This document shows, piece by piece, positions 1 through 64,000 of a DNA stretch of 64,000 nucleotides (positions are counted from its first letter, which is position 1; each line of letters begins with the position of its first letter). Source of the stretch: Thalassobacillus devorans MSP14. Lineage in GTDB: Bacteria; Bacillota; Bacilli; Bacillales; Halobacillaceae. The notes under the pieces are model-generated. The model saw only the letters and a list, made by a program, of their open reading frames with translations. It was not told where the DNA came from and searched no databases. A program made the position numbers and the translations under genes. The stretch is from the NCBI RefSeq assembly GCF_000496835.1, contig NZ_KI543237.1, positions 908,641 through 972,640 on the forward strand, in the 5' to 3' direction.

Positions 1-937
1 GGCCAACTCGGTCTGGCAGCTGTTTTTTCTCCGATTATTCATGGGTGTTTTCACCGGATTCATTCCGATGTCCCAAGCGCTGATTGCAACACAGACACCG
101 AAAAACATTGCCGGGAAGGTCCTTGGAACTCTGCAAACAGGGAGTATCACAGGAAGTCTGATGGGTCCGATGTTAGGTGGATTATTAGCTGATTCTTTCG
201 GGTACTCTGTGACTTTCCAGGGAACATCGATTACTGTCTTCCTATCTGCAATGATTGTCCTCTTCGGAATCAAAGAAGTTAAGATGGCAGATGAAAATAG
301 TGATAATAAAACCAGCTATTCAAAAAAAGAAGTCATCAATCATATTATCAGACACCCGGTATTGTTGATGGTGATGCTGGTATCCTTGTTCGTACAAATC
401 GCCCATTTCAGTATCCAGCCTATTTTGTCCTTATATGTTGCTGAACTGCATGGCGCAGCCAACCTTGCTTTCTTTTCGGGAATCGCATTCTCCGCAGCAG
501 GGTTAGGGAACCTGTTGATGGCAAGACGCTGGGGCAGGATTGCTGACCGGGTCGGTTACATCAAAATACTCGTGTTCCTTTTATTCATGGCGGGAATCGT
601 CTATTTTCCAGGGGCATTCGTTACCAGTATTTGGCAGTTAGTCGTTATCCGTTTCTTATTGGGCGCCTCGATTGGAGGCATCATTCCAGTACGCTCTGCC
701 TACATCCGCCAGGAAGCCCCGCTCGCTATGCAAGGAGAAGTGCTCGGCTATAATACCAGTATTCGTTTCTTAGGAAATATGATTGGACCTGCACTCGGCG
801 GAATGCTTTCCGGTTATTTCGGTTTTTCATCCGTATTCTTTGTTACCAGTACACTACTCGTAGCCTCAGGCATCGCCATGTATTTGACGATGCAGCGAAA
901 CCCGAATGCTGTTAAACACCATGCGCATTCTGTCTGA
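1..937 (+). CDS. MFS multidrug exporter, 5' end missing
   Basis: This is the C-terminal part of a major facilitator superfamily exporter in the cytoplasmic membrane, probably a proton-driven drug pump. The frame is open from base 2, so the gene starts before the window, and the first visible ATG at 41 is internal. About 310 residues are present, including the central loop after VKMADEN and the repeated GxxGPxLGGxL motifs (GSLMGPMLGGLLAD and LGNMIGPALGGMLSG) typical of the DHA1 drug-efflux group related to MdtG. A clear terminator follows. The substrate cannot be read from the sequence. Confidence is high for the family and low for specificity. Confidence 0.85.
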   Translation, partial: ANSVWQLFFLRLFMGVFTGFIPMSQALIATQTPKNIAGKVLGTLQTGSITGSLMGPMLGGLLADSFGYSVTFQGTSITVFLSAMIVLFGIKEVKMADENSDNKTSYSKKEVINHIIRHPVLLMVMLVSLFVQIAHFSIQPILSLYVAELHGAANLAFFSGIAFSAAGLGNLLMARRWGRIADRVGYIKILVFLLFMAGIVYFPGAFVTSIWQLVVIRFLLGASIGGIIPVRSAYIRQEAPLAMQGEVLGYNTSIRFLGNMIGPALGGMLSGYFGFSSVFFVTSTLLVASGIAMYLTMQRNPNAVKHHAHSV

Positions 938-948
938 ATATGAAAAAT

Positions 949-990
949 CCTCCCGTTTTTTAACGAAAAAGTTCGGGAGGCTTATTTTTA
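949..990 (+). terminator. Terminator after the MFS exporter
   Basis: Stem CCTCCCG (949-955) pairs with CGGGAGG (974-980) and is followed by a T-rich tract. Confidence 0.8.
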
Positions 991-1070
991 TTTTCATGTA
1001 AACGGTTTATAATATAGGGAAATGGTCTTTTACATCCTAACTATTTTCCTATTTAAAAGGGGCGCTTGTT

Positions 1071-2231
1071 ATGAATAGACTCTTCTTCCTCATCTTACTA
1101 TTTCTCCTTACAGCTGCCTGCAGTCAGTCGGACCCTGCTGCTTTTTCTGCCAAAGACCTTACTACAAAGAATTCCGCCGTCCAGGCAAAACAGGATTTTC
1201 CCGCCAACCCTAAGATAACCCTCTCAGCAATCGGTGATATCCTGATCCACTCCCCCATTTACCATGATGCGCAAACGACCGATGGTTACAATTTTGTTCC
1301 CATGTTCAAAAACGTTGCACCTTACCTGAAAAACACCACATTATCCATCGCTAATCAGGAAACAATGATAGGCGGAACCGGTTTCGGCCTGTCGGGATAT
1401 CCGGCATTCAACAGCCCCAAGGAAGTCGGGGATGCGTTGAAGGCTAGTGGTATCGACATAGTGTCCATTGCCAATAATCACACTCTGGACCGTGGAGGAA
1501 AAGCGATCCAACAGGCGATTTCCCATTGGAATGCCATCGATGTCTTGTATACGGGAGCATTCAAGAGTGAGGAAGACAAAGAGAAACTTCGAGTCATCCG
1601 GACCGCAGAGGGGATCGATGTCGCTTTTTTAAGCTATACGTATGGCACGAACGGAATACCGGTCCCTGAAAATAAAGATTATCTTGTCAATTTGATTAAT
1701 GAACAAACCATCAAGACAGAAGTTAAGCAGGCAAATCAAGCGGCAGATGCCGTTGTTGTCAGTATGCATTTCGGTGAAGAGTATCAACGCATGCCGAATG
1801 ATTATCAAAAAGAACTGGCACAAATGATATCCGATGCCGGGGCCCATGTTATTCTGGGTCACCACCCTCACGTACTTCAGCCAATGGAAAAGCTCCAGGG
1901 AAAGAAAGGGAATCAAACGCTTGTCATTTACTCCCTGGGAAATTTCCTCTCGGCTCAGGAAGAAACCTACAGACGCATCGGGGGTATCCTGCAAGTGGAG
2001 CTGGAAAAAGACAGGCTGGATGGCTCAATTTCTGTGAATAACCCTGCGTTCATACCAACGATCGTCGATTATACCCCTTTCGCCAATCAACACGCAGGAA
2101 CAGACTTCAAGATCCTGCCAATGCACACCTCTCTTCAGGAAGAGGTCATTCCTGAGCAGAAAAAGGTTTTCGAGGATATTAAAAATCACATGTCCCAGTG
2201 GCTTCCTGAATTACGCTTTCCTTCTCCATGA
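1071..2231 (+). CDS. CapA-family lipoprotein
   Basis: This 386-residue protein is a lipoprotein of the CapA (PGA_cap) metallophosphatase-like family. CapA and PgsA homologs take part in poly-gamma-glutamate capsule synthesis or export. The N-terminus has a lipobox (LLTAACS, Cys near residue 17), so it should be anchored outside the membrane. The domain starts near residue 48 with ITLSAIGDILIHSPIY and contains ANNHTLDRG and ILGHHPHVLQP, the metal-binding Asn/His motifs of the fold. An AAAAGGGG ribosome site precedes the ATG. It stands alone, without capBC, so a role in polyglutamate synthesis is not proven; many solitary CapA-like proteins have unknown substrates. Confidence 0.85.
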   Translation: MNRLFFLILLFLLTAACSQSDPAAFSAKDLTTKNSAVQAKQDFPANPKITLSAIGDILIHSPIYHDAQTTDGYNFVPMFKNVAPYLKNTTLSIANQETMIGGTGFGLSGYPAFNSPKEVGDALKASGIDIVSIANNHTLDRGGKAIQQAISHWNAIDVLYTGAFKSEEDKEKLRVIRTAEGIDVAFLSYTYGTNGIPVPENKDYLVNLINEQTIKTEVKQANQAADAVVVSMHFGEEYQRMPNDYQKELAQMISDAGAHVILGHHPHVLQPMEKLQGKKGNQTLVIYSLGNFLSAQEETYRRIGGILQVELEKDRLDGSISVNNPAFIPTIVDYTPFANQHAGTDFKILPMHTSLQEEVIPEQKKVFEDIKNHMSQWLPELRFPSP

Positions 2232-2258
2232 AAATATGACATTTCTCACATTATCAAA

Positions 2259-2287
2259 AGCCGAGCTGGCAAAAGCCCGGCTTTTTT
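2259..2287 (+). terminator. Terminator after the CapA-like gene
   Basis: AGCCGAGC and GCCCGGCT form an 8-bp stem (one G-U pair) followed by TTTTTT. Confidence 0.8.
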
Positions 2288-2297
2288 GCACTTTAAA

Positions 2298-2371
2298 AGT
2301 TTAACTAAATTATAAGAAAATACTAAGGCTTTCGCCATAAGTACTTGGCGACAATCCAGGTTTTTCTAATC
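2298..2371 (+). repeat. Short hairpin repeat upstream of narG (copy A)
   Basis: This stretch of about 74 bp closely matches the sequence inserted inside a larger repeat at 54935-55029. Shared blocks are ACTAAG(A/G)CTTTCGCCATA, CTTGGCGA and the end TTTTTCTAATC. TCGCCA can pair with TGGCGA, and an overlapping CTTGG/CCAGG stem followed by TTTTTCT looks like a terminator. It may be a small mobile repeat or a structured RNA. It lies in the 268-bp gap before narG, but no promoter can be assigned firmly. Confidence 0.55.
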
Positions 2372-2499
2372 GATTTATTGAAATCAGTGTTAAAATTACC
2401 TTAATATTGTGAAAATGGTAATGGAATCTGTTACCATAAATGTAATATCGATCTTGTTCATGCATGTTTTACCCTCAAAAAATGTAAGGAGATGTGAAA

Positions 2500-5400
2500 A
2501 TGCCCAGAAAAACTCCACCATTTTTACAGAAACTAAAGTACTTAGGTAAAACACAGCCAGAGACAGAACATAGTGAAATGTCCCCGAAGTCACGCAGCAA
2601 CACGGAAAATTATTACCGCAGCCGCTGGCAGCATGATAAAGTTGTCCGCTCGACGCATGGAGTCAATTGTACCGGTTCATGCAGCTGGAAAATCCACGTC
2701 AAAGACGGGATCATCACCTGGGAAACCCAGCAGACGGATTACCCGACCACCGGTCCCGATATGCCAGAATATGAGCCACGGGGGTGCCCTCGCGGTGCTA
2801 GCTTCTCCTGGTATACATATAGCCCCCACCGGGTGCGCTATCCTTATATCAGAAGTAAACTATTAGAAATCTGGCGAACTGCAGTAAAGAAAACAGACGA
2901 CCCTGTCCAGGCGTGGGCATCTATTGCCGATAACCCTGAGCTATCCACACAGTATAAACAGGCACGTGGCAAAGGCGGATTCGTCCGTGCTGACTGGGAT
3001 GAGGTTGAAACGCTGATATCCGCCCAGCTTATCCATACGATAAAACAGTACGGTCCTGACCGTATTTTTGGATTTTCCCCTATTCCTGCCATGTCGATGG
3101 TCAGTTATGCAGGGGGAGGCCGATTCCTTAACCTGATCGGCGGCGTCCTGTTAAGTTTCTATGACTGGTATGCCGATCTGCCCCCTGCTTCTCCACAAAT
3201 ATGGGGCGAACAGACCGATGTTCCGGAAAGTGCCGACTGGTACAACTCCAGTTATTTACTTGTTTGGGGCTCTAACCTTCCACAGACCCGCACCCCTGAC
3301 TCCCACTTCATGGTGGAAGCCCGCTATAAAGGTACAAAAGTAGTCGCTGTCAGTCCGGATTACGCTGAATTCGTAAAATTCGCCGACGACTGGCTTCCCG
3401 TCCAGGCTGGCATGGACAGTGCGTTAGCGATGGCCATGACCCATGTGATCCTCCAGGAATTTTACATCGATAGACATGTTCCTTACTTTGATTTTTATGC
3501 GAAGACCTATACCGACCTTCCTTACTTAATCACTTTGAAAAATACCAAGCACGGCTTAAAAGCTGACCGTTTCCTGCGTGCAAGTGACCTTTCCCTCACC
3601 ACAGAAAAAGCCGAATGGAAAACAGTGGTCTATGACGAAGAGACCAAAGATTTCGCCATACCTAATGGTTCAATTGGACACCGCTGGGATGGTGAAAAGA
3701 ACTGGAATCTGCTGAAGGCAGATAAAGTCAATAATGTCGACACACTCTCCCCTGCCTTATCATTACAGGGGCACGAAAGTAAAATCGACCAGGTGTGCGT
3801 CGCAGCATTCGAGCAGGACGATAACCGCGTGTTCAAAGCGGACATCCCGATTAAAGAAATCGAGACCGCTGACGGTCCGGTTTATGTAACAACCGTATTC
3901 GATCTGATGTGCGCGCAGAGCGGAGTGAATAGAGGCCTGACGAATGACAATCCTGCTAATTATGACGAAGACCGTCCATTTACTCCAAAATGGCAGGAAA
4001 AATATACGGGTGTCAAAGCGAAACTTGTCGCCCAGATAGCAAGAGAATTTGCCCAAAATGCCATCGACAGTAAAGGACGCTCGATGATTATCATGGGATC
4101 AGGGATCAATCACTGGTACCATTCCGACACCATTTACCGGGCGGTACTGAATCTGGTTTTATTAACCGGTTCCCAGGGAGTCAATGGTGGAGGCTGGGCG
4201 CACTATGTCGGACAGGAGAAAGTACGCCCGCTCGAAGGGTGGCAGACCGTTGCGATGGCCCGGGACTGGGGCGGACCGCCAAGGCTGCAAAATGGCACCT
4301 CTTTCTTTTATTTCGCTACGGAACAGTGGAAATATGATGAACAGAAAACACGTGATTTGGCATCCCCGTTGATTGAGCAGCCAAAGTACCAGAATTTAGC
4401 TGATTATAATGTGTTAGCGGCTCGACTCGGCTGGCTGCCTTCTTATCCACAGTTCAATAAAAATGCTATCGGGATGTATGATGACTCGAAATCACCAGAG
4501 TCCAACACGGAACATATAGTGAATGCCGTTTCCAAAAAGGAAATGAATTTTGCTATCGAATCACCGAATGACCCGGTCAATTTCCCAAAATCCATGTTTG
4601 TCTGGCGGGCGAATTTGATTGGCAGTTCTGCCAAGGGGCATGAGTACTTCCTGAAACACCTGTTAGGTACACACGGACACAACCTGAGTGAAGAAACGGA
4701 AGACCTGGAGGCGAAGGAACTGAACATGGAGATTCCATCGGCGACCGGTAAACTGGACTTGCTCGTCAACTTGGATTTCCGTATGTCCGGAACCGGATTA
4801 TATTCCGACATCGTGCTTCCTGCGGCTACCTGGTATGAGAAGCACGACTTAAGTTCAACCGACATGCATCCATTTGTCCACCCGTTCAACCCGGCTATCA
4901 CCCCTCCATGGGAAAGCCGCTCAGACTGGGATATTTTCAAAAAGCTTGCAAAACGGTTCTCCAGCATGGCAGCACAGCATCTCCCTGAAAAGGTATATGA
5001 TACGGTTGCTACCCCGCTCCTGCATGATTCTACCGACGAGATTGCCCAGACGTATGGACACGTCCCTGATTGGAAAGCAGATGGAAGTAAACCGGTTCCA
5101 GGGGTTAACTTTCCGAAAATCCAGGTAGTTGAAAGAGAATATGCCAAGGTCTATGACAAATTCATATCGCTTGGACCAAAAATCAAACATTCCATCGGCG
5201 CCAAAGGAATGTCCTGGGATGCTAAAGAAGAGTACGCCAAACTGTTCGACATGCTTGGACCATCGGATAAGTCGGCTTCCTACAAAGACTGCCCAAGCTT
5301 ATATTCCGACCTTAATGTAGCCGAAACGATACTGACGCTATCCAGTACAACGAACGGATCACTTGCGATGAAAGCGTGGAAAACACTGGAGGGTAAGACT

Positions 5401-6180
5401 GGACAGGCATTAAAAGATCTTGCTGAGGAACGGGCAGAGGAACATATATCTTTTGCAGAAATTACGGCTCAGCCGCAAAAGGTCATCTCCTCCCCGGTTT
5501 ACAGTGGCACCGAGACAGGCGGTCGTCGTTACTCTCCGTTCACTACCAATGTCGAGCGGATGATACCGTGGCGGACTCTGACCGGAAGGCAGCACTTTTA
5601 TTTAGACCATGAAACGATGCTAGAATTCGGGGAAGAACTGCCTACATTCAAACCGCCATTGAAAAAAGCGTCGTTTTATTCTACCGATAATAAACCAGCC
5701 GAGGGGCAAAAAGAAATCACGTTAAGATACCTGACCCCACACTTCAAGTGGTCGTACCACAGTACGTATGGCGATACGCTGCCAATGCTGACTTTATTCC
5801 GCGGCGGTCCGCATGTCTGGCTGAACAACCTGGACGCTGATGAAGCAGGTATTAAAGATAATGACTGGCTCGAAATGTACAACCGGAACGGTGTCGTCGT
5901 AGCAAGAGCTGTTACGAGTCACCGGCTGCCAAGAGGCGTCGTGTTCATGTATCACGTTCAGGACCGCCTGATCAATGTGCCTGGTTCAAAAATCACGAAA
6001 GATCGCGGAGGCACCTTCAATAGTCCAACAAGAATCCACATCAAGCCGACTCAAATGATCGGTGGATATGCCCAATTGAGTTATGGTTTCAACTACTATG
6101 GTCCAACCGGCAACCAGCGGGATGAACAAGTACAGATCCGCAGAATGGACCGAAGCGAGGTGGATTGGCTTGAAGATTAA
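2500..6180 (+). CDS. narG: Respiratory nitrate reductase alpha subunit
   Basis: Catalytic molybdenum subunit of membrane-bound nitrate reductase, reducing nitrate to nitrite on the cytoplasmic side. It is 1226 residues long, as expected for Bacillus NarG. The N-terminal iron-sulfur ligands are visible as H53-x3-C57-x3-C61 and C96 (HGVNCTGSC and EPRGCPRG), followed by the bis-MGD binding body with WGSNLPQTRTPD and MIIMGSGINHWYH. An in-frame GTG lies at 2494, but AAGGAG at 2486-2491 is 8 nt from the ATG at 2500, which I prefer. It is first in narGHJI-hemerythrin, and narH overlaps its end by 11 bp. Expression is expected under oxygen limitation with nitrate, but no convincing Fnr site was found next to the gene. 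Confidence 0.97.
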   Translation: MPRKTPPFLQKLKYLGKTQPETEHSEMSPKSRSNTENYYRSRWQHDKVVRSTHGVNCTGSCSWKIHVKDGIITWETQQTDYPTTGPDMPEYEPRGCPRGASFSWYTYSPHRVRYPYIRSKLLEIWRTAVKKTDDPVQAWASIADNPELSTQYKQARGKGGFVRADWDEVETLISAQLIHTIKQYGPDRIFGFSPIPAMSMVSYAGGGRFLNLIGGVLLSFYDWYADLPPASPQIWGEQTDVPESADWYNSSYLLVWGSNLPQTRTPDSHFMVEARYKGTKVVAVSPDYAEFVKFADDWLPVQAGMDSALAMAMTHVILQEFYIDRHVPYFDFYAKTYTDLPYLITLKNTKHGLKADRFLRASDLSLTTEKAEWKTVVYDEETKDFAIPNGSIGHRWDGEKNWNLLKADKVNNVDTLSPALSLQGHESKIDQVCVAAFEQDDNRVFKADIPIKEIETADGPVYVTTVFDLMCAQSGVNRGLTNDNPANYDEDRPFTPKWQEKYTGVKAKLVAQIAREFAQNAIDSKGRSMIIMGSGINHWYHSDTIYRAVLNLVLLTGSQGVNGGGWAHYVGQEKVRPLEGWQTVAMARDWGGPPRLQNGTSFFYFATEQWKYDEQKTRDLASPLIEQPKYQNLADYNVLAARLGWLPSYPQFNKNAIGMYDDSKSPESNTEHIVNAVSKKEMNFAIESPNDPVNFPKSMFVWRANLIGSSAKGHEYFLKHLLGTHGHNLSEETEDLEAKELNMEIPSATGKLDLLVNLDFRMSGTGLYSDIVLPAATWYEKHDLSSTDMHPFVHPFNPAITPPWESRSDWDIFKKLAKRFSSMAAQHLPEKVYDTVATPLLHDSTDEIAQTYGHVPDWKADGSKPVPGVNFPKIQVVEREYAKVYDKFISLGPKIKHSIGAKGMSWDAKEEYAKLFDMLGPSDKSASYKDCPSLYSDLNVAETILTLSSTTNGSLAMKAWKTLEGKTGQALKDLAEERAEEHISFAEITAQPQKVISSPVYSGTETGGRRYSPFTTNVERMIPWRTLTGRQHFYLDHETMLEFGEELPTFKPPLKKASFYSTDNKPAEGQKEITLRYLTPHFKWSYHSTYGDTLPMLTLFRGGPHVWLNNLDADEAGIKDNDWLEMYNRNGVVVARAVTSHRLPRGVVFMYHVQDRLINVPGSKITKDRGGTFNSPTRIHIKPTQMIGGYAQLSYGFNYYGPTGNQRDEQVQIRRMDRSEVDWLED

Positions 6181-7717
6181 AGCGCAATTTGGAATGGTCA
6201 TGAATCTGGATAAATGTATCGGCTGTCACACATGCAGCGTCACCTGTAACAATACGTGGACGAACAGGCCAGGTGCGGAGTACATGTGGTGGAACAACGT
6301 TGAAACAAAGCCAGGAATCGGCTACCCGAAAGAATGGGAAAACCAGGAGAAAAACAAAGGCGGATGGGAAATGCGAAACGGAAAGCTTGCCCTGAAAGCC
6401 GGCGGAAAAGCGAACAAGTTGTTGAACCTTTTCTATAATCCCGACATGCTTGACATTGATGAATACTACGAACCATGGACATATGAGTATGAGCATCTTG
6501 TGCATAGCCCGGAGAAAAACCATCAGCCCGTCGCACGTCCGAAGTCTCAGCTGACCGGTGAATATATGGATATCCTTTGGGGGCCGAACTGGGAGGATGA
6601 CCTGGCGGGGGTCCATGAAACCGGGAAGCGCGACCCGAACATGCAAGGTGTCGATGAGAAAGTGAAATTCGAATTCGAACAAGCATTCATGATGTATCTT
6701 CCGCGCATTTGCGAACACTGCGTCAATCCTTCCTGTGTCTCCTCCTGTCCATCAGGAGCGATGTATAAACGGGAGGAAGACGGGATCGTCCTAGTGGACC
6801 AGGATGCCTGCCGGAGCTGGCGGTTCTGCATGTCCGGCTGTCCCTACAAAAAAGTCTATTTCAACTGGCAGACGAACAAAGCGGAAAAGTGTACGTTCTG
6901 TTTTCCAAAAATCGAAAATGGTGACCCTACCATCTGCTCGGAGACGTGTGTCGGCAGGATCCGTTATATCGGCATCGTTCTTTATGATGCGGATCGCGTC
7001 AAGGAAGCGGCTTCGGTTTCGAATGATCAGGACCTTTATGAAGCGCAGCTCGATTTGATATTGGATCCGAACGACCCGGAAGTGATCGCCCAGGCGAAAA
7101 AAGACGGTATCCCAGAGGACTGGATCGAAGCAGCCCAGGAATCACCGGTATATAAGCTGGCCTGCGAACAGAAAATCGCTCTTCCACTCCACCCGGAATA
7201 CCGTACATTGCCAATGGTCTGGTATATTCCACCGTTGAGTCCGATTGTCGATGCTTTCAATGGTCATTTCAATGACCTTGATCCATCTGTGGTTTTTCCG
7301 GCAATCGACCAATTCCGGATACCAATCGAATATTTAGCCAACCTGATGACGGCAGGCGATACCGAATTAGTTGCGTCCGTGCTTAAAAAACTGGTTGCCA
7401 TGCGGACGTACATGCGGAGTGTCGACCTCGGCAAAGAGCCCGATACGACGCTTATTGATGAAGTCGGCGTCTCGGAACAAATGGCGCGGGATATGTATGA
7501 ACTATCAGCAATTGCTAAATATGGCGACCGTTATGTCATCCCGAAAGCGCACCGTGAGCAGGCGGAAGATATGTTTGCCCACCAGGGAAGCGCAGGTTTT
7601 GACTTTATGGATGGATGTGAATCCTGCGCTATGAATGGAGAATGGAAAGATCCTTATGAATACAGCGAATCCTATTGGAGCGATGTCACAGGAGGTGCCA
7701 AAGATGGAAGACAGTAG
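6170..7717 (+). CDS. narH: Nitrate reductase beta subunit (Fe-S)
   Basis: Electron-transfer subunit carrying electrons from NarI to NarG through iron-sulfur clusters. The start is a TTG at 6170 inside narG, preceded by AGGTGG, giving MKIKAQFGMVMNLDKC, the normal NarH N-terminus; the longer frame from 6083 has no support. The protein is 515 residues. Cysteine groups include CIGCHTCSVTC at 16-26, CEHCVNPSCVSSC, CRSWRFCMSGC and CTFCFPKIENGDPTIC. The tryptophan in CRSWRFC marks the atypical 3Fe-4S site of NarH. The 11-bp overlap with narG and 14-bp overlap with narJ suggest translational coupling. Confidence 0.96.
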   Translation: MKIKAQFGMVMNLDKCIGCHTCSVTCNNTWTNRPGAEYMWWNNVETKPGIGYPKEWENQEKNKGGWEMRNGKLALKAGGKANKLLNLFYNPDMLDIDEYYEPWTYEYEHLVHSPEKNHQPVARPKSQLTGEYMDILWGPNWEDDLAGVHETGKRDPNMQGVDEKVKFEFEQAFMMYLPRICEHCVNPSCVSSCPSGAMYKREEDGIVLVDQDACRSWRFCMSGCPYKKVYFNWQTNKAEKCTFCFPKIENGDPTICSETCVGRIRYIGIVLYDADRVKEAASVSNDQDLYEAQLDLILDPNDPEVIAQAKKDGIPEDWIEAAQESPVYKLACEQKIALPLHPEYRTLPMVWYIPPLSPIVDAFNGHFNDLDPSVVFPAIDQFRIPIEYLANLMTAGDTELVASVLKKLVAMRTYMRSVDLGKEPDTTLIDEVGVSEQMARDMYELSAIAKYGDRYVIPKAHREQAEDMFAHQGSAGFDFMDGCESCAMNGEWKDPYEYSESYWSDVTGGAKDGRQ

Positions 7718-8240
7718 ACATATTCTGAAGCTCTGCTCCCTGTTCCTCCGTTACCCGGAAGAAGAGTGGTTTCAACAGGAAGACGTCCAGTTATTCATTG
7801 AGGATTTAGAAGCGGCATCTCAACAAGATAACCTTTTACATTTCTGGAATTATGTCGAGGCCTCCTCATGGCTCGAATTCAGTCAGAACTATGTGAAGCA
7901 GTTCGACTTCAGCAAGGATTGTTCCTTATACCTTACTTATGGTGTATTCGGTGATAAACGGGAACGAGGGCTTGGGTTCGTCAAATTGAAACTGGAATTT
8001 GCAAAAGCGGGGTATTTCATCAAAGATGATGAATTACCCGACTACTTTCCGTTAATCCTCGAATTTCTGGCAGAAGCAGAAGAAAGTTTTATCCAGAAAC
8101 TCTACTATATCCACAAAAAAGCGATCGATCAACTATATCAACAACTGCGTGAGCAACTGTCTCCGTATGCGTTTGTCATAGCAGCCGCTTTGGAAACATT
8201 GGATGCCATCGTCGCCCGTCGCGAAGCCAAAACGGTATGA
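7704..8240 (+). CDS. narJ: Nitrate reductase assembly chaperone
   Basis: NarJ is a cytoplasmic chaperone of the TorD/DmsD fold that holds apo-NarGH while molybdenum cofactor is inserted and then allows docking to NarI. The start ATG at 7704 has AGGAGG 7 nt upstream and gives MEDSRHILKLCSLFLRYPEE, matching the family N-terminus; earlier in-frame starts lie deeper inside narH and lack a ribosome site. At 178 residues it is the usual size. It overlaps narH by 14 bp and precedes narI by 15 bp. Confidence 0.93.
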   Translation: MEDSRHILKLCSLFLRYPEEEWFQQEDVQLFIEDLEAASQQDNLLHFWNYVEASSWLEFSQNYVKQFDFSKDCSLYLTYGVFGDKRERGLGFVKLKLEFAKAGYFIKDDELPDYFPLILEFLAEAEESFIQKLYYIHKKAIDQLYQQLREQLSPYAFVIAAALETLDAIVARREAKTV

Positions 8241-8255
8241 AGGGATTGATTCCAG

Positions 8256-8966
8256 TTGACACCAATCGATTTTTTACTTTGGGTAGCGTACCCGTATATC
8301 ACTTTAACCATTTTTGTCGTCGGCCATATTTATCGGTACAACCATGATCAGTTCGGATGGTCCGCTCAATCGAGTCAGTTTTTAAAATCAGATCCCCTAC
8401 TGAAATGGGGAAGCATTCTATTTCATTACGCGGTCATCTTAGTATTTTTCGGCCATGTTGGCGGGATACTCGTTCCCCAGTCATTTTATCCGCTGATTGG
8501 AGTAACAGAAGAAATGTATCACTTTGGTGCCGTATGGTTTGGTGGTGCAGCGGGGGCTGCGATGGTCGTTGGCGGAGCTCTGCTAACTGCCCGCAGACTC
8601 CGTAATAAACGCATCAGCACTACAGGGTCACGTAAGGACCTGTGGGTGCTTCTGCTGATCGGAATCGTCACGGTCGTAGGATTCACCAATACTGCCTGGT
8701 ATACGGCGACAGGCGGAGAATTCGATTATCGTGATACCATCGGACCATGGTTCCGTGGAATTTTAACGTTCAGACCAATGCCTGAAATGCTGGCTACTGC
8801 TCCATGGGGTTTCCAGGCACATGTGTTTGCAGCCTTTACCTTATTTGCGGTATGGCCGTTCACCCGACTTGTCCATGTATGGAGTTTGCCGCTCGAATAT
8901 CTAAAACGGAGATATATCATTTACCGGCGCGCCAACCCGAAACAAACGAACAAGAAAGCACAATAG
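8256..8966 (+). CDS. narI: Nitrate reductase gamma subunit (cytochrome b)
   Basis: NarI is the membrane diheme cytochrome b that oxidises menaquinol and feeds electrons to NarH. The protein is 236 residues with five predicted membrane segments. Histidines suited to axial heme ligation lie in VVGHIYRYNHDQFGW, LFHYAVILVFFGHVGG and FQAHVFAAF...FTRLVHVW. The start is TTG at 8256, since no ATG or GTG fits, with AAGGG about 11 nt upstream, so initiation may be weak and coupled to narJ. Identification is firm; the exact start is less so. Confidence 0.93.
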   Translation: MTPIDFLLWVAYPYITLTIFVVGHIYRYNHDQFGWSAQSSQFLKSDPLLKWGSILFHYAVILVFFGHVGGILVPQSFYPLIGVTEEMYHFGAVWFGGAAGAAMVVGGALLTARRLRNKRISTTGSRKDLWVLLLIGIVTVVGFTNTAWYTATGGEFDYRDTIGPWFRGILTFRPMPEMLATAPWGFQAHVFAAFTLFAVWPFTRLVHVWSLPLEYLKRRYIIYRRANPKQTNKKAQ

Positions 8967-8980
8967 AAAGGAAGATGAGG

Positions 8981-9397
8981 ATGTCAGGACCTGCACTTCG
9001 GCAGCTGGACGCCCACCGCTCGATTCACGAAGCGGCATACGGGCAAGTGAAGGATATGACAGAAGTTTTAAAACGTCTGTATCACGAGGAGCGTACAAAA
9101 GAAGCAAAACAGGCGGAATTAATCTTGATTGAACACTGGCGTGATCACATCATTTCCCATGCGACATCGGAAGAGGAAGGACTGTATCAGGATATCAGGG
9201 AGACGTACCCGGAGATGAAGAATACCATTACACAGCTTACCAGGGATCATGATTTATTAAGAAAGATACTCACCCGCATCGAAGAAAGTTTAGCAGCGGA
9301 TGGGCGGGCTGAAGATCGACTTATGTTGTACGACAGCCTGCTTGTAGTAAACTGGCACCACAGCCGCGATGAAGAACATTATTTACTTGACCTTTAA
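8981..9397 (+). CDS. Hemerythrin-like HHE protein in the nar operon
   Basis: This 138-residue protein has the HHE cation-binding fold of hemerythrins, a four-helix bundle carrying a non-heme diiron centre. Candidate ligands are in DAHRSIHEAAYG, HWRDHIISHATSEEEGLY, RDHDLLRKI and NWHHSRDEEHY. Two in-frame ATGs occur; the one at 8981 has AAGGA 8 nt upstream, while 8975 is too close. It begins 14 bp after narI and precedes the operon terminator, so it is cotranscribed. Family members bind O2 or NO, or repair damaged Fe-S centres, so protection of the reductase from NO made during nitrate respiration is a reasonable inference, not shown. Confidence 0.85.
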   Translation: MSGPALRQLDAHRSIHEAAYGQVKDMTEVLKRLYHEERTKEAKQAELILIEHWRDHIISHATSEEEGLYQDIRETYPEMKNTITQLTRDHDLLRKILTRIEESLAADGRAEDRLMLYDSLLVVNWHHSRDEEHYLLDL

Positions 9398-9437
9398 AAC
9401 TAACGGGATGCCTCCCTATGGGGACATCCCGTTAGTT
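9398..9437. terminator. Bidirectional terminator between nar operon and narK
   Basis: A perfect 13-bp stem (AACTAACGGGATG with CATCCCGTTAGTT) with a 14-nt loop separates two convergent genes. T tracts are short on both sides. Confidence 0.7.
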
Positions 9438-9446
9438 GGTTCTACT

Positions 9447-10943
9447 TTAATTTTCCGGTGTTATTTCCGAAAACATAGCGACATAGCCGGTTACAGGTTC
9501 GTTTTTATTACGGATAGGACTTATCGTCAGCCATTCCAAAAATAACTCGCCGTTCTTTCGTTTATTCCATATTTCACCTTTCCAGTAGCCTTCTTGCTCA
9601 ACTTTCTGCCACATATCACGGTAAAACTCTTCCTCATGCTTCCCTGATTTGAGAATATTCGGTGTGTTACCGATTGCCTGTTTTTCTTCAAAACCGGTAG
9701 TTTCCGTAAACGCCGGATTTACGTATTGGATGACCCCGTCCTGATCTGTAATCATGATTCCCTCTACCGTATTTTTCATAGCTGCATGACTCATCTGCAA
9801 TTTGTCGGTAAAATACATCCAGATGACGATGATCAGACTTGCGAGCGCGAATTGTGATAGAGCCATGAAGCCAATCGCATAATGTCCTGTCAAACCAAAT
9901 ACCGTACTCAGGACGAGAGGCGGAAAGAAGCCGCCAAGACCGCCGATAGCAGAAACTACTCCATTGACAACCCCAGCCTGTTTGGAGAAATAAAATGGCA
10001 CCAATTTGAATACAAGGCCGTTTCCGATGCCAGCGCAAACCGCTACACTTAAGACACCGACTGTGTAAAGCTCGATTGTCGGGGAAAAAGAAAGCACCAC
10101 GCCAGCCAGTGTCAACCCTGCAAATACCACCATCAATAAAATGAATGAGTTGAATTTATCACCGAGCCATCCCCCTACCGGTCGTAAAAAGGTAGCCAAA
10201 GCGATGAACCCTGCCGTGCGCAGCCCTGCATCTCCGCTGGTCAAGCCGAAGTTCGAAACTAAAAAGTTCGGGAGGTAGATGGTAAAAGCTACAAAAGATC
10301 CGAAGGTGATAAAATAAAATAAGCTCAGAAACCACATCTTCTCATTATCAATCACAGATTTGATTTGAGGCACGATCGGCGCTTGAACTTTTTTCTCATG
10401 ACGATCGCCCATCAGGAAATTCACTATAATGAATAATAACAACAAGCCTAAGTATAGACGAATAGTACTTTGCCAGCCGATTTGTACGGCCAGAAAAGGT
10501 GCGGCAAATGAGGTGGCCGCCGTCCCGACGTTCCCTACCGCATAGACACCATTCACAAAACCGTGACGCTTTTTATCATAATATTTCGGGAGCGAAGTAA
10601 CACCAATGGAAAATATCGCTCCCCCTAACCCTAACAGTAAACCTCCGAGAACAAGGTCAAGGAAAGAATCAGCGGTGCTTAAATAAAAAACAGGAAACAG
10701 CAGAATAACGAAGCTGATTGTGAATAGCAGCCTTGCTCCGAATTTATTCGCCCAATAACCTAAAGGAATACGAAGCAATGAACCCAGAATAACCGGAATG
10801 GCCGTGGCCAATGCTACTTGATTGGCATTTAATTCGATGTCTTCCTTTATAAAGGGCATTAAGGAAGATATAATTACCCAAACCATAAACCCTGCAAATA
10901 AACTGAGTGTCTGTAATCCTAGTTGAAATCCTGGTTTTTTCAT
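9447..10943 (-). CDS. narK: NarK-type nitrate/nitrite transporter fused to a PAS domain
   Basis: Residues 1 to about 380 form a 12-helix MFS transporter of the NarK group (nitrate/nitrite porter). Supporting motifs are GGLLLGLGGAIFSIGVTSLPKYY and VNGVVSAIGGLGGFFPP; NarK proteins carry glycine-rich signatures of this kind. After the last helix (FALASLIIVIWMYF) come about 115 residues that are a PAS domain: MKNTVEGIMITDQDGVIQYVNPAF, TTGF and NKRKNGELFLEW, ending in a PAC-like strand. PAS domains of this style usually precede kinase or GGDEF outputs, but here none follows. At 498 residues it is about 110 longer than normal NarK. It converges on the nar operon. The PAS may sense redox or ligand state and gate transport; that is inference. 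Confidence 0.88.
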   Translation of the reverse strand: MKKPGFQLGLQTLSLFAGFMVWVIISSLMPFIKEDIELNANQVALATAIPVILGSLLRIPLGYWANKFGARLLFTISFVILLFPVFYLSTADSFLDLVLGGLLLGLGGAIFSIGVTSLPKYYDKKRHGFVNGVYAVGNVGTAATSFAAPFLAVQIGWQSTIRLYLGLLLLFIIVNFLMGDRHEKKVQAPIVPQIKSVIDNEKMWFLSLFYFITFGSFVAFTIYLPNFLVSNFGLTSGDAGLRTAGFIALATFLRPVGGWLGDKFNSFILLMVVFAGLTLAGVVLSFSPTIELYTVGVLSVAVCAGIGNGLVFKLVPFYFSKQAGVVNGVVSAIGGLGGFFPPLVLSTVFGLTGHYAIGFMALSQFALASLIIVIWMYFTDKLQMSHAAMKNTVEGIMITDQDGVIQYVNPAFTETTGFEEKQAIGNTPNILKSGKHEEEFYRDMWQKVEQEGYWKGEIWNKRKNGELFLEWLTISPIRNKNEPVTGYVAMFSEITPEN

Positions 10944-11232
10944 TCACACACCCTCTTCAACAGAATATTTTTCCTTACGAGCATTATAACAAAGCATTAC
11001 CTCTGTATTCCGTTTTTGACAAAAAATTCAGTTTTTTGTATGTTCTCTTCTAGTTTAGATTGGTATTGTGGAGTGCTTGCTATACTCAAAACTTCCATTG
11101 TCAGGACCTTACCATGCTACCTTAAAGTGATTATGGAACGAGATATTCCTCCTCGCCTGCATTTATATCTGAGGGAAACCAAAAGAGAGACCATAACTTC
11201 CAAATAAAGGGTCTATTGAAAGCCATCTCATG
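10944..11232. other. Intergenic region between narK and trhO
   Basis: Part of a 374-bp gap between divergent genes. A -10-like TATAAT on the minus strand (10983-10988 in plus coordinates) could serve narK. No protein, RNA gene or strong terminator is evident in the remainder. Confidence 0.4.
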
Positions 11233-11261
11233 TTGAAATTTTTTCAAAAAGCAGATATGAT
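11233..11261 (+). promoter_or_regulatory. Sigma-A-like promoter of trhO
   Basis: TTGAAA (11233-11238), a 17-bp spacer and TATGAT (11256-11261), about 57 bp before the start codon. A TCACA/TGTGA dyad follows near 11285-11301, just before the ribosome site. Confidence 0.55.
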
Positions 11262-11317
11262 ATAACGTGGCAAAAAAATGTTATCACACTTGCAATGTGA
11301 AACAGGAGGAATAAGAA

Positions 11318-12268
11318 ATGAGCAATAAAGACTACCGTGTGTTGTTATACTATAAATATGTCGACTTACCAGAATTTGAGGAGTATGCGGAAGAACACTT
11401 GGCATACTGTAAAGACTTAGGAGTAAAAGGAAGAATCATCGTCGCCCCTGAAGGGATTAACGGCACTGTATCCGGAACTGTTGAACAGACGGATGAATAT
11501 ATGAAGCATATGCATGCAGATGAACGATTTAAAGAAATGGTTTTTAAAATAGATGAAGCAGAAGGTCATACCTTCAAAAAAATGCACGTACGTGCAAAAC
11601 CAGAGGTTGTCAATTGGAGCATCGAAAACGATGACATCGATCCGAAAACATTCACCGGTAAGCGCTTGAAGCCGAAAGAATTCTATGAAATGCTTCAAGA
11701 CGAAGATACGATCGTGATTGACGGCCGTAATGAATATGAATACCGCATTGGTCACTTCCGCAATGCCATTCAGCCGGAGGTCGAGACTTCCCGTGAGTTT
11801 CCAGAGTGGATTGCTGAAAATGCCGATCAATGGAAAGATAAAAAAGTGCTAACTTACTGCACTGGCGGTATCCGCTGTGAAAAGCTGACAGGCATTCTCA
11901 TGAAAAACGGTGTGGAAGACGTCTATCAGCTGGATGGCGGTATCACGACTTACAGTAAGGACCCGGAAACAAAGGGCCGTTATTTCGACGGTAAAATGTA
12001 TGTGTTTGATGAGCGGATCTCTGTTCCTGTCAACCATACAGAAGAAGATACCGTCATCGCTGAATGTGAGCACTGTGGCAAAAAAGAAGACCGCATGATC
12101 AACTGCAGCAACCCGATATGCAATCGCCAGTATGTCTGCTGTGAAGAATGCGAAATCGAGCAGCATGCTGCCTGCACTACGGAATGCCGCGAGCACCCGG
12201 AAAACCGCTGGGACGTGGACAAACAAAAACAAATTGATAAATACGATCGAGTTCAGGTACAAAAATAA
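11318..12268 (+). CDS. trhO: tRNA uridine-34 hydroxylase, rhodanese-related
   Basis: TrhO (YceA/YbfQ family) makes 5-hydroxyuridine at the wobble position of certain tRNAs in an O2-dependent reaction. The 316-residue protein has the family N-terminus LYYKYVDLPEFEEYAEEH and VAPEGINGTVSG, then a rhodanese domain (about 115-215) with the active Cys in TYCTGGIRCEKLTG. The C-terminal Cys-rich segment (CEHCGKK, CSNPICNRQYVCCEEC) probably binds a metal. The ribosome site is AGGAGGAA. It is a single-gene unit with its own promoter and terminator. Confidence 0.93.
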   Translation: MSNKDYRVLLYYKYVDLPEFEEYAEEHLAYCKDLGVKGRIIVAPEGINGTVSGTVEQTDEYMKHMHADERFKEMVFKIDEAEGHTFKKMHVRAKPEVVNWSIENDDIDPKTFTGKRLKPKEFYEMLQDEDTIVIDGRNEYEYRIGHFRNAIQPEVETSREFPEWIAENADQWKDKKVLTYCTGGIRCEKLTGILMKNGVEDVYQLDGGITTYSKDPETKGRYFDGKMYVFDERISVPVNHTEEDTVIAECEHCGKKEDRMINCSNPICNRQYVCCEECEIEQHAACTTECREHPENRWDVDKQKQIDKYDRVQVQK

Positions 12269-12288
12269 ATGAATGAAAACCTTACAAC

Positions 12289-12320
12289 AACGTTGGTCTC
12301 TAATCAGACCAACGTTTTTT
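12289..12320 (+). terminator. trhO terminator
   Basis: AACGTTGGTCT pairs with AGACCAACGTT and is followed by TTTT. Confidence 0.85.
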
Positions 12321-12493
12321 AATTCCCTTAACGATCTTTAATTGGGGTACTGCTGGCTGTTCAGCTGGAGCGTTCACATCCCTTGCCTTCTTAGTATAAA
12401 GTTTCGCAACTGTCGAACATTTCCCGCTTTGTTTACTATATTCCTTTAAGTGGTAAAGTTCACTACCTGAGAAAAACAAAGGAGGCAGTATGT

Positions 12494-13363
12494 ATGAAAC
12501 CGACAGATCGTCAAACAGAAGGACAACCGAAACAGGTACAGGATAAACAGCCGGGATATCGGGAAGAAATGGCTCCAAAACCGATTGTAGAAGATGATGA
12601 CTATAAAGGCAGCGGAAAGCTGAAAGATAAAGTTGCATTGATTACAGGCGGTGACAGCGGCATAGGTCGTGCTGTAGCCATTGGATACGCAAAAGAAGGC
12701 GCCCATCTTGCTATTGTCTACCTGGATGAACATGAGGATGCAAAAAGCCTGAAAGAACGTGTAGAACAGGAAGGTGTCAAGTGTCTCTTGATTGCTGGTG
12801 ATGCCGGCGAAGAAGAGTTCGCCAAAGACGCCATCAAACAGACTATCGATGAGTTCGGAAAACTGAACATTCTGGTCAATAACGTAGCAGAACAGCATCC
12901 ACAGGCAAGCCTGGAAGAGATTTCGACAGAACAAATGGAGCGTACATTCAAAACCAATTTTTATTCTTACTGGCATTTCACAAGAGCAGCTGTCCCTCAC
13001 TTGAAGGAAGGAGATGCCATCATCAATACGACTTCAATCAATGCCTATCGCGGGAACAAAGAGTTGATCGACTACACAGCTACAAAAGGTGCTGTCGTCG
13101 GTTTCACACGCTCGATGGCCCAGGTATTGGTTGATAAAGGTATACGTGTCAATATGGTAGCACCTGGTCCAATCTGGACTCCTCTCATCCCGTCCAGCTT
13201 TGAAGAGGAAAAAGTAGAGGTATTCGGCACCAACACTCCGATGGATCGTCCTGGTCAGCCGGTCGAACATGTCGGCAGCTATGTACTATTAGCTTCGGAT
13301 GACTCTTCTTACATGACTGGTCAATGTATCCATATTAACGGCGGCCATTGGATGAGCAGTTAA
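12494..13363 (+). CDS. SDR-family oxidoreductase, general-stress type
   Basis: This 289-residue NAD(P)-dependent short-chain dehydrogenase belongs to the YhdF/YhxC/YhxD-like group, marked by a 40-residue polar N-terminal extension (KQPGYREEMAPKP). The Rossmann motif is TGGDSGIGRAVA, NNVAEQH replaces the usual NNAG, and the catalytic Ser and Tyr-x3-Lys lie in NTTSINAYRG and YTATKGAVVGFT. B. subtilis relatives are stress-induced, but the possible sigma-B-like GTTTAC/GGTAAA upstream is weak. The substrate is unknown. The ribosome site is AAAGGAGG. Confidence 0.88.
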   Translation: MKPTDRQTEGQPKQVQDKQPGYREEMAPKPIVEDDDYKGSGKLKDKVALITGGDSGIGRAVAIGYAKEGAHLAIVYLDEHEDAKSLKERVEQEGVKCLLIAGDAGEEEFAKDAIKQTIDEFGKLNILVNNVAEQHPQASLEEISTEQMERTFKTNFYSYWHFTRAAVPHLKEGDAIINTTSINAYRGNKELIDYTATKGAVVGFTRSMAQVLVDKGIRVNMVAPGPIWTPLIPSSFEEEKVEVFGTNTPMDRPGQPVEHVGSYVLLASDDSSYMTGQCIHINGGHWMSS

Positions 13364-13369
13364 AAGAAC

Positions 13370-13486
13370 AAAAGCGCAAGTGCCTCGCTCACCCCCGACA
13401 AGCTTAAGACAAGCCTCGCCGTGACGTTTTTTGTCACAGAGAGGATTGACTTAAGACCTCGAGGGGGTAGGCACTGGAGCTGGATG
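13370..13486. repeat. Intergenic repeat, GCGCAAG...GGAGCTGGATG family (copy 1)
   Basis: A 117-bp non-coding unit running from AAAAGCGCAAGTGCC to GGAGCTGGATG. A second copy at 54871-55140 has the same order of blocks (CACCCCCGACAAGCTTAAG, CACAGAGAGGATTGACTTAAG, CCTCGAGGGGGTAGGC) but carries two insertions. Internal blocks are complementary (CTTAAG, CCCCGA/TCGAGGGGG), so the unit can fold into a long hairpin. It resembles scattered bcr1-like or REP-like repeats of Bacillaceae; that link is from memory. Confidence 0.75.
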
Positions 13487-13542
13487 CAGCCCGCTACTAA
13501 GGATTATCTCCATCCCATATATAATAACCTAGACATTTAAAT

Positions 13543-13579
13543 AATGCCCCGGGAGAACAGGTCGTTCTCCCGAGGCATT
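13543..13579 (-). terminator. Terminator of the siderophore-import operon
   Basis: A 16-bp stem with one mismatch (AATGCCCCGGGAGAAC with GTTCTCCCGAGGCATT) lies 6 bp after the stop of the ATPase gene. Confidence 0.75.
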
Positions 13580-13585
13580 TACTGT

Positions 13586-14419
13586 TTATGAGGAAATTTG
13601 GCTGGTTTGATTTTGAGCTGCTGCTTTAATCAGACAGCGTCCTTTTCCGTGCGGGATACACATGGGTGTACCAAACAAGGGATCCTCCCTGACATCACAA
13701 GTCATGTCAAAAACATCCTGCACCATTTTACAGGTTATAATATCCTCCGGCTTTCCTTGCGCATAGACTTTTTTATCTTTCAAAGCCACGATATGATCTG
13801 CATACCTGCTCGCAAGGTTGATATCATGTAACACCATTACAATCGTACGACCGTGAATCTGATTTAAATCAAATAAAAGATCCAGAATTTCAATCTGATG
13901 GGTCATATCCAAATACGTTGTAGGTTCATCCAGTAACAACGTGTCTGTGTTCTGGGCAAGTGTCATGGCAATCCATGCCCGCTGTCGTTGCCCGCCAGAT
14001 AAAGAATCAACTGAACGTTCTTTCAGTTCAAGCATGTTCGTTGCCTCTAAAGCATTCTGTACAGCTTCCTCATCCTGCTTCGACCATTGGCGCGCCCAGC
14101 TTTGATAGGGGTAGCGTCCCTGCTTCACCAATTGCAGCACAGTCAGCCCTTCCGGAGTAACGGGGCTTTGCGGCAAGATGGCCATCTTCTTTGCCACTTC
14201 TTTGGTGCGCATCTTTGAAATATCTTTATTATCAAGTACAATATGACCGGACAGCGGCTTTAGAAGTCTGGCTAATGAACGAAGCAATGTAGACTTTCCA
14301 CAACCGTTTCCTCCGATCAATACCGTTACTTCCCCTTTAGGTATCGAAATATCGAGGGAATCGATAATAAGATCTTCTCCGTATCCTAGTGACAAATCAT
14401 TGGCAATCAGCGTTTTCAT
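13586..14419 (-). CDS. Iron-siderophore ABC transporter, ATP-binding protein
   Basis: ATPase of a FecE/FhuC-type importer, 277 residues. Walker A is GGNGCGKST, the signature is LSGGQRQRAWIA, Walker B is TLLLDEPTTYLD and the switch histidine is in VMVLHDINLA. AAAGGAGAG precedes the ATG. It is the last gene of a three-gene operon after two permeases. In B. subtilis the matching yfiZ-yfhA permeases borrow a distant ATPase (YusV); here an ATPase is supplied in the operon. Confidence 0.93.
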   Translation of the reverse strand: MKTLIANDLSLGYGEDLIIDSLDISIPKGEVTVLIGGNGCGKSTLLRSLARLLKPLSGHIVLDNKDISKMRTKEVAKKMAILPQSPVTPEGLTVLQLVKQGRYPYQSWARQWSKQDEEAVQNALEATNMLELKERSVDSLSGGQRQRAWIAMTLAQNTDTLLLDEPTTYLDMTHQIEILDLLFDLNQIHGRTIVMVLHDINLASRYADHIVALKDKKVYAQGKPEDIITCKMVQDVFDMTCDVREDPLFGTPMCIPHGKGRCLIKAAAQNQTSQISS

Positions 14420-14433
14420 AATAATCTCTCCTT

Positions 14434-15489
14434 TTATGACTGCTTGCTTTTATAAAGTAAAAAGATGAAGTAAGGCGCTCCAATCGCTGCTGTAAATACT
14501 CCAGCCGGGACTTCAAGCGGGGAAAATACTGTGCGTCCCACCAGATCAGCACCTAGTACGACGATGGCCCCGACTAATGCTGATACTGGTATCAAGGCAC
14601 CGTAAGACGATCCAACCAAACGCCTGGCAATATGAGGAGCCATCAATCCGACGAAACCGATTCCGCCAGCAAAAGCAACGGCAGCACCAGTCAATGCCGT
14701 GCACACTGCCAAAAAAATCAGCCGATCCCTTTGAAGGTGAGCCCCAATGCCTGCAGCAGCTTCTTCCCCTAACTCCTGAGCATTGATTCTTCTTGAAATA
14801 ATTAAAGAAACGATAAACAAAACAAGAACTACGGGAACCAATATTTTAACTTCTGCCCAATTGGAACCATATACACTTCCCGTCAGCCATATATTTGCCT
14901 GGGAAGCACGGAAGATAGGCCCCAGAATCATAAATGTTGTTATCAATGCCTGGGTCAATAAGGAAATACCTATCCCTATCAAAACCAGCGTCATGGGCGC
15001 AATACCATTTTTATAAGCAAGAATGTACACCATAAACCCAACTATGATTGCTCCAATGAAAGAAGCTAAAGGCAGCCACTGAAGACTTACTGTCAATGCA
15101 TTGTCTTCATTACTGAACATGGCCAGGAATGCAACTACAGCTACCCCTGCACCGCCTGTGATTCCTATAATATCCGGTGATGCGAGTGGATTTCTGATCA
15201 TTCCTTGTAAAATTGCCCCACTGACCGATAACGCAATACCTACAAAAAGCGCGGTTAAAATTCTCGGCATACGGAATGAGTTGACTACCATCTGATTTAT
15301 TTCATTTCCCTGCCCTATCAAAACTTTGATTACATCCAGAGGATGAACAAAGATTTCACCAAGAGCAGCTGAAAATAAAAACAACGTGATTAAAGCGAGA
15401 AGAAGCAGTGCGGATACGATCATCGACCTGGGATCGAAAAGAAACGAGATCCAATCATTTTTTGTACGAAATACGCGATATCTGCTCAT
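14434..15489 (-). CDS. Iron-siderophore ABC permease (FecCD family), second subunit
   Basis: Membrane permease of 351 residues with about nine to ten helices and the FecCD signatures SGAILQGMIRNPLASPDIIGITGGAG and GFVGLMAPHIARRLVG, the latter contacting the ATPase. It starts 4 bp inside the preceding permease gene with AAAGGA as ribosome site. The closest arrangement I know is B. subtilis YfhA, which imports hydroxamate-type siderophores such as schizokinen; the substrate here is not proven. Confidence 0.92.
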   Translation of the reverse strand: MSRYRVFRTKNDWISFLFDPRSMIVSALLLLALITLFLFSAALGEIFVHPLDVIKVLIGQGNEINQMVVNSFRMPRILTALFVGIALSVSGAILQGMIRNPLASPDIIGITGGAGVAVVAFLAMFSNEDNALTVSLQWLPLASFIGAIIVGFMVYILAYKNGIAPMTLVLIGIGISLLTQALITTFMILGPIFRASQANIWLTGSVYGSNWAEVKILVPVVLVLFIVSLIISRRINAQELGEEAAAGIGAHLQRDRLIFLAVCTALTGAAVAFAGGIGFVGLMAPHIARRLVGSSYGALIPVSALVGAIVVLGADLVGRTVFSPLEVPAGVFTAAIGAPYFIFLLYKSKQS

Positions 15490-16490
15490 GTGCTTTTCAA
15501 TCCTTTACGGGCAATGTAGATAAAGAATGGTGTCCCGATGAATGCTGTCATGACACCAACCGGAACCTCCTCCGGCATAATGACATACCTTGCAGTAATA
15601 TCGGCAGCTAATAATAAGATAGCTCCTAATATGCCGGCATAAGGGATTACCCAGCGATGATCCTGCCCGACGATCGATCTTGCAAAATGAGGAACCACGA
15701 TTCCGATGAAGCCGATAGGTCCTGCAATCGCTACTGCTCCACCGGCTAACAGTACAACCAGAATACCTGATACCGCTTTTATCCAGCCGGTTCTCTGGCC
15801 CAGCCCCTGAGCTACATCTTCCCCCATGATCAAAATATTGATATGGCGGGAAATGAGCAGTGCCCCTATCCATGCAGTTGCAAGATATGGAAATACAGAA
15901 GAAAGGTATTCCAGACTCCTCCCTTGTACAGAGCCGGCCAGCCAGAACAATACTTCATCCAGAGCCTTTTCATTCAAGACAAGCAGCCCCTGGGTAAAAG
16001 AAGAAAACAAAGCCGCAATGGCAGCACCGGCCAGTGTGAGTCTTACTGGTGTTAAGCCCTGCTGGCCAACAGAGCCAATTGCGTACACCGTGACAGCAGC
16101 CACTGCCGCTCCTGCAAAAGATACCCATGCCATTCCTTGCAGGGAGATAGCCTGAAAATAGGAAACTGCCAGAACTACGAACAAGGAAGCTCCGGCATTG
16201 ATCCCGAAAATCCCAGGTGATGCAAGCGGATTTCTTGTAAGTGCCTGCATTAATACTCCTGCAACCGCTAATGATGCTCCCACAACAGTTGCAATCAGTG
16301 CCCTGGGCAACCGGACGTCTTTTATAATGATATGTTTATTAGTTTGTTCAAAATGAAAAAAAGCTTGGTATGCTTCATTAAGTGTTACATCTGTATAACC
16401 TAAAACGATACTGCCGCAGATAAATAAGATAAGCAGCAGAAGTCCGGCAAGAATACCTGACCACTTCGCACCGGCTGACCTCAACACCAT
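15486..16490 (-). CDS. Iron-siderophore ABC permease (FecCD family), first subunit
   Basis: Permease of 334 residues, YfiZ-like. Family motifs are GVLMQALTRNPLASPGIFGINAGAS and GFIGIVVPHFARSIVG. The longer frame starts at an ATG at 16508, but AGAGGA sits 9 nt before the ATG at 16490, giving MVLRSAG. It is first in the permease-permease-ATPase operon and divergent from the binding lipoprotein. A Fur box at 16571-16589 lies in its promoter region, so iron repression is expected. Confidence 0.92.
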   Translation of the reverse strand: MVLRSAGAKWSGILAGLLLLILFICGSIVLGYTDVTLNEAYQAFFHFEQTNKHIIIKDVRLPRALIATVVGASLAVAGVLMQALTRNPLASPGIFGINAGASLFVVLAVSYFQAISLQGMAWVSFAGAAVAAVTVYAIGSVGQQGLTPVRLTLAGAAIAALFSSFTQGLLVLNEKALDEVLFWLAGSVQGRSLEYLSSVFPYLATAWIGALLISRHINILIMGEDVAQGLGQRTGWIKAVSGILVVLLAGGAVAIAGPIGFIGIVVPHFARSIVGQDHRWVIPYAGILGAILLLAADITARYVIMPEEVPVGVMTAFIGTPFFIYIARKGLKST

Positions 16491-16570
16491 AATTTTTAAT
16501 CCTCTCATTATACAGAAACTAGTATATTCCTACTCTTTCAAGTCTATTTGACCTATTGTCAACTGTCAAT

Positions 16571-16589
16571 GATTTTGAGAATCATTTTC
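16571..16589. promoter_or_regulatory. Candidate Fur box for the permease operon
   Basis: GATTTTGAGAATCATTTTC matches 14 of 19 positions of the classical Fur consensus and lies about 80 bp upstream of the permease start. Confidence 0.6.
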
Positions 16590-16619
16590 ATTTATGTCAC
16601 AAAATATTTCAAAATTCCG

Positions 16620-16675
16620 TTGACTAAAGGTTAAAGATTAGGTAAGCTACTAATTGTGAATGATAATCATAATCA
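16620..16675 (+). promoter_or_regulatory. Promoter with Fur box for the siderophore-binding lipoprotein
   Basis: TTGACT (16620-16625), a 17-bp spacer and TAAGCT (16643-16648) form a plausible promoter. TGATAATCATAATCA at 16661-16675 matches the 7-1-7 Fur consensus at 13 of 14 defined positions and sits near the transcription start, an ideal place for iron-dependent repression. Confidence 0.75.
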
Positions 16676-16692
16676 ATTAGGGAGTGGAAGGT

Positions 16693-17682
16693 ATGTTTAG
16701 GAAATACTTACCTGCATTTATGTTAATGTTGGTTTTATCTCTTGTATTAGCAGCTTGCGGAGGGTCTTCCAGTGAAGAAAATGCAGATGAACAAAAGAAA
16801 AGTAATGAAGGCACTAGCAGTTCAGAAGATTTCGAGCCATATACCATAGAACATGCAATGGGTGAAACTACGATCAAAGAGAAACCGGAGCGTGTCGTAA
16901 TACTTACAAACGAAGGTACCGAAGCTTTGCTGGCCCTTGGCGTCAAGCCGGTCGGGGCAGTAAAATCATGGACAGGCGATCCATGGTATGATCACATCAG
17001 TGATAAAATGGAAGGCGTCGAAGTTGTCGGTGATGAGTCAAACGTCAACATTGAAAAAATCCTGGAATTGAAGCCCGACCTGATCATAGGCAATAAAATG
17101 CGCCAGGAAGACATTTACGATAAACTGAGTAAAATTGCACCGACCGTTTTCTCAGAAACATTACGTGGAGAATGGCAAACGAACTTTATGACCTATTCCA
17201 AAGCAATGAATATGGAAGACAAAGGACAACAACTGATTGATGAATATGACCAAAGACTGGAAGATTTCGCAAAAAAAGCTGGCGATAAGTTGAACCAGAA
17301 AGTATCTGTGGTTCGTTTCATGCCTGACCATGTCCGTATTTATCATAAAGATTCCTTCTCAGGAGTCATCCTGGAACAAATCGGCTTCAAACGTCCTGAA
17401 TCCCAACAGGCAAATGACTTTATGGAAAAAGCAACCAAAGAACGCATTCCAGCCATGGATGGAGATGTCCTTTTCCATTTCACATATGAAACTGGGGATG
17501 GCGCTGCAAATAAAGTGAAAGAAGAATGGATGAACGATCCGTTATTCCAGAACCTTGACGTTGTTAAACAAGGGGATGTCCATGAAGTGAGTGATGCAAT
17601 CTGGAACACTGCAGGTGGATACATCGCTGCCAACGAAATGGTCGATGACCTTGAAAAAGTATTTCTGGAAGAAGAAAAATAA
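16693..17682 (+). CDS. Iron-siderophore substrate-binding lipoprotein
   Basis: Extracellular binding protein (peripla_BP_2/FecB fold) of the importer encoded divergently. A GTG at 16684 would add three residues, but AGGGAG at 16679-16684 is 8 nt from the ATG at 16693, which I use. The 329-residue protein has a signal peptide and lipobox LVLAACGG, a Ser/Glu-rich linker, then PERVVILTNEGTEALLALGVKPVG, typical of this fold. The gene order, with the binding protein divergent from two permeases, mirrors B. subtilis yfiY versus yfiZ-yfhA. The ligand is unknown. Confidence 0.92.
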   Translation: MFRKYLPAFMLMLVLSLVLAACGGSSSEENADEQKKSNEGTSSSEDFEPYTIEHAMGETTIKEKPERVVILTNEGTEALLALGVKPVGAVKSWTGDPWYDHISDKMEGVEVVGDESNVNIEKILELKPDLIIGNKMRQEDIYDKLSKIAPTVFSETLRGEWQTNFMTYSKAMNMEDKGQQLIDEYDQRLEDFAKKAGDKLNQKVSVVRFMPDHVRIYHKDSFSGVILEQIGFKRPESQQANDFMEKATKERIPAMDGDVLFHFTYETGDGAANKVKEEWMNDPLFQNLDVVKQGDVHEVSDAIWNTAGGYIAANEMVDDLEKVFLEEEK

Positions 17683-17691
17683 TGATTAATT

Positions 17692-17724
17692 AAAGGCTGC
17701 TCCTCTCAGGGCAGCCTTTCTTTA
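17692..17724 (+). terminator. Terminator of the binding-lipoprotein gene
   Basis: AAAGGCTGC pairs with GCAGCCTTT, followed by CTTT. Confidence 0.8.
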
Positions 17725-17746
17725 TGTAATGGAATAAAGCATAAGA

Positions 17747-17785
17747 AAAACCGCCCTGCCGTATGCTGCCGGACAGGGCGGTTTT
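17747..17785. terminator. Strong bidirectional hairpin
   Basis: AAAACCGCCCTG and CAGGGCGGTTTT form a 12-bp stem with A and T tracts on both sides. It probably ends the argGH transcript arriving from the right. Confidence 0.75.
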
Positions 17786-17937
17786 ACTAGACAATTATTT
17801 TATATTCTAGACACAATTATGAGGTTACTGGACATTTTCGGAAAAATACTAAACATTATTCAAGATTTATTAGACAAAACGTGATTTTACTAGACACTTC
17901 CTGAAGTTAACTAGACAAATCATCCGATTACTAGACA
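17784..17937. repeat. Periodic array of eight TACTAGACA-like cores, 20-21 bp apart
   Basis: The 7-bp core CTAGACA (minus strand TGTCTAG), often preceded by TTA, begins at 17787, 17807, 17828 (CTGGACA), 17849 (CTAAACA), 17870 (TTAGACA), 17890, 17911 and 17931. Spacings are 20, 21, 21, 21, 20, 21 and 20 bp, about two helical turns, with unrelated AT-rich sequence between. It fills the space between the argH stop and the hairpin at 17747-17785, so it is in the 3' untranslated part of the argGH message. It is not CRISPR, since the cores are too short. Function unknown. Confidence 0.8.
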
Positions 17938-17947
17938 ACCTTCACAG

Positions 17948-19372
17948 TCAACCATCCAATTTTACTGCAGACTGCAAGGACTGGACCCAGCTTAAGCTTT
18001 CTGTAATCGACTGTTCGGCACTGAGAATCTGTGCCTGTACCCGGTTTTTCGCAGGGCCTCCGGCAACATTCCTGGCTTCCACGACAGACTCAGGTGTGAG
18101 AGCTTCATAGATGTCTGCTTCAATAGCGTCGGAGAATTGATGAAACTCTTCCAATGATAGATCAAGAAGGTAACAGCCTTTATTGATGCAATGAAGCACC
18201 ACCTGACCGACTACAGCGTGGGCTTCACGAAAGGGAACATTCTTCCCTACCAGGTAATCAGCAAGGTCGGTCGCGTTGGAATAATCTTCGGCGACCGCTT
18301 TATACATCGCCTCTTTGTTGACGTGCATCGTTTCGATCATTGGGGCAAACAATGCCAAAGCCCCTTTCAAGGTTTCGGCTGTGTCGAACATGCCTTCTTT
18401 GTCTTCCTGCATATCTTTGTTGTATGCGAGCGGCAGCGACTTCAGCGTCGTCAGCATGCCGATCAGATTACCATAAACCCGGCCGGTTTTGCCACGTACA
18501 AGCTCAGGCACATCCGGGTTTTTCTTTTGAGGCATCATACTGCTCCCTGTACAAAAGGCATCATCCAGCTCAATAAAGTTGAATTCCGTGCTTGACCATT
18601 GGACAAGCTCCTCGGATAACCGGGACAGGTGCATGGAAATCATTGATGTGTTCGATAAAAACTCGATGACAAAATCACGGTCACTGACGGCATCCAGACT
18701 GTTTTCGCATAGACCGTCGAACTGCAGCTTATCGGCTACCTGCTGACGGTCAATCGGGAAGGTCGTGCCTGCAAGTGCCCCAGCACCAAGGGGCATCTGG
18801 TTGATACGCTTGAAACTGTCTTCCAAACGCTCCACATCACGCTGGAACATGAAGACATACGCCATCATATGGTGAGCGAACGATACGGGCTGTGCCCGCT
18901 GGAGGTGGGTGTACCCCGGCAGGATCGTATCCACATTTGTTTTCGCCTGGGTAAGCAGTGCCTGCTGCAATTGGACAAGCTGCTCGACCATATCGACGAC
19001 CACCTCACGCAGGTAAAGCCGCATATCAAGAGCTACCTGATCATTACGACTTCTTCCGGTATGGAGCTTCCCGCTTAGTGGACCGATTTCCTTGCTCAAC
19101 AGCTGCTCGACATTCATATGGATATCTTCATGGCCGACATCGAGCTCCACCTTGCCACACTCGATTTTATAATCCACTTTGTTCAGGCCTTCAATGATGA
19201 TTGCCGCTTCCTGATGGGTAAGAATCCCACAGGAAGCGAGCATATCTACATGAGCCATGCTGCCGATGATATCGTATCGGGCAAGCTTCCGGTCAAAATT
19301 GATGGAAGCTGTATATTCTTCTACAAGTTGATTGGTCGCCTTCGTGAAACGGCCTCCCCATAATTTAGTCAC
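17948..19372 (-). CDS. argH: Argininosuccinate lyase
   Basis: ArgH cleaves argininosuccinate to arginine and fumarate, the last step of arginine synthesis. It is 474 residues, slightly longer than the usual 460. The fumarase/aspartase-superfamily signature [12 protein letters not shown] carries the catalytic Ser; other marks are [16 protein letters not shown] and [16 protein letters not shown]. The start is GTG at 19370-19372, overlapping the argG stop by 4 bp (GTGA), so the two are translationally coupled. Confidence 0.96.
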
Positions 19373-20628
19373 GACTTAACCGCCTCTTTCAAATCTAATT
19401 TGACTTTATCTAAAGAGCTGCCTGTAATTTTTTCACCCTGAGTTACGGATGCATGGACTTTTGTCGGCAATCCCCATAGTTTGATGAATCCAAGTGCTGC
19501 TTCATGGTCGAAAGCGTCATCCGGATTGTAAGTGGCCAGATTGAAGTCATAAAGAGAGAAGTCGGATTTACGTCCGATCACCTGCGCCTGGCCTTTGTAC
19601 AACTTCACCTTCACAACACCGGAGACGTGGGTCTGGGTCTCTTCGATGAATGCTTTCAATCCGTCCATCAGTGGTGAATACCATAAACCTTCATATACCA
19701 TTTGAGCGAATTTTTGTTCCACGATCGGCTTGAACTGCGCCACTTCACGAGGAAGTGTCAGAGATTCCAACGCCTGGTGAGAAGTAATCAACGTTGTTGC
19801 GGCAGGAGTTTCATAGATTTCTCTTGATTTGATGCCGACCAGACGGTTCTCCACGTGGTCGATACGCCCGACACCATGCTTACCTGCAATCTGATTCAAG
19901 TTCAGGATCAAATCTTCCAATGGCTGCTGCTCGCCATTGATAGCGACAGGCATGCCTTTTACAAAGGTGATCTCCAATTCTTCCGCTTCATCTGGTGCGT
20001 TTTCAGGTGCAGTCGTCAGATCATAAGCTTCTTCCGGCGGCTGTGCCCAAGGGTCTTCTAGTACGCCGCATTCGTTACTTCTTCCCCACATATTCTGATC
20101 GATGCTGTACGGATTGTCGACATCGACAGGTACCGGGATGCCATGTTCTTTGGCATAGGCAATTTCTTCATCTCTCGACATTGCCCATTCTCTTACTGGT
20201 GCAACGATTTCCAATTCAGGATTCAACGCCGTGATGGCTACATCGAATCTTACCTGGTCGTTCCCTTTTCCGGTACAGCCATGAGCGACTGCTACCGCTC
20301 CCTCTTTTTCTGCGATTTCAACAAGCACTTTTGCGATCAATGGACGCGACAACGCAGATACCAGCGGGTATTGCCCTTCATACATAACATTCGCTTTCAA
20401 TGCTGGAAGCAGGTAATCTTCTGCAAATAACGCCTTCGCGTCGACCGTATAAGATTTCAGCGCGCCGACATTCAACGCTTTTTCTTTTACAAAATCAAGG
20501 TCTTTCCCTTCTCCTATATCCAATCCGACAGCGATAACCTCATAATTATATTTATCCTGTAACCATTTCACCGCTACCGAAGTATCTAATCCACCTGAAT
20601 ATGCTAATACTACTTTTTGTTTTTCCAT
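19369..20628 (-). CDS. argG: Argininosuccinate synthase
   Basis: ArgG joins citrulline and aspartate using ATP. From the ATG at 20628, with AAGGGGAG about 9 nt upstream, the protein is 419 residues and begins [17 protein letters not shown], the ATP-pyrophosphatase P-loop. Other family motifs are [21 protein letters not shown] and [13 protein letters not shown] longer frame from 20691 lacks a ribosome site. A candidate ARG box lies just upstream. argF, argC and similar genes are not in the window. Confidence 0.96.
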
Positions 20629-20674
20629 GAGTGTCAGCTCCCCTTTGCTGTTTGTTGTCCTCGTTCTTTTAAGA

Positions 20675-20692
20675 TATGAATTATTATGCATT
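20675..20692. promoter_or_regulatory. Candidate ARG box (ArgR/AhrC operator)
   Basis: AATGCATAATAATTCATA on the minus strand fits the 18-bp ARG-box consensus (TGAAT-4-ATTCA core) with one mismatch, about 47 bp before the argG start. A weaker half site, TTGAATTAAT, lies next to it. Confidence 0.65.
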
Positions 20693-20752
20693 ATTAAGTA
20701 TATTAATTCAACAGTTAAACGTGATTTTTTTCAAAAACTTTTTTAATGCCAT

Positions 20753-20786
20753 GAAAAAAGCGCGCAGTGACAGGGTTCTGCGCGCT
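20753..20786 (-). terminator. pdxK terminator
   Basis: On the minus strand AGCGCGCAG and CTGCGCGCT form a 9-bp GC-rich stem followed by TTTTTTC. Confidence 0.85.
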
Positions 20787-20795
20787 AAATCACAT

Positions 20796-21599
20796 CTATT
20801 TATTTTTATTCCGATAGGCAGCATGATTGGTAGATCCGATTCCCCGCTCAAAAGAAAGGGCATGACGGATCGCTTCGGTTACAAATTCTTTCGCCAGGCC
20901 GACTGCATCCTCTATAGATTTCCCTTTAGCCAGCTCAGCCGTTATTGCTGCAGCATACGTGCATCCTGCTCCGCTTGTATGGATGGTATTTACTCGTTCA
21001 GATCGGTATTCCGTATAGCTTTCTCCATCAAATAAAATATCCACTGCCGGGTAATCAGCTAGAGAACCGCCCTTTACAAGTACATATGCTGGTCCCAGTT
21101 GATGCAGATCTTTTGCAGCACGGTACATATCTTTCAGGGTTTCAATACTATCCCATCCCAAAATTTTAGCGGCTTCCATTGTGTTAGGCGTAATAAGGTC
21201 GGCAACTGGAAAAAGGACACCTTTCATCGTCTGGATAGCATCATCCTTCAGTAATTGCGACCCCATTTTCCCAATCATAACTGGATCGACCACAATAGTG
21301 TCTGCCCTTACTTCCTTTAATATAGCAGTGACATGCTCTATAATCTCTTTAGTAAACAACATACCAGTTTTTAAAGCATCTATTCCTACATGCTCGAATG
21401 CCGCGTAAATCTGTGCCTCAACCGCCTCAAGCGGTTGAGTGAATATTCCCAGTTCTGTCCTGGAATTATTAGCAACGATTGCAGTGATGGCACTCATGCC
21501 ATACACTCCCCGTTCCTGGAAAGTTTTCAGATCTGCCTGGAGCCCAGCACTCCCTTGTGCGGCTGATCCAGCAATCGTCAATGTCCGGGCGATAGCCAT
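20796..21599 (-). CDS. pdxK: Pyridoxine/pyridoxal kinase (ThiD-like PdxK)
   Basis: Ribokinase-fold kinase for vitamin B6 vitamers, or hydroxymethylpyrimidine kinase, of the Bacillus PdxK group. It is 267 residues from the ATG at 21599 (AAAGGA 8 nt upstream). Motifs: LTIAGSAAQGSAGLQADLKT near the N-terminus, VVDPVMIGKMG, LITPNTMEAAKIL and the anion-hole/catalytic segment HTSGAGCTYAAAITAELAKG. Its gene arrangement and similarity to B. subtilis PdxK (formerly a ThiD homolog) favour B6 salvage. It has its own terminator and lies behind argG in the same direction. Confidence 0.85.
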   Translation of the reverse strand: MAIARTLTIAGSAAQGSAGLQADLKTFQERGVYGMSAITAIVANNSRTELGIFTQPLEAVEAQIYAAFEHVGIDALKTGMLFTKEIIEHVTAILKEVRADTIVVDPVMIGKMGSQLLKDDAIQTMKGVLFPVADLITPNTMEAAKILGWDSIETLKDMYRAAKDLHQLGPAYVLVKGGSLADYPAVDILFDGESYTEYRSERVNTIHTSGAGCTYAAAITAELAKGKSIEDAVGLAKEFVTEAIRHALSFERGIGSTNHAAYRNKNK

Positions 21600-21742
21600 A
21601 GCGAAAATCCTTTCTTTACATTTTTTCATTATCATACTACGACTTCTGTTTTAAACCAATGGTGAAAGGCTCCGGTAATGGATAGCAGCGCCAATCTCTG
21701 TTAAAATCAACAGTAGATTAATGTAAAAAGGGGGACATAGCT

Positions 21743-22894
21743 ATGAAAATTGTGTCGATTGAACCGACGCCGAGTCCCAATTCAATGAAAATAAATTTGG
21801 ATGAAGAGCTCCCGGCAGGCGATACCTACAATTTCAAGCAAGGTGATGATCTGCAGGAAGCACCAGATCATATAAAAAGCCTACTCGCTATTGAAGGCGT
21901 TAAAAGCCTGTACCATGTGATGGATTTTATTGCGCTGGATCGGAACCCACGTGCTTCCTGGGAAGATGTGCTGCCCAGGGTAAGGGAAGTACTTGGCACA
22001 AAAGAAGAAAATGATGGTGTAGCAAATACCCAGCAGCAGGCGGATCAGCCAGAAGAAGCATTCGGCGAAGTAAAAGTCTTCGTGCAGATGTTCCGGGGTA
22101 TACCGATGCAAGTCAAACTTGATGACGGTAATGAAGAAAAGCGTATCGGGCTCCCGGAACGATTCAAAAGTGCAGCGATGAAAGCTTCTCCCGCTTCCCC
22201 AAATATGGTTATGGAGCGAAAATGGGTCGAACAAAACCCTCGTTACGGAGATATGGAAGAGATCGGGCAGGAAGTCGCAGAGGAACTGGCTGCCAGTTAT
22301 GATCAGACACGTTTGGATGCCCTGGTTGAACGGGCTTTTGAAGAAGGAGCCGAAGAAAAGGTCGACGCTCTAAACCGTGACAGGCAGGAGGATATTCTCG
22401 AAAGCCTTGATGCCCCTGACTGGAAAGTGCGTTATGCAGCACTCGACCGGATGAACCCCACTTATGAAAGTCTGCCGGTGTTAGCAAAAGCGTTGCAGGA
22501 TGAAAAAGGATCGATCCGCCGCCTGGCGACTGCCTACCTTGGGATGATTGAAGAACCGGAAGTCCTGCCTTACCTGTACCAGGCGTTGAAGGACAAGTCC
22601 GTCACAGTCCGGCGAACTGCTGGTGACTGCCTATCCGATTTGGGCTTCAAAGAAGCGATGCCTGAAATGATTGCTTCCCTATCGGACCAGAATAAGCTTG
22701 TCCGTTGGCGGGCGGCCATGTTTTTATATGAAATCGGAGACGAAACGGCAATTCCAGCATTGGAAAAAGCTATCAACGACCCTGAATTCGAAGTACGCAT
22801 GCAAGTGAAAATGGCACTGCAGCGAATCAAAGGCGGCGAAGAAGCCAAAGGTTCCGTCTGGCATCAAATGACAGAAGCTCGAAAAAACAATTAA
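21743..22894 (+). CDS. CvfC/YpgR-like protein: NifU N-terminal domain plus HEAT repeats
   Basis: This 383-residue protein starts with a scaffold Nfu/NifU N-terminal domain (SIEPTPSPNSMKINLDEELP, residues 1-90). A linker follows, and then HEAT-like repeats from about 205 to 370 (DAPDWKVRYAALDRM, DEKGSIRRLATAYLG, DKSVTVRRTAGDCLSDLG, DQNKLVRWRAAMFLYEIGDE). This is the layout of the conserved virulence factor C family (S. aureus CvfC, B. subtilis YpgR), whose biochemical role is unclear. AAAAAGGGGG precedes the ATG. brxA follows in the same direction, as in related genomes, hinting at redox or Fe-S biology. Confidence 0.85.
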   Translation: MKIVSIEPTPSPNSMKINLDEELPAGDTYNFKQGDDLQEAPDHIKSLLAIEGVKSLYHVMDFIALDRNPRASWEDVLPRVREVLGTKEENDGVANTQQQADQPEEAFGEVKVFVQMFRGIPMQVKLDDGNEEKRIGLPERFKSAAMKASPASPNMVMERKWVEQNPRYGDMEEIGQEVAEELAASYDQTRLDALVERAFEEGAEEKVDALNRDRQEDILESLDAPDWKVRYAALDRMNPTYESLPVLAKALQDEKGSIRRLATAYLGMIEEPEVLPYLYQALKDKSVTVRRTAGDCLSDLGFKEAMPEMIASLSDQNKLVRWRAAMFLYEIGDETAIPALEKAINDPEFEVRMQVKMALQRIKGGEEAKGSVWHQMTEARKNN

Positions 22895-22979
22895 TTTTAT
22901 ATAATGGGAAGTTAAGAGAAGATAATGTTATTACGCTTTTTACGTCATTACAGCAATTATCATTTAAGGAGGATTTAAC

Positions 22980-23408
22980 ATGAATGCTTATGAAGAATAT
23001 ATGAAACAAATGGCGCAGCCGATGCGTGATGAACTGACTAACGCAGGTTTCAAGGAACTTACTACTCCTGAGGAAGTAGATGAATTTGTAGCTGACACAA
23101 AAGGGACAGCACTGGTCGTTGTCAATTCCGTCTGCGGATGTGCAGCGGGGCTTGCCCGTCCGGCAGCACGAGAGTCGTTAGCCTTTGAAAAAACACCAGA
23201 ACACCTTGCCACGGTTTTCGCTGGTCAGGACCGTGAAGCAACAGCCCGTATGCGTGAACACTTCGAAGGGCTGGAGCCATCTTCCCCTTCCATGGCACTA
23301 ATGAAAGATGGAAAAGTCGTTCACTTTATTCCACGGGAAGATATCGAAGACTTTGAAGTAGAAGAAATCGTCGATAACCTGACAAACGCTTACGACAAGC
23401 ATTGTTAA
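22980..23408 (+). CDS. brxA: Bacilliredoxin A (YphP)
   Basis: BrxA removes bacillithiol from S-bacillithiolated proteins after oxidative stress in the cytoplasm. The 142-residue protein has the CGC redox motif in VNSVCGCAAGLARPAA and the family segments FAGQDREATARMREHF and PSSPSMALMKDGKVVHFIPR, very close to B. subtilis YphP. It starts at an ATG 85 bp after the upstream gene with AAGGAGG. Its presence implies that the cell makes bacillithiol. Confidence 0.94.
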   Translation: MNAYEEYMKQMAQPMRDELTNAGFKELTTPEEVDEFVADTKGTALVVVNSVCGCAAGLARPAARESLAFEKTPEHLATVFAGQDREATARMREHFEGLEPSSPSMALMKDGKVVHFIPREDIEDFEVEEIVDNLTNAYDKHC

Positions 23409-23480
23409 ACAAATTTATACAAATTGACAACACCCCTCTTCCGATATACCATTATAGGTATATGACGAGGAGGGGTTTTC

Positions 23481-23654
23481 TTGAGTAAAGAAAACAAGAA
23501 GCATTGTTACCAGGGCTCCTGACAAATTTCCAAAACCGATGATGGTCATGGTGGAAATAGCGGCGGCAAGCCTGAATTCCCACCAATATGACCAGGCACC
23601 ATCGGAATGCTCCTGGTAGGAGTATATATTGTCATTATGCAGCTGATACGCTGA
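23481..23654 (+). other. Small frame with two in-frame UGA codons (small selenoprotein or decayed gene)
   Basis: AGGAGGGG is followed after 5 nt by a TTG (23481) that opens 13 codons (MSKENKKHCYQGS). A TGA at 23520-23522 and another at 23589-23591 interrupt a frame otherwise free of stops to 23652. The last segment, PGTIGMLLVGVYIVIMQLIR, looks like a membrane helix. Behind the first TGA a hairpin (ATTTCC/GGAAAT, ACC/GGT, ATGA/TCAT, with AAA and G bulges) puts its UGG loop 20 nt from the UGA, within the range of bacterial SECIS elements. Alternatives are decay of two Trp codons or chance. I do not recognise the protein. Confidence 0.35.
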
Positions 23655-23676
23655 AGAGGGGCCGCCGTGCCCCTCT
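23655..23676 (+). terminator. Hairpin after the small two-UGA frame
   Basis: AGAGGGG pairs with CCCCTCT around an 8-nt loop, starting at the last stop codon of the frame. There is no long T tract, so efficiency is uncertain. Confidence 0.45.
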
Positions 23677-23699
23677 CATTACTTATTCGGAGTGATCCC

Positions 23700-24638
23700 A
23701 TGTTCGAAATCAAACCCCACCCTGAGCTGTCCTGGTCCATTTCCCGTCACAAAACACTGCTCGAATGCCCTAGAAAATACGGCTACGATTATTATGTTTC
23801 GCATAACGGCTGGCTCCGGGACGCTGATTCCCTGGCACGGCACACGTACCGTTTAAAAAAGTTGACCAATCTGGAAATGCTGTTCGGGAGCATTGTCCAC
23901 GATACCATCTATCAAGTCATTACGTATTTTTTAAAAACAAGACAGGTGCCTTCAGAAGAGAAGCTGATCGCCCGCATCCGTCAGCAGCTAAATCAGGGTT
24001 ATATCGATTCGACCCGGCGGGAGCATTTGTGGCATGATAAACCGAAACATTATACGATGCTTCATGAAATCTACTATGGTCATTTTGATCAGCTTCCAGA
24101 GCATAAAATAGCTAAAATCCAGAGGCGTCTGAGTTCAGCCATGAACAACTTCCTGACCAGCCAGACCTTCCGTGATATCCAGTCTCCTGAAAATATCAGG
24201 TTTGTCGAATCCGAAGACTTTCGCTATATGACGATCGGAGATATCAAAATTTATATTGTCATGGACCTGGTCTATCGTGACCTTACGAATGATAAGTGGG
24301 TCATCGTCGACTGGAAAACCGGAAAATCCTCTGCGGAAGACCGTAACCAGCTGGCATTATACGCCCTTTACTTAAAGCAGCGCTATAACATAGATACTCT
24401 GGATAAAATCGTCATACGCAATGAGTACCTGCTGGAAGGCTACCATAAAGAACACGCATTGAATTCCACTGACTTGATCAATGTGCAGAACCTTTTTGGA
24501 ATGAGTATACAGGAAATGTCCAATTACCTGATTGATTTTGAAAAAAATGAGCCCGTTGAAATCAGCCAATTTCCGATGCATCAGGAAGAGCGTAAATGTG
24601 CCAGGTGCAACTACCAGGAACTTTGTTTCGGAACATAG
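23700..24638 (+). CDS. PD-(D/E)XK nuclease-family protein with Cas4-like cysteine cluster
   Basis: This 312-residue protein belongs to the RecB/Cas4-like PD-(D/E)XK superfamily. It has LLECPRKYGYDYY near residue 25, the nuclease core WVIVDWKTGKSSAEDRNQLALYALYL around 200-225 and a C-terminal CARCNYQELC. One early Cys plus C-x2-C-x5-C is the pattern that binds a 4Fe-4S cluster in Cas4 and AddB. The start ATG at 23700 has GGAG 7-8 nt upstream. No CRISPR or recombination genes are adjacent, so the role, perhaps DNA processing or defence, is unknown. Confidence 0.8.
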   Translation: MFEIKPHPELSWSISRHKTLLECPRKYGYDYYVSHNGWLRDADSLARHTYRLKKLTNLEMLFGSIVHDTIYQVITYFLKTRQVPSEEKLIARIRQQLNQGYIDSTRREHLWHDKPKHYTMLHEIYYGHFDQLPEHKIAKIQRRLSSAMNNFLTSQTFRDIQSPENIRFVESEDFRYMTIGDIKIYIVMDLVYRDLTNDKWVIVDWKTGKSSAEDRNQLALYALYLKQRYNIDTLDKIVIRNEYLLEGYHKEHALNSTDLINVQNLFGMSIQEMSNYLIDFEKNEPVEISQFPMHQEERKCARCNYQELCFGT

Positions 24639-24745
24639 TATCATAGATCAGGACTTTCGCATTACGAAAATAGTTAAAAATATTCTGACATTTATTCCTC
24701 CTCTCTTTTATAATTGGTAATAAACCATTTTGAGGAGGAATTTTT

Positions 24746-26421
24746 TTGAATAAAAAACGAATATTACCAGTGTTGGTTTTATCGACCACCATGTTCGCCG
24801 GAACAATCGCCCCTCTCCCTTCAGAAGCAGTACATAGTGAAGTATCCACGGAAGCCATTGCAGAAAAACATGGCCTTAACAACGGAAATAAACCTCTATT
24901 TGTGATTGAAAAACAAGCTGTAAAGCAACCTGCCAGCAATGCTGCTTCTGCGCTCGAGTATTTAGAAAAAAACACCAGTAAATATAACATTAAGAATCCA
25001 AAAGCGAGCTTACTGGAAAAAAGACAGAAAAAGACGAATTAGGCATGACCCATGTTCGTTTTCAACAGAGTAAAAACGGGATTCCAGTAGAAGGCAGCGA
25101 AGTAATTGTCCATTACAACCAGAATAATGCGATTACTGCTGTAAATGGAGAGTTTAATACATCTGTTGAAAATGCAGAAGTAGCTTCCGAACCTGCCATA
25201 TCCCAGGAACAGGCGTTAGCTGCAGCTAAACAAGCTGTAAAGGCTCCCGAGAAGCTCGACTATACCCCTTCCAGCGAACTGGTCATCTATCCCTCTGATG
25301 ATAAGAGCTACCTCGCTCATAAAGTCAATGTCAATTTTCTTGGAGAAAATCCAGGCAACTGGTATGTATACGTAGATGCCAAAACCGGAAAGGTCATCGA
25401 TCAGTATAACGCACTGATGCATGCTGATGGTTACCTGCCTGCGGAAGGATCCGGTATCGGGGTCTTAGGAGATCACCGCAAGCTGCATGTTTCTCACAAA
25501 AATGAAAAGGCTGGGGATGGGACAACATTTTATCTCCAGGACAGCTCTCATAATAATTTAGACGGCATTTATACGTATGACCTCTCCCACCAATGGGGTG
25601 GACTTCCAGGTGAAGTACATACGAAAGTGGGGTCTGCCTGGAAATCGGAGTACGATCAGCCTGCGGTAGATGCTCATTACAATTCAGAAAAAGTATATGA
25701 GTATTACCTGGAAGAACATGACCGCAACTCGATTGACGGAAAAGGCATGGCGATCAAATCCAGCGTCCACTTCGGTGAAGATTACAATAATGCCTTCTGG
25801 AACGGTCATCAAATGACTTACGGAGATGGGGACGGTGAATTTTTCATTCCATTATCGGCCGGTCTGGATGTAGCCGCTCATGAAATGACCCATGGCGTCA
25901 TCAGCCATTCCGGAGGGTTGAAATATCAATTCCAATCCGGCGCCTTGAACGAAGCTTTTGCAGATATCTTCGGAGCACTTGTTGATGAAGAGGATTGGGA
26001 AGTCGGGGAAGATATCATGGCAGAAGCTGCGAAGGAATCCGGCAGAACCTCACTTCGAAGCTTGAGTGATCCTAGTAAATATCCAGTTGGGGCCACGTAT
26101 GCTCCATACGGAGATGGCAATGGTATGTACCCTTCCCATATGGATGAGTATTATGACCTTCCAAGAGACCTTGATAATGGCGGGGTACACATTAATTCTT
26201 CGATTATCAATCATGCCGCTTATTATACAGGTGAACAAATCGGTAAGGATAAACTGGGACAAATCTATTACCGTGCTCTCACTGTTTATTTCACTCCTGA
26301 CACGAACTTCAGCCAGGCAAGAAAAGCACTGATCCAATCTGCGGCCGACATTTATGGTGAAGGCAGTGAAGAAGTACAAGCGACTGAATACGGACTAAAC
26401 CAAGTAGGAATTACCGAGTAA
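24746..26421 (+). pseudogene. M4 (thermolysin/bacillolysin-type) secreted metalloprotease, frameshifted
   Basis: Two adjoining frames make up one neutral protease. The first (24746-25042, TTG start after GAGGAGGAA) encodes a signal peptide and the start of the FTP propeptide, and the second (25045-26421) the rest. Homology runs straight across if one A is added to the six-A run at 25017-25022 (LLEKK then TEKDELGMTHVRF). The second part has PepSY-like pro-sequence, the zinc motif HEMTHGV with downstream NEAFADIFGALVD, and catalytic GGVHINSSIINHAAY. Combined length of about 558 residues suits a bacillolysin. Either the gene is broken, the run is miscalled, or it varies by slippage. The catalytic domain itself is intact. 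Confidence 0.85.
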
Positions 26422-26429
26422 TACTTCCT

Positions 26430-26475
26430 ACACCCCGGAGCCCTCCAAAATCTGGAGGACCCGGGGTGTTTGTTT
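26430..26475 (+). terminator. Protease-gene terminator
   Basis: ACACCCCGG...CCTCCA pairs with TGGAGG...CCGGGGTGT, followed by TTTGTTTG. Confidence 0.85.
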
Positions 26476-26621
26476 GAACAAATGTAAAACTCATTTCTAC
26501 GCAATAGATTTATTCACTCGCGGGACTAAATGCACAGACACAAATGACTAATAATTGACAATATTCTGATAGAATGATAGACTCAAAGCTGAATCTGATT
26601 CTATTCTTATCTTCAGATTTT

Positions 26622-26637
26622 TTGTAAACGATTACAA
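26622..26637. promoter_or_regulatory. cre site (CcpA) before the aldehyde dehydrogenase
   Basis: TTGTAAACGATTACAA matches the cre consensus WTGNAANCGNWWNCAW at every position and is nearly palindromic. It lies 35 bp before the start codon, so catabolite repression by CcpA is expected. Confidence 0.85.
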
Positions 26638-26671
26638 AAATTGAACTCATGAAATGGAGGAATCTTTGAAG

Positions 26672-28192
26672 ATGGTTTATGCATTTCCGAACACAGAAGG
26701 ATCGATCGTAGAATTTAAGAAAAAATACGATAACTACATAGGGGGCAAATGGACAGCCCCTGTCAAAGGCCAATACTTTGAAAATGTCACACCAGTAACC
26801 GGAAAAGCTTTCTGCGAGGTTGCCAGATCTACAGAAGAAGACGTTGAGTTAGCACTTGATGCTGCCCACGAAGCGAAAGATTCCTGGGGGAAAACCTCAG
26901 TAACTGAACGTTCTCTGATCCTCAACCGTATCGCTGATCGCATGGAGGAAAATCTCGAAAAACTTGCGGTAGCTGAAACGTGGGAAAACGGGAAAGCAGT
27001 GCGCGAGACTCTGAATGCCGATATCCCACTTGCTGTGGATCATTTCCGTTACTTCGCTTCCGTCATACGTTCCCAGGAAGGATCGATTGGTGAAATTGAC
27101 GGAGATACCGTTGCTTACCATTTCCATGAGCCGTTAGGTGTCGTAGGACAAATCATTCCGTGGAACTTCCCGCTATTGATGGCAACCTGGAAGCTGGCAC
27201 CTGCTTTGGCAGCAGGAAACGCAGTTGTACTTAAGCCTGCAGAACAAACGCCAGTGTCTATCCTATATCTCTTTGAAATGATTGAAGACCTGCTTCCACC
27301 AGGGGTTGTGAATATTGTAAACGGATTCGGCCTGGAAGCCGGTAAACCGCTTGCCTCCAACCCACGTATCAACAAAGTAGCCTTTACCGGTGAAACGACG
27401 ACAGGTCGTATGATTATGCAATATGCTTCCCAGAACATCATTCCGGTAACGCTTGAGCTTGGCGGAAAATCACCGAATATTTTCTTCGAGGATATCATGC
27501 GTGAGGATGATGATTTCTTTGATAAAGCAATTGAAGGCCTGGTCATGTTCGCCCTCAACCAAGGGGAAGTTTGTACCTGCCCTTCCCGCGCGTTAATTCA
27601 GGAATCTATTTATGATGAGTTCATGGAGCGCGCAATTGAACGGGTCAAACAAATCAAAATCGGCAACCCGCTTGACCCGGAAGTGGCAATGGGAGCCCAG
27701 GCTTCTTCTGAACAGATGGAAAAAATCCAGTCCTACCTGCAGATTGGTAAGGAAGAAGGAGCGGAATGTCTCGTCGGCGGAGAGGTCAATAAATTAGAAG
27801 GCGACTTAGCAGAAGGTTACTATATCCAGCCTACTGTCTTCAAAGGAAATAATAAGATGCGTATCTTCCAGGAGGAAATCTTCGGTCCGGTACTTTCTGT
27901 GACCACCTTCAAAGACCAGGAAGAAGCGATGGAAATTGCCAACGACACCTTGTATGGACTGGGTGCCGGTGTCTGGTCAAGAGATATGAATACTGCCTAT
28001 CGCTTCGGCCGTGGCATTGAAGCTGGCCGGGTATGGACCAACTGCTACCATGCCTACCCTGCTCATGCAGCTTTCGGCGGCTATAAGATGTCAGGTGTCG
28101 GTCGTGAAAACCATAAGATGATGCTCAGTCATTATCAGCAAACGAAAAACCTGCTGGTCAGCTACAGTCCGAAGAAACTTGGCTTTTTCTAA
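26672..28192 (+). CDS. NAD-dependent aldehyde dehydrogenase (acetaldehyde type)
   Basis: This 506-residue enzyme oxidises an aldehyde to its acid. It has the general base Glu in [11 protein letters not shown] and the nucleophile Cys in [11 protein letters not shown], the double-Cys form seen in AldB/ExaC-like acetaldehyde dehydrogenases. Other marks are [10 protein letters not shown] and [11 protein letters not shown] use the ATG at 26672, with GGAGG about 11 nt upstream, instead of an earlier ATG lacking a site. A perfect cre box precedes it. The DUF779 gene follows by 33 bp and often accompanies this dehydrogenase type. Confidence 0.92.
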
Positions 28193-28225
28193 AATCAGAT
28201 GATTTTGAAAAGGAGCGTGAATACG

Positions 28226-28594
28226 ATGGTTGAGCGCGTAGTGGCAACAGATTCCGCTCTCCAGCTGATCGAAAAATTGAAAGAAAAACATGGTCCGCTT
28301 ATGTTCCATCAATCGGGCGGCTGCTGTGATGGCAGTTCTCCGATGTGCTATCCGGAGGGAGATCTGATTATCGGAGCTCAGGATGTGCTGCTTGGTAAAA
28401 TCGGCGACACGCCATTTTACATCAATAAGCAGCAGTATGAATACTGGAAACACACACAACTGATCATTGATGTGGTGGATGGCCGTGGCGGCATGTTTTC
28501 ACTGGAAGGCGTGGAAGGCAAAAGGTTTCTGAGCCGCTCCCGCGCTTTTACAGATGAGGAATATCAGGAACTTAAATCAGAAGGAGCGCTCTGA
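28226..28594 (+). CDS. DUF779 protein, aldehyde dehydrogenase partner
   Basis: Small 122-residue protein of the DUF779 family, rich in potential metal ligands: HQSGGCCDGSSPMCYPEGD. The start ATG at 28226 has AAAAGGAG 10 nt upstream; GTG at 28217 is too close to the site. It is commonly encoded beside acetaldehyde dehydrogenases and may help its maturation or activity, but no biochemical role is established to my knowledge. A strong terminator follows, closing a two-gene unit. Confidence 0.88.
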   Translation: MVERVVATDSALQLIEKLKEKHGPLMFHQSGGCCDGSSPMCYPEGDLIIGAQDVLLGKIGDTPFYINKQQYEYWKHTQLIIDVVDGRGGMFSLEGVEGKRFLSRSRAFTDEEYQELKSEGAL

Positions 28595-28606
28595 TCACAT
28601 GAAGAA

Positions 28607-28640
28607 CAGGCAAGCTGACATCAGCTTGCCTGGTTTTCTT
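28607..28640 (+). terminator. Terminator of the aldehyde dehydrogenase operon
   Basis: CAGGCAAGCTGA and TCAGCTTGCCTG form a 12-bp stem followed by GTTTTCTTTT. Confidence 0.9.
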
Positions 28641-28711
28641 TTAATATTTCCTTCTGTTAAACGTTATTGATATTTTATAAGAGGCTTCTTCAACAATAGG
28701 GCCGGATTATG

Positions 28712-29180
28712 GAAGACTCGATTTCGAGATATTGTTGGAGTTGAGGGGCTCCGGGAAACGATTCGCTTTCCGTGGGCGTGTGCTGAGTCTCCTCAGGCTT
28801 CGCCTTGCGGGGCCTCATCTATCACTCAGCTCCCACAGGAGTTTCACCGTTTCCCTACGCCCCTTGTCATAGAAAGATTTCGAAATCAACCTTATGGAAA
28901 ATCGGCAATGATAATAAAAACAAGACTTTGGCACCGCTAAACCTTTTAAAATGAAGATTTCAGCTACATTCTTCCTTCTTTGGAAGGGGCCGTTAAGTAT
29001 AAAAATGGCTGGATGGGAAGGGAAACGGCGAGACTCCCGCGGGAGAAGGGGCTAGGCGAGATCCCGCAGGGCTTTAGCCCGAGGAAGCTTGCCAGGTCCC
29101 CCGCTGGAAAGCGAGTTGTTTCCCGGACCATTCCATTCCTCTCATGGCTACGGCCCCAACTATCTCAAAACTGAGTCTTC
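28712..29180. mobile_element. MITE-like element 1 (inverted arms, 469 bp)
   Basis: The ends are inverted repeats: GAAGACTCGATTTCGAGATA (28712-28731) and the complement of TATCTCAAAACTGAGTCTTC (29161-29180), 17 of 20 identical. Inside, each arm carries a copy of the same GC-rich unit in opposite orientation (GGGAAACGATTCGCTTTCC; complement of GGAAAGCGAGTTGTTTCCC), so the whole can fold into a giant hairpin. Short frames inside it are translations of the repeat, not genes. A sister element lies at 36833-37374. No transposase is present. Confidence 0.75.
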
Positions 29181-29237
29181 AGCTATTGGGAGCTTTAACT
29201 GTAAAATCAACACTGAGATTTAACAGAACCTAATTAT

Positions 29238-30755
29238 TTAATTAGCAACGGTTTGGGATGTTAAATCCCAGACAAACTCTCCCTCTTTCAACCAGACAGC
29301 CAGTCGTTCAATATCATTAGCAAACACTCTGTCTTCTTCAATCGATGGAATGAAAGTACGTACTTCCTCATACAGTTCTCTGGTTGCAGAAGCCATGTGT
29401 TCCACACCCCGGTGTTCGACTGCCTGCATAGCACAAATCAGTTCAACCGCAAGGACACGACGCAAATTAGTGATGATCTGATAGGCATGACGTGCAGCGA
29501 TTGTCCCCATGCTGACATGATCTTCCTGATTAGCAGAAGAAGGAATCGAATCTACACTTGCCGGATGGGCAAGTGTTTTGTTTTCCGAAACGAGTGATGC
29601 AGCTGCATACTGCATAATCATCGCCCCCGATTGCAGGCCGGGATTTGGACTTAAAAATGGCGGCAGGTCATTCAACTGCGGATTCACCAGCCGCTCAATC
29701 CTGCGCTCAGAGATGTTTGCCAATTCGGCCACGGCCACTTTCATAAAATCCATCGCCAGCGCAATCGGCTGCCCGTGGAAATTCCCGCCAGAGACGACCA
29801 CTTCCCCATCCTCAAAAATTAATGGATTATCCGTCGCTGCATTCACTTCTATTGCCAACTTGTCATGGACATAGTCAAGGCTCTGCCAGGAAGCGCCATG
29901 GACTTGTGGAATGCAACGGATCGAATAAGCATCCTGCACCCTTTTTTCCCCTTGTCGTGTAGTCAAATTACTATCAGCAAGCAGTCTTCTCATGCGTGCA
30001 GCAACGTCCACCTGCTCACGATATCCACGTGCTTCATGAATAGCCGGGTGGAAGGCGTCCATGATGCCCTGCAATCCCTCCATTGTCATGGCTGCTATCC
30101 ATTCACTTTGCACCGCCAGTTGTTCCGCTTCGATGATATTGATCGCTCCCATTGCGGTCATCGCCTGCGTACCATTAATGAGCGCAAGTCCTTCCTTCGC
30201 TTTAAGCTTTACTGGTGCCATTCCGATGGCTTCCAGGGCCTCTGCAGCAGGCATTTCTTTTCCTTGAAAATAAACACGGCCTTCACCGACCAATACAAGT
30301 GCCAAGTGGGACAGCGGTGCTAAATCACCTGAAGCCCCTAATGAGCCCTGGCTAGGGATAACAGGGTGAACTTTTTCGTTAACAAGCTGGCACAGCCGTT
30401 TCACCACTACCTCTCGCACCCCTGAGAATCCTTTTAGCAGCGCATTCAACCGCAGCAATACCATGGCACGTGCTACAACTTCCGGAAAGGGCTCCCCTAC
30501 CCCACAGGCATGCGAACGTATCAAGTGCAGCTGCAGATCATTGACGTCCCCTTCCTCAATCGATACATCACTGAATTTACCAAAACCGGTGTTGATCCCA
30601 TAGACCGTACGGTGTTCCTCGACAATTTTATCGACAGCCTTCCGTCCCTTACGGACAGCTTTTAGACTATCTTCGGAAATACTGACTTCTTCCCCATGTA
30701 TACATACACGCTTGATATCACGTACACTCAAAGATTTGCCGTTTAACTCTATCAT
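29238..30755 (-). CDS. hutH: Histidine ammonia-lyase
   Basis: HutH removes ammonia from histidine to give urocanate, the first step of histidine use. It is 505 residues. The MIO prosthetic group arises from Ala-Ser-Gly in [14 protein letters not shown], and YGINTGFG is the conserved N-terminal loop with the catalytic Tyr. The start is taken as ATG 30755, with AGGAG 8 nt upstream; GTG at 30764 overlaps that site. It is preceded by hutP and a terminator hairpin. The remaining hut genes (U, I, G, M) do not follow in this window, where the element at 28712-29180 comes next. Confidence 0.96.
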
Positions 30756-30778
30756 TGTCCTCACTCCTCTTTTGAATA

Positions 30779-30824
30779 TGAAAAAGGAGACGACAATGGC
30801 ACATGAAAGCCAATGTCGCCTCCT
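30779..30824 (-). terminator. hut: hutP-hutH intercistronic terminator (HutP-regulated)
   Basis: On the minus strand a 16-bp stem (AGGAGGCGACATTGGC with GCCATTGTCGTCTCCT) around an 8-nt loop is followed by TTTTTC. In B. subtilis the hut terminator between hutP and hutH is opened by HutP bound to histidine and Mg, and the position is the same here. Confidence 0.85.
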
Positions 30825-30851
30825 ATCAACTTATTACTTTAGGCAACGTTC

Positions 30852-31289
30852 CTATATATGATTGATCCCTAAACCCATCGTCTCGTGTTCGAGCCCTTTG
30901 ACAGGGGCTCCGATCGTACCGTAAAAAGCTACGGCGATCCATTCTCCTTCTCCATCACGATCATAGGGCTTCCCCCTGACCACCGCGAATTTCAAACCTA
31001 CAGTCCGCATCATATCACCGATGGCTATCTGCCCTCTGGTTACGCCTTCTAATGCTTCCAGGATGGCATGGTAAAGAGAATGCGTTTCGCGGTATACTAT
31101 CTCGGAAATGATCTGCTGCCGCTTTGCAGCCGTTTCTACAGCCGAAATCACTTTTTGCATATTCATCGACCCGGCACGTCCGAGGCAAAAATCCACATCC
31201 TCCAATTGTTTTTCAAATGGGGCAAGCTCCTCCTCCTCAAGCGTTGTAAGCAGCACAGCTAATTTCCCGATTTTCACCCGTTGACTCAT
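30852..31289 (-). CDS. hutP: Hut operon RNA-binding antiterminator
   Basis: HutP is a hexameric RNA-binding protein that, with L-histidine and Mg2+, blocks formation of the terminator before hutH. This 145-residue protein has the conserved segments [41 protein letters not shown] and [22 protein letters not shown], with the His residues needed for metal and ligand binding. It is the first gene of the operon, upstream of the terminator. A cre-like site lies in its promoter region, so control is by histidine and carbon source. Confidence 0.94.
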
Positions 31290-31342
31290 ACGTACACCAA
31301 ATTTCTTTTGTAAACTTTTCTAGTCACTAATCGCTATCTTAA

Positions 31343-31358
31343 TTGTAATCGTTTTCTA
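31343..31358. promoter_or_regulatory. Candidate cre site upstream of hutP
   Basis: The minus strand reads TAGAAAACGATTACAA, one mismatch from the cre consensus, 54 bp before the hutP start. CcpA repression of hut is known in B. subtilis. Confidence 0.6.
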
Positions 31359-31431
31359 AAATATCTGTCAATCACTTTTTTTGGAAATTTTAGTAAATTA
31401 GCACGTTAAACGATTAGTGAAATGATACGTC

Positions 31432-31462
31432 TGAATAAATTTCCAATAGGTGTTCAACCTAA
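31432..31462 (+). promoter_or_regulatory. Sigma-G/F-like promoter of sspH
   Basis: TGAATAA, a 16-bp spacer and CAACCTAA resemble the forespore consensus (TGAATA and CATACTA), which suits a spore protein gene. Confidence 0.6.
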
Positions 31463-31487
31463 TAAAAAAATACCTGGAGGTGGCACG

Positions 31488-31667
31488 ATGCAAACACATC
31501 GGGCAAAAGAAATCACAGAAGCACCTAATATGATTGACGTCACCTATAATGGTGTACCGATTTACATCCAGCATGTGGATGTAAAAAATGAAACCGCAAG
31601 AATTTATCCTTTGGATAATCCAGAAGAAGAAATGGAAGTAGCTTTACGAGGTTTGCAGGAACAATAA
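31488..31667 (+). CDS. sspH: H-type small acid-soluble spore protein
   Basis: This 59-residue SASP-H protein is packed in the forespore. MQTHRAKEITEAPNMIDV and VTYNGVPIYIQHVDVKNETARIYPLD closely match B. subtilis SspH. The ATG at 31488 follows GGAGGTGG; the longer upstream frame is only 5' leader. The upstream promoter resembles those used by sigma-G. It marks the host as an endospore former. Confidence 0.95.
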   Translation: MQTHRAKEITEAPNMIDVTYNGVPIYIQHVDVKNETARIYPLDNPEEEMEVALRGLQEQ

Positions 31668-31691
31668 AAAGCACAATGGTTATCCGCTCGG

Positions 31692-31737
31692 AAAAAAAGG
31701 GTGCCCAGGGAATGTCATAACTACCTTCAGGGCACCC
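31692..31737 (-). terminator. Terminator of the sensor kinase gene
   Basis: GGGTGCCC and GGGCACCC form the stem; on the minus strand it is followed by seven T. Confidence 0.8.
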
Positions 31738-31752
31738 GATCATCATAATTTT

Positions 31753-33186
31753 TTATACAGGTAAGGTAATCGTTATGGTTGTTCCTGATCCAGCTTTACT
31801 ATCAACCATCATTTTGCCGTTGTGGCTTTCAACAATATTATTCGTAATCATCATCCCAAGTCCGGTTCCATCTGACTTCGTAGTAAAAAATGGTGTGGTG
31901 ATTTTCCTTTGCTCTTCTTCTGTCATCCCGCATCCCTCGTCCGCAAAACTTATTTTCATCCCTTCCTTACACTGATCGATTAGGATACGGAGACGTCCTC
32001 CTTCAGACATGGCTTCAATGGCATTTTTAATAATATTTATAAATGCTTGTTTCAATTTATTTTCAATACCATGAATCAAAGGTAAGGAGGCTTTCTCCTC
32101 AAAGTCAATCGTTACCTTATTACCTGCTGCATGAGCCTGCATCAGACTGACCGTCTGTTTGAGAGCGACATGGAGATCAATAGGCTTCATATCTTCTTCA
32201 GAAGGCTTAGCCAGCGTAAGAAATTCATTGACCATCAGGTGGATACGATCTATCTCTGAGAACATAAGATTTTCATATTGCGCATGCTCCCGCTTATGCT
32301 TACTGATGTCGAGTAATTGAATGAACCCTTTCAAGATCGTCAAAGGATTCTTAATTTCATGGGCAATACCCGCTGCCAGTTCACCGACCAGGTTCATTTT
32401 TTCATATTGCTGCAGCATATAGTTGCTTTTGTTCTCGAACTCTTTTTGCGCTGAATTATTCCGGAAAACTGCTTGCATGGCTCTTCTACCCTGGTATTCA
32501 ATGATAGATCCGGTACTCGAGACATCCATCGTATCCCCGGAAGGCAAGACAAGCCGGATATCAAAAATCCCGTCCACTTTCCCATTTTCTAAAGCTTCAA
32601 CTAATTTTTCCCGATACCACAACCAGTCTTCTTTACAAAGGAACTTTGATAATGGCTGGCCAATGATATCTTCCGCCCGGACTCCTAATGTCTCGACAGC
32701 TGCCTGATTAAGATATAAAATCCTTTCAGCGTCATGGATTGCCATCGCATCAGGAGCGCCTTCTACCAGTTCACGGAATTCTCTTTCACGAATCATCAAC
32801 TCTTCTTCTTCCAGCTTTTGTTCAGTGACATCCTGCAGCTGGATAATCAGATGAGATTCCTTCGATTCATCCTGATAAACAGAAATACTGAGGCGTCCCC
32901 ATATCGTGCTACCATTTTTTTTATAGCAACGTTTCACTATTTCAAAAGCTTCTATATCTTCCTCGGCCAGACGCCGAAATTGAGAAGCAACCAGTTTAAA
33001 ATCCTCAGGCGGTGTCAGATCCATCACATTCTTTTGCAGAAGTTCCCCTTTTGTAAAATCCAATATCCTGCAAAACGATTGATTGACCATCATAAAGTTT
33101 CCATCCATATTTACAATTGCCATCCCTATGAATGCCTGGTTAAAAGCATTCATGAATGCCCCTTGCGTTTCTATATTATCCAACAT
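31753..33186 (-). CDS. PAS-containing histidine kinase, sporulation-kinase type
   Basis: Soluble sensor kinase of 476 residues from the ATG at 33186 (AAGGGG 9 nt upstream); a longer frame upstream would translate the neighbouring terminator and is rejected. Domains: PAS at about 10-125 and 125-245 (NPAF-like MVNQSFCRILDFTKGEL and YLNQAAVETLGVRAEDII), HisKA with phospho-acceptor in GIAHEIKNPLTILKGF near 275, and HATPase (NIIKNAIEAM, DEGCGM, GTGLGMMIT). No membrane segment and no response regulator alongside, as in the KinA/KinE orphan kinases that feed the Spo0F phosphorelay. The signal is unknown. Confidence 0.88.
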   Translation of the reverse strand: MLDNIETQGAFMNAFNQAFIGMAIVNMDGNFMMVNQSFCRILDFTKGELLQKNVMDLTPPEDFKLVASQFRRLAEEDIEAFEIVKRCYKKNGSTIWGRLSISVYQDESKESHLIIQLQDVTEQKLEEEELMIREREFRELVEGAPDAMAIHDAERILYLNQAAVETLGVRAEDIIGQPLSKFLCKEDWLWYREKLVEALENGKVDGIFDIRLVLPSGDTMDVSSTGSIIEYQGRRAMQAVFRNNSAQKEFENKSNYMLQQYEKMNLVGELAAGIAHEIKNPLTILKGFIQLLDISKHKREHAQYENLMFSEIDRIHLMVNEFLTLAKPSEEDMKPIDLHVALKQTVSLMQAHAAGNKVTIDFEEKASLPLIHGIENKLKQAFINIIKNAIEAMSEGGRLRILIDQCKEGMKISFADEGCGMTEEEQRKITTPFFTTKSDGTGLGMMITNNIVESHNGKMMVDSKAGSGTTITITLPV

Positions 33187-33278
33187 GAGAAGAAACCCCT
33201 TATATGTTTTATTATAATCATTATAAACGATTCGACATGAAATTCCTGTAAGAACAGTTAAAAACTCACACGAATTTA

Positions 33279-33313
33279 AAAAAATCCGGCCTGGAATCAC
33301 CTTTCCAAGCCGG
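33279..33313 (-). terminator. mtnU terminator
   Basis: On the minus strand CCGGCTTGGAA pairs with TTCCAGGCCGG, followed by seven T. Confidence 0.85.
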
Positions 33314-33322
33314 CTATAGCAT

Positions 33323-34105
33323 TTACCGATATCGTTGTGGTCTGCGATCCTCAAAAATAGGAATTCTTTTCCTTATCTCTTCTACTTCACCCAAATCCAC
33401 TTCACCCGTTACGATTTCCTCTTCGTCTCCTCCTTCGGCTATGATCTCTCCCCAAGGATCAATGATCATCGAATGACCGGCAAATTTATTTTTCGGATCC
33501 GCACCGATTCTGTTACAGGCAACCACATAGCATTGGTTCTCAATCGCTCTTGCCTGAAGTAAGACACGCCAATGGTTGACACGGGGAGCTGGCCACTCCG
33601 CTACCACGAACAAAGCCTTTGCCCCCTCTTGAACAGGCTTACTCATCCATTCCGGGAAACGAAGGTCATAGCAGATAAACCCAGCTACGGATTCCCCATC
33701 CAACTCAAAACCACTTTCATCTTTCCCTGCTTCGAGGTAAAGATGTTCATCCATCAGTTGGAACAAATGCAGTTTGCTGTATTTATGGATAAGCTGACCG
33801 TTGTGATCCACAATCAGCAATGTATTCCTCACCCCGTCAACTTCTTCATTAGCAATAGACCCTCCAATCAAATGAACCTGATGTTTAACCGCCTGCTTTT
33901 GGAGAAATTCGATCGCTCGTTCAGCTTCTTTATCGGCAATTTCATCAAGACGGGTCAGGTCATACCCGGTGGTCCACATTTCCGGCAAAACGATCACATC
34001 GGCCAAGGAGGCTGCTTTAGCTATCCATTTTTCTGCTTCCTTATAATTTTCCTCTGGAACTCCATAGGCGATATCCATTTGGAGACAGGCTACCTTCCAT
34101 TTCAT
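33323..34105 (-). CDS. mtnU: Carbon-nitrogen hydrolase, MtnU-like
   Basis: Nitrilase-superfamily amidase of 260 residues, best matched by MtnU (YkrU) beside the methionine-salvage genes of B. subtilis. The Glu-Lys-Cys triad is in VLPEMWTTGY, KLHLF and FICYDLRFPEW. The start is ATG 34105, with GGGGGA 8 nt upstream; the ATG at 34114 overlaps the site. It is divergent from mtnE, as in B. subtilis. It probably hydrolyses the omega-amide of 2-oxo-4-methylthiobutyrate made during transamination; this is inferred from the family. Confidence 0.85.
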   Translation of the reverse strand: MKWKVACLQMDIAYGVPEENYKEAEKWIAKAASLADVIVLPEMWTTGYDLTRLDEIADKEAERAIEFLQKQAVKHQVHLIGGSIANEEVDGVRNTLLIVDHNGQLIHKYSKLHLFQLMDEHLYLEAGKDESGFELDGESVAGFICYDLRFPEWMSKPVQEGAKALFVVAEWPAPRVNHWRVLLQARAIENQCYVVACNRIGADPKNKFAGHSMIIDPWGEIIAEGGDEEEIVTGEVDLGEVEEIRKRIPIFEDRRPQRYR

Positions 34106-34216
34106 CACTATCATCCCCCATTCAATTCTTTACAAATGTTAATTTTCGTTATACCATTTTAACCATTAAATTGAAAGAAGTTTAAGAAAATTCATTTAAA
34201 GGGTGGCTCATCTATT

Positions 34217-35389
34217 ATGAAAACTTTCCCACATTCTGATATGTTAAAGCAATTACCGGATCAATTTTTTGCTGTACTAGCTAACCGCATGGAAAAAGCG
34301 GTTGCAGAAGGGCATGATGTCATCAACCTTGGTCAGGGAAGTCCTGACAAGCCCACTCCCCCTCACGTAATCAAACGGCTGCAGGAGGCTTCACAAGATA
34401 TAGAAAACCACAAATACCCGCCCTTCCGGGGTAAGAAGAATCTGCTGAATGCTGTCGCTGAATTCTACCAGCGCGAATACGGTGTCGACATCGATCCGGA
34501 TACCGAAGTGGCTTTATTGTTCGGAGCAAAAGCCGGTCTTGTCGAGCTTCCGCTTTCCGTGATGAACCCCGGAGAAACAATGCTTGTTCCTGACCCTGGT
34601 TATCCCGATTATTGGTCCGGTCCCGCTATGGCCAATGTCCCTATGCATATGATGCCATTGTTAGAAGAAAATAACTTCCTGCCGGTTTATGACGATATCC
34701 CGGAGGACGTGAAAAAAGCATCGAAAATGTTGTTGCTCAATTACCCTAACAACCCGACCGGCGCAATGGCTTCCGAAGAATTTTTTGATGAAACCATTGC
34801 ATTTGCTGAAAAACATGATTTATGTGTAGTACATGATTTTGCTTATGGAGCCATCGGTTTCGATGGCAACAAACCGGTAAGTTACCTGGAACGTCCAGGC
34901 GCCAAAGATATCGGAATCGAAATTTATACGATGTCGAAAACCTATAACATGGCTGGCTGGCGGGTCGCTTTTGCCGTAGGTAATCCATCCGTTATCGAAG
35001 CGATCAACATTATCCAGGACCACTTTTATTGCAGTATATTTGGAGCAGTTCAGGACGCCGCTGCCGAAGCGCTGACTTCCTCACAGGAAGGCGTCGATGA
35101 GCTCGTGGAGCTTTATGAGGACAGACGCAAAGCACTGATAGAAGGAGCAAGGGAAATCGGCTGGAATGTAGCAGCTCCGCAAGGATCATTTTTTGCATGG
35201 CTGAAAGTACCGGAGGGGTATACATCCACTTCATTTGCCGACATGCTGCTTGAAGAAGCAAAAATACTGGTCGCCCCAGGCATTGGCTTCGGAGAGCATG
35301 GAGAAGGATATATCCGCGTAGGGCTGGTACTGGAAAAAGAACGTATCCAGGAAGCTCTGGAGCGTATAAAAAAACTGAATATCTTTTAG
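34217..35389 (+). CDS. mtnE: Methionine aminotransferase of the methionine-salvage pathway
   Basis: PLP-dependent class I aminotransferase, 390 residues, very like B. subtilis MtnE (YkrV). It converts 2-oxo-4-methylthiobutyrate to methionine. Matching blocks are EGHDVINLGQGSPDKPTPPHV, NYPNNPTGA, VVHDFAYGAIGFDG and the PLP lysine in YTMSKTYNMAGWR. AAAGGGTGG is a modest ribosome site. Only mtnU-mtnE of the pathway are visible, and the 111-bp gap between the two starts is too short for an S-box riboswitch, unlike the mtn operons of B. subtilis. Confidence 0.88.
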   Translation: MKTFPHSDMLKQLPDQFFAVLANRMEKAVAEGHDVINLGQGSPDKPTPPHVIKRLQEASQDIENHKYPPFRGKKNLLNAVAEFYQREYGVDIDPDTEVALLFGAKAGLVELPLSVMNPGETMLVPDPGYPDYWSGPAMANVPMHMMPLLEENNFLPVYDDIPEDVKKASKMLLLNYPNNPTGAMASEEFFDETIAFAEKHDLCVVHDFAYGAIGFDGNKPVSYLERPGAKDIGIEIYTMSKTYNMAGWRVAFAVGNPSVIEAINIIQDHFYCSIFGAVQDAAAEALTSSQEGVDELVELYEDRRKALIEGAREIGWNVAAPQGSFFAWLKVPEGYTSTSFADMLLEEAKILVAPGIGFGEHGEGYIRVGLVLEKERIQEALERIKKLNIF

Positions 35390-35398
35390 GATGTCCAT

Positions 35399-35428
35399 AA
35401 AAAAAGCAGCAATTATGCTGCTTTTTTC
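35399..35428. terminator. Bidirectional terminator between mtnE and the aimP-like gene
   Basis: AAAAAAGCAGC and GCTGCTTTTTT are complementary, giving T tracts on both strands. Its end overlaps the stop codon of the small peptide gene. Confidence 0.8.
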
Positions 35429-35579
35429 ACTTCCAGCTACCCATACCGCCATCACCAGGGTCCCGGTTTGCCAGTACTTCGTGAATCGCCTTCGCTTGTC
35501 CACCATGGCCAAAGGCTTCCTCCAAACCGGCAGAGCCAAGCAACGTGAATATTAATAATACAAGCAGCAGCTTTTTCAT
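35427..35579 (-). CDS. aimP: AimP-like secreted signalling peptide precursor (50 aa)
   Basis: Fifty codons starting 14 bp after the aimR-like stop, with a strong GGGGGAAGG ribosome site. The product has a signal peptide (MKKLLLVLLIFTLLGSAG) and a short polar tail ending NRDPGDGGMGSWK. Arbitrium precursors have this shape, with a mature hexapeptide cut from the C-terminal region. From memory, DPGxGG is one of the known peptide codes, so DPGDGG (residues 40-45) is the likely pheromone, though five residues follow it here. GMGSWK is an alternative. It is too short for standard gene callers and easily missed. Confidence 0.72.
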   Translation of the reverse strand: MKKLLLVLLIFTLLGSAGLEEAFGHGGQAKAIHEVLANRDPGDGGMGSWK

Positions 35580-35593
35580 TACCTTCCCCCTTT

Positions 35594-36715
35594 TCAATCA
35601 ATATATTTTAAATAATAAAAAGGCAAGCGGGCAAAGAAGTGATCTCCATATTCATGTTTGAAACGCTGGTAGGCTTTTTGAAGCAGGAACCTGTCATTTC
35701 GTGCCACTCCTAAATAAGTTTCCTGAAATGGCGTCAACGATGGAAGAGAGGATAAGATTTTTTCGGCTTTCTCCATTCTTCCCTCGGCGATTGCCAGATG
35801 GGCTGTTTCCACTGGATCTATTGTTTTGACACCCTCTGTTTTTCGGTGGAAGGCAGCGATAAACGGTAAGGACCTTTCTTTCAATTCATAAAGGGATGAA
35901 GTCAACGGATTTTCTTCTGCGATCTGTATCGAGGTTGTTAAATGATCCATGGCTGCACTATAGTCATCAAATACCTCTACCAAAGCAAGGTGGTGATACA
36001 TTCCGGATTGTTTTTCGGGAGACAACGTGGAATTGATGACTCGGTAGGCATATTTTTTAGCGACTACCCCCATGTTCGACTTCCAGTGATACTGGAACAT
36101 CAATTCATCAAAGCGAAGCTGGAAATAGTACTTAACCAGTGGTTTATTGATGTGATGCATCGCCATATAGATATCATCAATATAATTATCCATGCTTCCA
36201 AAGTGCTTGCTATCATAATGATGGTAAATGAGCATAAATAACCGAAGCGTTTCTGCAGCAGCTTGATCCTGTGACCAATTTTTCAACCTTCGGACTTCCT
36301 GCCTGGACATGGGCCTTCCAAATTTCCTTCTGACTAACAGGCGATAAAACCAATCATACGGCGCTTCTATCTCTCCCCTACCCAATAGCTCCTGAACTTC
36401 TTCAAAAAAACCATTCATATATAAGAATTCTAAAGCGATGGCCTGTTCTTCTCTTGGAAAATGGGCATTCAGGCAATAATTTTTTGTCAGGTCTGCCGCA
36501 CCATGCCGGGAATGCTTTTTAAGTAAATGGTGATAGGTACTGTAAATACTGGAAGGGACAGTCATCTTCAAACGGTCAATACGGCTCGGTTCAATTACTT
36601 GGTAGTCTTCCACATTCACACCCTCTACTCTGAATGATTTTGTTGTGGGAAAAATCAGACAATAGCATCTATATCTACCTGTAAATTCACATACATGGTC
36701 GCCATGAAATTCCAT
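35594..36715 (-). CDS. aimR: AimR-family peptide-pheromone receptor
   Basis: This 373-residue protein matches the AimR lysis-lysogeny receptor of SPbeta-group phages in several blocks: KNYCLNAHFPREEQ then ALEFLYMNGFFEEVQELL (phage KDYCLN and ALEYADANMFFE), LRLFMLIYHHYDS (phage SRLLLLYHYLS) and a C-terminal FFARLPFYYLK (phage FLIRLPLLEL). The middle is TPR-like helical repeats that bind the peptide. The N-terminal 50 residues look little like a helix-turn-helix and the ATG at 36715 lacks a clear ribosome site, so the start is uncertain; MTVPSSIYS (residue 51) is another option. A repeat element sits 118 bp upstream. The 50-aa peptide gene follows. Confidence 0.8.
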   Translation of the reverse strand: MEFHGDHVCEFTGRYRCYCLIFPTTKSFRVEGVNVEDYQVIEPSRIDRLKMTVPSSIYSTYHHLLKKHSRHGAADLTKNYCLNAHFPREEQAIALEFLYMNGFFEEVQELLGRGEIEAPYDWFYRLLVRRKFGRPMSRQEVRRLKNWSQDQAAAETLRLFMLIYHHYDSKHFGSMDNYIDDIYMAMHHINKPLVKYYFQLRFDELMFQYHWKSNMGVVAKKYAYRVINSTLSPEKQSGMYHHLALVEVFDDYSAAMDHLTTSIQIAEENPLTSSLYELKERSLPFIAAFHRKTEGVKTIDPVETAHLAIAEGRMEKAEKILSSLPSLTPFQETYLGVARNDRFLLQKAYQRFKHEYGDHFFARLPFYYLKYID

Positions 36716-36832
36716 TAGTTTACATAATTATTCATTCATGATACCTATTATATAATGATTCCTTGATAAGTTCCATTTTAAAAACTAAGCTTTAAACTTC
36801 CGTGTTGCAATTACATATAAGCTCCCTTTTAT

Positions 36833-37374
36833 GGAAGACTCAGTTTCGAGAGAAACTGTTTCCGTTACGGTGGTGAGCGTTTGGAGGTCCGGGAAATCAC
36901 TCGCTTTCCATGGGCGGACGGTGAGCTTCCTCAGGCTAAAGCCCTGCGGGATCTCACCATGTCCTATCCTCCCATAGGACTTTGACTAAGCTTCCTGAAT
37001 AAACACCGCACGAAGAAAATGCGTAGCATTTTCGAGGAGTCTCGCAATTTCCCGGCCCTCCTTACGTCTATAAGAGAAACGAAAACATTGGCAGGCAGAG
37101 TCATCCAACCATACTAATAGCTACAAAGAGGCCTTGTTTGGCGGTGAATTTGGAAGATATCTTCATGTACGGCAGGGGTTCGTTTCTCCCATCCTTCGGA
37201 TGGGGTGGTTGGGAAACTGCGAGACTCCCGCGGGAGAAGGAGCTAGGCAAGATCCCACAGGGCGATAGCCCGAGGAAGCTTGCCAGGTCCCCCGCAGGAA
37301 AGCGAGTAGTTTCCAAGCCACCCCGGACTCTTTTTTAGTAAAGAACCCCCTTTTCTCTTGAAACTGAGTCTTCC
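36833..37374. mobile_element. MITE-like element 2 (inverted arms, 542 bp)
   Basis: The ends are GGAAGACTCAGTTTCGAGAGAA (36833-36854) and the complement of TTCTCTTGAAACTGAGTCTTCC (37353-37374), 21 of 22 identical. The internal arms again hold the GC-rich unit in opposite orientations (TCCGGGAAATCACTCGCTTTCC; complement of GGAAAGCGAGTAGTTTCC). Its right flank CATAATCCGG matches the left flank of element 1 (CCGGATTATG), so the true ends may extend further. Frames within are repeat translations, not genes. Confidence 0.75.
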
Positions 37375-37473
37375 ATAATCCGGTCATTTAATTGAATAAG
37401 CTTTTATGAAAAATCAACCACAACATTTAAAAGATACATAATTAAAAAAGGGCAGTTTGCCTGCCCTCGTCAA

Positions 37474-38361
37474 CTAGATAAATAATTTAGGAGATGATGT
37501 GTTCACCTCTTGCTCTATGCTCTTGTCATCTATTAGTAAAGAATTACAATTTTGGTCATATTCAAAAGGGATTGCCTGTTCATATGGTGGAGGTATAAGC
37601 GGAGCATGCCTGTTCTCTCGATAAGGAGTGTCAATTCTCTCTCCTTGTCGGTCTCTTTCCCTCCTTAATTGTTCGACTACAATGCCACCAATTTGACGCC
37701 CAAGCTTTAATCCCTGTTCATTATCCACCGGAAAATGAACCCCTGCATATAGACGCGATTTCGCATCTTCTTCAGCCAGCTGACGGAGTCGTCTTTTTTC
37801 AGCAGGAAAGAAATAAGATAAAATCACTTCAGCAGCTCCTGATACTGTTGCATGACCGGAAGGATACGTTGGGTGCTCGGGGGTACAAATGACTGTCGCA
37901 AGCTGATCATCCAGCTGATTCGGACGGGCGACAAGCCACTTATATTTTAAATACCAGGTTACTACCAGAGCATCACTCAGGCCCGCAAACAAAGCCCCTA
38001 AAATCCTGCCGGCTCGTGGCGCTTCTACGTTATAAGTGTCGATCAGCCGGTCGGCAATAGGAGTCCATTGTTTAGAAGGCGGCCCGGACCCCCAATACTT
38101 AGCAATCATTATTTCTTCTTCTGTTAGGTTAGCCAGGGTACGTTTCACTATTCTTAACTGGTGGTCCCACCGGATCCGCTCCGGTTTTTCCACCTCAAAA
38201 AGAACCGGGCTGCCATCTAATGTTTCAAAACCGTCCGTACCAATTCGTAAAAAATAAGTGTTCCAGGAACCGGCATACGGCTCAACCCCCTTCTTAGGAG
38301 GAGTATTTTCCCCAGCATAAGGAAGATCCGTCCATAATGGGTAGGGCTTAAATTTCGTCAT
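37474..38361 (-). CDS. Vanadium-dependent haloperoxidase/PAP2-family protein
   Basis: This 295-residue protein has the phosphatase/haloperoxidase fold: KYKWLVARPNQ, PTYPSGHATVSGAAEV and SRLYAGVHFPVDNEQGLKLGR supply the Lys-Arg, Ser-Gly-His and Arg-His residues that hold vanadate or phosphate. There is no signal peptide or membrane segment, unlike membrane PAP2 phosphatases, so it resembles the soluble vanadium haloperoxidase-like proteins of Bacillaceae. Halogenating activity is not shown. GAGGTG precedes the ATG. It stands alone. Confidence 0.85.
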   Translation of the reverse strand: MTKFKPYPLWTDLPYAGENTPPKKGVEPYAGSWNTYFLRIGTDGFETLDGSPVLFEVEKPERIRWDHQLRIVKRTLANLTEEEIMIAKYWGSGPPSKQWTPIADRLIDTYNVEAPRAGRILGALFAGLSDALVVTWYLKYKWLVARPNQLDDQLATVICTPEHPTYPSGHATVSGAAEVILSYFFPAEKRRLRQLAEEDAKSRLYAGVHFPVDNEQGLKLGRQIGGIVVEQLRRERDRQGERIDTPYRENRHAPLIPPPYEQAIPFEYDQNCNSLLIDDKSIEQEVNTSSPKLFI

Positions 38362-38503
38362 TCAGTTCACCTCGATTCATTCATTCTTCTAATCAGGTTA
38401 TGTAATGATCAGCTCGGGATATAGGCTTTCTTCCTGATAAATGTAAATTAACGCTTTTTTTTTGTATGAATAACATAATCACAGGAATAGGAGGGGATGG
38501 AAA

Positions 38504-39214
38504 GTGAATGATTATATAACCCGAACCGCTGCCCGGTTTATTGAAGACTACTTTCCCGATGCGCTGGTTGTATTTATCGGGGGCAGTATAGTGGAAGGAA
38601 ATATTACATCAGAATCAGACATTGACCTTGTTATTATTGACAATAAAGAGCCCTCTTCGTCATTAGAATGCCATGTGTATGAGGGATGGAAAATCGAATC
38701 CTTTCTTTATCATCCCAGCTCCGTCAGTGTTCATTTTGAAGCGGCAAAATATAAAGGACTTCCAACCCTGGTAAAGATGTGTGGGGAAGGCAAACAAATT
38801 GCTGGCGATCAAACGGAAGGGAGTAAAATCAAAGCCGAAGCACAGCGAATTTACAAAGAAGGTCCGTCCGCCTGGACACAGCAGCAAATCGATCATGCAC
38901 GATACACAATCACCGATTTGTTATCCGATTTCAGGAGTGCTGCTAATTTTGAGGAAGAGGTCTTTATCCTGCAGGAGTTAATCGATTGCTTATCCGAACT
39001 CATTCTAAGGGGTAACCAACAATGGATCGGTTGGGGAAAATGGTATGCCAGGGCGATCAGAAGCTTTGATCCCGGGTTAGCCAGGCGAATAACAGCAGCG
39101 CTAGAAACATTTATCATTAAAAAGGAGAAAGAGGAGCTTTGCAAACTTGTTCAGGAACAACTCGAACCTTTCGGCGGTGAGAAGTTTTACGGTTACCGGG
39201 AAGAACACTTATGA
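38504..39214 (+). CDS. Nucleotidyltransferase-domain protein
   Basis: The N-terminal part of this 236-residue protein is a minimal nucleotidyltransferase: VVFIGGSIVEGNITSESDIDLVII (residues 22-45) has the GS and DxD motifs of Pol-beta/kanamycin nucleotidyltransferase-like enzymes. The rest is helical and probably binds the acceptor. It starts with GTG at 38504, 7 nt after AGGAGGGG; an ATG at 38497 is in another frame. Members of this group act in antibiotic modification or toxin-antitoxin systems, but no partner gene is adjacent and the substrate is unknown. Confidence 0.78.
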   Translation: MNDYITRTAARFIEDYFPDALVVFIGGSIVEGNITSESDIDLVIIDNKEPSSSLECHVYEGWKIESFLYHPSSVSVHFEAAKYKGLPTLVKMCGEGKQIAGDQTEGSKIKAEAQRIYKEGPSAWTQQQIDHARYTITDLLSDFRSAANFEEEVFILQELIDCLSELILRGNQQWIGWGKWYARAIRSFDPGLARRITAALETFIIKKEKEELCKLVQEQLEPFGGEKFYGYREEHL

Positions 39215-39346
39215 GTGAAAAACGGTGTAGGAGTTATAACTTTCTCCTTTTAGGAAAGCTTAGCTTATCACCAGGTACTTATAGCTAAAGCTATAGGATT
39301 TACTTATACTTTAACACTTTACCAAAGTTAAAACTTTCTTAAGTAC

Positions 39347-39389
39347 AAAAAAACTGCCCCACCCAGAATAACAGGGTGCGGCAGTTTTT
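39347..39389. terminator. Bidirectional terminator
   Basis: AAAAACTGCC...CACCC pairs with GGGTG...GGCAGTTTTT between convergent genes. Confidence 0.8.
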
Positions 39390-39399
39390 CAATCATGCA

Positions 39400-40230
39400 T
39401 CAGGGTTTTACGACGTACTCCTCCAACGCCTGCTGCAAATTCCCTTTAATTTCAGCCTTATCACCAAAGTCAATTTCCCCGTGAACTATATTTCTTACAA
39501 TGGCTGCGCTCATTCCTGTAATGACTGACTTACAACCCATCATAGAGATGCCATCTAACATTTTCATCAAATAATGACTGATTTCCTTCTCCATTTCAGC
39601 CACACCAGAAAGATCAATGATCAATGTTTGAATATGTAACCTCCCTACTTCGATGAGCACTTTTTCCTCAATCGTTTGATAACGGTCTTCATCAATTTCC
39701 CCAATTAAAGGAAGAATACAGACATTGGATTGGATAGGAATAATCGGTACAGAAAGATTCTTCACCAATTTTCTTTGTGATTCGAGCAGTTTATCTTTAT
39801 ATTCGGAAAAGCTAAGAAAGAACCAGTTGAGGAATTTATCAATCTGGTCGTTAATTCGTTCCTCCGTTTGATAGAAGGCTTCCCTGTTTGCAGGCGTTTC
39901 ACTCAATCGTTCATATTCATAGAGGAAGTTCCATATCGTTCTACGGATCGCCTGTACCCATTCCAGTTTGAATGAGAGGGTGAGCGAGTGTTTTGCCCAA
40001 ATGACTCCTTCCTGTTTAGCAAAAGCTACCACTTCTTCTTCTTCCTGCTTGACAACGTGCAGGGTCAATTTATGGGCATTTTCCAATAAATCGATATTTC
40101 CTTTCAGCATAATACTTTGGATTTTATCTCTTACATTGACAGCTTCATTCAATAGGTTCTCCTCGAACTTATCATGATTGGCGGCAATGAAATCTGTGAT
40201 TTCCTGACCTTCTTCATACGTAAAACCCAC
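39400..40230 (-). CDS. RsbR-paralog stressosome protein (STAS domain)
   Basis: This 276-residue protein has a helical, globin-like sensor half (about 1-150) and a C-terminal STAS domain (about 165-270; LPLIGEIDEDRYQTIEEKVLIEV, LIIDLSGVAEME, SVITGMSAAIVRNIV). This is the layout of RsbT co-antagonists RsbRA-RD. They form the stressosome with RsbS and release RsbT to activate sigma-B. The residue after DLSGVAE is Met where many RsbR proteins have a phosphorylated Thr, and VITGMSAAI replaces the usual second site, so its phosphorylation may differ. GTG start after AAAGGAGGGG. No rsb genes are adjacent. Confidence 0.83.
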   Translation of the reverse strand: MGFTYEEGQEITDFIAANHDKFEENLLNEAVNVRDKIQSIMLKGNIDLLENAHKLTLHVVKQEEEEVVAFAKQEGVIWAKHSLTLSFKLEWVQAIRRTIWNFLYEYERLSETPANREAFYQTEERINDQIDKFLNWFFLSFSEYKDKLLESQRKLVKNLSVPIIPIQSNVCILPLIGEIDEDRYQTIEEKVLIEVGRLHIQTLIIDLSGVAEMEKEISHYLMKMLDGISMMGCKSVITGMSAAIVRNIVHGEIDFGDKAEIKGNLQQALEEYVVKP

Positions 40231-40393
40231 ACGAACCCCTCCTTTTGGTTAACAGCTTAACCTGCTACCATTTGTAAATATCTGTTAATAACGTATTTAT
40301 AGTATTAATATATACCATTTTATCAAATTAAAGCTTCTTTTTTAAATTATTAGCGGGCACACTGGTTACACTAAGTGAAAAAGAGGTGTAGCT

Positions 40394-40843
40394 ATGTGGA
40401 TGAATGTCCTGTTGGGTCTGCTTATTCCCTGGGGAATACTCATTTACCTATTTATGAAAAGCCCTTTACTGGTCATACTTATGTATCCTTTAGGTGTCAC
40501 GATAGCCTTTGTTGCCAATGATTGGGGGTTCGATCTGGTTTGGGAAGTGAAACCTATTTATAACAATCCGTCCTTATCTGCGATTCCCATCAGTTTAGGT
40601 TACTTTCCTATGGTTACCAGCATATTTGCCTATGTAAGAGAGAAGACACTGATAGACATATGGACGCTCATCTTATCTTTTTCCCTCCTTACCACTTTCA
40701 TTGAATTCCTGGTCCTATGGTCAGGCAAGATTCATTATTATAATGGATGGAATATTCTTTGGACATACGTTACTTATTTAGCTGGTTTTATAGTGGTTCA
40801 TGTCTATGTAAATATATTAAAAAAGTATCATACGCCATTATGA
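40394..40843 (+). CDS. CBO0543-like membrane protein
   Basis: Integral membrane protein of 149 residues with four or five hydrophobic helices. It resembles the uncharacterised CBO0543 family found in Bacillaceae and clostridia, recognised by the VTIAFVANDWGFDLVWEVKP and FIEFLVLWSGKIHYYNGWN segments. AAGAGGTG precedes the ATG. It converges on the HIT gene, with only 9 bp between the stops. Function unknown. Confidence 0.7.
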   Translation: MWMNVLLGLLIPWGILIYLFMKSPLLVILMYPLGVTIAFVANDWGFDLVWEVKPIYNNPSLSAIPISLGYFPMVTSIFAYVREKTLIDIWTLILSFSLLTTFIEFLVLWSGKIHYYNGWNILWTYVTYLAGFIVVHVYVNILKKYHTPL

Positions 40844-40852
40844 CCCTTCCTA

Positions 40853-41251
40853 CTATCGAAGCTTTTGCCGCTTATTTTCCGACTGCTTCAACCAGTATCG
40901 GATTCCTTTGTAAGCATAAGGTTCATCAGCAAAGCGAGGGATCACATGGAGATGGGCATGAGGAATGGACTGCCCCCCAGCTTCTCCTGTATTCCACCCG
41001 ACACTGTATCCATCCGGCGAATGAGTCTCCTCTAACAGCCTTTTGGCTTGCAGCAGCAGAGATCTCGTATCCTTCCATTCTTCCTCCGTCAGTTCAAAAA
41101 CATTCTGATGATGCGCTTTCGGGATAATCAGTCCGCTCCCTTCCAGCACGGTTTGTTCTGACTTCTTTTGTATATAATAGCACGTGGCATTTTCCAGAAT
41201 AATTTGTTGATCTCCATCTTCAACGATGTTGCAAAACAAACATTCTCTCAT
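40853..41251 (-). CDS. HIT-family nucleotide hydrolase
   Basis: Small histidine-triad protein of 132 residues. The triad is HAHLHVIPRF, preceded by CLFCNIVE at the N-terminus (a half zinc site) and GLIIPKAHHQN. HIT proteins hydrolyse adenosine phosphoramidates or dinucleotides. GGAGGATAA precedes the ATG. It stands alone between a membrane protein gene and an apparently gene-free region of 297 bp. Confidence 0.9.
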   Translation of the reverse strand: MRECLFCNIVEDGDQQIILENATCYYIQKKSEQTVLEGSGLIIPKAHHQNVFELTEEEWKDTRSLLLQAKRLLEETHSPDGYSVGWNTGEAGGQSIPHAHLHVIPRFADEPYAYKGIRYWLKQSENKRQKLR

Positions 41252-41339
41252 TTTATTTATCCTCCTATTTTACATAATTCTATTCGAATGACCATGTTTC
41301 CTTATTTTTTTACAAATTTTGAATATTTGTAAGTTCTTT

Positions 41340-41451
41340 TGGGTCATTTACTTTTTCGCTTTTATGTATTAACGTGTAATTGAAAGGGTGACCTCCCTTT
41401 TGTATATTTCACTTTCCCATGCCCTCTGTATAAAGGAGGGCACTTTTTTTA
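41340..41451 (+). ncRNA. Possible short RNA ending at an orphan terminator
   Basis: TGCCCTC and GGAGGGCA (41420-41442) form a terminator stem followed by CTTTTTTT, and a smaller AAAGGG/CCCTTT hairpin lies just before. No plus-strand gene lies upstream within 500 bp and the next gene is on the minus strand, so the terminator has no obvious owner. A short regulatory RNA is the simplest reading; the 5' end is a guess. Confidence 0.3.
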
Positions 41452-41548
41452 TGACAAGATTTTGGCATCCTGGTGGTGTTTCATGCAGGTTAAAGAGCAT
41501 ACTCTGCTGGAAGTAACAACTCAGCGGAACAGCAAGCTACATTTACCA

Positions 41549-42307
41549 TCAGTACCTTAACTTCAATAATACCTTTTTTATTTCCTCGTCTTTCATGATG
41601 GTATCTTTATATTTTTGAGTAATTTCTGTCAACGCCACATCATGATAGAAAAACTCCGTAAAGAATTTGACTAACGGGCCGGATTGGGTTCGTATTGCCT
41701 GCCACCTTGAACCTTCTACACCTGCAAACAACATTTCTTCTTCGTCTATTATCACGATTCTGCTGCGTTCCAGTGCCTCATGATGGGTATCAGGAATTAA
41801 TGTGGAAACCCCCGGTATAATCGTTTTCACTTCTCCGATTACATGGATATTTACGACAAGACCAGCCTGGTACTTATCCTCTAATAAATTCAGGTTTGCG
41901 GAGATATCATCCGCCCACCCTGAAATAAAAATAGATTGCTCCGCCCGTTGCAATAGGTCCTGTAACACGGACTGGATCGATTGATCTTCTTTCAATGTCC
42001 AGACACGGTCATCTTTCGGTGCCTGTTTGCTTTTCGCTTCCCTTAACTGTTCAATATTCGCCTCAAAATCAGCTTTCAGTTTCTGAATCGTCGTTTCGAT
42101 AGGAAGGGCAGTATAAAGCCGCTTCTTACCGGTAGTCGATTCTAAGATCATCCCTTTTTCACTTAAACGATGAAGCACTTCATATATTTTGGCACGCGGC
42201 ACTCCGGATTGTTTGACGATCGTTGTAGCATCAAGGGGCTGATCGACGGTGATCAACGAATGATAAACTTGACTTTCATATTGAGTGAAACCAAACTGCT
42301 GCAGCAT
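41549..42307 (-). CDS. TrmB-family transcriptional regulator
   Basis: This 252-residue protein begins with a winged helix-turn-helix of the TrmB type (FGFTQYESQVYHSLI, SGVPRAKIYEVLHRLSEKGMILE, residues 4-60) followed by a coiled linker and a C-terminal phospholipase-D-like effector-binding region. TrmB regulators control sugar or transport genes. It is divergent from an MFS exporter, and related GTTAC/TAATATAGT motifs lie before both genes, so it probably represses that transporter and itself. AAGGAG precedes the ATG. The ligand is unknown. Confidence 0.85.
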   Translation of the reverse strand: MLQQFGFTQYESQVYHSLITVDQPLDATTIVKQSGVPRAKIYEVLHRLSEKGMILESTTGKKRLYTALPIETTIQKLKADFEANIEQLREAKSKQAPKDDRVWTLKEDQSIQSVLQDLLQRAEQSIFISGWADDISANLNLLEDKYQAGLVVNIHVIGEVKTIIPGVSTLIPDTHHEALERSRIVIIDEEEMLFAGVEGSRWQAIRTQSGPLVKFFTEFFYHDVALTEITQKYKDTIMKDEEIKKVLLKLRY

Positions 42308-42398
42308 AGTTACAAGCTCCTTGCTTACTATATTATTGCTTTCATCATAGCACAGAAAAATAAGGATGTAATTTTCAATTGTCTTTCCTCTCTAATAT

Positions 42399-42421
42399 AG
42401 TTACTATTGTAGTGGTAACAA
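42399..42421. promoter_or_regulatory. Candidate operator in the TrmB-MFS intergenic region
   Basis: GTTAC-10-GTAAC forms a dyad just before the MFS ribosome site, preceded by TAATATA. A related TAATATAGTAAG (minus strand) lies beside the regulator start, consistent with one protein binding near both promoters. Confidence 0.4.
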
Positions 42422-42442
42422 AAAGAAAGGACGTCTTTTATT

Positions 42443-43600
42443 ATGGATAAACGCGTATATTTATTGACTATCGTCTCTTTTATCGTCGGTATGGTTGAAC
42501 TCATTATTGGCGGTATTTTAGATTTAGTAGCAACAAGCCTGCAGGTGAGCCTTGGCCAGGCTGGTCTGCTTATCACTATTTTTTCACTTGTCTATGCAAT
42601 AGCAGCGCCTATTCTTTTAACAGCAACGGCGAAAGTAGAAAGAAAGCGCCTCACTTTGATTGCTCTGTCCATTTTCTTGTTCGGAAATATCATTGCAGTC
42701 ATCAGTCCGTCCTACCTGATATTACTACTGGCACGAATCATATCAGCGGCAAGTGGTTCTTTACTGGTCGTGCTGTGTGTCACGCTGGCTTCTAATATTG
42801 TGGAAGAAAAATATCGCGCCCGTGCAATCGGAATCGTATTTATGGGGGTCAGTGCCTCTCTTGTATTAGGAGTACCAGTTGGTTTGATGCTTGGTAATGC
42901 ATTTGGCTGGAGAGCACCATTTGCCCTGATCACTGTTTTGACAGTAGTGTCCATGCTGGGGGTTTACTTCTTCATGGGTAAAATCGAACCAAGGCCGGCC
43001 ATTCCGATCAAGCAACAACTGGCAACTTTGAAAAACCGCCGGATTCTTTTTGCGCAAATGACCTCATTTTTATTTTTGACAGGGCACTTAGCGCTTTATG
43101 GTTATTTGACACCATTCTTAAAGATGACCATGGGCTTAAATGGCACGTGGGTCAGTATCGTCTACCTGATTTTTGGTGTAGCTGCTGTGATTGGCGGCGG
43201 TTTCGGCGGCATGCTGGCCGACCGCTTCGGAACAAAACCGACAATCGTTGGAATTATCATTACCTTTGCGTTCTCTATGTTCGTTATCCCTTTCACCACC
43301 TTTTCACTTCCAATTTTTCTAGTCGTCATGGTGGTTTGGAGCATGCTTAGCTGGGCAATTACGCCTGCAATGCAAAGCTATTTGATTGAATCGTCCCCTG
43401 AAACCTCAGATATCCAGCAGAGCCTGAACAATTCAGCACTTCACTTCGGTATCGCGTTTGGATCTTTTATCGGAGGTATCGTCATTGAGCAGGCTTCTGT
43501 AGAGTATAATGCAACTATCGGGGGGTTCTTCATCATCATTGCCCTTGCAGCAGCAGTATTCTCGATGGCTAAACAAACGAAACCCGCTCTTTCCCACTAA
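42443..43600 (+). CDS. MFS exporter, AraJ/purine-efflux-like
   Basis: Twelve-helix MFS exporter of 385 residues in the DHA1 group that includes AraJ, YdhL/PbuE and chloramphenicol exporters. Motifs include LLLARIISAASGSLLVVLCVTLA, RARAIGIVFMGVSASLVLGVPVG (family motif C region) and GGFGGMLADRFGTKP. It is divergent from the TrmB regulator and likely controlled by it. AAAGAAAGGA precedes the ATG. The substrate is unknown; a terminator follows at once. Confidence 0.85.
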   Translation: MDKRVYLLTIVSFIVGMVELIIGGILDLVATSLQVSLGQAGLLITIFSLVYAIAAPILLTATAKVERKRLTLIALSIFLFGNIIAVISPSYLILLLARIISAASGSLLVVLCVTLASNIVEEKYRARAIGIVFMGVSASLVLGVPVGLMLGNAFGWRAPFALITVLTVVSMLGVYFFMGKIEPRPAIPIKQQLATLKNRRILFAQMTSFLFLTGHLALYGYLTPFLKMTMGLNGTWVSIVYLIFGVAAVIGGGFGGMLADRFGTKPTIVGIIITFAFSMFVIPFTTFSLPIFLVVMVVWSMLSWAITPAMQSYLIESSPETSDIQQSLNNSALHFGIAFGSFIGGIVIEQASVEYNATIGGFFIIIALAAAVFSMAKQTKPALSH

Positions 43601-43602
43601 TA

Positions 43603-43639
43603 AAAATGCCAGCCACCGAACCCCAGTGGCTGGCATTTT
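43603..43639 (+). terminator. MFS exporter terminator
   Basis: AAAATGCCAGCCAC pairs perfectly with GTGGCTGGCATTTT. Confidence 0.9.
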
Positions 43640-43726
43640 CATTCACCAGCTGCCTTCTCCACTTTGTTCATGAATAAGCCGCCCATTGAATATGATGTAA
43701 AAAACGCTGTGAAGCGAGGTGAAATG

Positions 43727-44320
43727 ATGGATTTGTCCATAAATGACTTCAATGACTGTGACCTGCCATTTTGTGCTCAGACGAATGACACAGCTCCCTC
43801 CTTCCAGGCGGAAGCCTATGATAACACCACCAAAAAAATCATTCCGATCAACTTGGAAAACTACCGGGGCAAATGGGTAGTGCTGTTTACCTTTGTATGA
43901 CCGACAGAATTAGCAGCGGTCGCTGCTATTCATCCCCATTTAAAACAATTGAATACAGAAGTGTTAGCCATCAGCACCGATAGTGTATACGCTCATAAAA
44001 TATTTACAGAAACATCGCCATCTGCTTCCCTGGTCACATTCCCCCTTGTAAGTGACCGGACGCATATCATCAGTAAAGCATACAGGGCCTTCAATCCAAA
44101 AACGGGAGCCGCTTTTCGCGTCACCACTATTATTGACCCGGAAGGCGTAATATCTGCCAAGCTGGTCAACCCGCCAGAGGTCGGCCGTAACGTACCAGAG
44201 ATTTTGCGTTTGTTACAAGGAATACAATATGGAAGAAGAACAGGCGAAGGCGTCCCGGCAAATTGGATGCCAGGACAGCCGGGAATCAAGCGGGACCCCA
44301 ATATGATTGGTAAAATATAA
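43727..44320 (+). CDS. Selenocysteine-containing peroxiredoxin (UGA at the catalytic position)
   Basis: This is an AhpC/Prx1-type peroxiredoxin, a thiol peroxidase. The two open parts (43727-43897 and 43901-44320) are in the same frame and separated only by TGA at 43898-43900. The surrounding residues are LFTFV-U-PTELAAV, exactly where peroxiredoxins have the peroxidatic Cys (FTFVCPTEL). The UGA is therefore read as selenocysteine, residue 58 of a 197-residue protein. A SECIS-like hairpin follows. The catalytic Thr (U-3) and Arg (FRVTTIID) are kept. No Cys occurs after U58, so there is no C-terminal resolving Cys; an N-terminal C11-x4-C16 may serve instead. The start is ATG 43727 (AGGTG 5 nt upstream) or 43724. 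Confidence 0.85.
43907..43931 (+). promoter_or_regulatory. Bacterial SECIS-like hairpin
   Basis: GAA-T-TAGCAGC (43907-43917) pairs with GCTGCTATTC (43922-43931) around a GGTC tetraloop at 43918-43921, with a single bulged U at 43910. The loop starts 17 nt after the UGA. E. coli fdhF SECIS has a GGUC loop about 18 nt after its UGA and a bulged U on the 5' side, both contacted by SelB. The match in loop, bulge and distance is close. Confidence 0.85.
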
Positions 44321-44383
44321 ATACTTGAGGTTTATTCCTCTTTCGATGCCCAGATAATTTTAGAAGGATATAGACCGTAAAAA

Positions 44384-44424
44384 TAAAAGCCGGGATTCCC
44401 AAAAATGGGAGACCCGGCTTTTTG
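44384..44424. terminator. Bidirectional terminator between the peroxiredoxin gene and nagE
   Basis: AAAAGCCGGG...CCC pairs with GGG...CCCGGCTTTTT. Confidence 0.85.
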
Positions 44425-44426
44425 AC

Positions 44427-46361
44427 TTAACTTAAAATGTTTCTTTCGTTGATGTTGACATCTTTGGCTTCTGTAACAGATACTTTTTCCCCTTCGTTTA
44501 AATTAGTAAATACGATGGGTGAAATCGTAGATGGTACATTCGCTTTCAAATAGTCAAGATCTGCCTGTAACAGCTTATCGCCTTTTTTGACGCGTTGTCC
44601 ATCTGACACGTACGCTTCGAACCCTTTCCCTTCAAGCTTCACCGTATCAAGTCCTACGTGGACTAAAATTTCATGGCCGCTGTCTGCCTTGATCCCAATC
44701 GCGTGCTTTGTCGGGAATACATTGATGATTTCCCCATCCACCGGAGAAACGAATAACCCATCTACAGGATCGATGGCAAAGCCTTCACCCATCATTTTTT
44801 GAGCAAACACTTCATCAGGGACTTCACTCAAATTCATCAATTTCCCTTTTGCTGGAGAAACAATATCCGCTTTATTCAATGGAGGCAACCCAGTGCTTCC
44901 ATCAGTCTTTGAGTCCTCCTGCACCACTTCTCCACCAGGATGCTGCATATCATTGCTATCCATCCGTTTACGCATTGCTTCTGCAAGGAAATCGACCGTC
45001 GTACCGACGATGACGTGCAAGTTGGTTTTATTCAGCTTCATGACACCATTGGCGCCCTGGCGCTTCAATGCTTTTTCATCTACCGCTTCCATATCATCCA
45101 CTTGGAGACGTAGACGTGTGGCGCAATAGTCCAATGTTTTAATATTGTCCGGTCCTCCCAATGCAGTCAGATAATGATAGGCTTTTGCATCATAATCTCT
45201 TCCTTTACCACTAGAAGGCTGGCCGACTTGCTGAGTTTCTTCCGCAAGCTGTTCGTCTTCATCTTCCCTTCCTGGTGTTTTCAGATCTAGTTTTACAATC
45301 AGGAAGTAGAATACAACAAAGTAAATGCCCGCAAACACTAACCCTTGAACGAACAGCATGATCGGTTTATCTGCGATACCGAAATTCAATAAATAATCAA
45401 TGAACCCCGCCGAGAACCCGAACCCATGCCTAATATCGAGCCATAAGGAAACCATCATGGACAGCGCAGTCAATGCTGCGTGAACTACATAAAGCAACGG
45501 GGACAGGAACATGAAAGAAAATTCAATTGGTTCTGTAACACCGGTCAGGAATGATGTAACAGCTATACTGAACAACATCCCCCCAACTGCTGCTCGGCGA
45601 TGCTTTTTCGCTGCGGCATACATGGCAAGACAGGCAGCAGGCAGTCCGAACATCATGATCGGGAAGAAACCGGCCAGGAAGCTTCCGGCACTTGGGTCTC
45701 CCGCCAGAAACCTGCTGATTTCCCCACGAACCGCTTCATCAGCGCCTGGTGGCATATAAGAACCGAAATCAAACCATACGACAGTATTGATAACGTGGTG
45801 CAGACCTATTGGTATCAATAGTCGGTTGAAGAAACCGTAAGCACCTACGCCGAGCGCTCCCGCACCAAGCATCCATTCTCCTAATCCATTGATAGCTGCC
45901 TGAATAGGCGGCCAAATGAAACCGAAAACACCGGATAATAATACCATCACAACAGCAGTGATAATCGGTACAAACCTTTTTCCCCCAAAGAAGGAAAGCC
46001 AATCAGGGAGCTGGGTCTGATAAAAACGATTGTATAAAAGACCAGCTACAATCCCAGCTATGATACCTCCAAACACTCCCATGCTTAAATCATCACCAAA
46101 CGACTCTACCCCACCTGTAAGGACGAGGTATCCTACTGCCCCTGATAACGCCGCACCCCCGCTGCCGTCTTTGGCGAAGCCCATGGCTACACCAATAGCA
46201 AAAATCAGCGGAAGGTTAGCTAATATCCCATTACCAGCCTCAGCTACAAACTTGATGGCCAGCATGTCATCCGCGCCCAGCCGTACAAGCAGTGCGGCTG
46301 CCGGAAGCATCGCGATCGGGAACATCAAAGACTTACCGATACGTTGCAAAAATGCTAACAT
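44427..46361 (-). CDS. nagE: PTS N-acetylglucosamine transporter, IICBA fusion
   Basis: Phosphotransferase permease that imports and phosphorylates N-acetylglucosamine. The 644 residues give EIIC (1 to about 370, FQRIGK-type start, FGGKRFVPI, GVTEPIEFSFMFLSPLLY), EIIB (about 390-480, phospho-Cys in LDYCATRLRLQVDD) and EIIA (about 500-640, phospho-His in EILVHVGLDTVKLEGKGF). Length and sequence track E. coli NagE (648) through all three domains, and not glucose PtsG. The upstream region has a cre-like box and a GTATAGACCA element resembling NagR/YvoA operators. No nagA or nagB lies alongside. Confidence 0.9.
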   Translation of the reverse strand: MLAFLQRIGKSLMFPIAMLPAAALLVRLGADDMLAIKFVAEAGNGILANLPLIFAIGVAMGFAKDGSGGAALSGAVGYLVLTGGVESFGDDLSMGVFGGIIAGIVAGLLYNRFYQTQLPDWLSFFGGKRFVPIITAVVMVLLSGVFGFIWPPIQAAINGLGEWMLGAGALGVGAYGFFNRLLIPIGLHHVINTVVWFDFGSYMPPGADEAVRGEISRFLAGDPSAGSFLAGFFPIMMFGLPAACLAMYAAAKKHRRAAVGGMLFSIAVTSFLTGVTEPIEFSFMFLSPLLYVVHAALTALSMMVSLWLDIRHGFGFSAGFIDYLLNFGIADKPIMLFVQGLVFAGIYFVVFYFLIVKLDLKTPGREDEDEQLAEETQQVGQPSSGKGRDYDAKAYHYLTALGGPDNIKTLDYCATRLRLQVDDMEAVDEKALKRQGANGVMKLNKTNLHVIVGTTVDFLAEAMRKRMDSNDMQHPGGEVVQEDSKTDGSTGLPPLNKADIVSPAKGKLMNLSEVPDEVFAQKMMGEGFAIDPVDGLFVSPVDGEIINVFPTKHAIGIKADSGHEILVHVGLDTVKLEGKGFEAYVSDGQRVKKGDKLLQADLDYLKANVPSTISPIVFTNLNEGEKVSVTEAKDVNINERNILS

Positions 46362-46392
46362 TTCTTTTCCTCCCTTTTATGTATTTGAACAA

Positions 46393-46444
46393 TTGAAACC
46401 GCTTAATTTAATTATAACATCGGCTTATATAGACGTATAGACCA
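46393..46444 (-). promoter_or_regulatory. nagE promoter region: cre-like box and NagR-like operator
   Basis: Reading the minus strand, TATAGACGTATAGACCA (46428-46444 in plus coordinates) contains a GTATAGACCA-type element like GntR-family NagR/YvoA sites. TATAAT lies downstream of it, and AATTAAGCGGTTTCAA (46393-46408; the other strand reads TTGAAACCGCTTAATT) resembles a cre box between promoter and start. Confidence 0.5.
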
Positions 46445-46526
46445 GAGAGACAGGTTTATGCTCGTCTATAAATATATAATTAGGCGCCCATCGAAAAATT
46501 CCTTCCTTTTTCAAAAAAGGATGGCA

Positions 46527-46556
46527 TAAAAAAAAGACACGATACATTTCGTGTCT
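46527..46556 (-). terminator. pab operon terminator
   Basis: AGACACGA and TCGTGTCT stem, followed on the minus strand by nine T. Confidence 0.85.
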
Positions 46557-46568
46557 TCAGCTGCCATA

Positions 46569-48308
46569 TTATTGGTTGATCTGTACGGGAACCCAGCATC
46601 GCACACCATTAATCAGCCAGACCGCATCAGCATGCCATAAGTCTTCTTTTTTAATTACTTGTTCTTTGATTTGCGATTTTTGCAGTAATTCCCGACGATA
46701 TGTTCCGGCAAGCAGACCAGATTCTACAGGCGGGGTCAGAAATTTTCCATCCTGCTCTAAAACGATATTGCCAATTGTAAACTCTGTAAGCTCTTCCTCT
46801 TCATTCCAGAGAAGCACCGCGAACACTCCCTCAGGAGCTGATCGGGTATGTTTTTCATATACTTCACGATGAGTCGTCTTATGATATAAAAAAGGGTCCT
46901 GCCTGTCGACTGGAGCTTGTGCAAGTGAACAAACTACCTTATCGATTGGACGTATAGTTGTCGCCTCCACTGTAGCATCACCGGACTTGTCCGTCAGCAG
47001 CCGAACTTTGAAGGCTCCCCTTGGGTTGTCAGCAGCGATATGTTCCAATCCTTGCGATACTTGTTCGATATCCATGGCAAATCCAAAATAACGCGCTGAG
47101 GACATGAGCCGGTCGATATGCAGCTGGTAAAGGGGGTAGCGGCCGTCTTGCAATTTCATTGATTCCAGCAGCTGAAATGTCTTTCTTTTTTCCTTTAACA
47201 GCCGGGCTTTTGCCATCAGTTCCTCATATTCCCCTTCAATTGTAGAATCCCATGTCACACCGCCTCCGGCACCGTAAGTCGCTGTATCCTCTTTTGTATC
47301 CAGTAACACTGTTCTGATTGGAACATTAAATACCGCTTCCCTGTCAGGGGTAATGAAGCCGATAGCTCCACAGTAAACATGCCGAGGGGATTTTTCCAAT
47401 TCGTAAATGTAATTCATCGTGCTGATTTTCGGGGCACCTGTAATGGAGCCACATGGAAACAGAGCATGAAACCAATCTAAAATGGTGGTGGCCGGCTCCA
47501 ATTCTGCCTCAATGGTCGAGGTCATTTGGTGAACGGTCGGATAGGATTCAATTTCGAATAAATCAGGCACCTTTACCGTCCCGGGCTTAGCAATTCTTCC
47601 AATATCATTGCGCAGCAAATCAACGATCATAAGATTCTCTGCCCGGTCCTTTTCAGAAGTATAAAGCCTATGCTTAAGTCGCTCGTCTTCTTCCAAATTT
47701 CTTCCACGCTTTGCTGTCCCTTTCATCGGCTTGGTTCTAATTATTCCATTACTGACCTGAAAAAAGAGCTCGGGAGATGCAGATAAAATCCGGTACCTCC
47801 CTACATTTAAATAGGCGGAGTAGTCAGACTGCTGGTTTTCCTTCAATTGTCGATAAAAAGAATAATCGTTTCCTTGAAACCCCGCCGTCAGCCTTGCTGT
47901 ATAGTTGACCTGGTAGGTATCTCCTGCTTCAATTGCGTGTTTTATCTGCAGAATCCCGTTCTGATATTCTTCCTGGGTCGTATCGAGTGTCCAGTCAGAA
48001 ATTTGATACCCGGAAAGATGCTCAGTCCGGGAATTTGATTCGACAGGATTTTCAAAAATGCCAAACCAGACAAGTGGGAATCCTACTTTTGTGTGGTGTA
48101 CTTGATATATTGAATCGAAGCCACCTGCTGCTTCATAAGAGACAAATCCTGCTGCATAAAACCCTTCTTGGACGGCAGCTTCTATTTTTTGAAAAGCTGC
48201 TGAAATTTCATGAGGATGATAAACCTCAATCACCTGGACAGGATCTGCAAAACAAATCGGCTTGTCACTGCATGTTTCGGTAAAATCAAATTGTAAGAAT
48301 GGTTCCAT
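46569..48308 (-). CDS. pabB: Aminodeoxychorismate synthase component I fused to aminodeoxychorismate lyase (PabB-PabC)
   Basis: Folate-pathway bifunctional protein of 579 residues making p-aminobenzoate from chorismate. Residues 1 to about 365 are the chorismate-binding PabB domain (KHAIEAGDTYQVNYTARL, TKPMKGTAKRGR, LFPCGSITGAPK, GGGVTWDSTIEGEYEE). The rest is a class IV PLP lyase, PabC (QLLESMKLQDGRYPLYQLHIDRL, ending LINGVRCWVPV). The lyase Lys is probably in FLYHKTTHR. It follows pabA by one base, so they are coexpressed. B. subtilis has separate genes; such fusions occur in several Bacillaceae. Confidence 0.93.
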   Translation of the reverse strand: MEPFLQFDFTETCSDKPICFADPVQVIEVYHPHEISAAFQKIEAAVQEGFYAAGFVSYEAAGGFDSIYQVHHTKVGFPLVWFGIFENPVESNSRTEHLSGYQISDWTLDTTQEEYQNGILQIKHAIEAGDTYQVNYTARLTAGFQGNDYSFYRQLKENQQSDYSAYLNVGRYRILSASPELFFQVSNGIIRTKPMKGTAKRGRNLEEDERLKHRLYTSEKDRAENLMIVDLLRNDIGRIAKPGTVKVPDLFEIESYPTVHQMTSTIEAELEPATTILDWFHALFPCGSITGAPKISTMNYIYELEKSPRHVYCGAIGFITPDREAVFNVPIRTVLLDTKEDTATYGAGGGVTWDSTIEGEYEELMAKARLLKEKRKTFQLLESMKLQDGRYPLYQLHIDRLMSSARYFGFAMDIEQVSQGLEHIAADNPRGAFKVRLLTDKSGDATVEATTIRPIDKVVCSLAQAPVDRQDPFLYHKTTHREVYEKHTRSAPEGVFAVLLWNEEEELTEFTIGNIVLEQDGKFLTPPVESGLLAGTYRRELLQKSQIKEQVIKKEDLWHADAVWLINGVRCWVPVQINQ

Positions 48309-48309
48309 A

Positions 48310-48912
48310 TCACACCTCTTTCTGTATCGAGCTCATGGTCCAACGTTTAGCGTTACAGTAAACATTTGCAAGCATTTGCATGCCAGCTTCTGACATGATG
48401 GATTCCGGATGAAATTGGAGGCCTTCCACGGGATATTTCTTATGCCGGACCCCCATCACTGTACCGTCCTCAGTATATGCTGTCACTTTCAAACATGCCG
48501 GCATGGTGCTCCGTTCCGCTATTAAAGAATGATAGCGTGTCACCGAAGCAGGGGAAAGTATACCTTCGAATACACCCAGCTGATCATGGATGATAGAACT
48601 TATTTTCCCGTGCATCGGCTTTTTACCCTTAATGACTTCCCCGCCAAAAAATTTAACGATAGCCTGATGTCCCAGACAAACACCTAAAATCGGAATCGTG
48701 GTGTGAAACGCTTCCAATACCTTCTGGCTTGTCAAAGCGTCTTCGGGATTTCCAGGACCGGGAGAAAGTACAATCAAGTCCGGGTGAATCCGGGTAATTT
48801 CCCGAGGAGAAATTTCATGGGTCTGATAAACACGCACTTGATTGTCCAACTGCCGAAAATACTGCACCAGATTATATGTAAAAGAATCGTAGTTATCAAT
48901 GACTACAATCAA
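48310..48912 (-). CDS. pabA: Aminodeoxychorismate/anthranilate synthase glutamine amidotransferase
   Basis: Class I glutamine amidotransferase supplying ammonia to PabB. The Cys-His-Glu triad is in GVCLGHQAI and LQFHPESI, with LSPGPGNP as oxyanion segment. A TTG at 48912 preceded by GGTGG gives MIVVIDNYDSFTYNLVQ, the standard N-terminus; GTG codons at 48924 and 48921 are possible but lack a site. The protein is 200 residues. It lies directly upstream of pabBC. In Bacillus this subunit can also serve anthranilate synthase; no trp genes are nearby. Confidence 0.92.
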   Translation of the reverse strand: MIVVIDNYDSFTYNLVQYFRQLDNQVRVYQTHEISPREITRIHPDLIVLSPGPGNPEDALTSQKVLEAFHTTIPILGVCLGHQAIVKFFGGEVIKGKKPMHGKISSIIHDQLGVFEGILSPASVTRYHSLIAERSTMPACLKVTAYTEDGTVMGVRHKKYPVEGLQFHPESIMSEAGMQMLANVYCNAKRWTMSSIQKEV

Positions 48913-48983
48913 CTTGTCCACCACTTTCTATAGTTATACGCACCTTTCTATTATAACCCCGGGTGAATCGATGTCTCAAACCT

Positions 48984-49016
48984 AAAAAAACTCAAGAGCA
49001 TTCAACTACTCTTGAG
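48984..49016 (-). terminator. Terminator of the yjzC-like gene
   Basis: CTCAAGAG and CTCTTGAG stem with seven T on the minus strand. Confidence 0.85.
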
Positions 49017-49026
49017 AGGGTACAGG

Positions 49027-49209
49027 TTATTTAATTTTGACCCAATAGGCAGGCTTCCCACTTGCTGGCGCCGCCGGAAATTCTTCATCTTGCGCTATTC
49101 GTATCACCTTATTCTCCTGTTCCTGCGAAAAGCCTTCTACAAGACTGTCAAACCTGTATTGTCCCGTTTCACTAGCCTTATCACCAGTTTGATAACGCTT
49201 TTCAGACAT
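49027..49209 (-). CDS. YjzC-family small protein
   Basis: A 60-residue polar protein starting at ATG 49209 behind GGAGGTG; the upstream ATG contains the ribosome site itself. RYQTGDKASETGQYRF at the N-terminus and the Trp-Val-Lys end (KPAYWVKIK) resemble the YjzC family of Bacillus, small proteins with no assigned function. It has its own terminator. Confidence 0.65.
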   Translation of the reverse strand: MSEKRYQTGDKASETGQYRFDSLVEGFSQEQENKVIRIAQDEEFPAAPASGKPAYWVKIK

Positions 49210-49276
49210 TTCATTCACCTCCATAAGGGTATTTGCTATTTAAGGGTATTTTTACTGGATCCCCACTTTTGTAAAC

Positions 49277-49308
49277 GTCCCAAGGGTAAATATTACGACC
49301 CTGGGGAC
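49277..49308 (-). terminator. Hairpin after the DUF2512 gene
   Basis: GTCCCAAGGGT and ACCCTGGGGAC form an 11-bp stem with one mismatch around a 10-nt loop. There is no T tract, so termination strength is doubtful. Confidence 0.45.
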
Positions 49309-49332
49309 GGGAGTTACCAGATACCTCACGCC

Positions 49333-49710
49333 TTAGTATTTATGATTTTCAAAAGGGTATTTAAGATGGAGAACAATCCTGGCTATATATTTGTGAAAAT
49401 AATATTCACCGATAACCATGACAAATGCAACTATTGCCCCGGAAATAATAAATGATACCGAACTGTCAACCATCACGTTTCCAAGCAGCCATGTCACGAG
49501 AAAGATCATCGCAAAGTCAACCAGCGTCGCTACGTTATTACCGGCTTTAGGGAATACTTTCAGATCACCTAATGGATAGGAAAGCGCAACAATAGCGGCA
49601 GTTATGATAAGGACCTTTCCCAAGGTCATGTGAGATCCTACACCAAGGATTAAGAACACAGCTGCAAAGGTCATTGCACTTTTAATCCCTATCGCTTTAA
49701 GATGTTCCAT
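49333..49710 (-). CDS. YndM/DUF2512-family membrane protein
   Basis: Integral membrane protein of 125 residues with four predicted helices, starting MEHLKAIGIKSAMTFAAVFLILG. ALSYPLGDLKVFPKAGN and VDFAMIFLVTWLLG are typical of the DUF2512 family (B. subtilis YndM). Function unknown. A GAGGAGG-type site precedes the ATG. Confidence 0.8.
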   Translation of the reverse strand: MEHLKAIGIKSAMTFAAVFLILGVGSHMTLGKVLIITAAIVALSYPLGDLKVFPKAGNNVATLVDFAMIFLVTWLLGNVMVDSSVSFIISGAIVAFVMVIGEYYFHKYIARIVLHLKYPFENHKY

Positions 49711-50038
49711 TATCGACCTCCTCGATATTTTCTCTATGTAATTTTTACCTATACCCCCCTTCTAACAAACACATTCTTACAAAAGGTTAAAAATATGTAA
49801 AATCTTATAAGAGATTGTAGTATCCTCGTAATTTCGTATCAAGTTTTAATCACTTAGAAGGATATCTCACAGCTTCCTTTAGTTTAAGGAAGAGATTTTT
49901 TTACAGTGCTTTAGTTAGATAGAGATAGGAAAATAGAATCCCATAAATGGTAGTATTTTTAAAAAATCAGAGAAAATCTCATAGCAATGTTAATTAATCT
50001 GCTATAATTTTACTAATTTACATGAAGGAGGAATTTCT
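49711..50038. other. Intergenic region with an orphan hairpin
   Basis: This 328-bp AT-rich gap separates divergent genes. CTTCCTT (49873-49879) and AAGGAAG (49886-49892) form a stem followed by seven T at 49896-49902, a terminator with no plus-strand gene before it. It may end a short leader or RNA. Nothing else is evident. Confidence 0.4.
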
Positions 50039-51151
50039 TTGAAAAAAATTATCGGCCTGTTAATGATGATCGGTATGTTGCTCGCCTTCCCTATTCAACC
50101 AAGTGTGTATGCGGAATCTGACACGGTTCCTGGAGGACCATCTACGGAAGGGAAAACTAACATCAACAGTATCATTACATACGAAGAAATGATTAAAAAG
50201 CTCAAAACCATTAAAGCGACCAGTAAAGGAAATATAGAAGTCTTCACACTGGATGACTATGGTACATCTGAAAGTGGCAACAGTATTTATGTTGCTAAAG
50301 CCGGTAATGGCGATAAAAAGATCTGGGTGCAAGCTCAAATTCACGGAGATGAAAAGCTTACAACAGAAGCAGCGTTGCAACTATTAAAAACCTTCGCAAG
50401 TAATGGTTCTTCTGATATCGAGACCATCCTCAAAGAATCTACCATCTATGTTATTCCAATGTATAACCCGGACGGATCGATCCTGAATAAACGACAAACC
50501 TATCTAGCAGACCAGAACAGATATGTGGATTTGAACCGGGACTGGGCAGAAGATAAATTCGAAGCGAAAGAATCAAGGGTCGTTTACGAGTACTGGACAG
50601 ATTTGAAACCTGACTTTGCAGTGGACTTGCATCACCAGGGGTTCAAGACTGTCTATGGGACCAACGAATCTACTTCATTTTCACTGGGGATCTCCCTAGC
50701 TCCTGACGGTCCGACACTTCCTGGCATCAAAGACGGTTTGTATAATACCATCACGAAACAGATGCAGGCATATGTGTACGATTCGATGATAGATTATGGC
50801 TATACGCACATCGACCAATATCAGGTCGGCGGTGGAGATGAAAAGTATTTCATTGACATCAGAGGTGGGGTTGTCTCCGCTATGATGCTGGGGACGAACT
50901 ATAATAACCTTAATGAGGACGGACATAGCAACCCGGCTATATTCTTTGAAACAAAAGGTAATACCAGAGAAGGAAATCTTGGTCAGAAATCAAATGGTTA
51001 TTTAACAAAACAGAACTACCAGGCACTGAAATCATTGCTCTACGGAATTGCTACCGGTGAAATCTATGATGTCGATCCAGACCACTGGAATGATATCCCC
51101 GCCTATCCAAGTGCAGGTTATTTAACAGATTATGAAACCAGCGGTTATTAA
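50039..51151 (+). CDS. Secreted M14-family zinc carboxypeptidase
   Basis: Extracellular peptidase of 370 residues with a signal peptide (about 1-25, ending VYA). The M14 fold has the zinc pair in QIHGDEKLTTEAAL (HxxE), substrate Arg/Asn contacts in NRYVDLNRDW, the third zinc His in AVDLHHQGF and a likely catalytic Glu in AIFFETKG. M14 enzymes remove C-terminal amino acids or cleave muropeptides. It starts at TTG 50039 after AAGGAGGAA. It lies beside a second secreted peptidase, suggesting a role in external protein use. Confidence 0.87.
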   Translation: MKKIIGLLMMIGMLLAFPIQPSVYAESDTVPGGPSTEGKTNINSIITYEEMIKKLKTIKATSKGNIEVFTLDDYGTSESGNSIYVAKAGNGDKKIWVQAQIHGDEKLTTEAALQLLKTFASNGSSDIETILKESTIYVIPMYNPDGSILNKRQTYLADQNRYVDLNRDWAEDKFEAKESRVVYEYWTDLKPDFAVDLHHQGFKTVYGTNESTSFSLGISLAPDGPTLPGIKDGLYNTITKQMQAYVYDSMIDYGYTHIDQYQVGGGDEKYFIDIRGGVVSAMMLGTNYNNLNEDGHSNPAIFFETKGNTREGNLGQKSNGYLTKQNYQALKSLLYGIATGEIYDVDPDHWNDIPAYPSAGYLTDYETSGY

Positions 51152-51159
51152 ACGAGAAT

Positions 51160-51186
51160 CTCCCGGTTAATTCCGGGAGTTTTTCA
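51160..51186 (+). terminator. Terminator of the M14 gene
   Basis: CTCCCGG and CCGGGAG stem followed by TTTTTC. Confidence 0.85.
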
Positions 51187-51412
51187 TATGCTTCAAGTTT
51201 CTCCCGTGACATTTGGCCCCTACTAGAGACTAAGTTTTAATTTTTCGATCAGCTTCTACACCCTTTTTGATTAATCGACAAATTTTTCAGGACAAAAGTA
51301 ACAAATCCGGCAACTAATTCCCTTTTTATGGAATTTAAGAAATTTACTTACAATTCAAAAAATAGGATAATGACCTTGTCTAGTAATCTATTAGAACAAG
51401 GGAGGATATTTT

Positions 51413-52789
51413 ATGTACCGTAAAACATTAACCGCTATTCTAGCAGCCGGACTGGCTTTAAGCTCAGGGATGTTACCGGCAGAAGCTGAAAACCACGTTT
51501 CAAATGAACAATCGGATCATGCCTTCGATAATAAGGTCATCAAGAAAATCGATTCAGAAAACATGTATCAGCACATCGAAGTATTATCACAGCAGCCGCG
51601 TGAAGCCGGCACAGATGGTGAATGGCAAGGAGTCCAATACATCAAAGAGCAATTTGAAAGCTTTGGATATGAAACAGAAATTCAGCCATTTGAATTCAAT
51701 AAAGGATTCGAACGCGGAACTCCGTCCATTGCATTGAACGGGAACGATTTTGCTGGAGATGTCCATACGTTCACAGGTTCGGTCAATGCTGAAGTCGAAG
51801 CGCCACTGGTCTATGTCGGACTCGCTTCTGCAGGTGAAGTTGGTGACGAAGTAGCAGGAAAAATCGCTTTGATTGAGCGAGGTGAAATTTCTTTTTACGA
51901 TAAGATTCAAAATGTCATGGACAAAGGTGCTGTAGGTGTCATTATGTTCAACCGGGAAGGAACCACGGGCAACCAATTCGGCGGGATTTATGAAGGACAA
52001 GACATCCCGGCAGTTGCTATTACTCGTGAAGCCGGGCTGGAATTAGTCGATCGTCTAGCCACGGAAGAAGTAACAGCAACCGTTTCTGTCGAGGGTGCCA
52101 GCTATATTAAAGGGACAAGTCATAATGTCATTGCTAAAAAGAAACCACACCCTAATAAAGATAACGGACAAATTGTCATGGTCGGGGCCCACCACGATTC
52201 GGTAAGTGTTGGTCCTGGAGCTAACGACGATGCTTCCGGTGTGGCTGCAGTTTTAGAGTTAGCCAGAGTCATGGCAAACACTCCTACGGATACCGAGCTT
52301 CGATTTGCTACGTATGGTGCCGAAGAAAAAGGTTTGGTCGGTTCCTATAACTATGCTTACTCTCTAAGTGATGAAGAAGTACAAAATATCGTTGGCCATT
52401 TCCAGCTTGATATGGTAGGAAGCCGTGATGCTGGAGAATTGATCATGTTCACTCCAGACGGAGAAAAGAACCTGGTGACCGACTATGGTGCTGCAGCTGG
52501 TGCCCGTGTCTCTGAAACTGTTCCATACGGGCAGCTTGGCCGCAGTGACCATGTTCCATTCTTTGAACGAGGCATCCCGGCAGCATTATTCATTCATGCT
52601 CCACTTGAACCTTGGTACCACGGGCCAGAAGATACGATCGATAAAATCAGCAAAGAAAAACTACAGGATGTTGGGGAAATTGTAGGAGCAGCAGTTTACC
52701 AGATTGCGAGACCGGATACCCCAGCGTTAGAGAATGCCAACGTTGCTCCAGGACCAGTAGAATATGACTTCGATGACCGCCCTCTTTAA
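51413..52789 (+). CDS. Secreted M28-family aminopeptidase with PA domain
   Basis: This 458-residue protein has a signal peptide (cleaved near AEAEN), a PA domain at about 120-225 (IALIERGEISFYDKIQNVMDKGAVGVIMFN) and an M28 dizinc peptidase domain. Metal ligands are in VGAHHDSVSVGPGANDDASG, ATYGAEEKGLVGS and LDMVGSRDAG, with a last His in ALFIHAPLEPWYHGPEDT. It resembles B. subtilis YwaD, a leucyl or general aminopeptidase acting outside the cell. AGGGAGG precedes the ATG. Confidence 0.92.
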   Translation: MYRKTLTAILAAGLALSSGMLPAEAENHVSNEQSDHAFDNKVIKKIDSENMYQHIEVLSQQPREAGTDGEWQGVQYIKEQFESFGYETEIQPFEFNKGFERGTPSIALNGNDFAGDVHTFTGSVNAEVEAPLVYVGLASAGEVGDEVAGKIALIERGEISFYDKIQNVMDKGAVGVIMFNREGTTGNQFGGIYEGQDIPAVAITREAGLELVDRLATEEVTATVSVEGASYIKGTSHNVIAKKKPHPNKDNGQIVMVGAHHDSVSVGPGANDDASGVAAVLELARVMANTPTDTELRFATYGAEEKGLVGSYNYAYSLSDEEVQNIVGHFQLDMVGSRDAGELIMFTPDGEKNLVTDYGAAAGARVSETVPYGQLGRSDHVPFFERGIPAALFIHAPLEPWYHGPEDTIDKISKEKLQDVGEIVGAAVYQIARPDTPALENANVAPGPVEYDFDDRPL

Positions 52790-52898
52790 TTTGAAACTTT
52801 AATAAAATTATTGCTGAGGTTGGAAACCAGATAGACAGGATAAATCTATTTATCACCTATTGTTTGAGTAACCTTGCATTATAATCGGACTAGAAAGA

Positions 52899-52928
52899 GT
52901 AGCCTTTAAATGAGGGCTGCTTTTTCTT
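52899..52928 (+). terminator. Terminator downstream of the M28 gene
   Basis: GTAGCC and GGCTGC (one G-U pair) form a stem followed by TTTTTC, about 110 bp after the stop codon. Confidence 0.55.
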
Positions 52929-53028
52929 TACTTAGAAGGAAATCAAGTAATGAATTTGTCATTTAACAATTAAATCAAACTTTGATAAAGTATAGAAAAG
53001 TATACGCTTACTCAAAAGGAGGGTTACT

Positions 53029-53316
53029 TTGACACAGCTTTTCACCGCATTTATAGCAGCTATTTTGATAATTACAGCCTTTTTTATAAACAGATATTTT
53101 GCCAGAAAAGGCGAAATAACCAACAGCATGGTCTACCCTTCGATTGTGGTTGGGGGGAGCCTTGGTCTGATGATCGGAATAATTGGCAAAGGGTCACTGT
53201 CAGGGATCATTCTCACCATGGCGATCTTATCCTTGATCGTGTTCATCCAGATGTTTGTCATTCATCGTATTTCCAAACTGATTGGACCGATGAAAAAAGA
53301 AAAACAAAATAACTAA
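53029..53316 (+). CDS. Small membrane protein, unknown
   Basis: This 95-residue protein has three hydrophobic helices (LFTAFIAAILIITAFFI, VVGGSLGLMIGIIG and GIILTMAILSLIVFIQMFVI) and a basic tail. It starts at TTG 53029 after AAAAGGAGGG, and a terminator follows. I do not recognise a family. The good ribosome site and terminator support a real gene. Confidence 0.6.
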   Translation: MTQLFTAFIAAILIITAFFINRYFARKGEITNSMVYPSIVVGGSLGLMIGIIGKGSLSGIILTMAILSLIVFIQMFVIHRISKLIGPMKKEKQNN

Positions 53317-53322
53317 CAAGGA

Positions 53323-53352
53323 GCCAGCTTATTTTATAAGAGCTGGCCTTTT
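53323..53352 (+). terminator. Terminator of the small membrane protein gene
   Basis: GCCAGCT and AGCTGGC stem followed by CTTTT. Confidence 0.8.
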
Positions 53353-53494
53353 GCTTCTCTTAGTTGAACCAAGGATTAATAGCAATTTATCCTTCTTCCC
53401 CGTCTCTTCCAGATATAGTAATGTCGACAGCTGTCCACTGCTGAGCATATTACAAAATCAGTGTTTAGATGTATGGTGTAAAATATTATTTTTG

Positions 53495-53517
53495 GCAAAA
53501 AAATAACACGCCGGCTA
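53495..53517 (-). terminator. Terminator of the type I toxin message
   Basis: CACGC and GCGTG stem with a 7-nt loop, then TTATTTTTTT on the minus strand, 19 bp after the toxin stop. Confidence 0.65.
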
Positions 53518-53535
53518 AGCGTGCCAAGAGGGTTA

Positions 53536-53613
53536 TCACTTGTCGAACTTTAGGACAGCGATTACAAACATGCCAAAGCTTAACATCAACGTCAGTACTT
53601 CAAAGGTGTTCAT
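53536..53613 (-). CDS. Putative holin-like (type I) toxin peptide, 25 aa
   Basis: A 25-residue peptide (MNTFEVLTLMLSFGMFVIAV then LKFDK) behind a strong AAGGAGGCG site. A short polar start, one membrane helix with an internal SFG, and a charged end match the holin-like toxin family of Firmicutes (pattern MxxYESLxLMIAFGxFxxAL), related to TxpA/BsrG-type toxins whose messages are silenced by an antisense RNA. The antisense gene would lie on the plus strand around 53460-53560 but no promoter could be fixed. A CAAACATATGTTTG palindrome, similar to a weak LexA box, lies 31 bp upstream of the start. Confidence 0.65.
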   Translation of the reverse strand: MNTFEVLTLMLSFGMFVIAVLKFDK

Positions 53614-53643
53614 CTTTTATCGCCTCCTTATGTAAAGCCTTCC

Positions 53644-53657
53644 CAAACATATGTTTG
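53644..53657. promoter_or_regulatory. 14-bp palindrome upstream of the toxin peptide
   Basis: CAAACATATGTTTG is a perfect palindrome. It differs from the Bacillus LexA/DinR box (CGAACATATGTTCG) at one symmetric position in each half. SOS control is possible but weak. Confidence 0.35.
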
Positions 53658-53730
53658 TCCTATTCAATTTTTCTTAAAAAAAGAAAATTCCACTTAAAAA
53701 GCCCCCCTTATCAGGAGGGAGGCGATTTAA

Positions 53731-54777
53731 TCAATGAATTTTACCGACATAGGTGAGTTCTTTTACTTCTTTTGCATCATTTGCACCATCCAAAATCTTT
53801 CGAACATCAATTAACGTTTCTTTTAAAGTTACCGTTTCTCCTTTTTGCCCGGTGAATGCTTCCGCGACGTAAAATGGCTGCGTTAAATAGGCTTCCAGCA
53901 ACTCTCCCCGCTTATAGAGAGGGGCTTCTGTTTCGGGTAAGCTGTCTATCCCTTTTACGTTGACGATCGCACGCAGTTCACGGTACCTGCGCAGTAATTT
54001 TTGAGCACGCTGCTGTATGGTTAGATGTGTTTGATCGAGATGTGCGCCTTCTAATACAGAGGAGGTTGAATAGATCGGGTTGACGGCAGGAAACATATGT
54101 CTGGCAGCTAAGTCAGCATCAAATTGTAACAGGGTTTCTAAAGGGCCATAAGGTAAATCTTCATCTACCACTTCACCTTTTAAATCAACTAAGAAAGTGG
54201 TAACTGAGTCAACGCCTATATTTTGAAGACGTTCCTGTAAATCTTGAATATCCCCCATAAGGACGCGGGAACGGTCAGCGGCAAAAACAACCTCGGTCTT
54301 ATTTGAAAGCTTTGCTATATACTCATATGCTTCATCAATCGAGTGAAACGTATGATCGATATACGCGGAAATGTCATCTACTTCCGGATGTTTACCTTCA
54401 GGCTCCAATAAAATAGTTTGATACCCTTGTTGTTTCAAGCGATGAAAAACCTCAGCTAATATTACAAGCTGCCCCATTCCAGGCCTCGCTACCAACCCTA
54501 TCGTCCCACTTTTCGTCAACGGAGCAAATAAATCCAACGCCTTGATACCCGTTTCTATCATTTCTACCTTCTCCCCTCTGATAATCAATTCATCGAGACT
54601 ACATTCCGCTAATGAAGCCAAAGCGACAAGAGTCCGCACTTCTGCTCTTCCTACAGGGATTTTCCCTGTACTAAGGTTGGAAACCGTAGCAGGTCTTAAC
54701 CCCACCGATTTGGCCGCACTTGTTAAATTAGGGACCCGCCGCCTCAGCAAAGCAACATTCAATCGTAAATCTTCCAC
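53731..54777 (-). CDS. HTH protein fused to a degenerate F1-ATPase beta-subunit-like domain
   Basis: This 348-residue protein combines two parts. Residues about 8-62 are an XRE-like helix-turn-helix (NLTSAAKSVGLRPATVSNLS). From about 70 to the end it follows the ATP synthase beta subunit: ETGIKALDLFAPLTKSGTIGL, then FPAVNPIYSTSSVLE, QRAQKLLRRYRELRAIVNVKGID, LTQPFYVAEAFTG and VTLKETLIDVRKILDG. The P-loop GGxGxGKT is replaced by RPGMGQL, so Lys and Thr are lost, and the beta-subunit middle with the catalytic Glu region is shortened (FAADRSR). It is probably a DNA-binding pseudo-ATPase. GTG 54777 is 8 nt from AGGAGG; TTG 54780 and GTG 54786 are alternatives. Confidence 0.82.
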   Translation of the reverse strand: MEDLRLNVALLRRRVPNLTSAAKSVGLRPATVSNLSTGKIPVGRAEVRTLVALASLAECSLDELIIRGEKVEMIETGIKALDLFAPLTKSGTIGLVARPGMGQLVILAEVFHRLKQQGYQTILLEPEGKHPEVDDISAYIDHTFHSIDEAYEYIAKLSNKTEVVFAADRSRVLMGDIQDLQERLQNIGVDSVTTFLVDLKGEVVDEDLPYGPLETLLQFDADLAARHMFPAVNPIYSTSSVLEGAHLDQTHLTIQQRAQKLLRRYRELRAIVNVKGIDSLPETEAPLYKRGELLEAYLTQPFYVAEAFTGQKGETVTLKETLIDVRKILDGANDAKEVKELTYVGKIH

Positions 54778-54870
54778 CAAACTCACCTCCTGTTACTTTT
54801 AACAGTAATTTATTTTACTCAACAAAGCAATATAAAATTACGTTGAAACGTAATTATTTTTTCGCATCAC

Positions 54871-55140
54871 AAAAGCGCAAGCGCCTTGCTCACCCCCGAC
54901 AAGCTTAAGACAAGCCTCGCCGTGACTTTCTTTGTACTTTTAGTCAAATCAAGTTTAATAAAGGTTTAAAGTATAAGTAAAACTAAGACTTTCGCCATAC
55001 ACCCTTGGCGATAAGCCAAGTTTTTCTAATCACAGAGAGGATTGACTTAAGACCTCGAGGGGGTAGGCGCTGGCCGATGAAAACGCCACGTCCTGTGGCG
55101 ACATCGGCACTAGCACGTCCTGTGCGTCGGAGCTGGATGG
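54871..55140. repeat. Intergenic repeat copy 2, with two insertions
   Basis: Same family as 13370-13486. The shared blocks are split by a 95-bp insert (54935-55029) between TTTG and TCACAGAG. There is also an extra segment of about 58 bp holding two CACGTCCTGTG motifs (55087-55133 region) between GCTGG and AGCTGGATG. Copy 1 lacks both, which defines the insertion points to within a few bases. Confidence 0.75.
54935..55029 (+). mobile_element. 95-bp hairpin repeat nested inside the larger repeat (copy B)
   Basis: Related to the sequence before narG (2298-2371). CTTGGC-GATAA-GCCAAG followed by TTTTTCT forms a terminator-like hairpin that overlaps an alternative TCGCCA/TGGCGA stem. Its clean insertion into another repeat shows it moves or moved. 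There are no obvious terminal inverted repeats or target duplication; an IS200/IS605-derived element is one possibility. Confidence 0.5.
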
Positions 55141-55196
55141 CTCCCACCGCCTAAAGTTATTCACAAAGAGAACATTTTATAATTTCCTAGCCCTCA

Positions 55197-55228
55197 CAAA
55201 AAAAAGAACGGTCTTTATCGACCGTTCT
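55197..55228 (-). terminator. Terminator of the 80-aa membrane protein gene
   Basis: AGAACGGTC and GACCGTTCT stem with eight T on the minus strand. Confidence 0.88.
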
Positions 55229-55231
55229 CTC

Positions 55232-55474
55232 TTAAGCTTCTACATTTTCCGGTTTGGTTAATATAATACCGATTAATGCGCCTATACTGATTATTCCGCC
55301 TATGATCATTACCAGACTTCCTGTCTCCCCATTAATCACAAAAGTGCCGAACAAGGATATCGCGATACTAACAAGAGAAATCGTATAGAATGTGGCAACA
55401 ATCTTTGATTTTTTTACATAACCAGTAAAGCCTAAAGTTCCTATTAATGTGAGTATCACTGCCACAAAAATCAT
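55232..55474 (-). CDS. Small membrane protein, unknown
   Basis: An 80-residue protein with three hydrophobic helices (AVILTLIGTLGFTGY, VATFYTISLVSIAISLFG and VMIIGGIISIGALIGIIL). It begins at ATG 55474 after GAGGAAAGGA and has its own terminator. No family recognised; size and topology are like many small Bacillaceae membrane proteins. Confidence 0.6.
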   Translation of the reverse strand: MIFVAVILTLIGTLGFTGYVKKSKIVATFYTISLVSIAISLFGTFVINGETGSLVMIIGGIISIGALIGIILTKPENVEA

Positions 55475-55579
55475 GGGGCTACATCCTTTCCTCGCTTAAA
55501 TGGTTTTCTTGTTGTTATGTTTTCCCCGGAAAGTCAGTTCTCATGCTTTGCTTATCCTTTTCATCTAACAGACATTGAT

Positions 55580-56404
55580 CTATCGAACATTCATTTCAGA
55601 CGGCTTAGGACCTTTTCGGTCGTTACGGTCTAAGGAATCGATTTTTTCCACATCTTCCTTGTCCAATTCAAAATCAAATACGTCAAAGTTCTCCTCAATA
55701 CGAGACGGGGTCACTGATTTAGGAATGACGATTGTGTTGTTTTGTAAGTGCCAGCGGATAATTACTTGAGCAGGACTTTTGCCGTGCTTTTCGGCTATTG
55801 TTTTGACCGTTTCATTCCCAAGTACTTCCCCACCCTGCATCAATGGACTCCAGGCTTCTACGTAAATGCCATGCTGCTTACAAAAGTCTTTCATTTCATT
55901 TTGTGCAAGGTATGGATGGCACTCGACCTGATTTAATACTGGTGTCACTTCACATTCATCCAGGAGACGCTGCAGGTGGTCGATGTCAAAATTACATACA
56001 CCGATTGCTTTTACACGTCCATCATGATACAACTTTTCCAAGGCCTTATACGTCTCTACGTAGTCATCGAACTCTGGTGTCGGCCAATGAATCAAATATA
56101 AGTCTACATATTCAAGCCCGAGCTTTTCCAAGCTTTCCTCGAAAGCTTTTAAGGTGTTTTCATAGCCTTGATCGGAGTTCCATACTTTTGTCGTAATAAA
56201 AAGCTCCTCGCGTGGTAAACCACTTTCCTGGATGGCTTTCCCAACTCCGCGTTCATTTCCGTAGATGGCAGCGGTATCAATAGAGCTATAACCTGTTTCC
56301 AAGGCTTTTTTTACTGCTGGAACAGCTTCTTCATCTTCTACTTGCCATACTCCAAAGCCAAGCTGCGGCATAGTGATACCATTATGTAAAGTTACTTTCT
56401 GCAT
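55580..56404 (-). CDS. Aldo/keto reductase, YvgN-like
   Basis: NADPH-dependent aldo/keto reductase of 274 residues. The catalytic tetrad is in SIDTAAIYGNERGVG (Asp, Tyr), FITTKVWNSDQG (Lys) and LIHWPTP (His); the cofactor motif is IPKSVTPSRIEEN. It is close to B. subtilis YvgN, which reduces methylglyoxal and other aldehydes. Start ATG 56404 with AAGGAG upstream; an earlier GTG overlaps the site. Confidence 0.9.
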   Translation of the reverse strand: MQKVTLHNGITMPQLGFGVWQVEDEEAVPAVKKALETGYSSIDTAAIYGNERGVGKAIQESGLPREELFITTKVWNSDQGYENTLKAFEESLEKLGLEYVDLYLIHWPTPEFDDYVETYKALEKLYHDGRVKAIGVCNFDIDHLQRLLDECEVTPVLNQVECHPYLAQNEMKDFCKQHGIYVEAWSPLMQGGEVLGNETVKTIAEKHGKSPAQVIIRWHLQNNTIVIPKSVTPSRIEENFDVFDFELDKEDVEKIDSLDRNDRKGPKPSEMNVR

Positions 56405-56503
56405 CGAAAACACTCCTTTATTTGTAATAACTGTATTTTATCATAAGAGAATAGGGTAAGACCTAAATAAGCAATTAAAACAAAACAGACCGGAGGGGTT
56501 CCC

Positions 56504-57043
56504 ATGCTGGATAAAGCTAAGCTATTTGCAGAGAAAGCTCATGAGGGGCAGCAAAGAAAAGGCACAGGAAAGCCATACATCGTCCATCCAATACAAGTAG
56601 CAGAGACGCTGCATCAGGCAGGCTGCTCTATAGAGGTGGTTTGTGCGGGCTATCTGCATGATGTCGTGGAGGATACTGACTATGATATTACAGATATTGA
56701 AAACGAGTTTGGTAAAGCAATTGCAGATTTGGTAGCTTCCCATACCGAGGATAAGTCAAAAACCTGGAAAGAACGTAAACAACACACCATCGATACGGTT
56801 AAAACAGGATCAAAAAATGTTAAGTATCTGATTATCGCCGATAAACTGGACAATCTTTTATCAACTGAACAAGAGTTGGAAAAGCACGGGGATAAGGTTT
56901 GGAACAATTTTAATGCCGGATACGAAAAGCAAAAATGGTACTACGAATCAGTTGCTAACCATATGTATGATGGTTTCCTGAAAGGTGAAACACCGTACTT
57001 TTTTCAGAAATACGAAAAAGCGGTTGCCAGAGTATTTGGATAA
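56504..57043 (+). CDS. HD-domain phosphohydrolase, small ppGpp-hydrolase-like
   Basis: A 179-residue HD protein: KAHEGQQRKGTGKPYIVHPIQVAETL, then AGYLHDVVEDTDY carrying the metal-binding His-Asp, and ADKLDNL. This pattern is that of the hydrolase half of RelA/SpoT and of small alarmone hydrolases (Mesh1/SAH type), which remove pyrophosphate from (p)ppGpp. No synthetase domain is present. Activity is inferred. GGAGGGG precedes the ATG. Confidence 0.8.
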   Translation: MLDKAKLFAEKAHEGQQRKGTGKPYIVHPIQVAETLHQAGCSIEVVCAGYLHDVVEDTDYDITDIENEFGKAIADLVASHTEDKSKTWKERKQHTIDTVKTGSKNVKYLIIADKLDNLLSTEQELEKHGDKVWNNFNAGYEKQKWYYESVANHMYDGFLKGETPYFFQKYEKAVARVFG

Positions 57044-57098
57044 TTATTACAAGCGTTTGACTCCTATCACATGGCAATAACCACCTTTATACTAACAA

Positions 57099-57134
57099 AG
57101 GATAAGGCCTCGTTCGCGGGACCCTGTCCTTTGT
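57099..57134. terminator. Bidirectional hairpin between convergent genes
   Basis: AAAGGA...AGG pairs with CCT...TCCTTT around an unpaired centre, followed by a short T-rich stretch. Confidence 0.5.
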
Positions 57135-58040
57135 TTATTTATCTTCGATAATCTTTTTATGCATCCATATTGCAGCCTGAAGTCCTTCTCCCATCGCTAC
57201 GGCCACTTGTTCCGAATGGGCAACGACATCCCCTGCCGCCCATACTCCCGGTATATTCGTCATTTTTGTCCTGCCATCGACAAGGATATGTTTATTATGA
57301 TGGAGTTCGACTCCGATTCCTTTTGCCAATTCAGATTTCACTTTATTTCCGCCAAAAGCGAAAAAAGCATACTTCGCTTTGATCCTACTTCCATCTTGTA
57401 AAATAACTCCATGGAAGGTATCGCCTTCTGATAAAACGCTCTCCACTGATTGGTGAATATACTTAATATTCTTTTCTGCAAGTTGGGCCATTAAATCGGA
57501 ATCAACCCCCCTCCGTTCATGATTGATGTAAATAAGATCCTCCGTCCAGTAAGAAAGAGTCAGTGCCATATTCGCCCCTGGATTCCCTGTCCCAAGTACC
57601 AATGTTCGCTCCCCTTTTACTTGATACCCATCACAATCCGGACAAATAAACACACGTAACCCAAGAATAGGATAAAGGTCAGTAAACTTTGCCGGAATAC
57701 GATCAACTACACCAGTGGCCAACAAAACACAGGAAGTAATGAAGTCGCTATGTTCGTTGGTAGAGATAAGAAAGCCATTCCCCTCTTTCCTTACATCTGA
57801 CACAGTATCCTGAAGAAAATTAACACCTAATCGTTCTGCCTGTTTTTTGCCAATTGACCGAAGCTCCTTGCCGCTTACACCCTCCAGCCATCCAAGCAAG
57901 TTATGATAACAACGGCATAAATTCGACCTTCCTCTGTCCGAATCAATCACCAAAGTCTCATGCTCATACCTTCCTAACTGAATCGCCGCCTGAAGCCCTG
58001 CGATGCCTCCCCCTACAATGACCGCTTCATACTTTTTCAC
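57135..58040 (-). CDS. Thioredoxin-reductase-like FAD/NAD(P) oxidoreductase
   Basis: Flavoprotein of 301 residues starting with GTG 58040 (GGAG upstream), giving VKKYEAVIVGGGIAGLQAAIQ, the FAD dinucleotide fold. Further marks are VLLATGVVDRIPA, CPDCDGY (a C-x2-C at the TrxB active-site position), LVLGTGNPGANMAL for NAD(P) and GVWAAGDVV near the end. The CPDC motif supports a thiol-disulfide reductase, though many homologs of this length have unknown substrates. It is only about 125 bp from the 58166 gene in the same direction. Confidence 0.83.
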   Translation of the reverse strand: MKKYEAVIVGGGIAGLQAAIQLGRYEHETLVIDSDRGRSNLCRCYHNLLGWLEGVSGKELRSIGKKQAERLGVNFLQDTVSDVRKEGNGFLISTNEHSDFITSCVLLATGVVDRIPAKFTDLYPILGLRVFICPDCDGYQVKGERTLVLGTGNPGANMALTLSYWTEDLIYINHERRGVDSDLMAQLAEKNIKYIHQSVESVLSEGDTFHGVILQDGSRIKAKYAFFAFGGNKVKSELAKGIGVELHHNKHILVDGRTKMTNIPGVWAAGDVVAHSEQVAVAMGEGLQAAIWMHKKIIEDK

Positions 58041-58165
58041 TGGTACCACTCCTAAGTATTCACCTGTCCTCTTATTGTCACTTTCCTTGTGAATCCCATA
58101 CATTAGTTCACGCTTTAAATGTATTCCCCAGGAAATATTTCTATATATAATAAAAAAGCCTCTCA

Positions 58166-59032
58166 TCATGAGAGACTTTTTAAAGAATCTGAAACAGGTA
58201 TCCCTAACTCATCAAATGTGAATAACAGGTATTCTACATCTACTTCATCAGAGGCGTTTTTTAGTCTGATTTTACTTAAATGCTTAATCAGCTCTTCTTT
58301 GGTTTCCTTTACAAAAGCATTGACAACAACATAACTTATACTGATTTTCTTATTTTTATGGATAATTTTCTGGTATTCAACTGTTTCGTGCAGGATTTGT
58401 TGGATGGAATAGGTGAGTGGTTCGATAGGAAATGGATCATGAGGAATGATTTTAGTAGCACATATGACACTTTTATCTTTCAGCTCTAACAGTCCGTCAA
58501 ATTCTAACTGCTTCCCCTTTGTTGTTATCCGAATATGGCGCTGGATTGGGGTATTGTAGCGTCTTTCGATTTCTTTAAAAGCAAAATCTTCTGCTATGAG
58601 AGCTAACTGTAAAGGCTGCAAAGTTTCAATAGTATTTACTCCTCCAGGGGTGGCGGTTACCAATTCCGTATCATCCGAAGGCTGTTTTTCATCTTGTTTA
58701 AACTCGATGATCTCCTGAAGCTTATGATCGAATATCTCCTGGTTCGACACGAACTCTTTTTTATAGTCGAAATACTCTTTATTTCCCCGTATGATAGCAG
58801 CAAGATTCTGCAAATATTCCGTCCTGGTGACAGCAGTGGCGATGATGAAGATTCCAGCAAAATAACTCCATGGGTTGTTGGCAAACAAACATAAACCAAG
58901 CAATAACAGAATTCCAGTAATCTTTAGTGCATGGACTTTTAACACTGATTTAAATGAGATAAATGAACTTATAAGACCAAAGAAAATACTTACTGCCGCT
59001 AAGCCTTCCCTTATGTTTTCAGGTAAAAGCAT
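58166..59032 (-). CDS. Membrane-anchored protein of unknown function
   Basis: This 288-residue protein has two or three N-terminal hydrophobic segments (LAAVSIFFGLISSFISF, ALKITGILLLLGLCLF and YFAGIFIIATAV). A charged, probably coiled, linker (90-130) follows, then a soluble domain ending FDELGIPVSDSLKSL. The FDGLLELKDKSVICATKI stretch has a spacing like restriction-endonuclease-type or NERD-like domains (D...E-x-K), but I cannot confirm that. Start ATG 59032 with AAGGGA upstream. It lies beyond a terminator from the par genes. Confidence 0.55.
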   Translation of the reverse strand: MLLPENIREGLAAVSIFFGLISSFISFKSVLKVHALKITGILLLLGLCLFANNPWSYFAGIFIIATAVTRTEYLQNLAAIIRGNKEYFDYKKEFVSNQEIFDHKLQEIIEFKQDEKQPSDDTELVTATPGGVNTIETLQPLQLALIAEDFAFKEIERRYNTPIQRHIRITTKGKQLEFDGLLELKDKSVICATKIIPHDPFPIEPLTYSIQQILHETVEYQKIIHKNKKISISYVVVNAFVKETKEELIKHLSKIRLKNASDEVDVEYLLFTFDELGIPVSDSLKSLS

Positions 59033-59154
59033 CTCGATTCCCTTCACCTCCCCGCTCGTTTATTAGATTATATGCTCCGTAACATGGAAAAACAACGCGC
59101 CCATTTCCCTAATAAATCAGGTCTGAATACTTATTTTGTTTCTATTCCAGACAA

Positions 59155-59204
59155 TAAAAAATGACTTCCATGAAAAGCACTACCTTTTCTGAAAGTCATT
59201 TTTT
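59155..59204 (-). terminator. par operon terminator
   Basis: AAAAATGACTT...GAAAAG pairs with CTTTTC...AAGTCATTTTTT, with T tracts on both strands. Confidence 0.8.
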
Positions 59205-59205
59205 A

Positions 59206-59802
59206 TTAATTATTCATTTTTGAAAGAAAACCGCCAAGCAGGTCTTCATCTGATTCATCCTTTTCGTCCTCGCGGTCGTCCTGGTGCTCTTTCAGTTCAT
59301 CTTTCATCTTGTCAAAATTAAGGTCATCCAAAGCCTTATCCATTTCTGCCCAGTCTTTTTCATCCTCTACTTTTTCTGATGGTACAGGCTCATTATCTTC
59401 TTCTGTTGCAGTAGTTGCTGCCATTTCTTCTTGTAAGTATAAAGCTTCATCTATATTTACATTGTTGCTATTCATAGAAGCAAGAAGCGAAGTGGCTCTG
59501 ACCGGGTCAGCAAGCAAGTGATGAATAATGCTCCCAAGCAGTGCTTCCGAATGCTCATGTTTGATCCAATTTCGTTGTTCTTTTGTCAATTGTCTTGGAA
59601 GTGGAATCGTGATAGTCTCCCTATCCTTAGAAAGAGATTCATTGACCCCCTCTAAAACGAACTGAGCAATTCTGCTCGAGAAATTCCTGCGTTCTGTCTC
59701 TTTCAATTTACTCAGTTGTTTCAGTAGATGGTCAGGTGTGTCAGAAGGGACGCGAAATGTGATCGACTGTCCCCTCTGAATACCTTTCCCTGCATTACTC
59801 AT
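59206..59802 (-). CDS. parR: ParR-like centromere-binding adaptor
   Basis: This 198-residue protein follows the actin-like gene by 9 bp, the position of ParR in type II partition operons. The N-terminal part (SITFRVPSDTPDHLLKQLSKLKETERRNFSSRIAQFVLEG, cut here into two segments) resembles a ribbon-helix-helix domain. The C-terminal third is very acidic and ends in LLGGFLSKMNN, like the ParR tail that contacts ParM filament ends. Direct similarity is low, so the call rests on position, domain shape and partner. AGGGTG precedes the ATG. Confidence 0.72.
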   Translation of the reverse strand: MSNAGKGIQRGQSITFRVPSDTPDHLLKQLSKLKETERRNFSSRIAQFVLEGVNESLSKDRETITIPLPRQLTKEQRNWIKHEHSEALLGSIIHHLLADPVRATSLLASMNSNNVNIDEALYLQEEMAATTATEEDNEPVPSEKVEDEKDWAEMDKALDDLNFDKMKDELKEHQDDREDEKDESDEDLLGGFLSKMNN

Positions 59803-59811
59803 ACAATCACC

Positions 59812-61008
59812 CTATTTTGATGAAGAAGCTTTTTGTTTTTCACCTTTTTTATCTTCCACTTTGCGGCTGTCGTTCTTGCGGATAAAGTCAGAGATCAGCT
59901 TGTAATAAGCATTCGACATCATCCAGATACTTTCTTTTTCATCCTCGAAAAATTCAATGTTGAAACCATCCAGGTTGTTATTCAATGTTTTCAAGTAATC
60001 TTTCAGGACAGAGGCACCGCCTCCGACAAAGTAACAGATTTCTGACTGGGAGTTCTTTTGCCATACATTACGAAGGAAGCGGTATTCTTTTTTCGCAAGT
60101 TCCAGCAAAATCCTATCCGTAATATCATGTACGCTTGTTCTGCTACCTTTAACCATGATGTGGTTACGGTCATTTTTACGAGTAATGATATCGACGACAT
60201 CTCTGCGGCTGTCTAATTCTACCCCGTGCTTGCTTCTGATTTCCTCACGGATTTGTTCAAGAGATTCAGATACCCCAAGATTGAACCCTTGCGCCTTATC
60301 ATCATCTACATTACGGTTACGGATTACGGCAATATCTGTAGAAAGTCCGCCGATATCCTGAATCAGAATCTGCTTATCGATCAAGTCTTTATTGATGATA
60401 TTCAAATGGTTATCCATTACCAGGTTGATATATGCCGCAAAACCTTCCGGATAAACTTTTACTTCATCAAATTTAATATTCACTTTTTTACCTTGATATT
60501 TTGGCGTTACCAGGAACTCTACCTGGTGCACTGAACCTAGCAGTTGAGAACGATAGCCAACATCTTTACCTTCTTTTACTTCTCTTAATGGCAGGCCGGT
60601 ACCCAATGTGTAATTTGCATCGATGACGCCATTATTCGTTTTGAAGCCTTTTTCAGGTGTTTTTTCATTTACAGCATCCAGTGCAAGAGCTGCAAACAAC
60701 ATGACTAATGTCTGATCTTCTTCTGCTTTACTACTTCCTGGATCCAGTTCTGTAGAATTGGAGCTTTTCGTTGCCAGGTTACCCACACGGTAGATTGCAT
60801 TATTTTCATGCAGGGCAGGGGAGTGGACACGAATGTGAATGTTATCGATCGGATCTTTATCATCTAAATCCTCAATCCCGATTACCGGGCGATCTTCTAC
60901 CTCACGGGCTATCACATTCGGTATGTATAGATCGGAATCCAATTTTCCAAATAGTGCTTTCACAGCATCATTACCAACATCAACAGCTGCAATTCTTGAA
61001 TTTGTCAT
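59812..61008 (-). CDS. parM: ParM/StbA-like actin, plasmid-type DNA segregation ATPase
   Basis: Actin-fold ATPase of 398 residues that would polymerise to push replicons apart. Nucleotide-binding blocks are AAVDVGNDAVKALFG (phosphate 1), LIQDIGGLSTDIAVI (phosphate 2) and YFVGGGASVLKDYL (adenosine). It most resembles the ParM-like proteins of large Bacillus plasmids. The start is ATG 61008 (AAAGGA upstream), as MTNSRIAAVD is the family N-terminus; the longer frame from 61059 lacks a site. parR follows and a repeat array lies upstream. No plasmid replication gene is visible. Confidence 0.87.
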   Translation of the reverse strand: MTNSRIAAVDVGNDAVKALFGKLDSDLYIPNVIAREVEDRPVIGIEDLDDKDPIDNIHIRVHSPALHENNAIYRVGNLATKSSNSTELDPGSSKAEEDQTLVMLFAALALDAVNEKTPEKGFKTNNGVIDANYTLGTGLPLREVKEGKDVGYRSQLLGSVHQVEFLVTPKYQGKKVNIKFDEVKVYPEGFAAYINLVMDNHLNIINKDLIDKQILIQDIGGLSTDIAVIRNRNVDDDKAQGFNLGVSESLEQIREEIRSKHGVELDSRRDVVDIITRKNDRNHIMVKGSRTSVHDITDRILLELAKKEYRFLRNVWQKNSQSEICYFVGGGASVLKDYLKTLNNNLDGFNIEFFEDEKESIWMMSNAYYKLISDFIRKNDSRKVEDKKGEKQKASSSK

Positions 61009-61150
61009 TTTTACAACTTTCCTTTCTATTTTGAGATTACTCATTAAAGCCTGTTCCATAAACTACCTATATATCCAATTACTATTTTAAACTTATAGCA
61101 GTTTGATAGTATCGTCAATAAGAAAATAGTTGCATACAATCAAGCAAACA

Positions 61151-61310
61151 AGTATACATTTCCGTGTACTTGCAAGACAATTTGTACACATGGCTTTATA
61201 CCAGTATGTGTACTTGTTTGTATACTTGTATACAGTTTTGCACACACAGTGTTTTCTTTTTGTATACATGTGTACATTTAAGAATACTTGTAAACATTTT
61301 TGTGTACATA
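61151..61310. repeat. Candidate parC centromere: GTRTACTTG iterons
   Basis: Upstream of parM lie about ten copies of a GT(A/G)TAC core, many extended to GTGTACTTG or GTATACTTG. They start at 61152, 61164, 61183 (TGTACACA), 61208, 61220, 61228, 61262, 61270, 61283 (AATACTTG) and 61302. They occur in both orientations because the core is nearly palindromic. Type II partition loci have such ParR-binding repeats just before parM, overlapping its promoter. Confidence 0.7.
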
Positions 61311-61566
61311 AGTTAATATCTATCACTTTTCTATTATTTTACAAATGCGAATAGTCTCGAATAATGAGAGATTATGGTATATCCGAAGAGGATTGAGTTT
61401 AATTTTTATGGAATTGAATAGAAAGTTAGAGGGTAAAATAATGAATTACTATTAAAAAAGGAGGGAGATAGAAAAGGTAGATATTATAAACAAAGAAAAA
61501 ACCATTATCTATAATAAGATAACGGCTAAAATGAGGGAGGAAATATCCATAAGTTAACAAATGGGG
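61311..61566. other. AT-rich gap between parC and the oxidoreductase gene
   Basis: About 250 bp, very rich in A and T. It holds an AAAGGAGGGAG sequence near 61460 that looks like a ribosome site but has no convincing start codon or reading frame after it. I see no RNA gene. Confidence 0.35.
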
Positions 61567-62556
61567 TTATTGATCCGCAGGATAGACAATTCCAGCCTGT
61601 TTCCTGGCTTCCTCAACTATTTTAATAGTAGTAAGAGAGTGATGGTGCGAATTAATAGCAGACTCCTTCTTTCCTTCTGTAATAAGTTTAATGAACTCAG
61701 CTGCCTCATAGTACATAGAGGGAGAAGCAGAAGATTGAGTGATATTTTGTTCACTACCATCCTTAAACCTTATCTCTACATGCTCAGGGTCGGAAATGTT
61801 ATCAATCAATATACTGCCATACTCCCCCTGTATTTCAGATGGACAAAAAGAGGTAGAGATCTTGGAGTGCATCACCACCGCTTCCATATCATCATAACTG
61901 AAAATGATGCTTCCTTCTCCATCCACACCTGTCTCCAGCTTCACTGCATGAGCCTGTATGCTTTTAGGAGCTCCGAATAGAAGCAGCATCGGGTAAATAC
62001 AATACACCCCTAAATCCATCAACGAACCATTCGAAAACGTCGGATTGAAGGCATTAAGGACCTCTCCCTCTTTATAAGCATCATAACGAGAGGAATACTT
62101 ACAGAAGCTTCCTACATAACGCCTGACCTTCCCTATTTTATGGATGTTGGTTTGTATGCTTTGAAAATTTGGCAGAAAAGTATTCTTCATGGCTTCCATC
62201 AATAGCACTTCATTTTTCTTAGCTGCTTCAACCATAGCTTCTACTTCTTTAGCATTTGATGCCATCGGTTTCTCACATAACACATGTTTTCCCTGCTCCA
62301 TTACTGTGATTGCCTGCTGAGCATGAAAGGAATTGGGACTGGCTATGTAGACTGCATCGACCTTATTACTTTTTGCCATTTCTTCCACGCTAACATATAC
62401 CTCTTCAGCACCGAATCTTTCAGCAAACTCCTCAGCTCTTTCTTTCGTACGGGAATACACTGCTGTTAGCTGAAAGTCCTCATAATCTTTTACATCTTCT
62501 AATAATCGTTCTGTAATAAAATTCGTACCGATAATACCAAAACGAACCATAGTCAT
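61567..62556 (-). CDS. Gfo/Idh/MocA-family oxidoreductase
   Basis: NAD(P)-dependent dehydrogenase of 329 residues. The N-terminal Rossmann fold has VRFGIIGTNFITERLLE, and the family catalytic lysine is in VLCEKPMASN. The C-terminal half (NGSLMDLGVYCIYPM, with the conserved Asp-x3-Y/H) forms the substrate sheet. Substrates in this family are sugars, inositols or dihydrodiols; none can be assigned. AAAGGA precedes the ATG at 62556; ATG 62550 is also possible. Confidence 0.87.
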   Translation of the reverse strand: MTMVRFGIIGTNFITERLLEDVKDYEDFQLTAVYSRTKERAEEFAERFGAEEVYVSVEEMAKSNKVDAVYIASPNSFHAQQAITVMEQGKHVLCEKPMASNAKEVEAMVEAAKKNEVLLMEAMKNTFLPNFQSIQTNIHKIGKVRRYVGSFCKYSSRYDAYKEGEVLNAFNPTFSNGSLMDLGVYCIYPMLLLFGAPKSIQAHAVKLETGVDGEGSIIFSYDDMEAVVMHSKISTSFCPSEIQGEYGSILIDNISDPEHVEIRFKDGSEQNITQSSASPSMYYEAAEFIKLITEGKKESAINSHHHSLTTIKIVEEARKQAGIVYPADQ

Positions 62557-62712
62557 TAATTCCTTTCCTCAAATATTGGGTTTACCTTAGTATAGCCCTG
62601 TAGAGCATTTAAAGGGCATGTGGGGTGGTTTTAAAATAGAGAGAGGTGATAACTCCAGTAAACTGCTCAAACTCCCCTTCTACTACTCAAATTAAATCAT
62701 AAAGAGCAAAAT

Positions 62713-62748
62713 TAAAACACCAACCTTAAAAATATTAAGATTGGTGTT
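62713..62748 (-). terminator. Terminator of the InhA-like protease gene
   Basis: AACACCAA...CTTA pairs with TAAG...TTGGTGTT; T-rich sequence follows on the minus strand. Confidence 0.75.
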
Positions 62749-62756
62749 GATATAGT

Positions 62757-64000
62757 CTATTTGAAAATAAGTACCTTTCCTACAGTACCATCATCACTTT
62801 GACCAGTAACACGGAACTTCAAACCGTATTCAGGGACATTACGTCCTGCATCTACTAATCCAGGGTTGCTAAAATCTGCACTGTCATCAAATAAAGGTGT
62901 GCGTTTGGTGAAGTTATCTTTCATGGTAACCCCTAGCAAATCTGTATAGTCGAGTAGCATTTTTTCAGACTTATCCAGTGAGAATGCAGCGTCGTGTAAT
63001 TGATAACGTGTGGATCCTACTGCCTTATCGCTCCAATAGTTCGTATGCTGGTCTGCGTCCACTACACCGAGGAAGCCCTCCCCTGGATGTACGCCTGTCC
63101 AGTTGTTATCATAGCTTTCATCCACATACCAGACAACCAGGCCTGGATCGTAAGACATTAAACTGGCACCTCGTCGGATATGAGAAAGTCCTTCATCTAC
63201 TCCGTTATGGGATCTCCATTCAAGGAGATAATAATGATTTGTAGTGTATGTGCCATCACTTCTACTGAAACCTTCTAGTTCAAAACTGCTCGATTCTGAT
63301 TCGGCCCCATCAAACAGGACTTCTTCCGCTCCAGTTGTTACTTTTACATTATCAACGTAAAATCCGGTTAGGTTCGTTGCCCAATCCGTCATATAACGGA
63401 ACTGCAATTTGATTTCCTGCCCTGTATATGCGCTAAGGTCAATCGACTCATGAACCCAGCCATTACTGTTGCCTGTATATCCTGGCAAGTTTTCTTTAAT
63501 AGCAGGGTACCCTTGAGGATGTATTTCATTTACAGTGCGGTCAGATCCTAAAGATTCCCAAGTTTCTCCTCCATCCGTAGAAATCTGTACCATACCAAAA
63601 TCCCAGTCTTTTTCAATATCATACCAGAGATCAAAGTCAAGCGTAGCAGTACTTGCTCCGGACAAATCAATTGTTGTAAACATTTTATGATCGATTTCAT
63701 TGCCTTTATTGCTATAATATTCGAATTCTCCTTCAGCCGGCTCATTCATTACATACAATTTATCAGGAAGATTAACTCTGACGGCATCATTATTTATCCC
63801 TTTGGTAACACCTTCATCCAGTAAAACTTCTGTCCCTTTGCTGGAAATATTATCTGCATGGAGGGTGTTTCCGCTTAACCAGTTGCCGCCATGGTTTTCC
63901 TGCAGCATTTCCTTTGCATAAGCGCTGAAACCTGGTGGCTCTGTTCCCCCGATATCTCCAGCCCAGCTGCCGCTTGCCATGACAGACCAGTAAGCGACCG
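62757..64000 (-). CDS. inhA: Immune inhibitor A-type M6 metalloprotease, N-terminal part outside window
   Basis: The C-terminal part of a secreted M6 peptidase. The frame stays open to the window edge (upstream codons VAYWSV before MASGSWAGDIGGTEPPGFS), so the gene begins beyond it; the zinc-site region HExxH is not in view. Visible blocks ITFYVDNVKV-like GFYVDNVKVTTGAEE and YYLLEWRSHNGVDEGLSHIRRG then GLVVWYVDESYDNN are typical of the InhA C-terminus, a MAM-like sandwich domain plus catalytic-domain tail. InhA of B. cereus degrades antibacterial peptides and host proteins; here it may simply feed on external protein. Confidence 0.88.
   Translation of the reverse strand, partial: VAYWSVMASGSWAGDIGGTEPPGFSAYAKEMLQENHGGNWLSGNTLHADNISSKGTEVLLDEGVTKGINNDAVRVNLPDKLYVMNEPAEGEFEYYSNKGNEIDHKMFTTIDLSGASTATLDFDLWYDIEKDWDFGMVQISTDGGETWESLGSDRTVNEIHPQGYPAIKENLPGYTGNSNGWVHESIDLSAYTGQEIKLQFRYMTDWATNLTGFYVDNVKVTTGAEEVLFDGAESESSSFELEGFSRSDGTYTTNHYYLLEWRSHNGVDEGLSHIRRGASLMSYDPGLVVWYVDESYDNNWTGVHPGEGFLGVVDADQHTNYWSDKAVGSTRYQLHDAAFSLDKSEKMLLDYTDLLGVTMKDNFTKRTPLFDDSADFSNPGLVDAGRNVPEYGLKFRVTGQSDDGTVGKVLIFK

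Follow-up and report, generated by a model that had tools for sequence, protein, structure and literature searches.

A probable selenocysteine peroxiredoxin of the Bacillales and an 18-nt active-site deletion in its Thalassobacillus devorans MSP14 copy

Within the stretch of Thalassobacillus devorans MSP14 DNA analysed here (64,000 nucleotides; hereafter the window), a peroxiredoxin frame is crossed by a TGA codon at the position of the peroxidatic cysteine, which raises the question of whether this codon ends a protein or is read as selenocysteine (Sec). A mechanical listing of open reading frames returns the locus as two pieces of 78 and 123 amino acids (aa). Read through the TGA (Table 1; translation may instead begin from an ATG at 43724), the product scores above the curated Pfam cut-offs for AhpC-TSA (87.5 bits, 8.8e-25), 1-cysPrx_C (25.8 bits, 1.1e-5) and Redoxin (28.3 bits), and the AhpC-TSA match together with a predicted peroxiredoxin (Prx) fold places it in the peroxiredoxin superfamily. 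A sequence-only reading of the locus had proposed that the TGA at 43898-43900 replaces the peroxidatic Cys codon, with peroxiredoxin in frame on either side; this is what is seen, and Pfam agrees. A relative from Cytobacillus spongiae (WP_225003809.1) is annotated as a full-length peroxiredoxin across its own TGA. On comparative grounds we conclude that the gene very probably encodes a Sec peroxiredoxin (Sec-Prx) of AhpC/Prx1 fold, in which UGA is read as Sec by means of a hairpin and a deletion has shortened the active-site loop, probably impairing the product.

Table 1 Features of the Sec-peroxiredoxin locus, in window coordinates
Feature	Position	Strand	Details and basis
Sec-peroxiredoxin CDS (probable)	43727..44320	+	197 residues with TGA read through; homologues
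AGGTG, ribosome-binding-site-like, just 5′ of start	43717..43721	+	sequence
In-frame TGA, peroxidatic position	43898..43900	+	residue 58 in window; residue 64 in T. cyri
Junction of 18-nt in-frame deletion relative to congeners	43888..43889	+	FYASDF missing; three codons before TGA
SECIS-like hairpin UAGCAGC-GGUC-GCUGCUA	43911..43928	+	folding, conservation, codon constraint

The genome carries the full set of genes that marks a bacterial user of Sec. In the window's assembly (G000; 3.94 Mb in 9 contigs, 99.99% complete, 0.7% contamination), selA (525.6 bits; cut-off 267.9), selB (331.6 bits; cut-off 242.25) and selD (404.5 bits; cut-off 125) share one stretch with selC, the gene for tRNA-Sec (61.9 bits; gathering score 47; anticodon TCA). 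Absence of these four genes had been named in advance as evidence against the Sec reading, and all four are present, from which the genome is probably able to insert Sec. Because selD (L009, 12459-13514 of G000:C1) has an in-frame TGA of its own at residue 18 (AG-U-GC), SelD is probably a selenoprotein too. Across the family, 9 of 44 genomes have a selA match above the cut-off, and all five genomes of the genus are among them; at G024:C1:2816041-2817410, selA appears as two overlapping matches with a frameshift-like split.

The TGA is conserved well beyond the genus. A search of 397 genomes of the order gave 54 close homologues at E < 1e-46, the next match lying at 2.8e-37, and exactly one TGA is present in 52 of the 54, the window copy included. 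The other two are L072 (genome G219), which has Cys, and L102 (genome G385), which has two TGA codons and one TAA and a frameshift 3′ of the Sec site. The alignment of homologues that the sequence-only reading had proposed thus shows the pattern by which bacterial selenoproteins are recognized, an in-frame UGA conserved alongside Cys in another homologue. TGA also stands at the site in all of the best 80 of 121 loci from named relatives (L183 included). Random stop codons and frameshifts in relatives, which had likewise been named as evidence against a Sec codon, did not appear: among the relatives examined, the frameshifted copies are L102 and L142 alone, the latter from Rossellomorea aquimaris SAMM and disrupted near its N-terminus. 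Two loci titled Pseudomonas sp. ISL-84 (L139) and Chryseobacterium sp. ISL-80 (L162) carry a Bacillales-type Sec-Prx, and these titles look wrong; Bacillus sp. J33 has two copies of the gene (L116 and L137).

Occurrence of the gene follows that of selA. At a threshold of E 1e-80, selA is found in 181 of the 397 sampled genomes of the order, a count with which the remark that Sec use is rare in Bacillales does not survive. It is present in 52 of 52 genomes with the TGA-containing gene versus 129 of the 345 others (Fisher 1.8e-20, relatedness not corrected, two 397-genome draws being taken as the same sample). A separate search of G219, the genome of the Cys homologue, gave no selA match at E 0.001, and G385, the genome of the frameshifted copy, has a selA match. 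Within the genus, Sec-Prx is missing from two of five genomes. G041 and G043, both of the window's genus, have selA above the cut-off and no Sec-Prx match, so they likely carry other selenoproteins; as for FdhA as another Sec client, an internal stop was found in 0 of the 23 matches listed for the five genus genomes.

Just 3′ of the TGA lies a hairpin with a 7-bp stem (43911-43917 paired with 43922-43928) and a GGUC loop (43918-43921) that starts 17 nt after the TGA, and to this extent the SECIS-like element of the sequence-only reading stands. For a 47-nt piece the folding energy is -12.4 kcal/mol (z -3.16), and 0 of 200 shuffles fold as well. The bulged U and the lower stem of that reading also appear in the MFE form, but the lower stem is lost in most relatives, and the U at the unpaired place is invariant but is also forced by the Leu codon. 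Over 79 loci, the fourfold third positions of codons +5 to +8 are each limited to two bases (entropy 1.00, 0.47, 0.47 and 0.96 bits) and that of codon +9 has an entropy of 0.70 bits; third positions of codons +12 to +54 range from 1.38 to 1.97 bits, and codons -1, +1 and +2, outside the hairpin, are also lowish at 1.20-1.38 bits.

Pairing was assessed on 95 distinct sequences, with the Cys homologue L072 left out. Standard pairs fill 97.4% of hairpin cells versus 94.1% in shuffled alignments, and the covariation score is 0.264 versus 0.188, each as high in 0 of 500 shuffles; on two of the five covariation measures, however, the doubly changed pairs (2) and the further pair types (7), 63 of 500 shuffles do as well in each case, and 91.7% of cells still pair when the structure is slid by -3 columns. 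Pair 18-27 is the main covarying pair (A-U in 57 sequences, G-C in 29, G-U in 9), and no variation is seen in three of the seven pairs. A conserved stem-loop just 3′ of UGA, as in other bacterial selenoprotein genes, is thus present, with mixed shuffle results, and the synonymous-site constraint together with mainly one covarying pair indicates that more than the coding of the protein maintains the hairpin. In L072 the hairpin is not kept. The hairpin covariance model, run on the five genus genomes with 150 of about 2000 first-look candidates scored per genome, finds the three known genes; three further matches (E 0.68-0.88) were taken as chance. An Rfam gathering scan of the window does not list the hairpin; the same scan reports a Bacillaceae-1 RNA at window positions 55062-55126 (39 bits; gathering 35). 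Together, the presence of the machinery, the conserved TGA, the occurrence of the gene only with selA, the constrained hairpin codons and a Cys homologue that has neither hairpin nor selA strongly support, by comparison, Sec insertion in the window product.

Among the curated NCBIfam families, PrxU (NF040737) matches best, with 148.1 bits for the window protein, 163.2 for that of T. cyri and 173.7 for that of T. devorans; all lie below the curated cut-off of 270 bits, and Cys-type proteins score up to 211 bits against the same model. Scores against TIGR03137 are 125.3-153.7 bits (cut-off 272). Of 398 Bacillota genomes, 48 have a PrxU match above the cut-off, and each of these 48 matches contains at least one TGA. 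A tree of 64 chosen rows resolves PrxU as one clade (100/99) and Sec-Prx as a separate clade of 31 rows (98/93); the Cys homologue L072 sits inside the latter, which fits a Sec-to-Cys change. This tree includes the paralogue L227 on a very long branch (4.37); according to a warning from the program, false joining may affect 3 Cys rows and 17 others, so that its root and the sister group of Sec-Prx are tentative. Both a profile search and Foldseek give typical 2-Cys Prx and AhpC structures as the best PDB matches, and the models of the window and T. cyri proteins both match such structures. The genes make up a genuine family of Sec peroxiredoxins, which is common in the sampled Bacillales and ranks as a subfamily within a known kind.

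The family has no Cys at the C-terminal resolving column that characterizes typical 2-Cys peroxiredoxins: of the 56 Sec-clade rows none has Cys there, the residue being V in 49, I in 3, T in 3 and L in 1, and of the 18 Cys controls all do. An N-terminal Cys, Cys16, is present in 50 of the 56 Bacillales-clade rows, 0 of 4 other Sec rows, 1 of 30 PrxU rows and 0 of 18 Cys rows. Because six clade rows and all four Sec rows from outside the class do without it, Cys16 marks the Bacillales Sec-Prx clade but cannot be a universal resolver. Four TGA-containing members of Sec-Prx, L233, L234, L241 and L242, come from Bacillota outside the window's class and have no Cys at this column.

We suggest that SelB and tRNA-Sec would decode UGA as Sec, guided by the hairpin just 3′ in the coding RNA, and that the Sec selenol would attack peroxide. 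As the protein does not have the C-terminal Cys that usually acts as resolver, reduction of the oxidised Sec would probably fall to the N-terminal Cys16 or to an external thiol. Genomic context names no reductant, since no neighbour family exceeds 24 of 80 loci (79 named loci and the window), the frequency of the commonest one, and the window is absent from all 13 neighbour families listed for these loci. It is conceivable, though we consider it doubtful, that the Bacillales Sec-Prx is a class of its own, with peroxidatic Sec, no C-terminal resolving Cys and Cys16 as resolver, and that the window deletion is a natural variant of its active site; such a class would give aerobic Gram-positive bacteria a selenenylsulfide peroxidase.

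The window copy differs from the rest of the family at the active site. T. cyri and T. devorans read WVVLFFYASDFTFVU and the window lacks FYASDF, a gap that occurs in 1 of 108 aligned homologues, the window alone (56 Sec-clade rows including L072, 4 other Sec, 30 PrxU and 18 Cys rows). The intact loop before TxxC/U that is expected of a competent peroxiredoxin is thus present in the congeners and missing from the window, which keeps the active-site Thr and the Sec codon despite the deletion. With six active-site-loop residues missing, the earlier description of both sides of the TGA as fully conserved has to be given up; of the proposed fast peroxidase without a C-terminal resolving Cys, the absence of that Cys is borne out, but speed becomes doubtful for this allele because of the shortened loop.

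Outside the deletion, the gene is under strong purifying selection. Between the window and T. cyri, dN is 0.042 and dS 0.34; when codon changes are polarised with T. devorans, the window branch carries 11 synonymous changes and no nonsynonymous one, the T. cyri branch carries 10 synonymous and 3 nonsynonymous, and unpolarised changes between the two number 14 synonymous and 13 nonsynonymous. Such selection on the remaining gene, together with a gap seen in the window only, implies that the loss is recent, tolerated or an artefact. AlphaFold2 models of the window and T. cyri proteins have mean pLDDT values of 87.5 and 86.5, and the loop between strand 50-55 and the next helix shrinks from nine to three residues; as the deleted protein retains a confident Prx fold in its model, misfolding from the deletion is unsupported, and the models, though they locate the loss, give no sign that activity is lost. 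The deletion in this strain is apparently recent, and the shortened protein is probably still made and probably impaired.

Four other accounts of the locus can be weighed against this evidence. That the TGA simply ends translation and the halves are two separate small proteins, as the pieces of 78 and 123 aa would have it, is hardly credible in view of the co-occurrence with selA in 52 of 52 genomes, the codon constraint in the hairpin and the low dN/dS on both sides of the TGA. The window protein might instead belong to the clostridial PrxU family (NF040737) and not to a separate subfamily, since PrxU is its best NCBIfam match (148.1-173.7 bits with the congeners) and shares with it the TGA at the peroxidatic position and the lack of a C-terminal resolving Cys; this is very improbable, however, because the scores fall far under 270 in a range where Cys-type proteins reach up to 211, and because the PrxU clade (100/99) stands apart from the Sec-Prx clade (98/93).

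The deletion itself admits two further explanations. The window copy may be a decaying pseudogene whose activity the deletion has destroyed, even if read-through goes on and a dead protein is made. This would fit a window-only loss of 18 nt of highly conserved active-site sequence, in a family in which frameshifted copies exist (L102 in G385, and L142) and which is missing from two of the five genus genomes, but the deletion preserves the frame, none of the 11 polarised changes on the window branch is nonsynonymous, and the TGA and hairpin are intact; we regard decay as rather unlikely, although a chance to be taken seriously. It is unlikely that the 18 nt are missing through an error of assembly or sequencing and that the true gene is intact as in T. 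cyri and T. devorans. A gap in a single row of 108 and strong purifying selection on the rest of the gene would fit such an error, but an in-frame loss of 18 nt would be an unusual type of error, and the assembly, in 9 contigs, is 99.99% complete with 0.7% contamination. We favour a Sec peroxiredoxin that is still made, with a shortened and probably impaired active site.

Passages of a 2026 review describe selenoproteins as rarely retained in aerobic bacteria and cite Sohling 2001 for PrxU of Eubacterium acidaminophilum (PMC13188914), and Sec peroxiredoxin with TxxU is listed as a known family there and in part of a second article (PMC9312934). Excerpts of other papers count three selenoprotein families in Bacillales (PMC1794560), report Sec-Prx in 78 organisms (PMC5029168) and describe PrxU as raised in ore-grown Sulfobacillus (PMC7409299); the excerpt of PMC11076775 apparently concerns a topic other than Sec insertion. 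A description of the Bacillales Sec-Prx was not found in the titles and excerpts among the literature matches listed, and the family may have been noticed earlier. Many of the Bacillales species that bear Sec-Prx grow aerobically. With selA in 181 and Sec-Prx in 52 of 397 genomes of the order, the family offers a convenient system for asking why selenium chemistry directed at peroxides is retained in Bacillales. The window allele carries an unusual active-site deletion within a known kind of Sec-Prx and, if real, would serve as a natural experiment on how far the active-site loop of such an enzyme can be shortened.

In the E. coli fdhF SECIS, a GGUC apical loop lies about 17-18 nt after the UGA. 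The window hairpin has the same apical loop at a similar distance from its UGA; unlike in fdhF, it is the short upper stem alone that is conserved among the relatives of the window gene. Like PrxU of Clostridia (NF040737), the protein has an AhpC/Prx-like sequence whose gene carries a TGA and which lacks the C-terminal resolving Cys (present in 0 of 30 PrxU rows), but it falls in a separate clade, it and its congeners score below the NF040737 cut-off, and the Cys16 column, which has Cys in 50 of the 56 Bacillales-clade rows, has it in 1 of 30 PrxU rows. With typical 2-Cys Prx and AhpC (TIGR03137) it shares the fold and the FTFV-x-PTE motif, and it differs from them in having a Sec codon in place of the peroxidatic Cys and no Cys at the resolving column.
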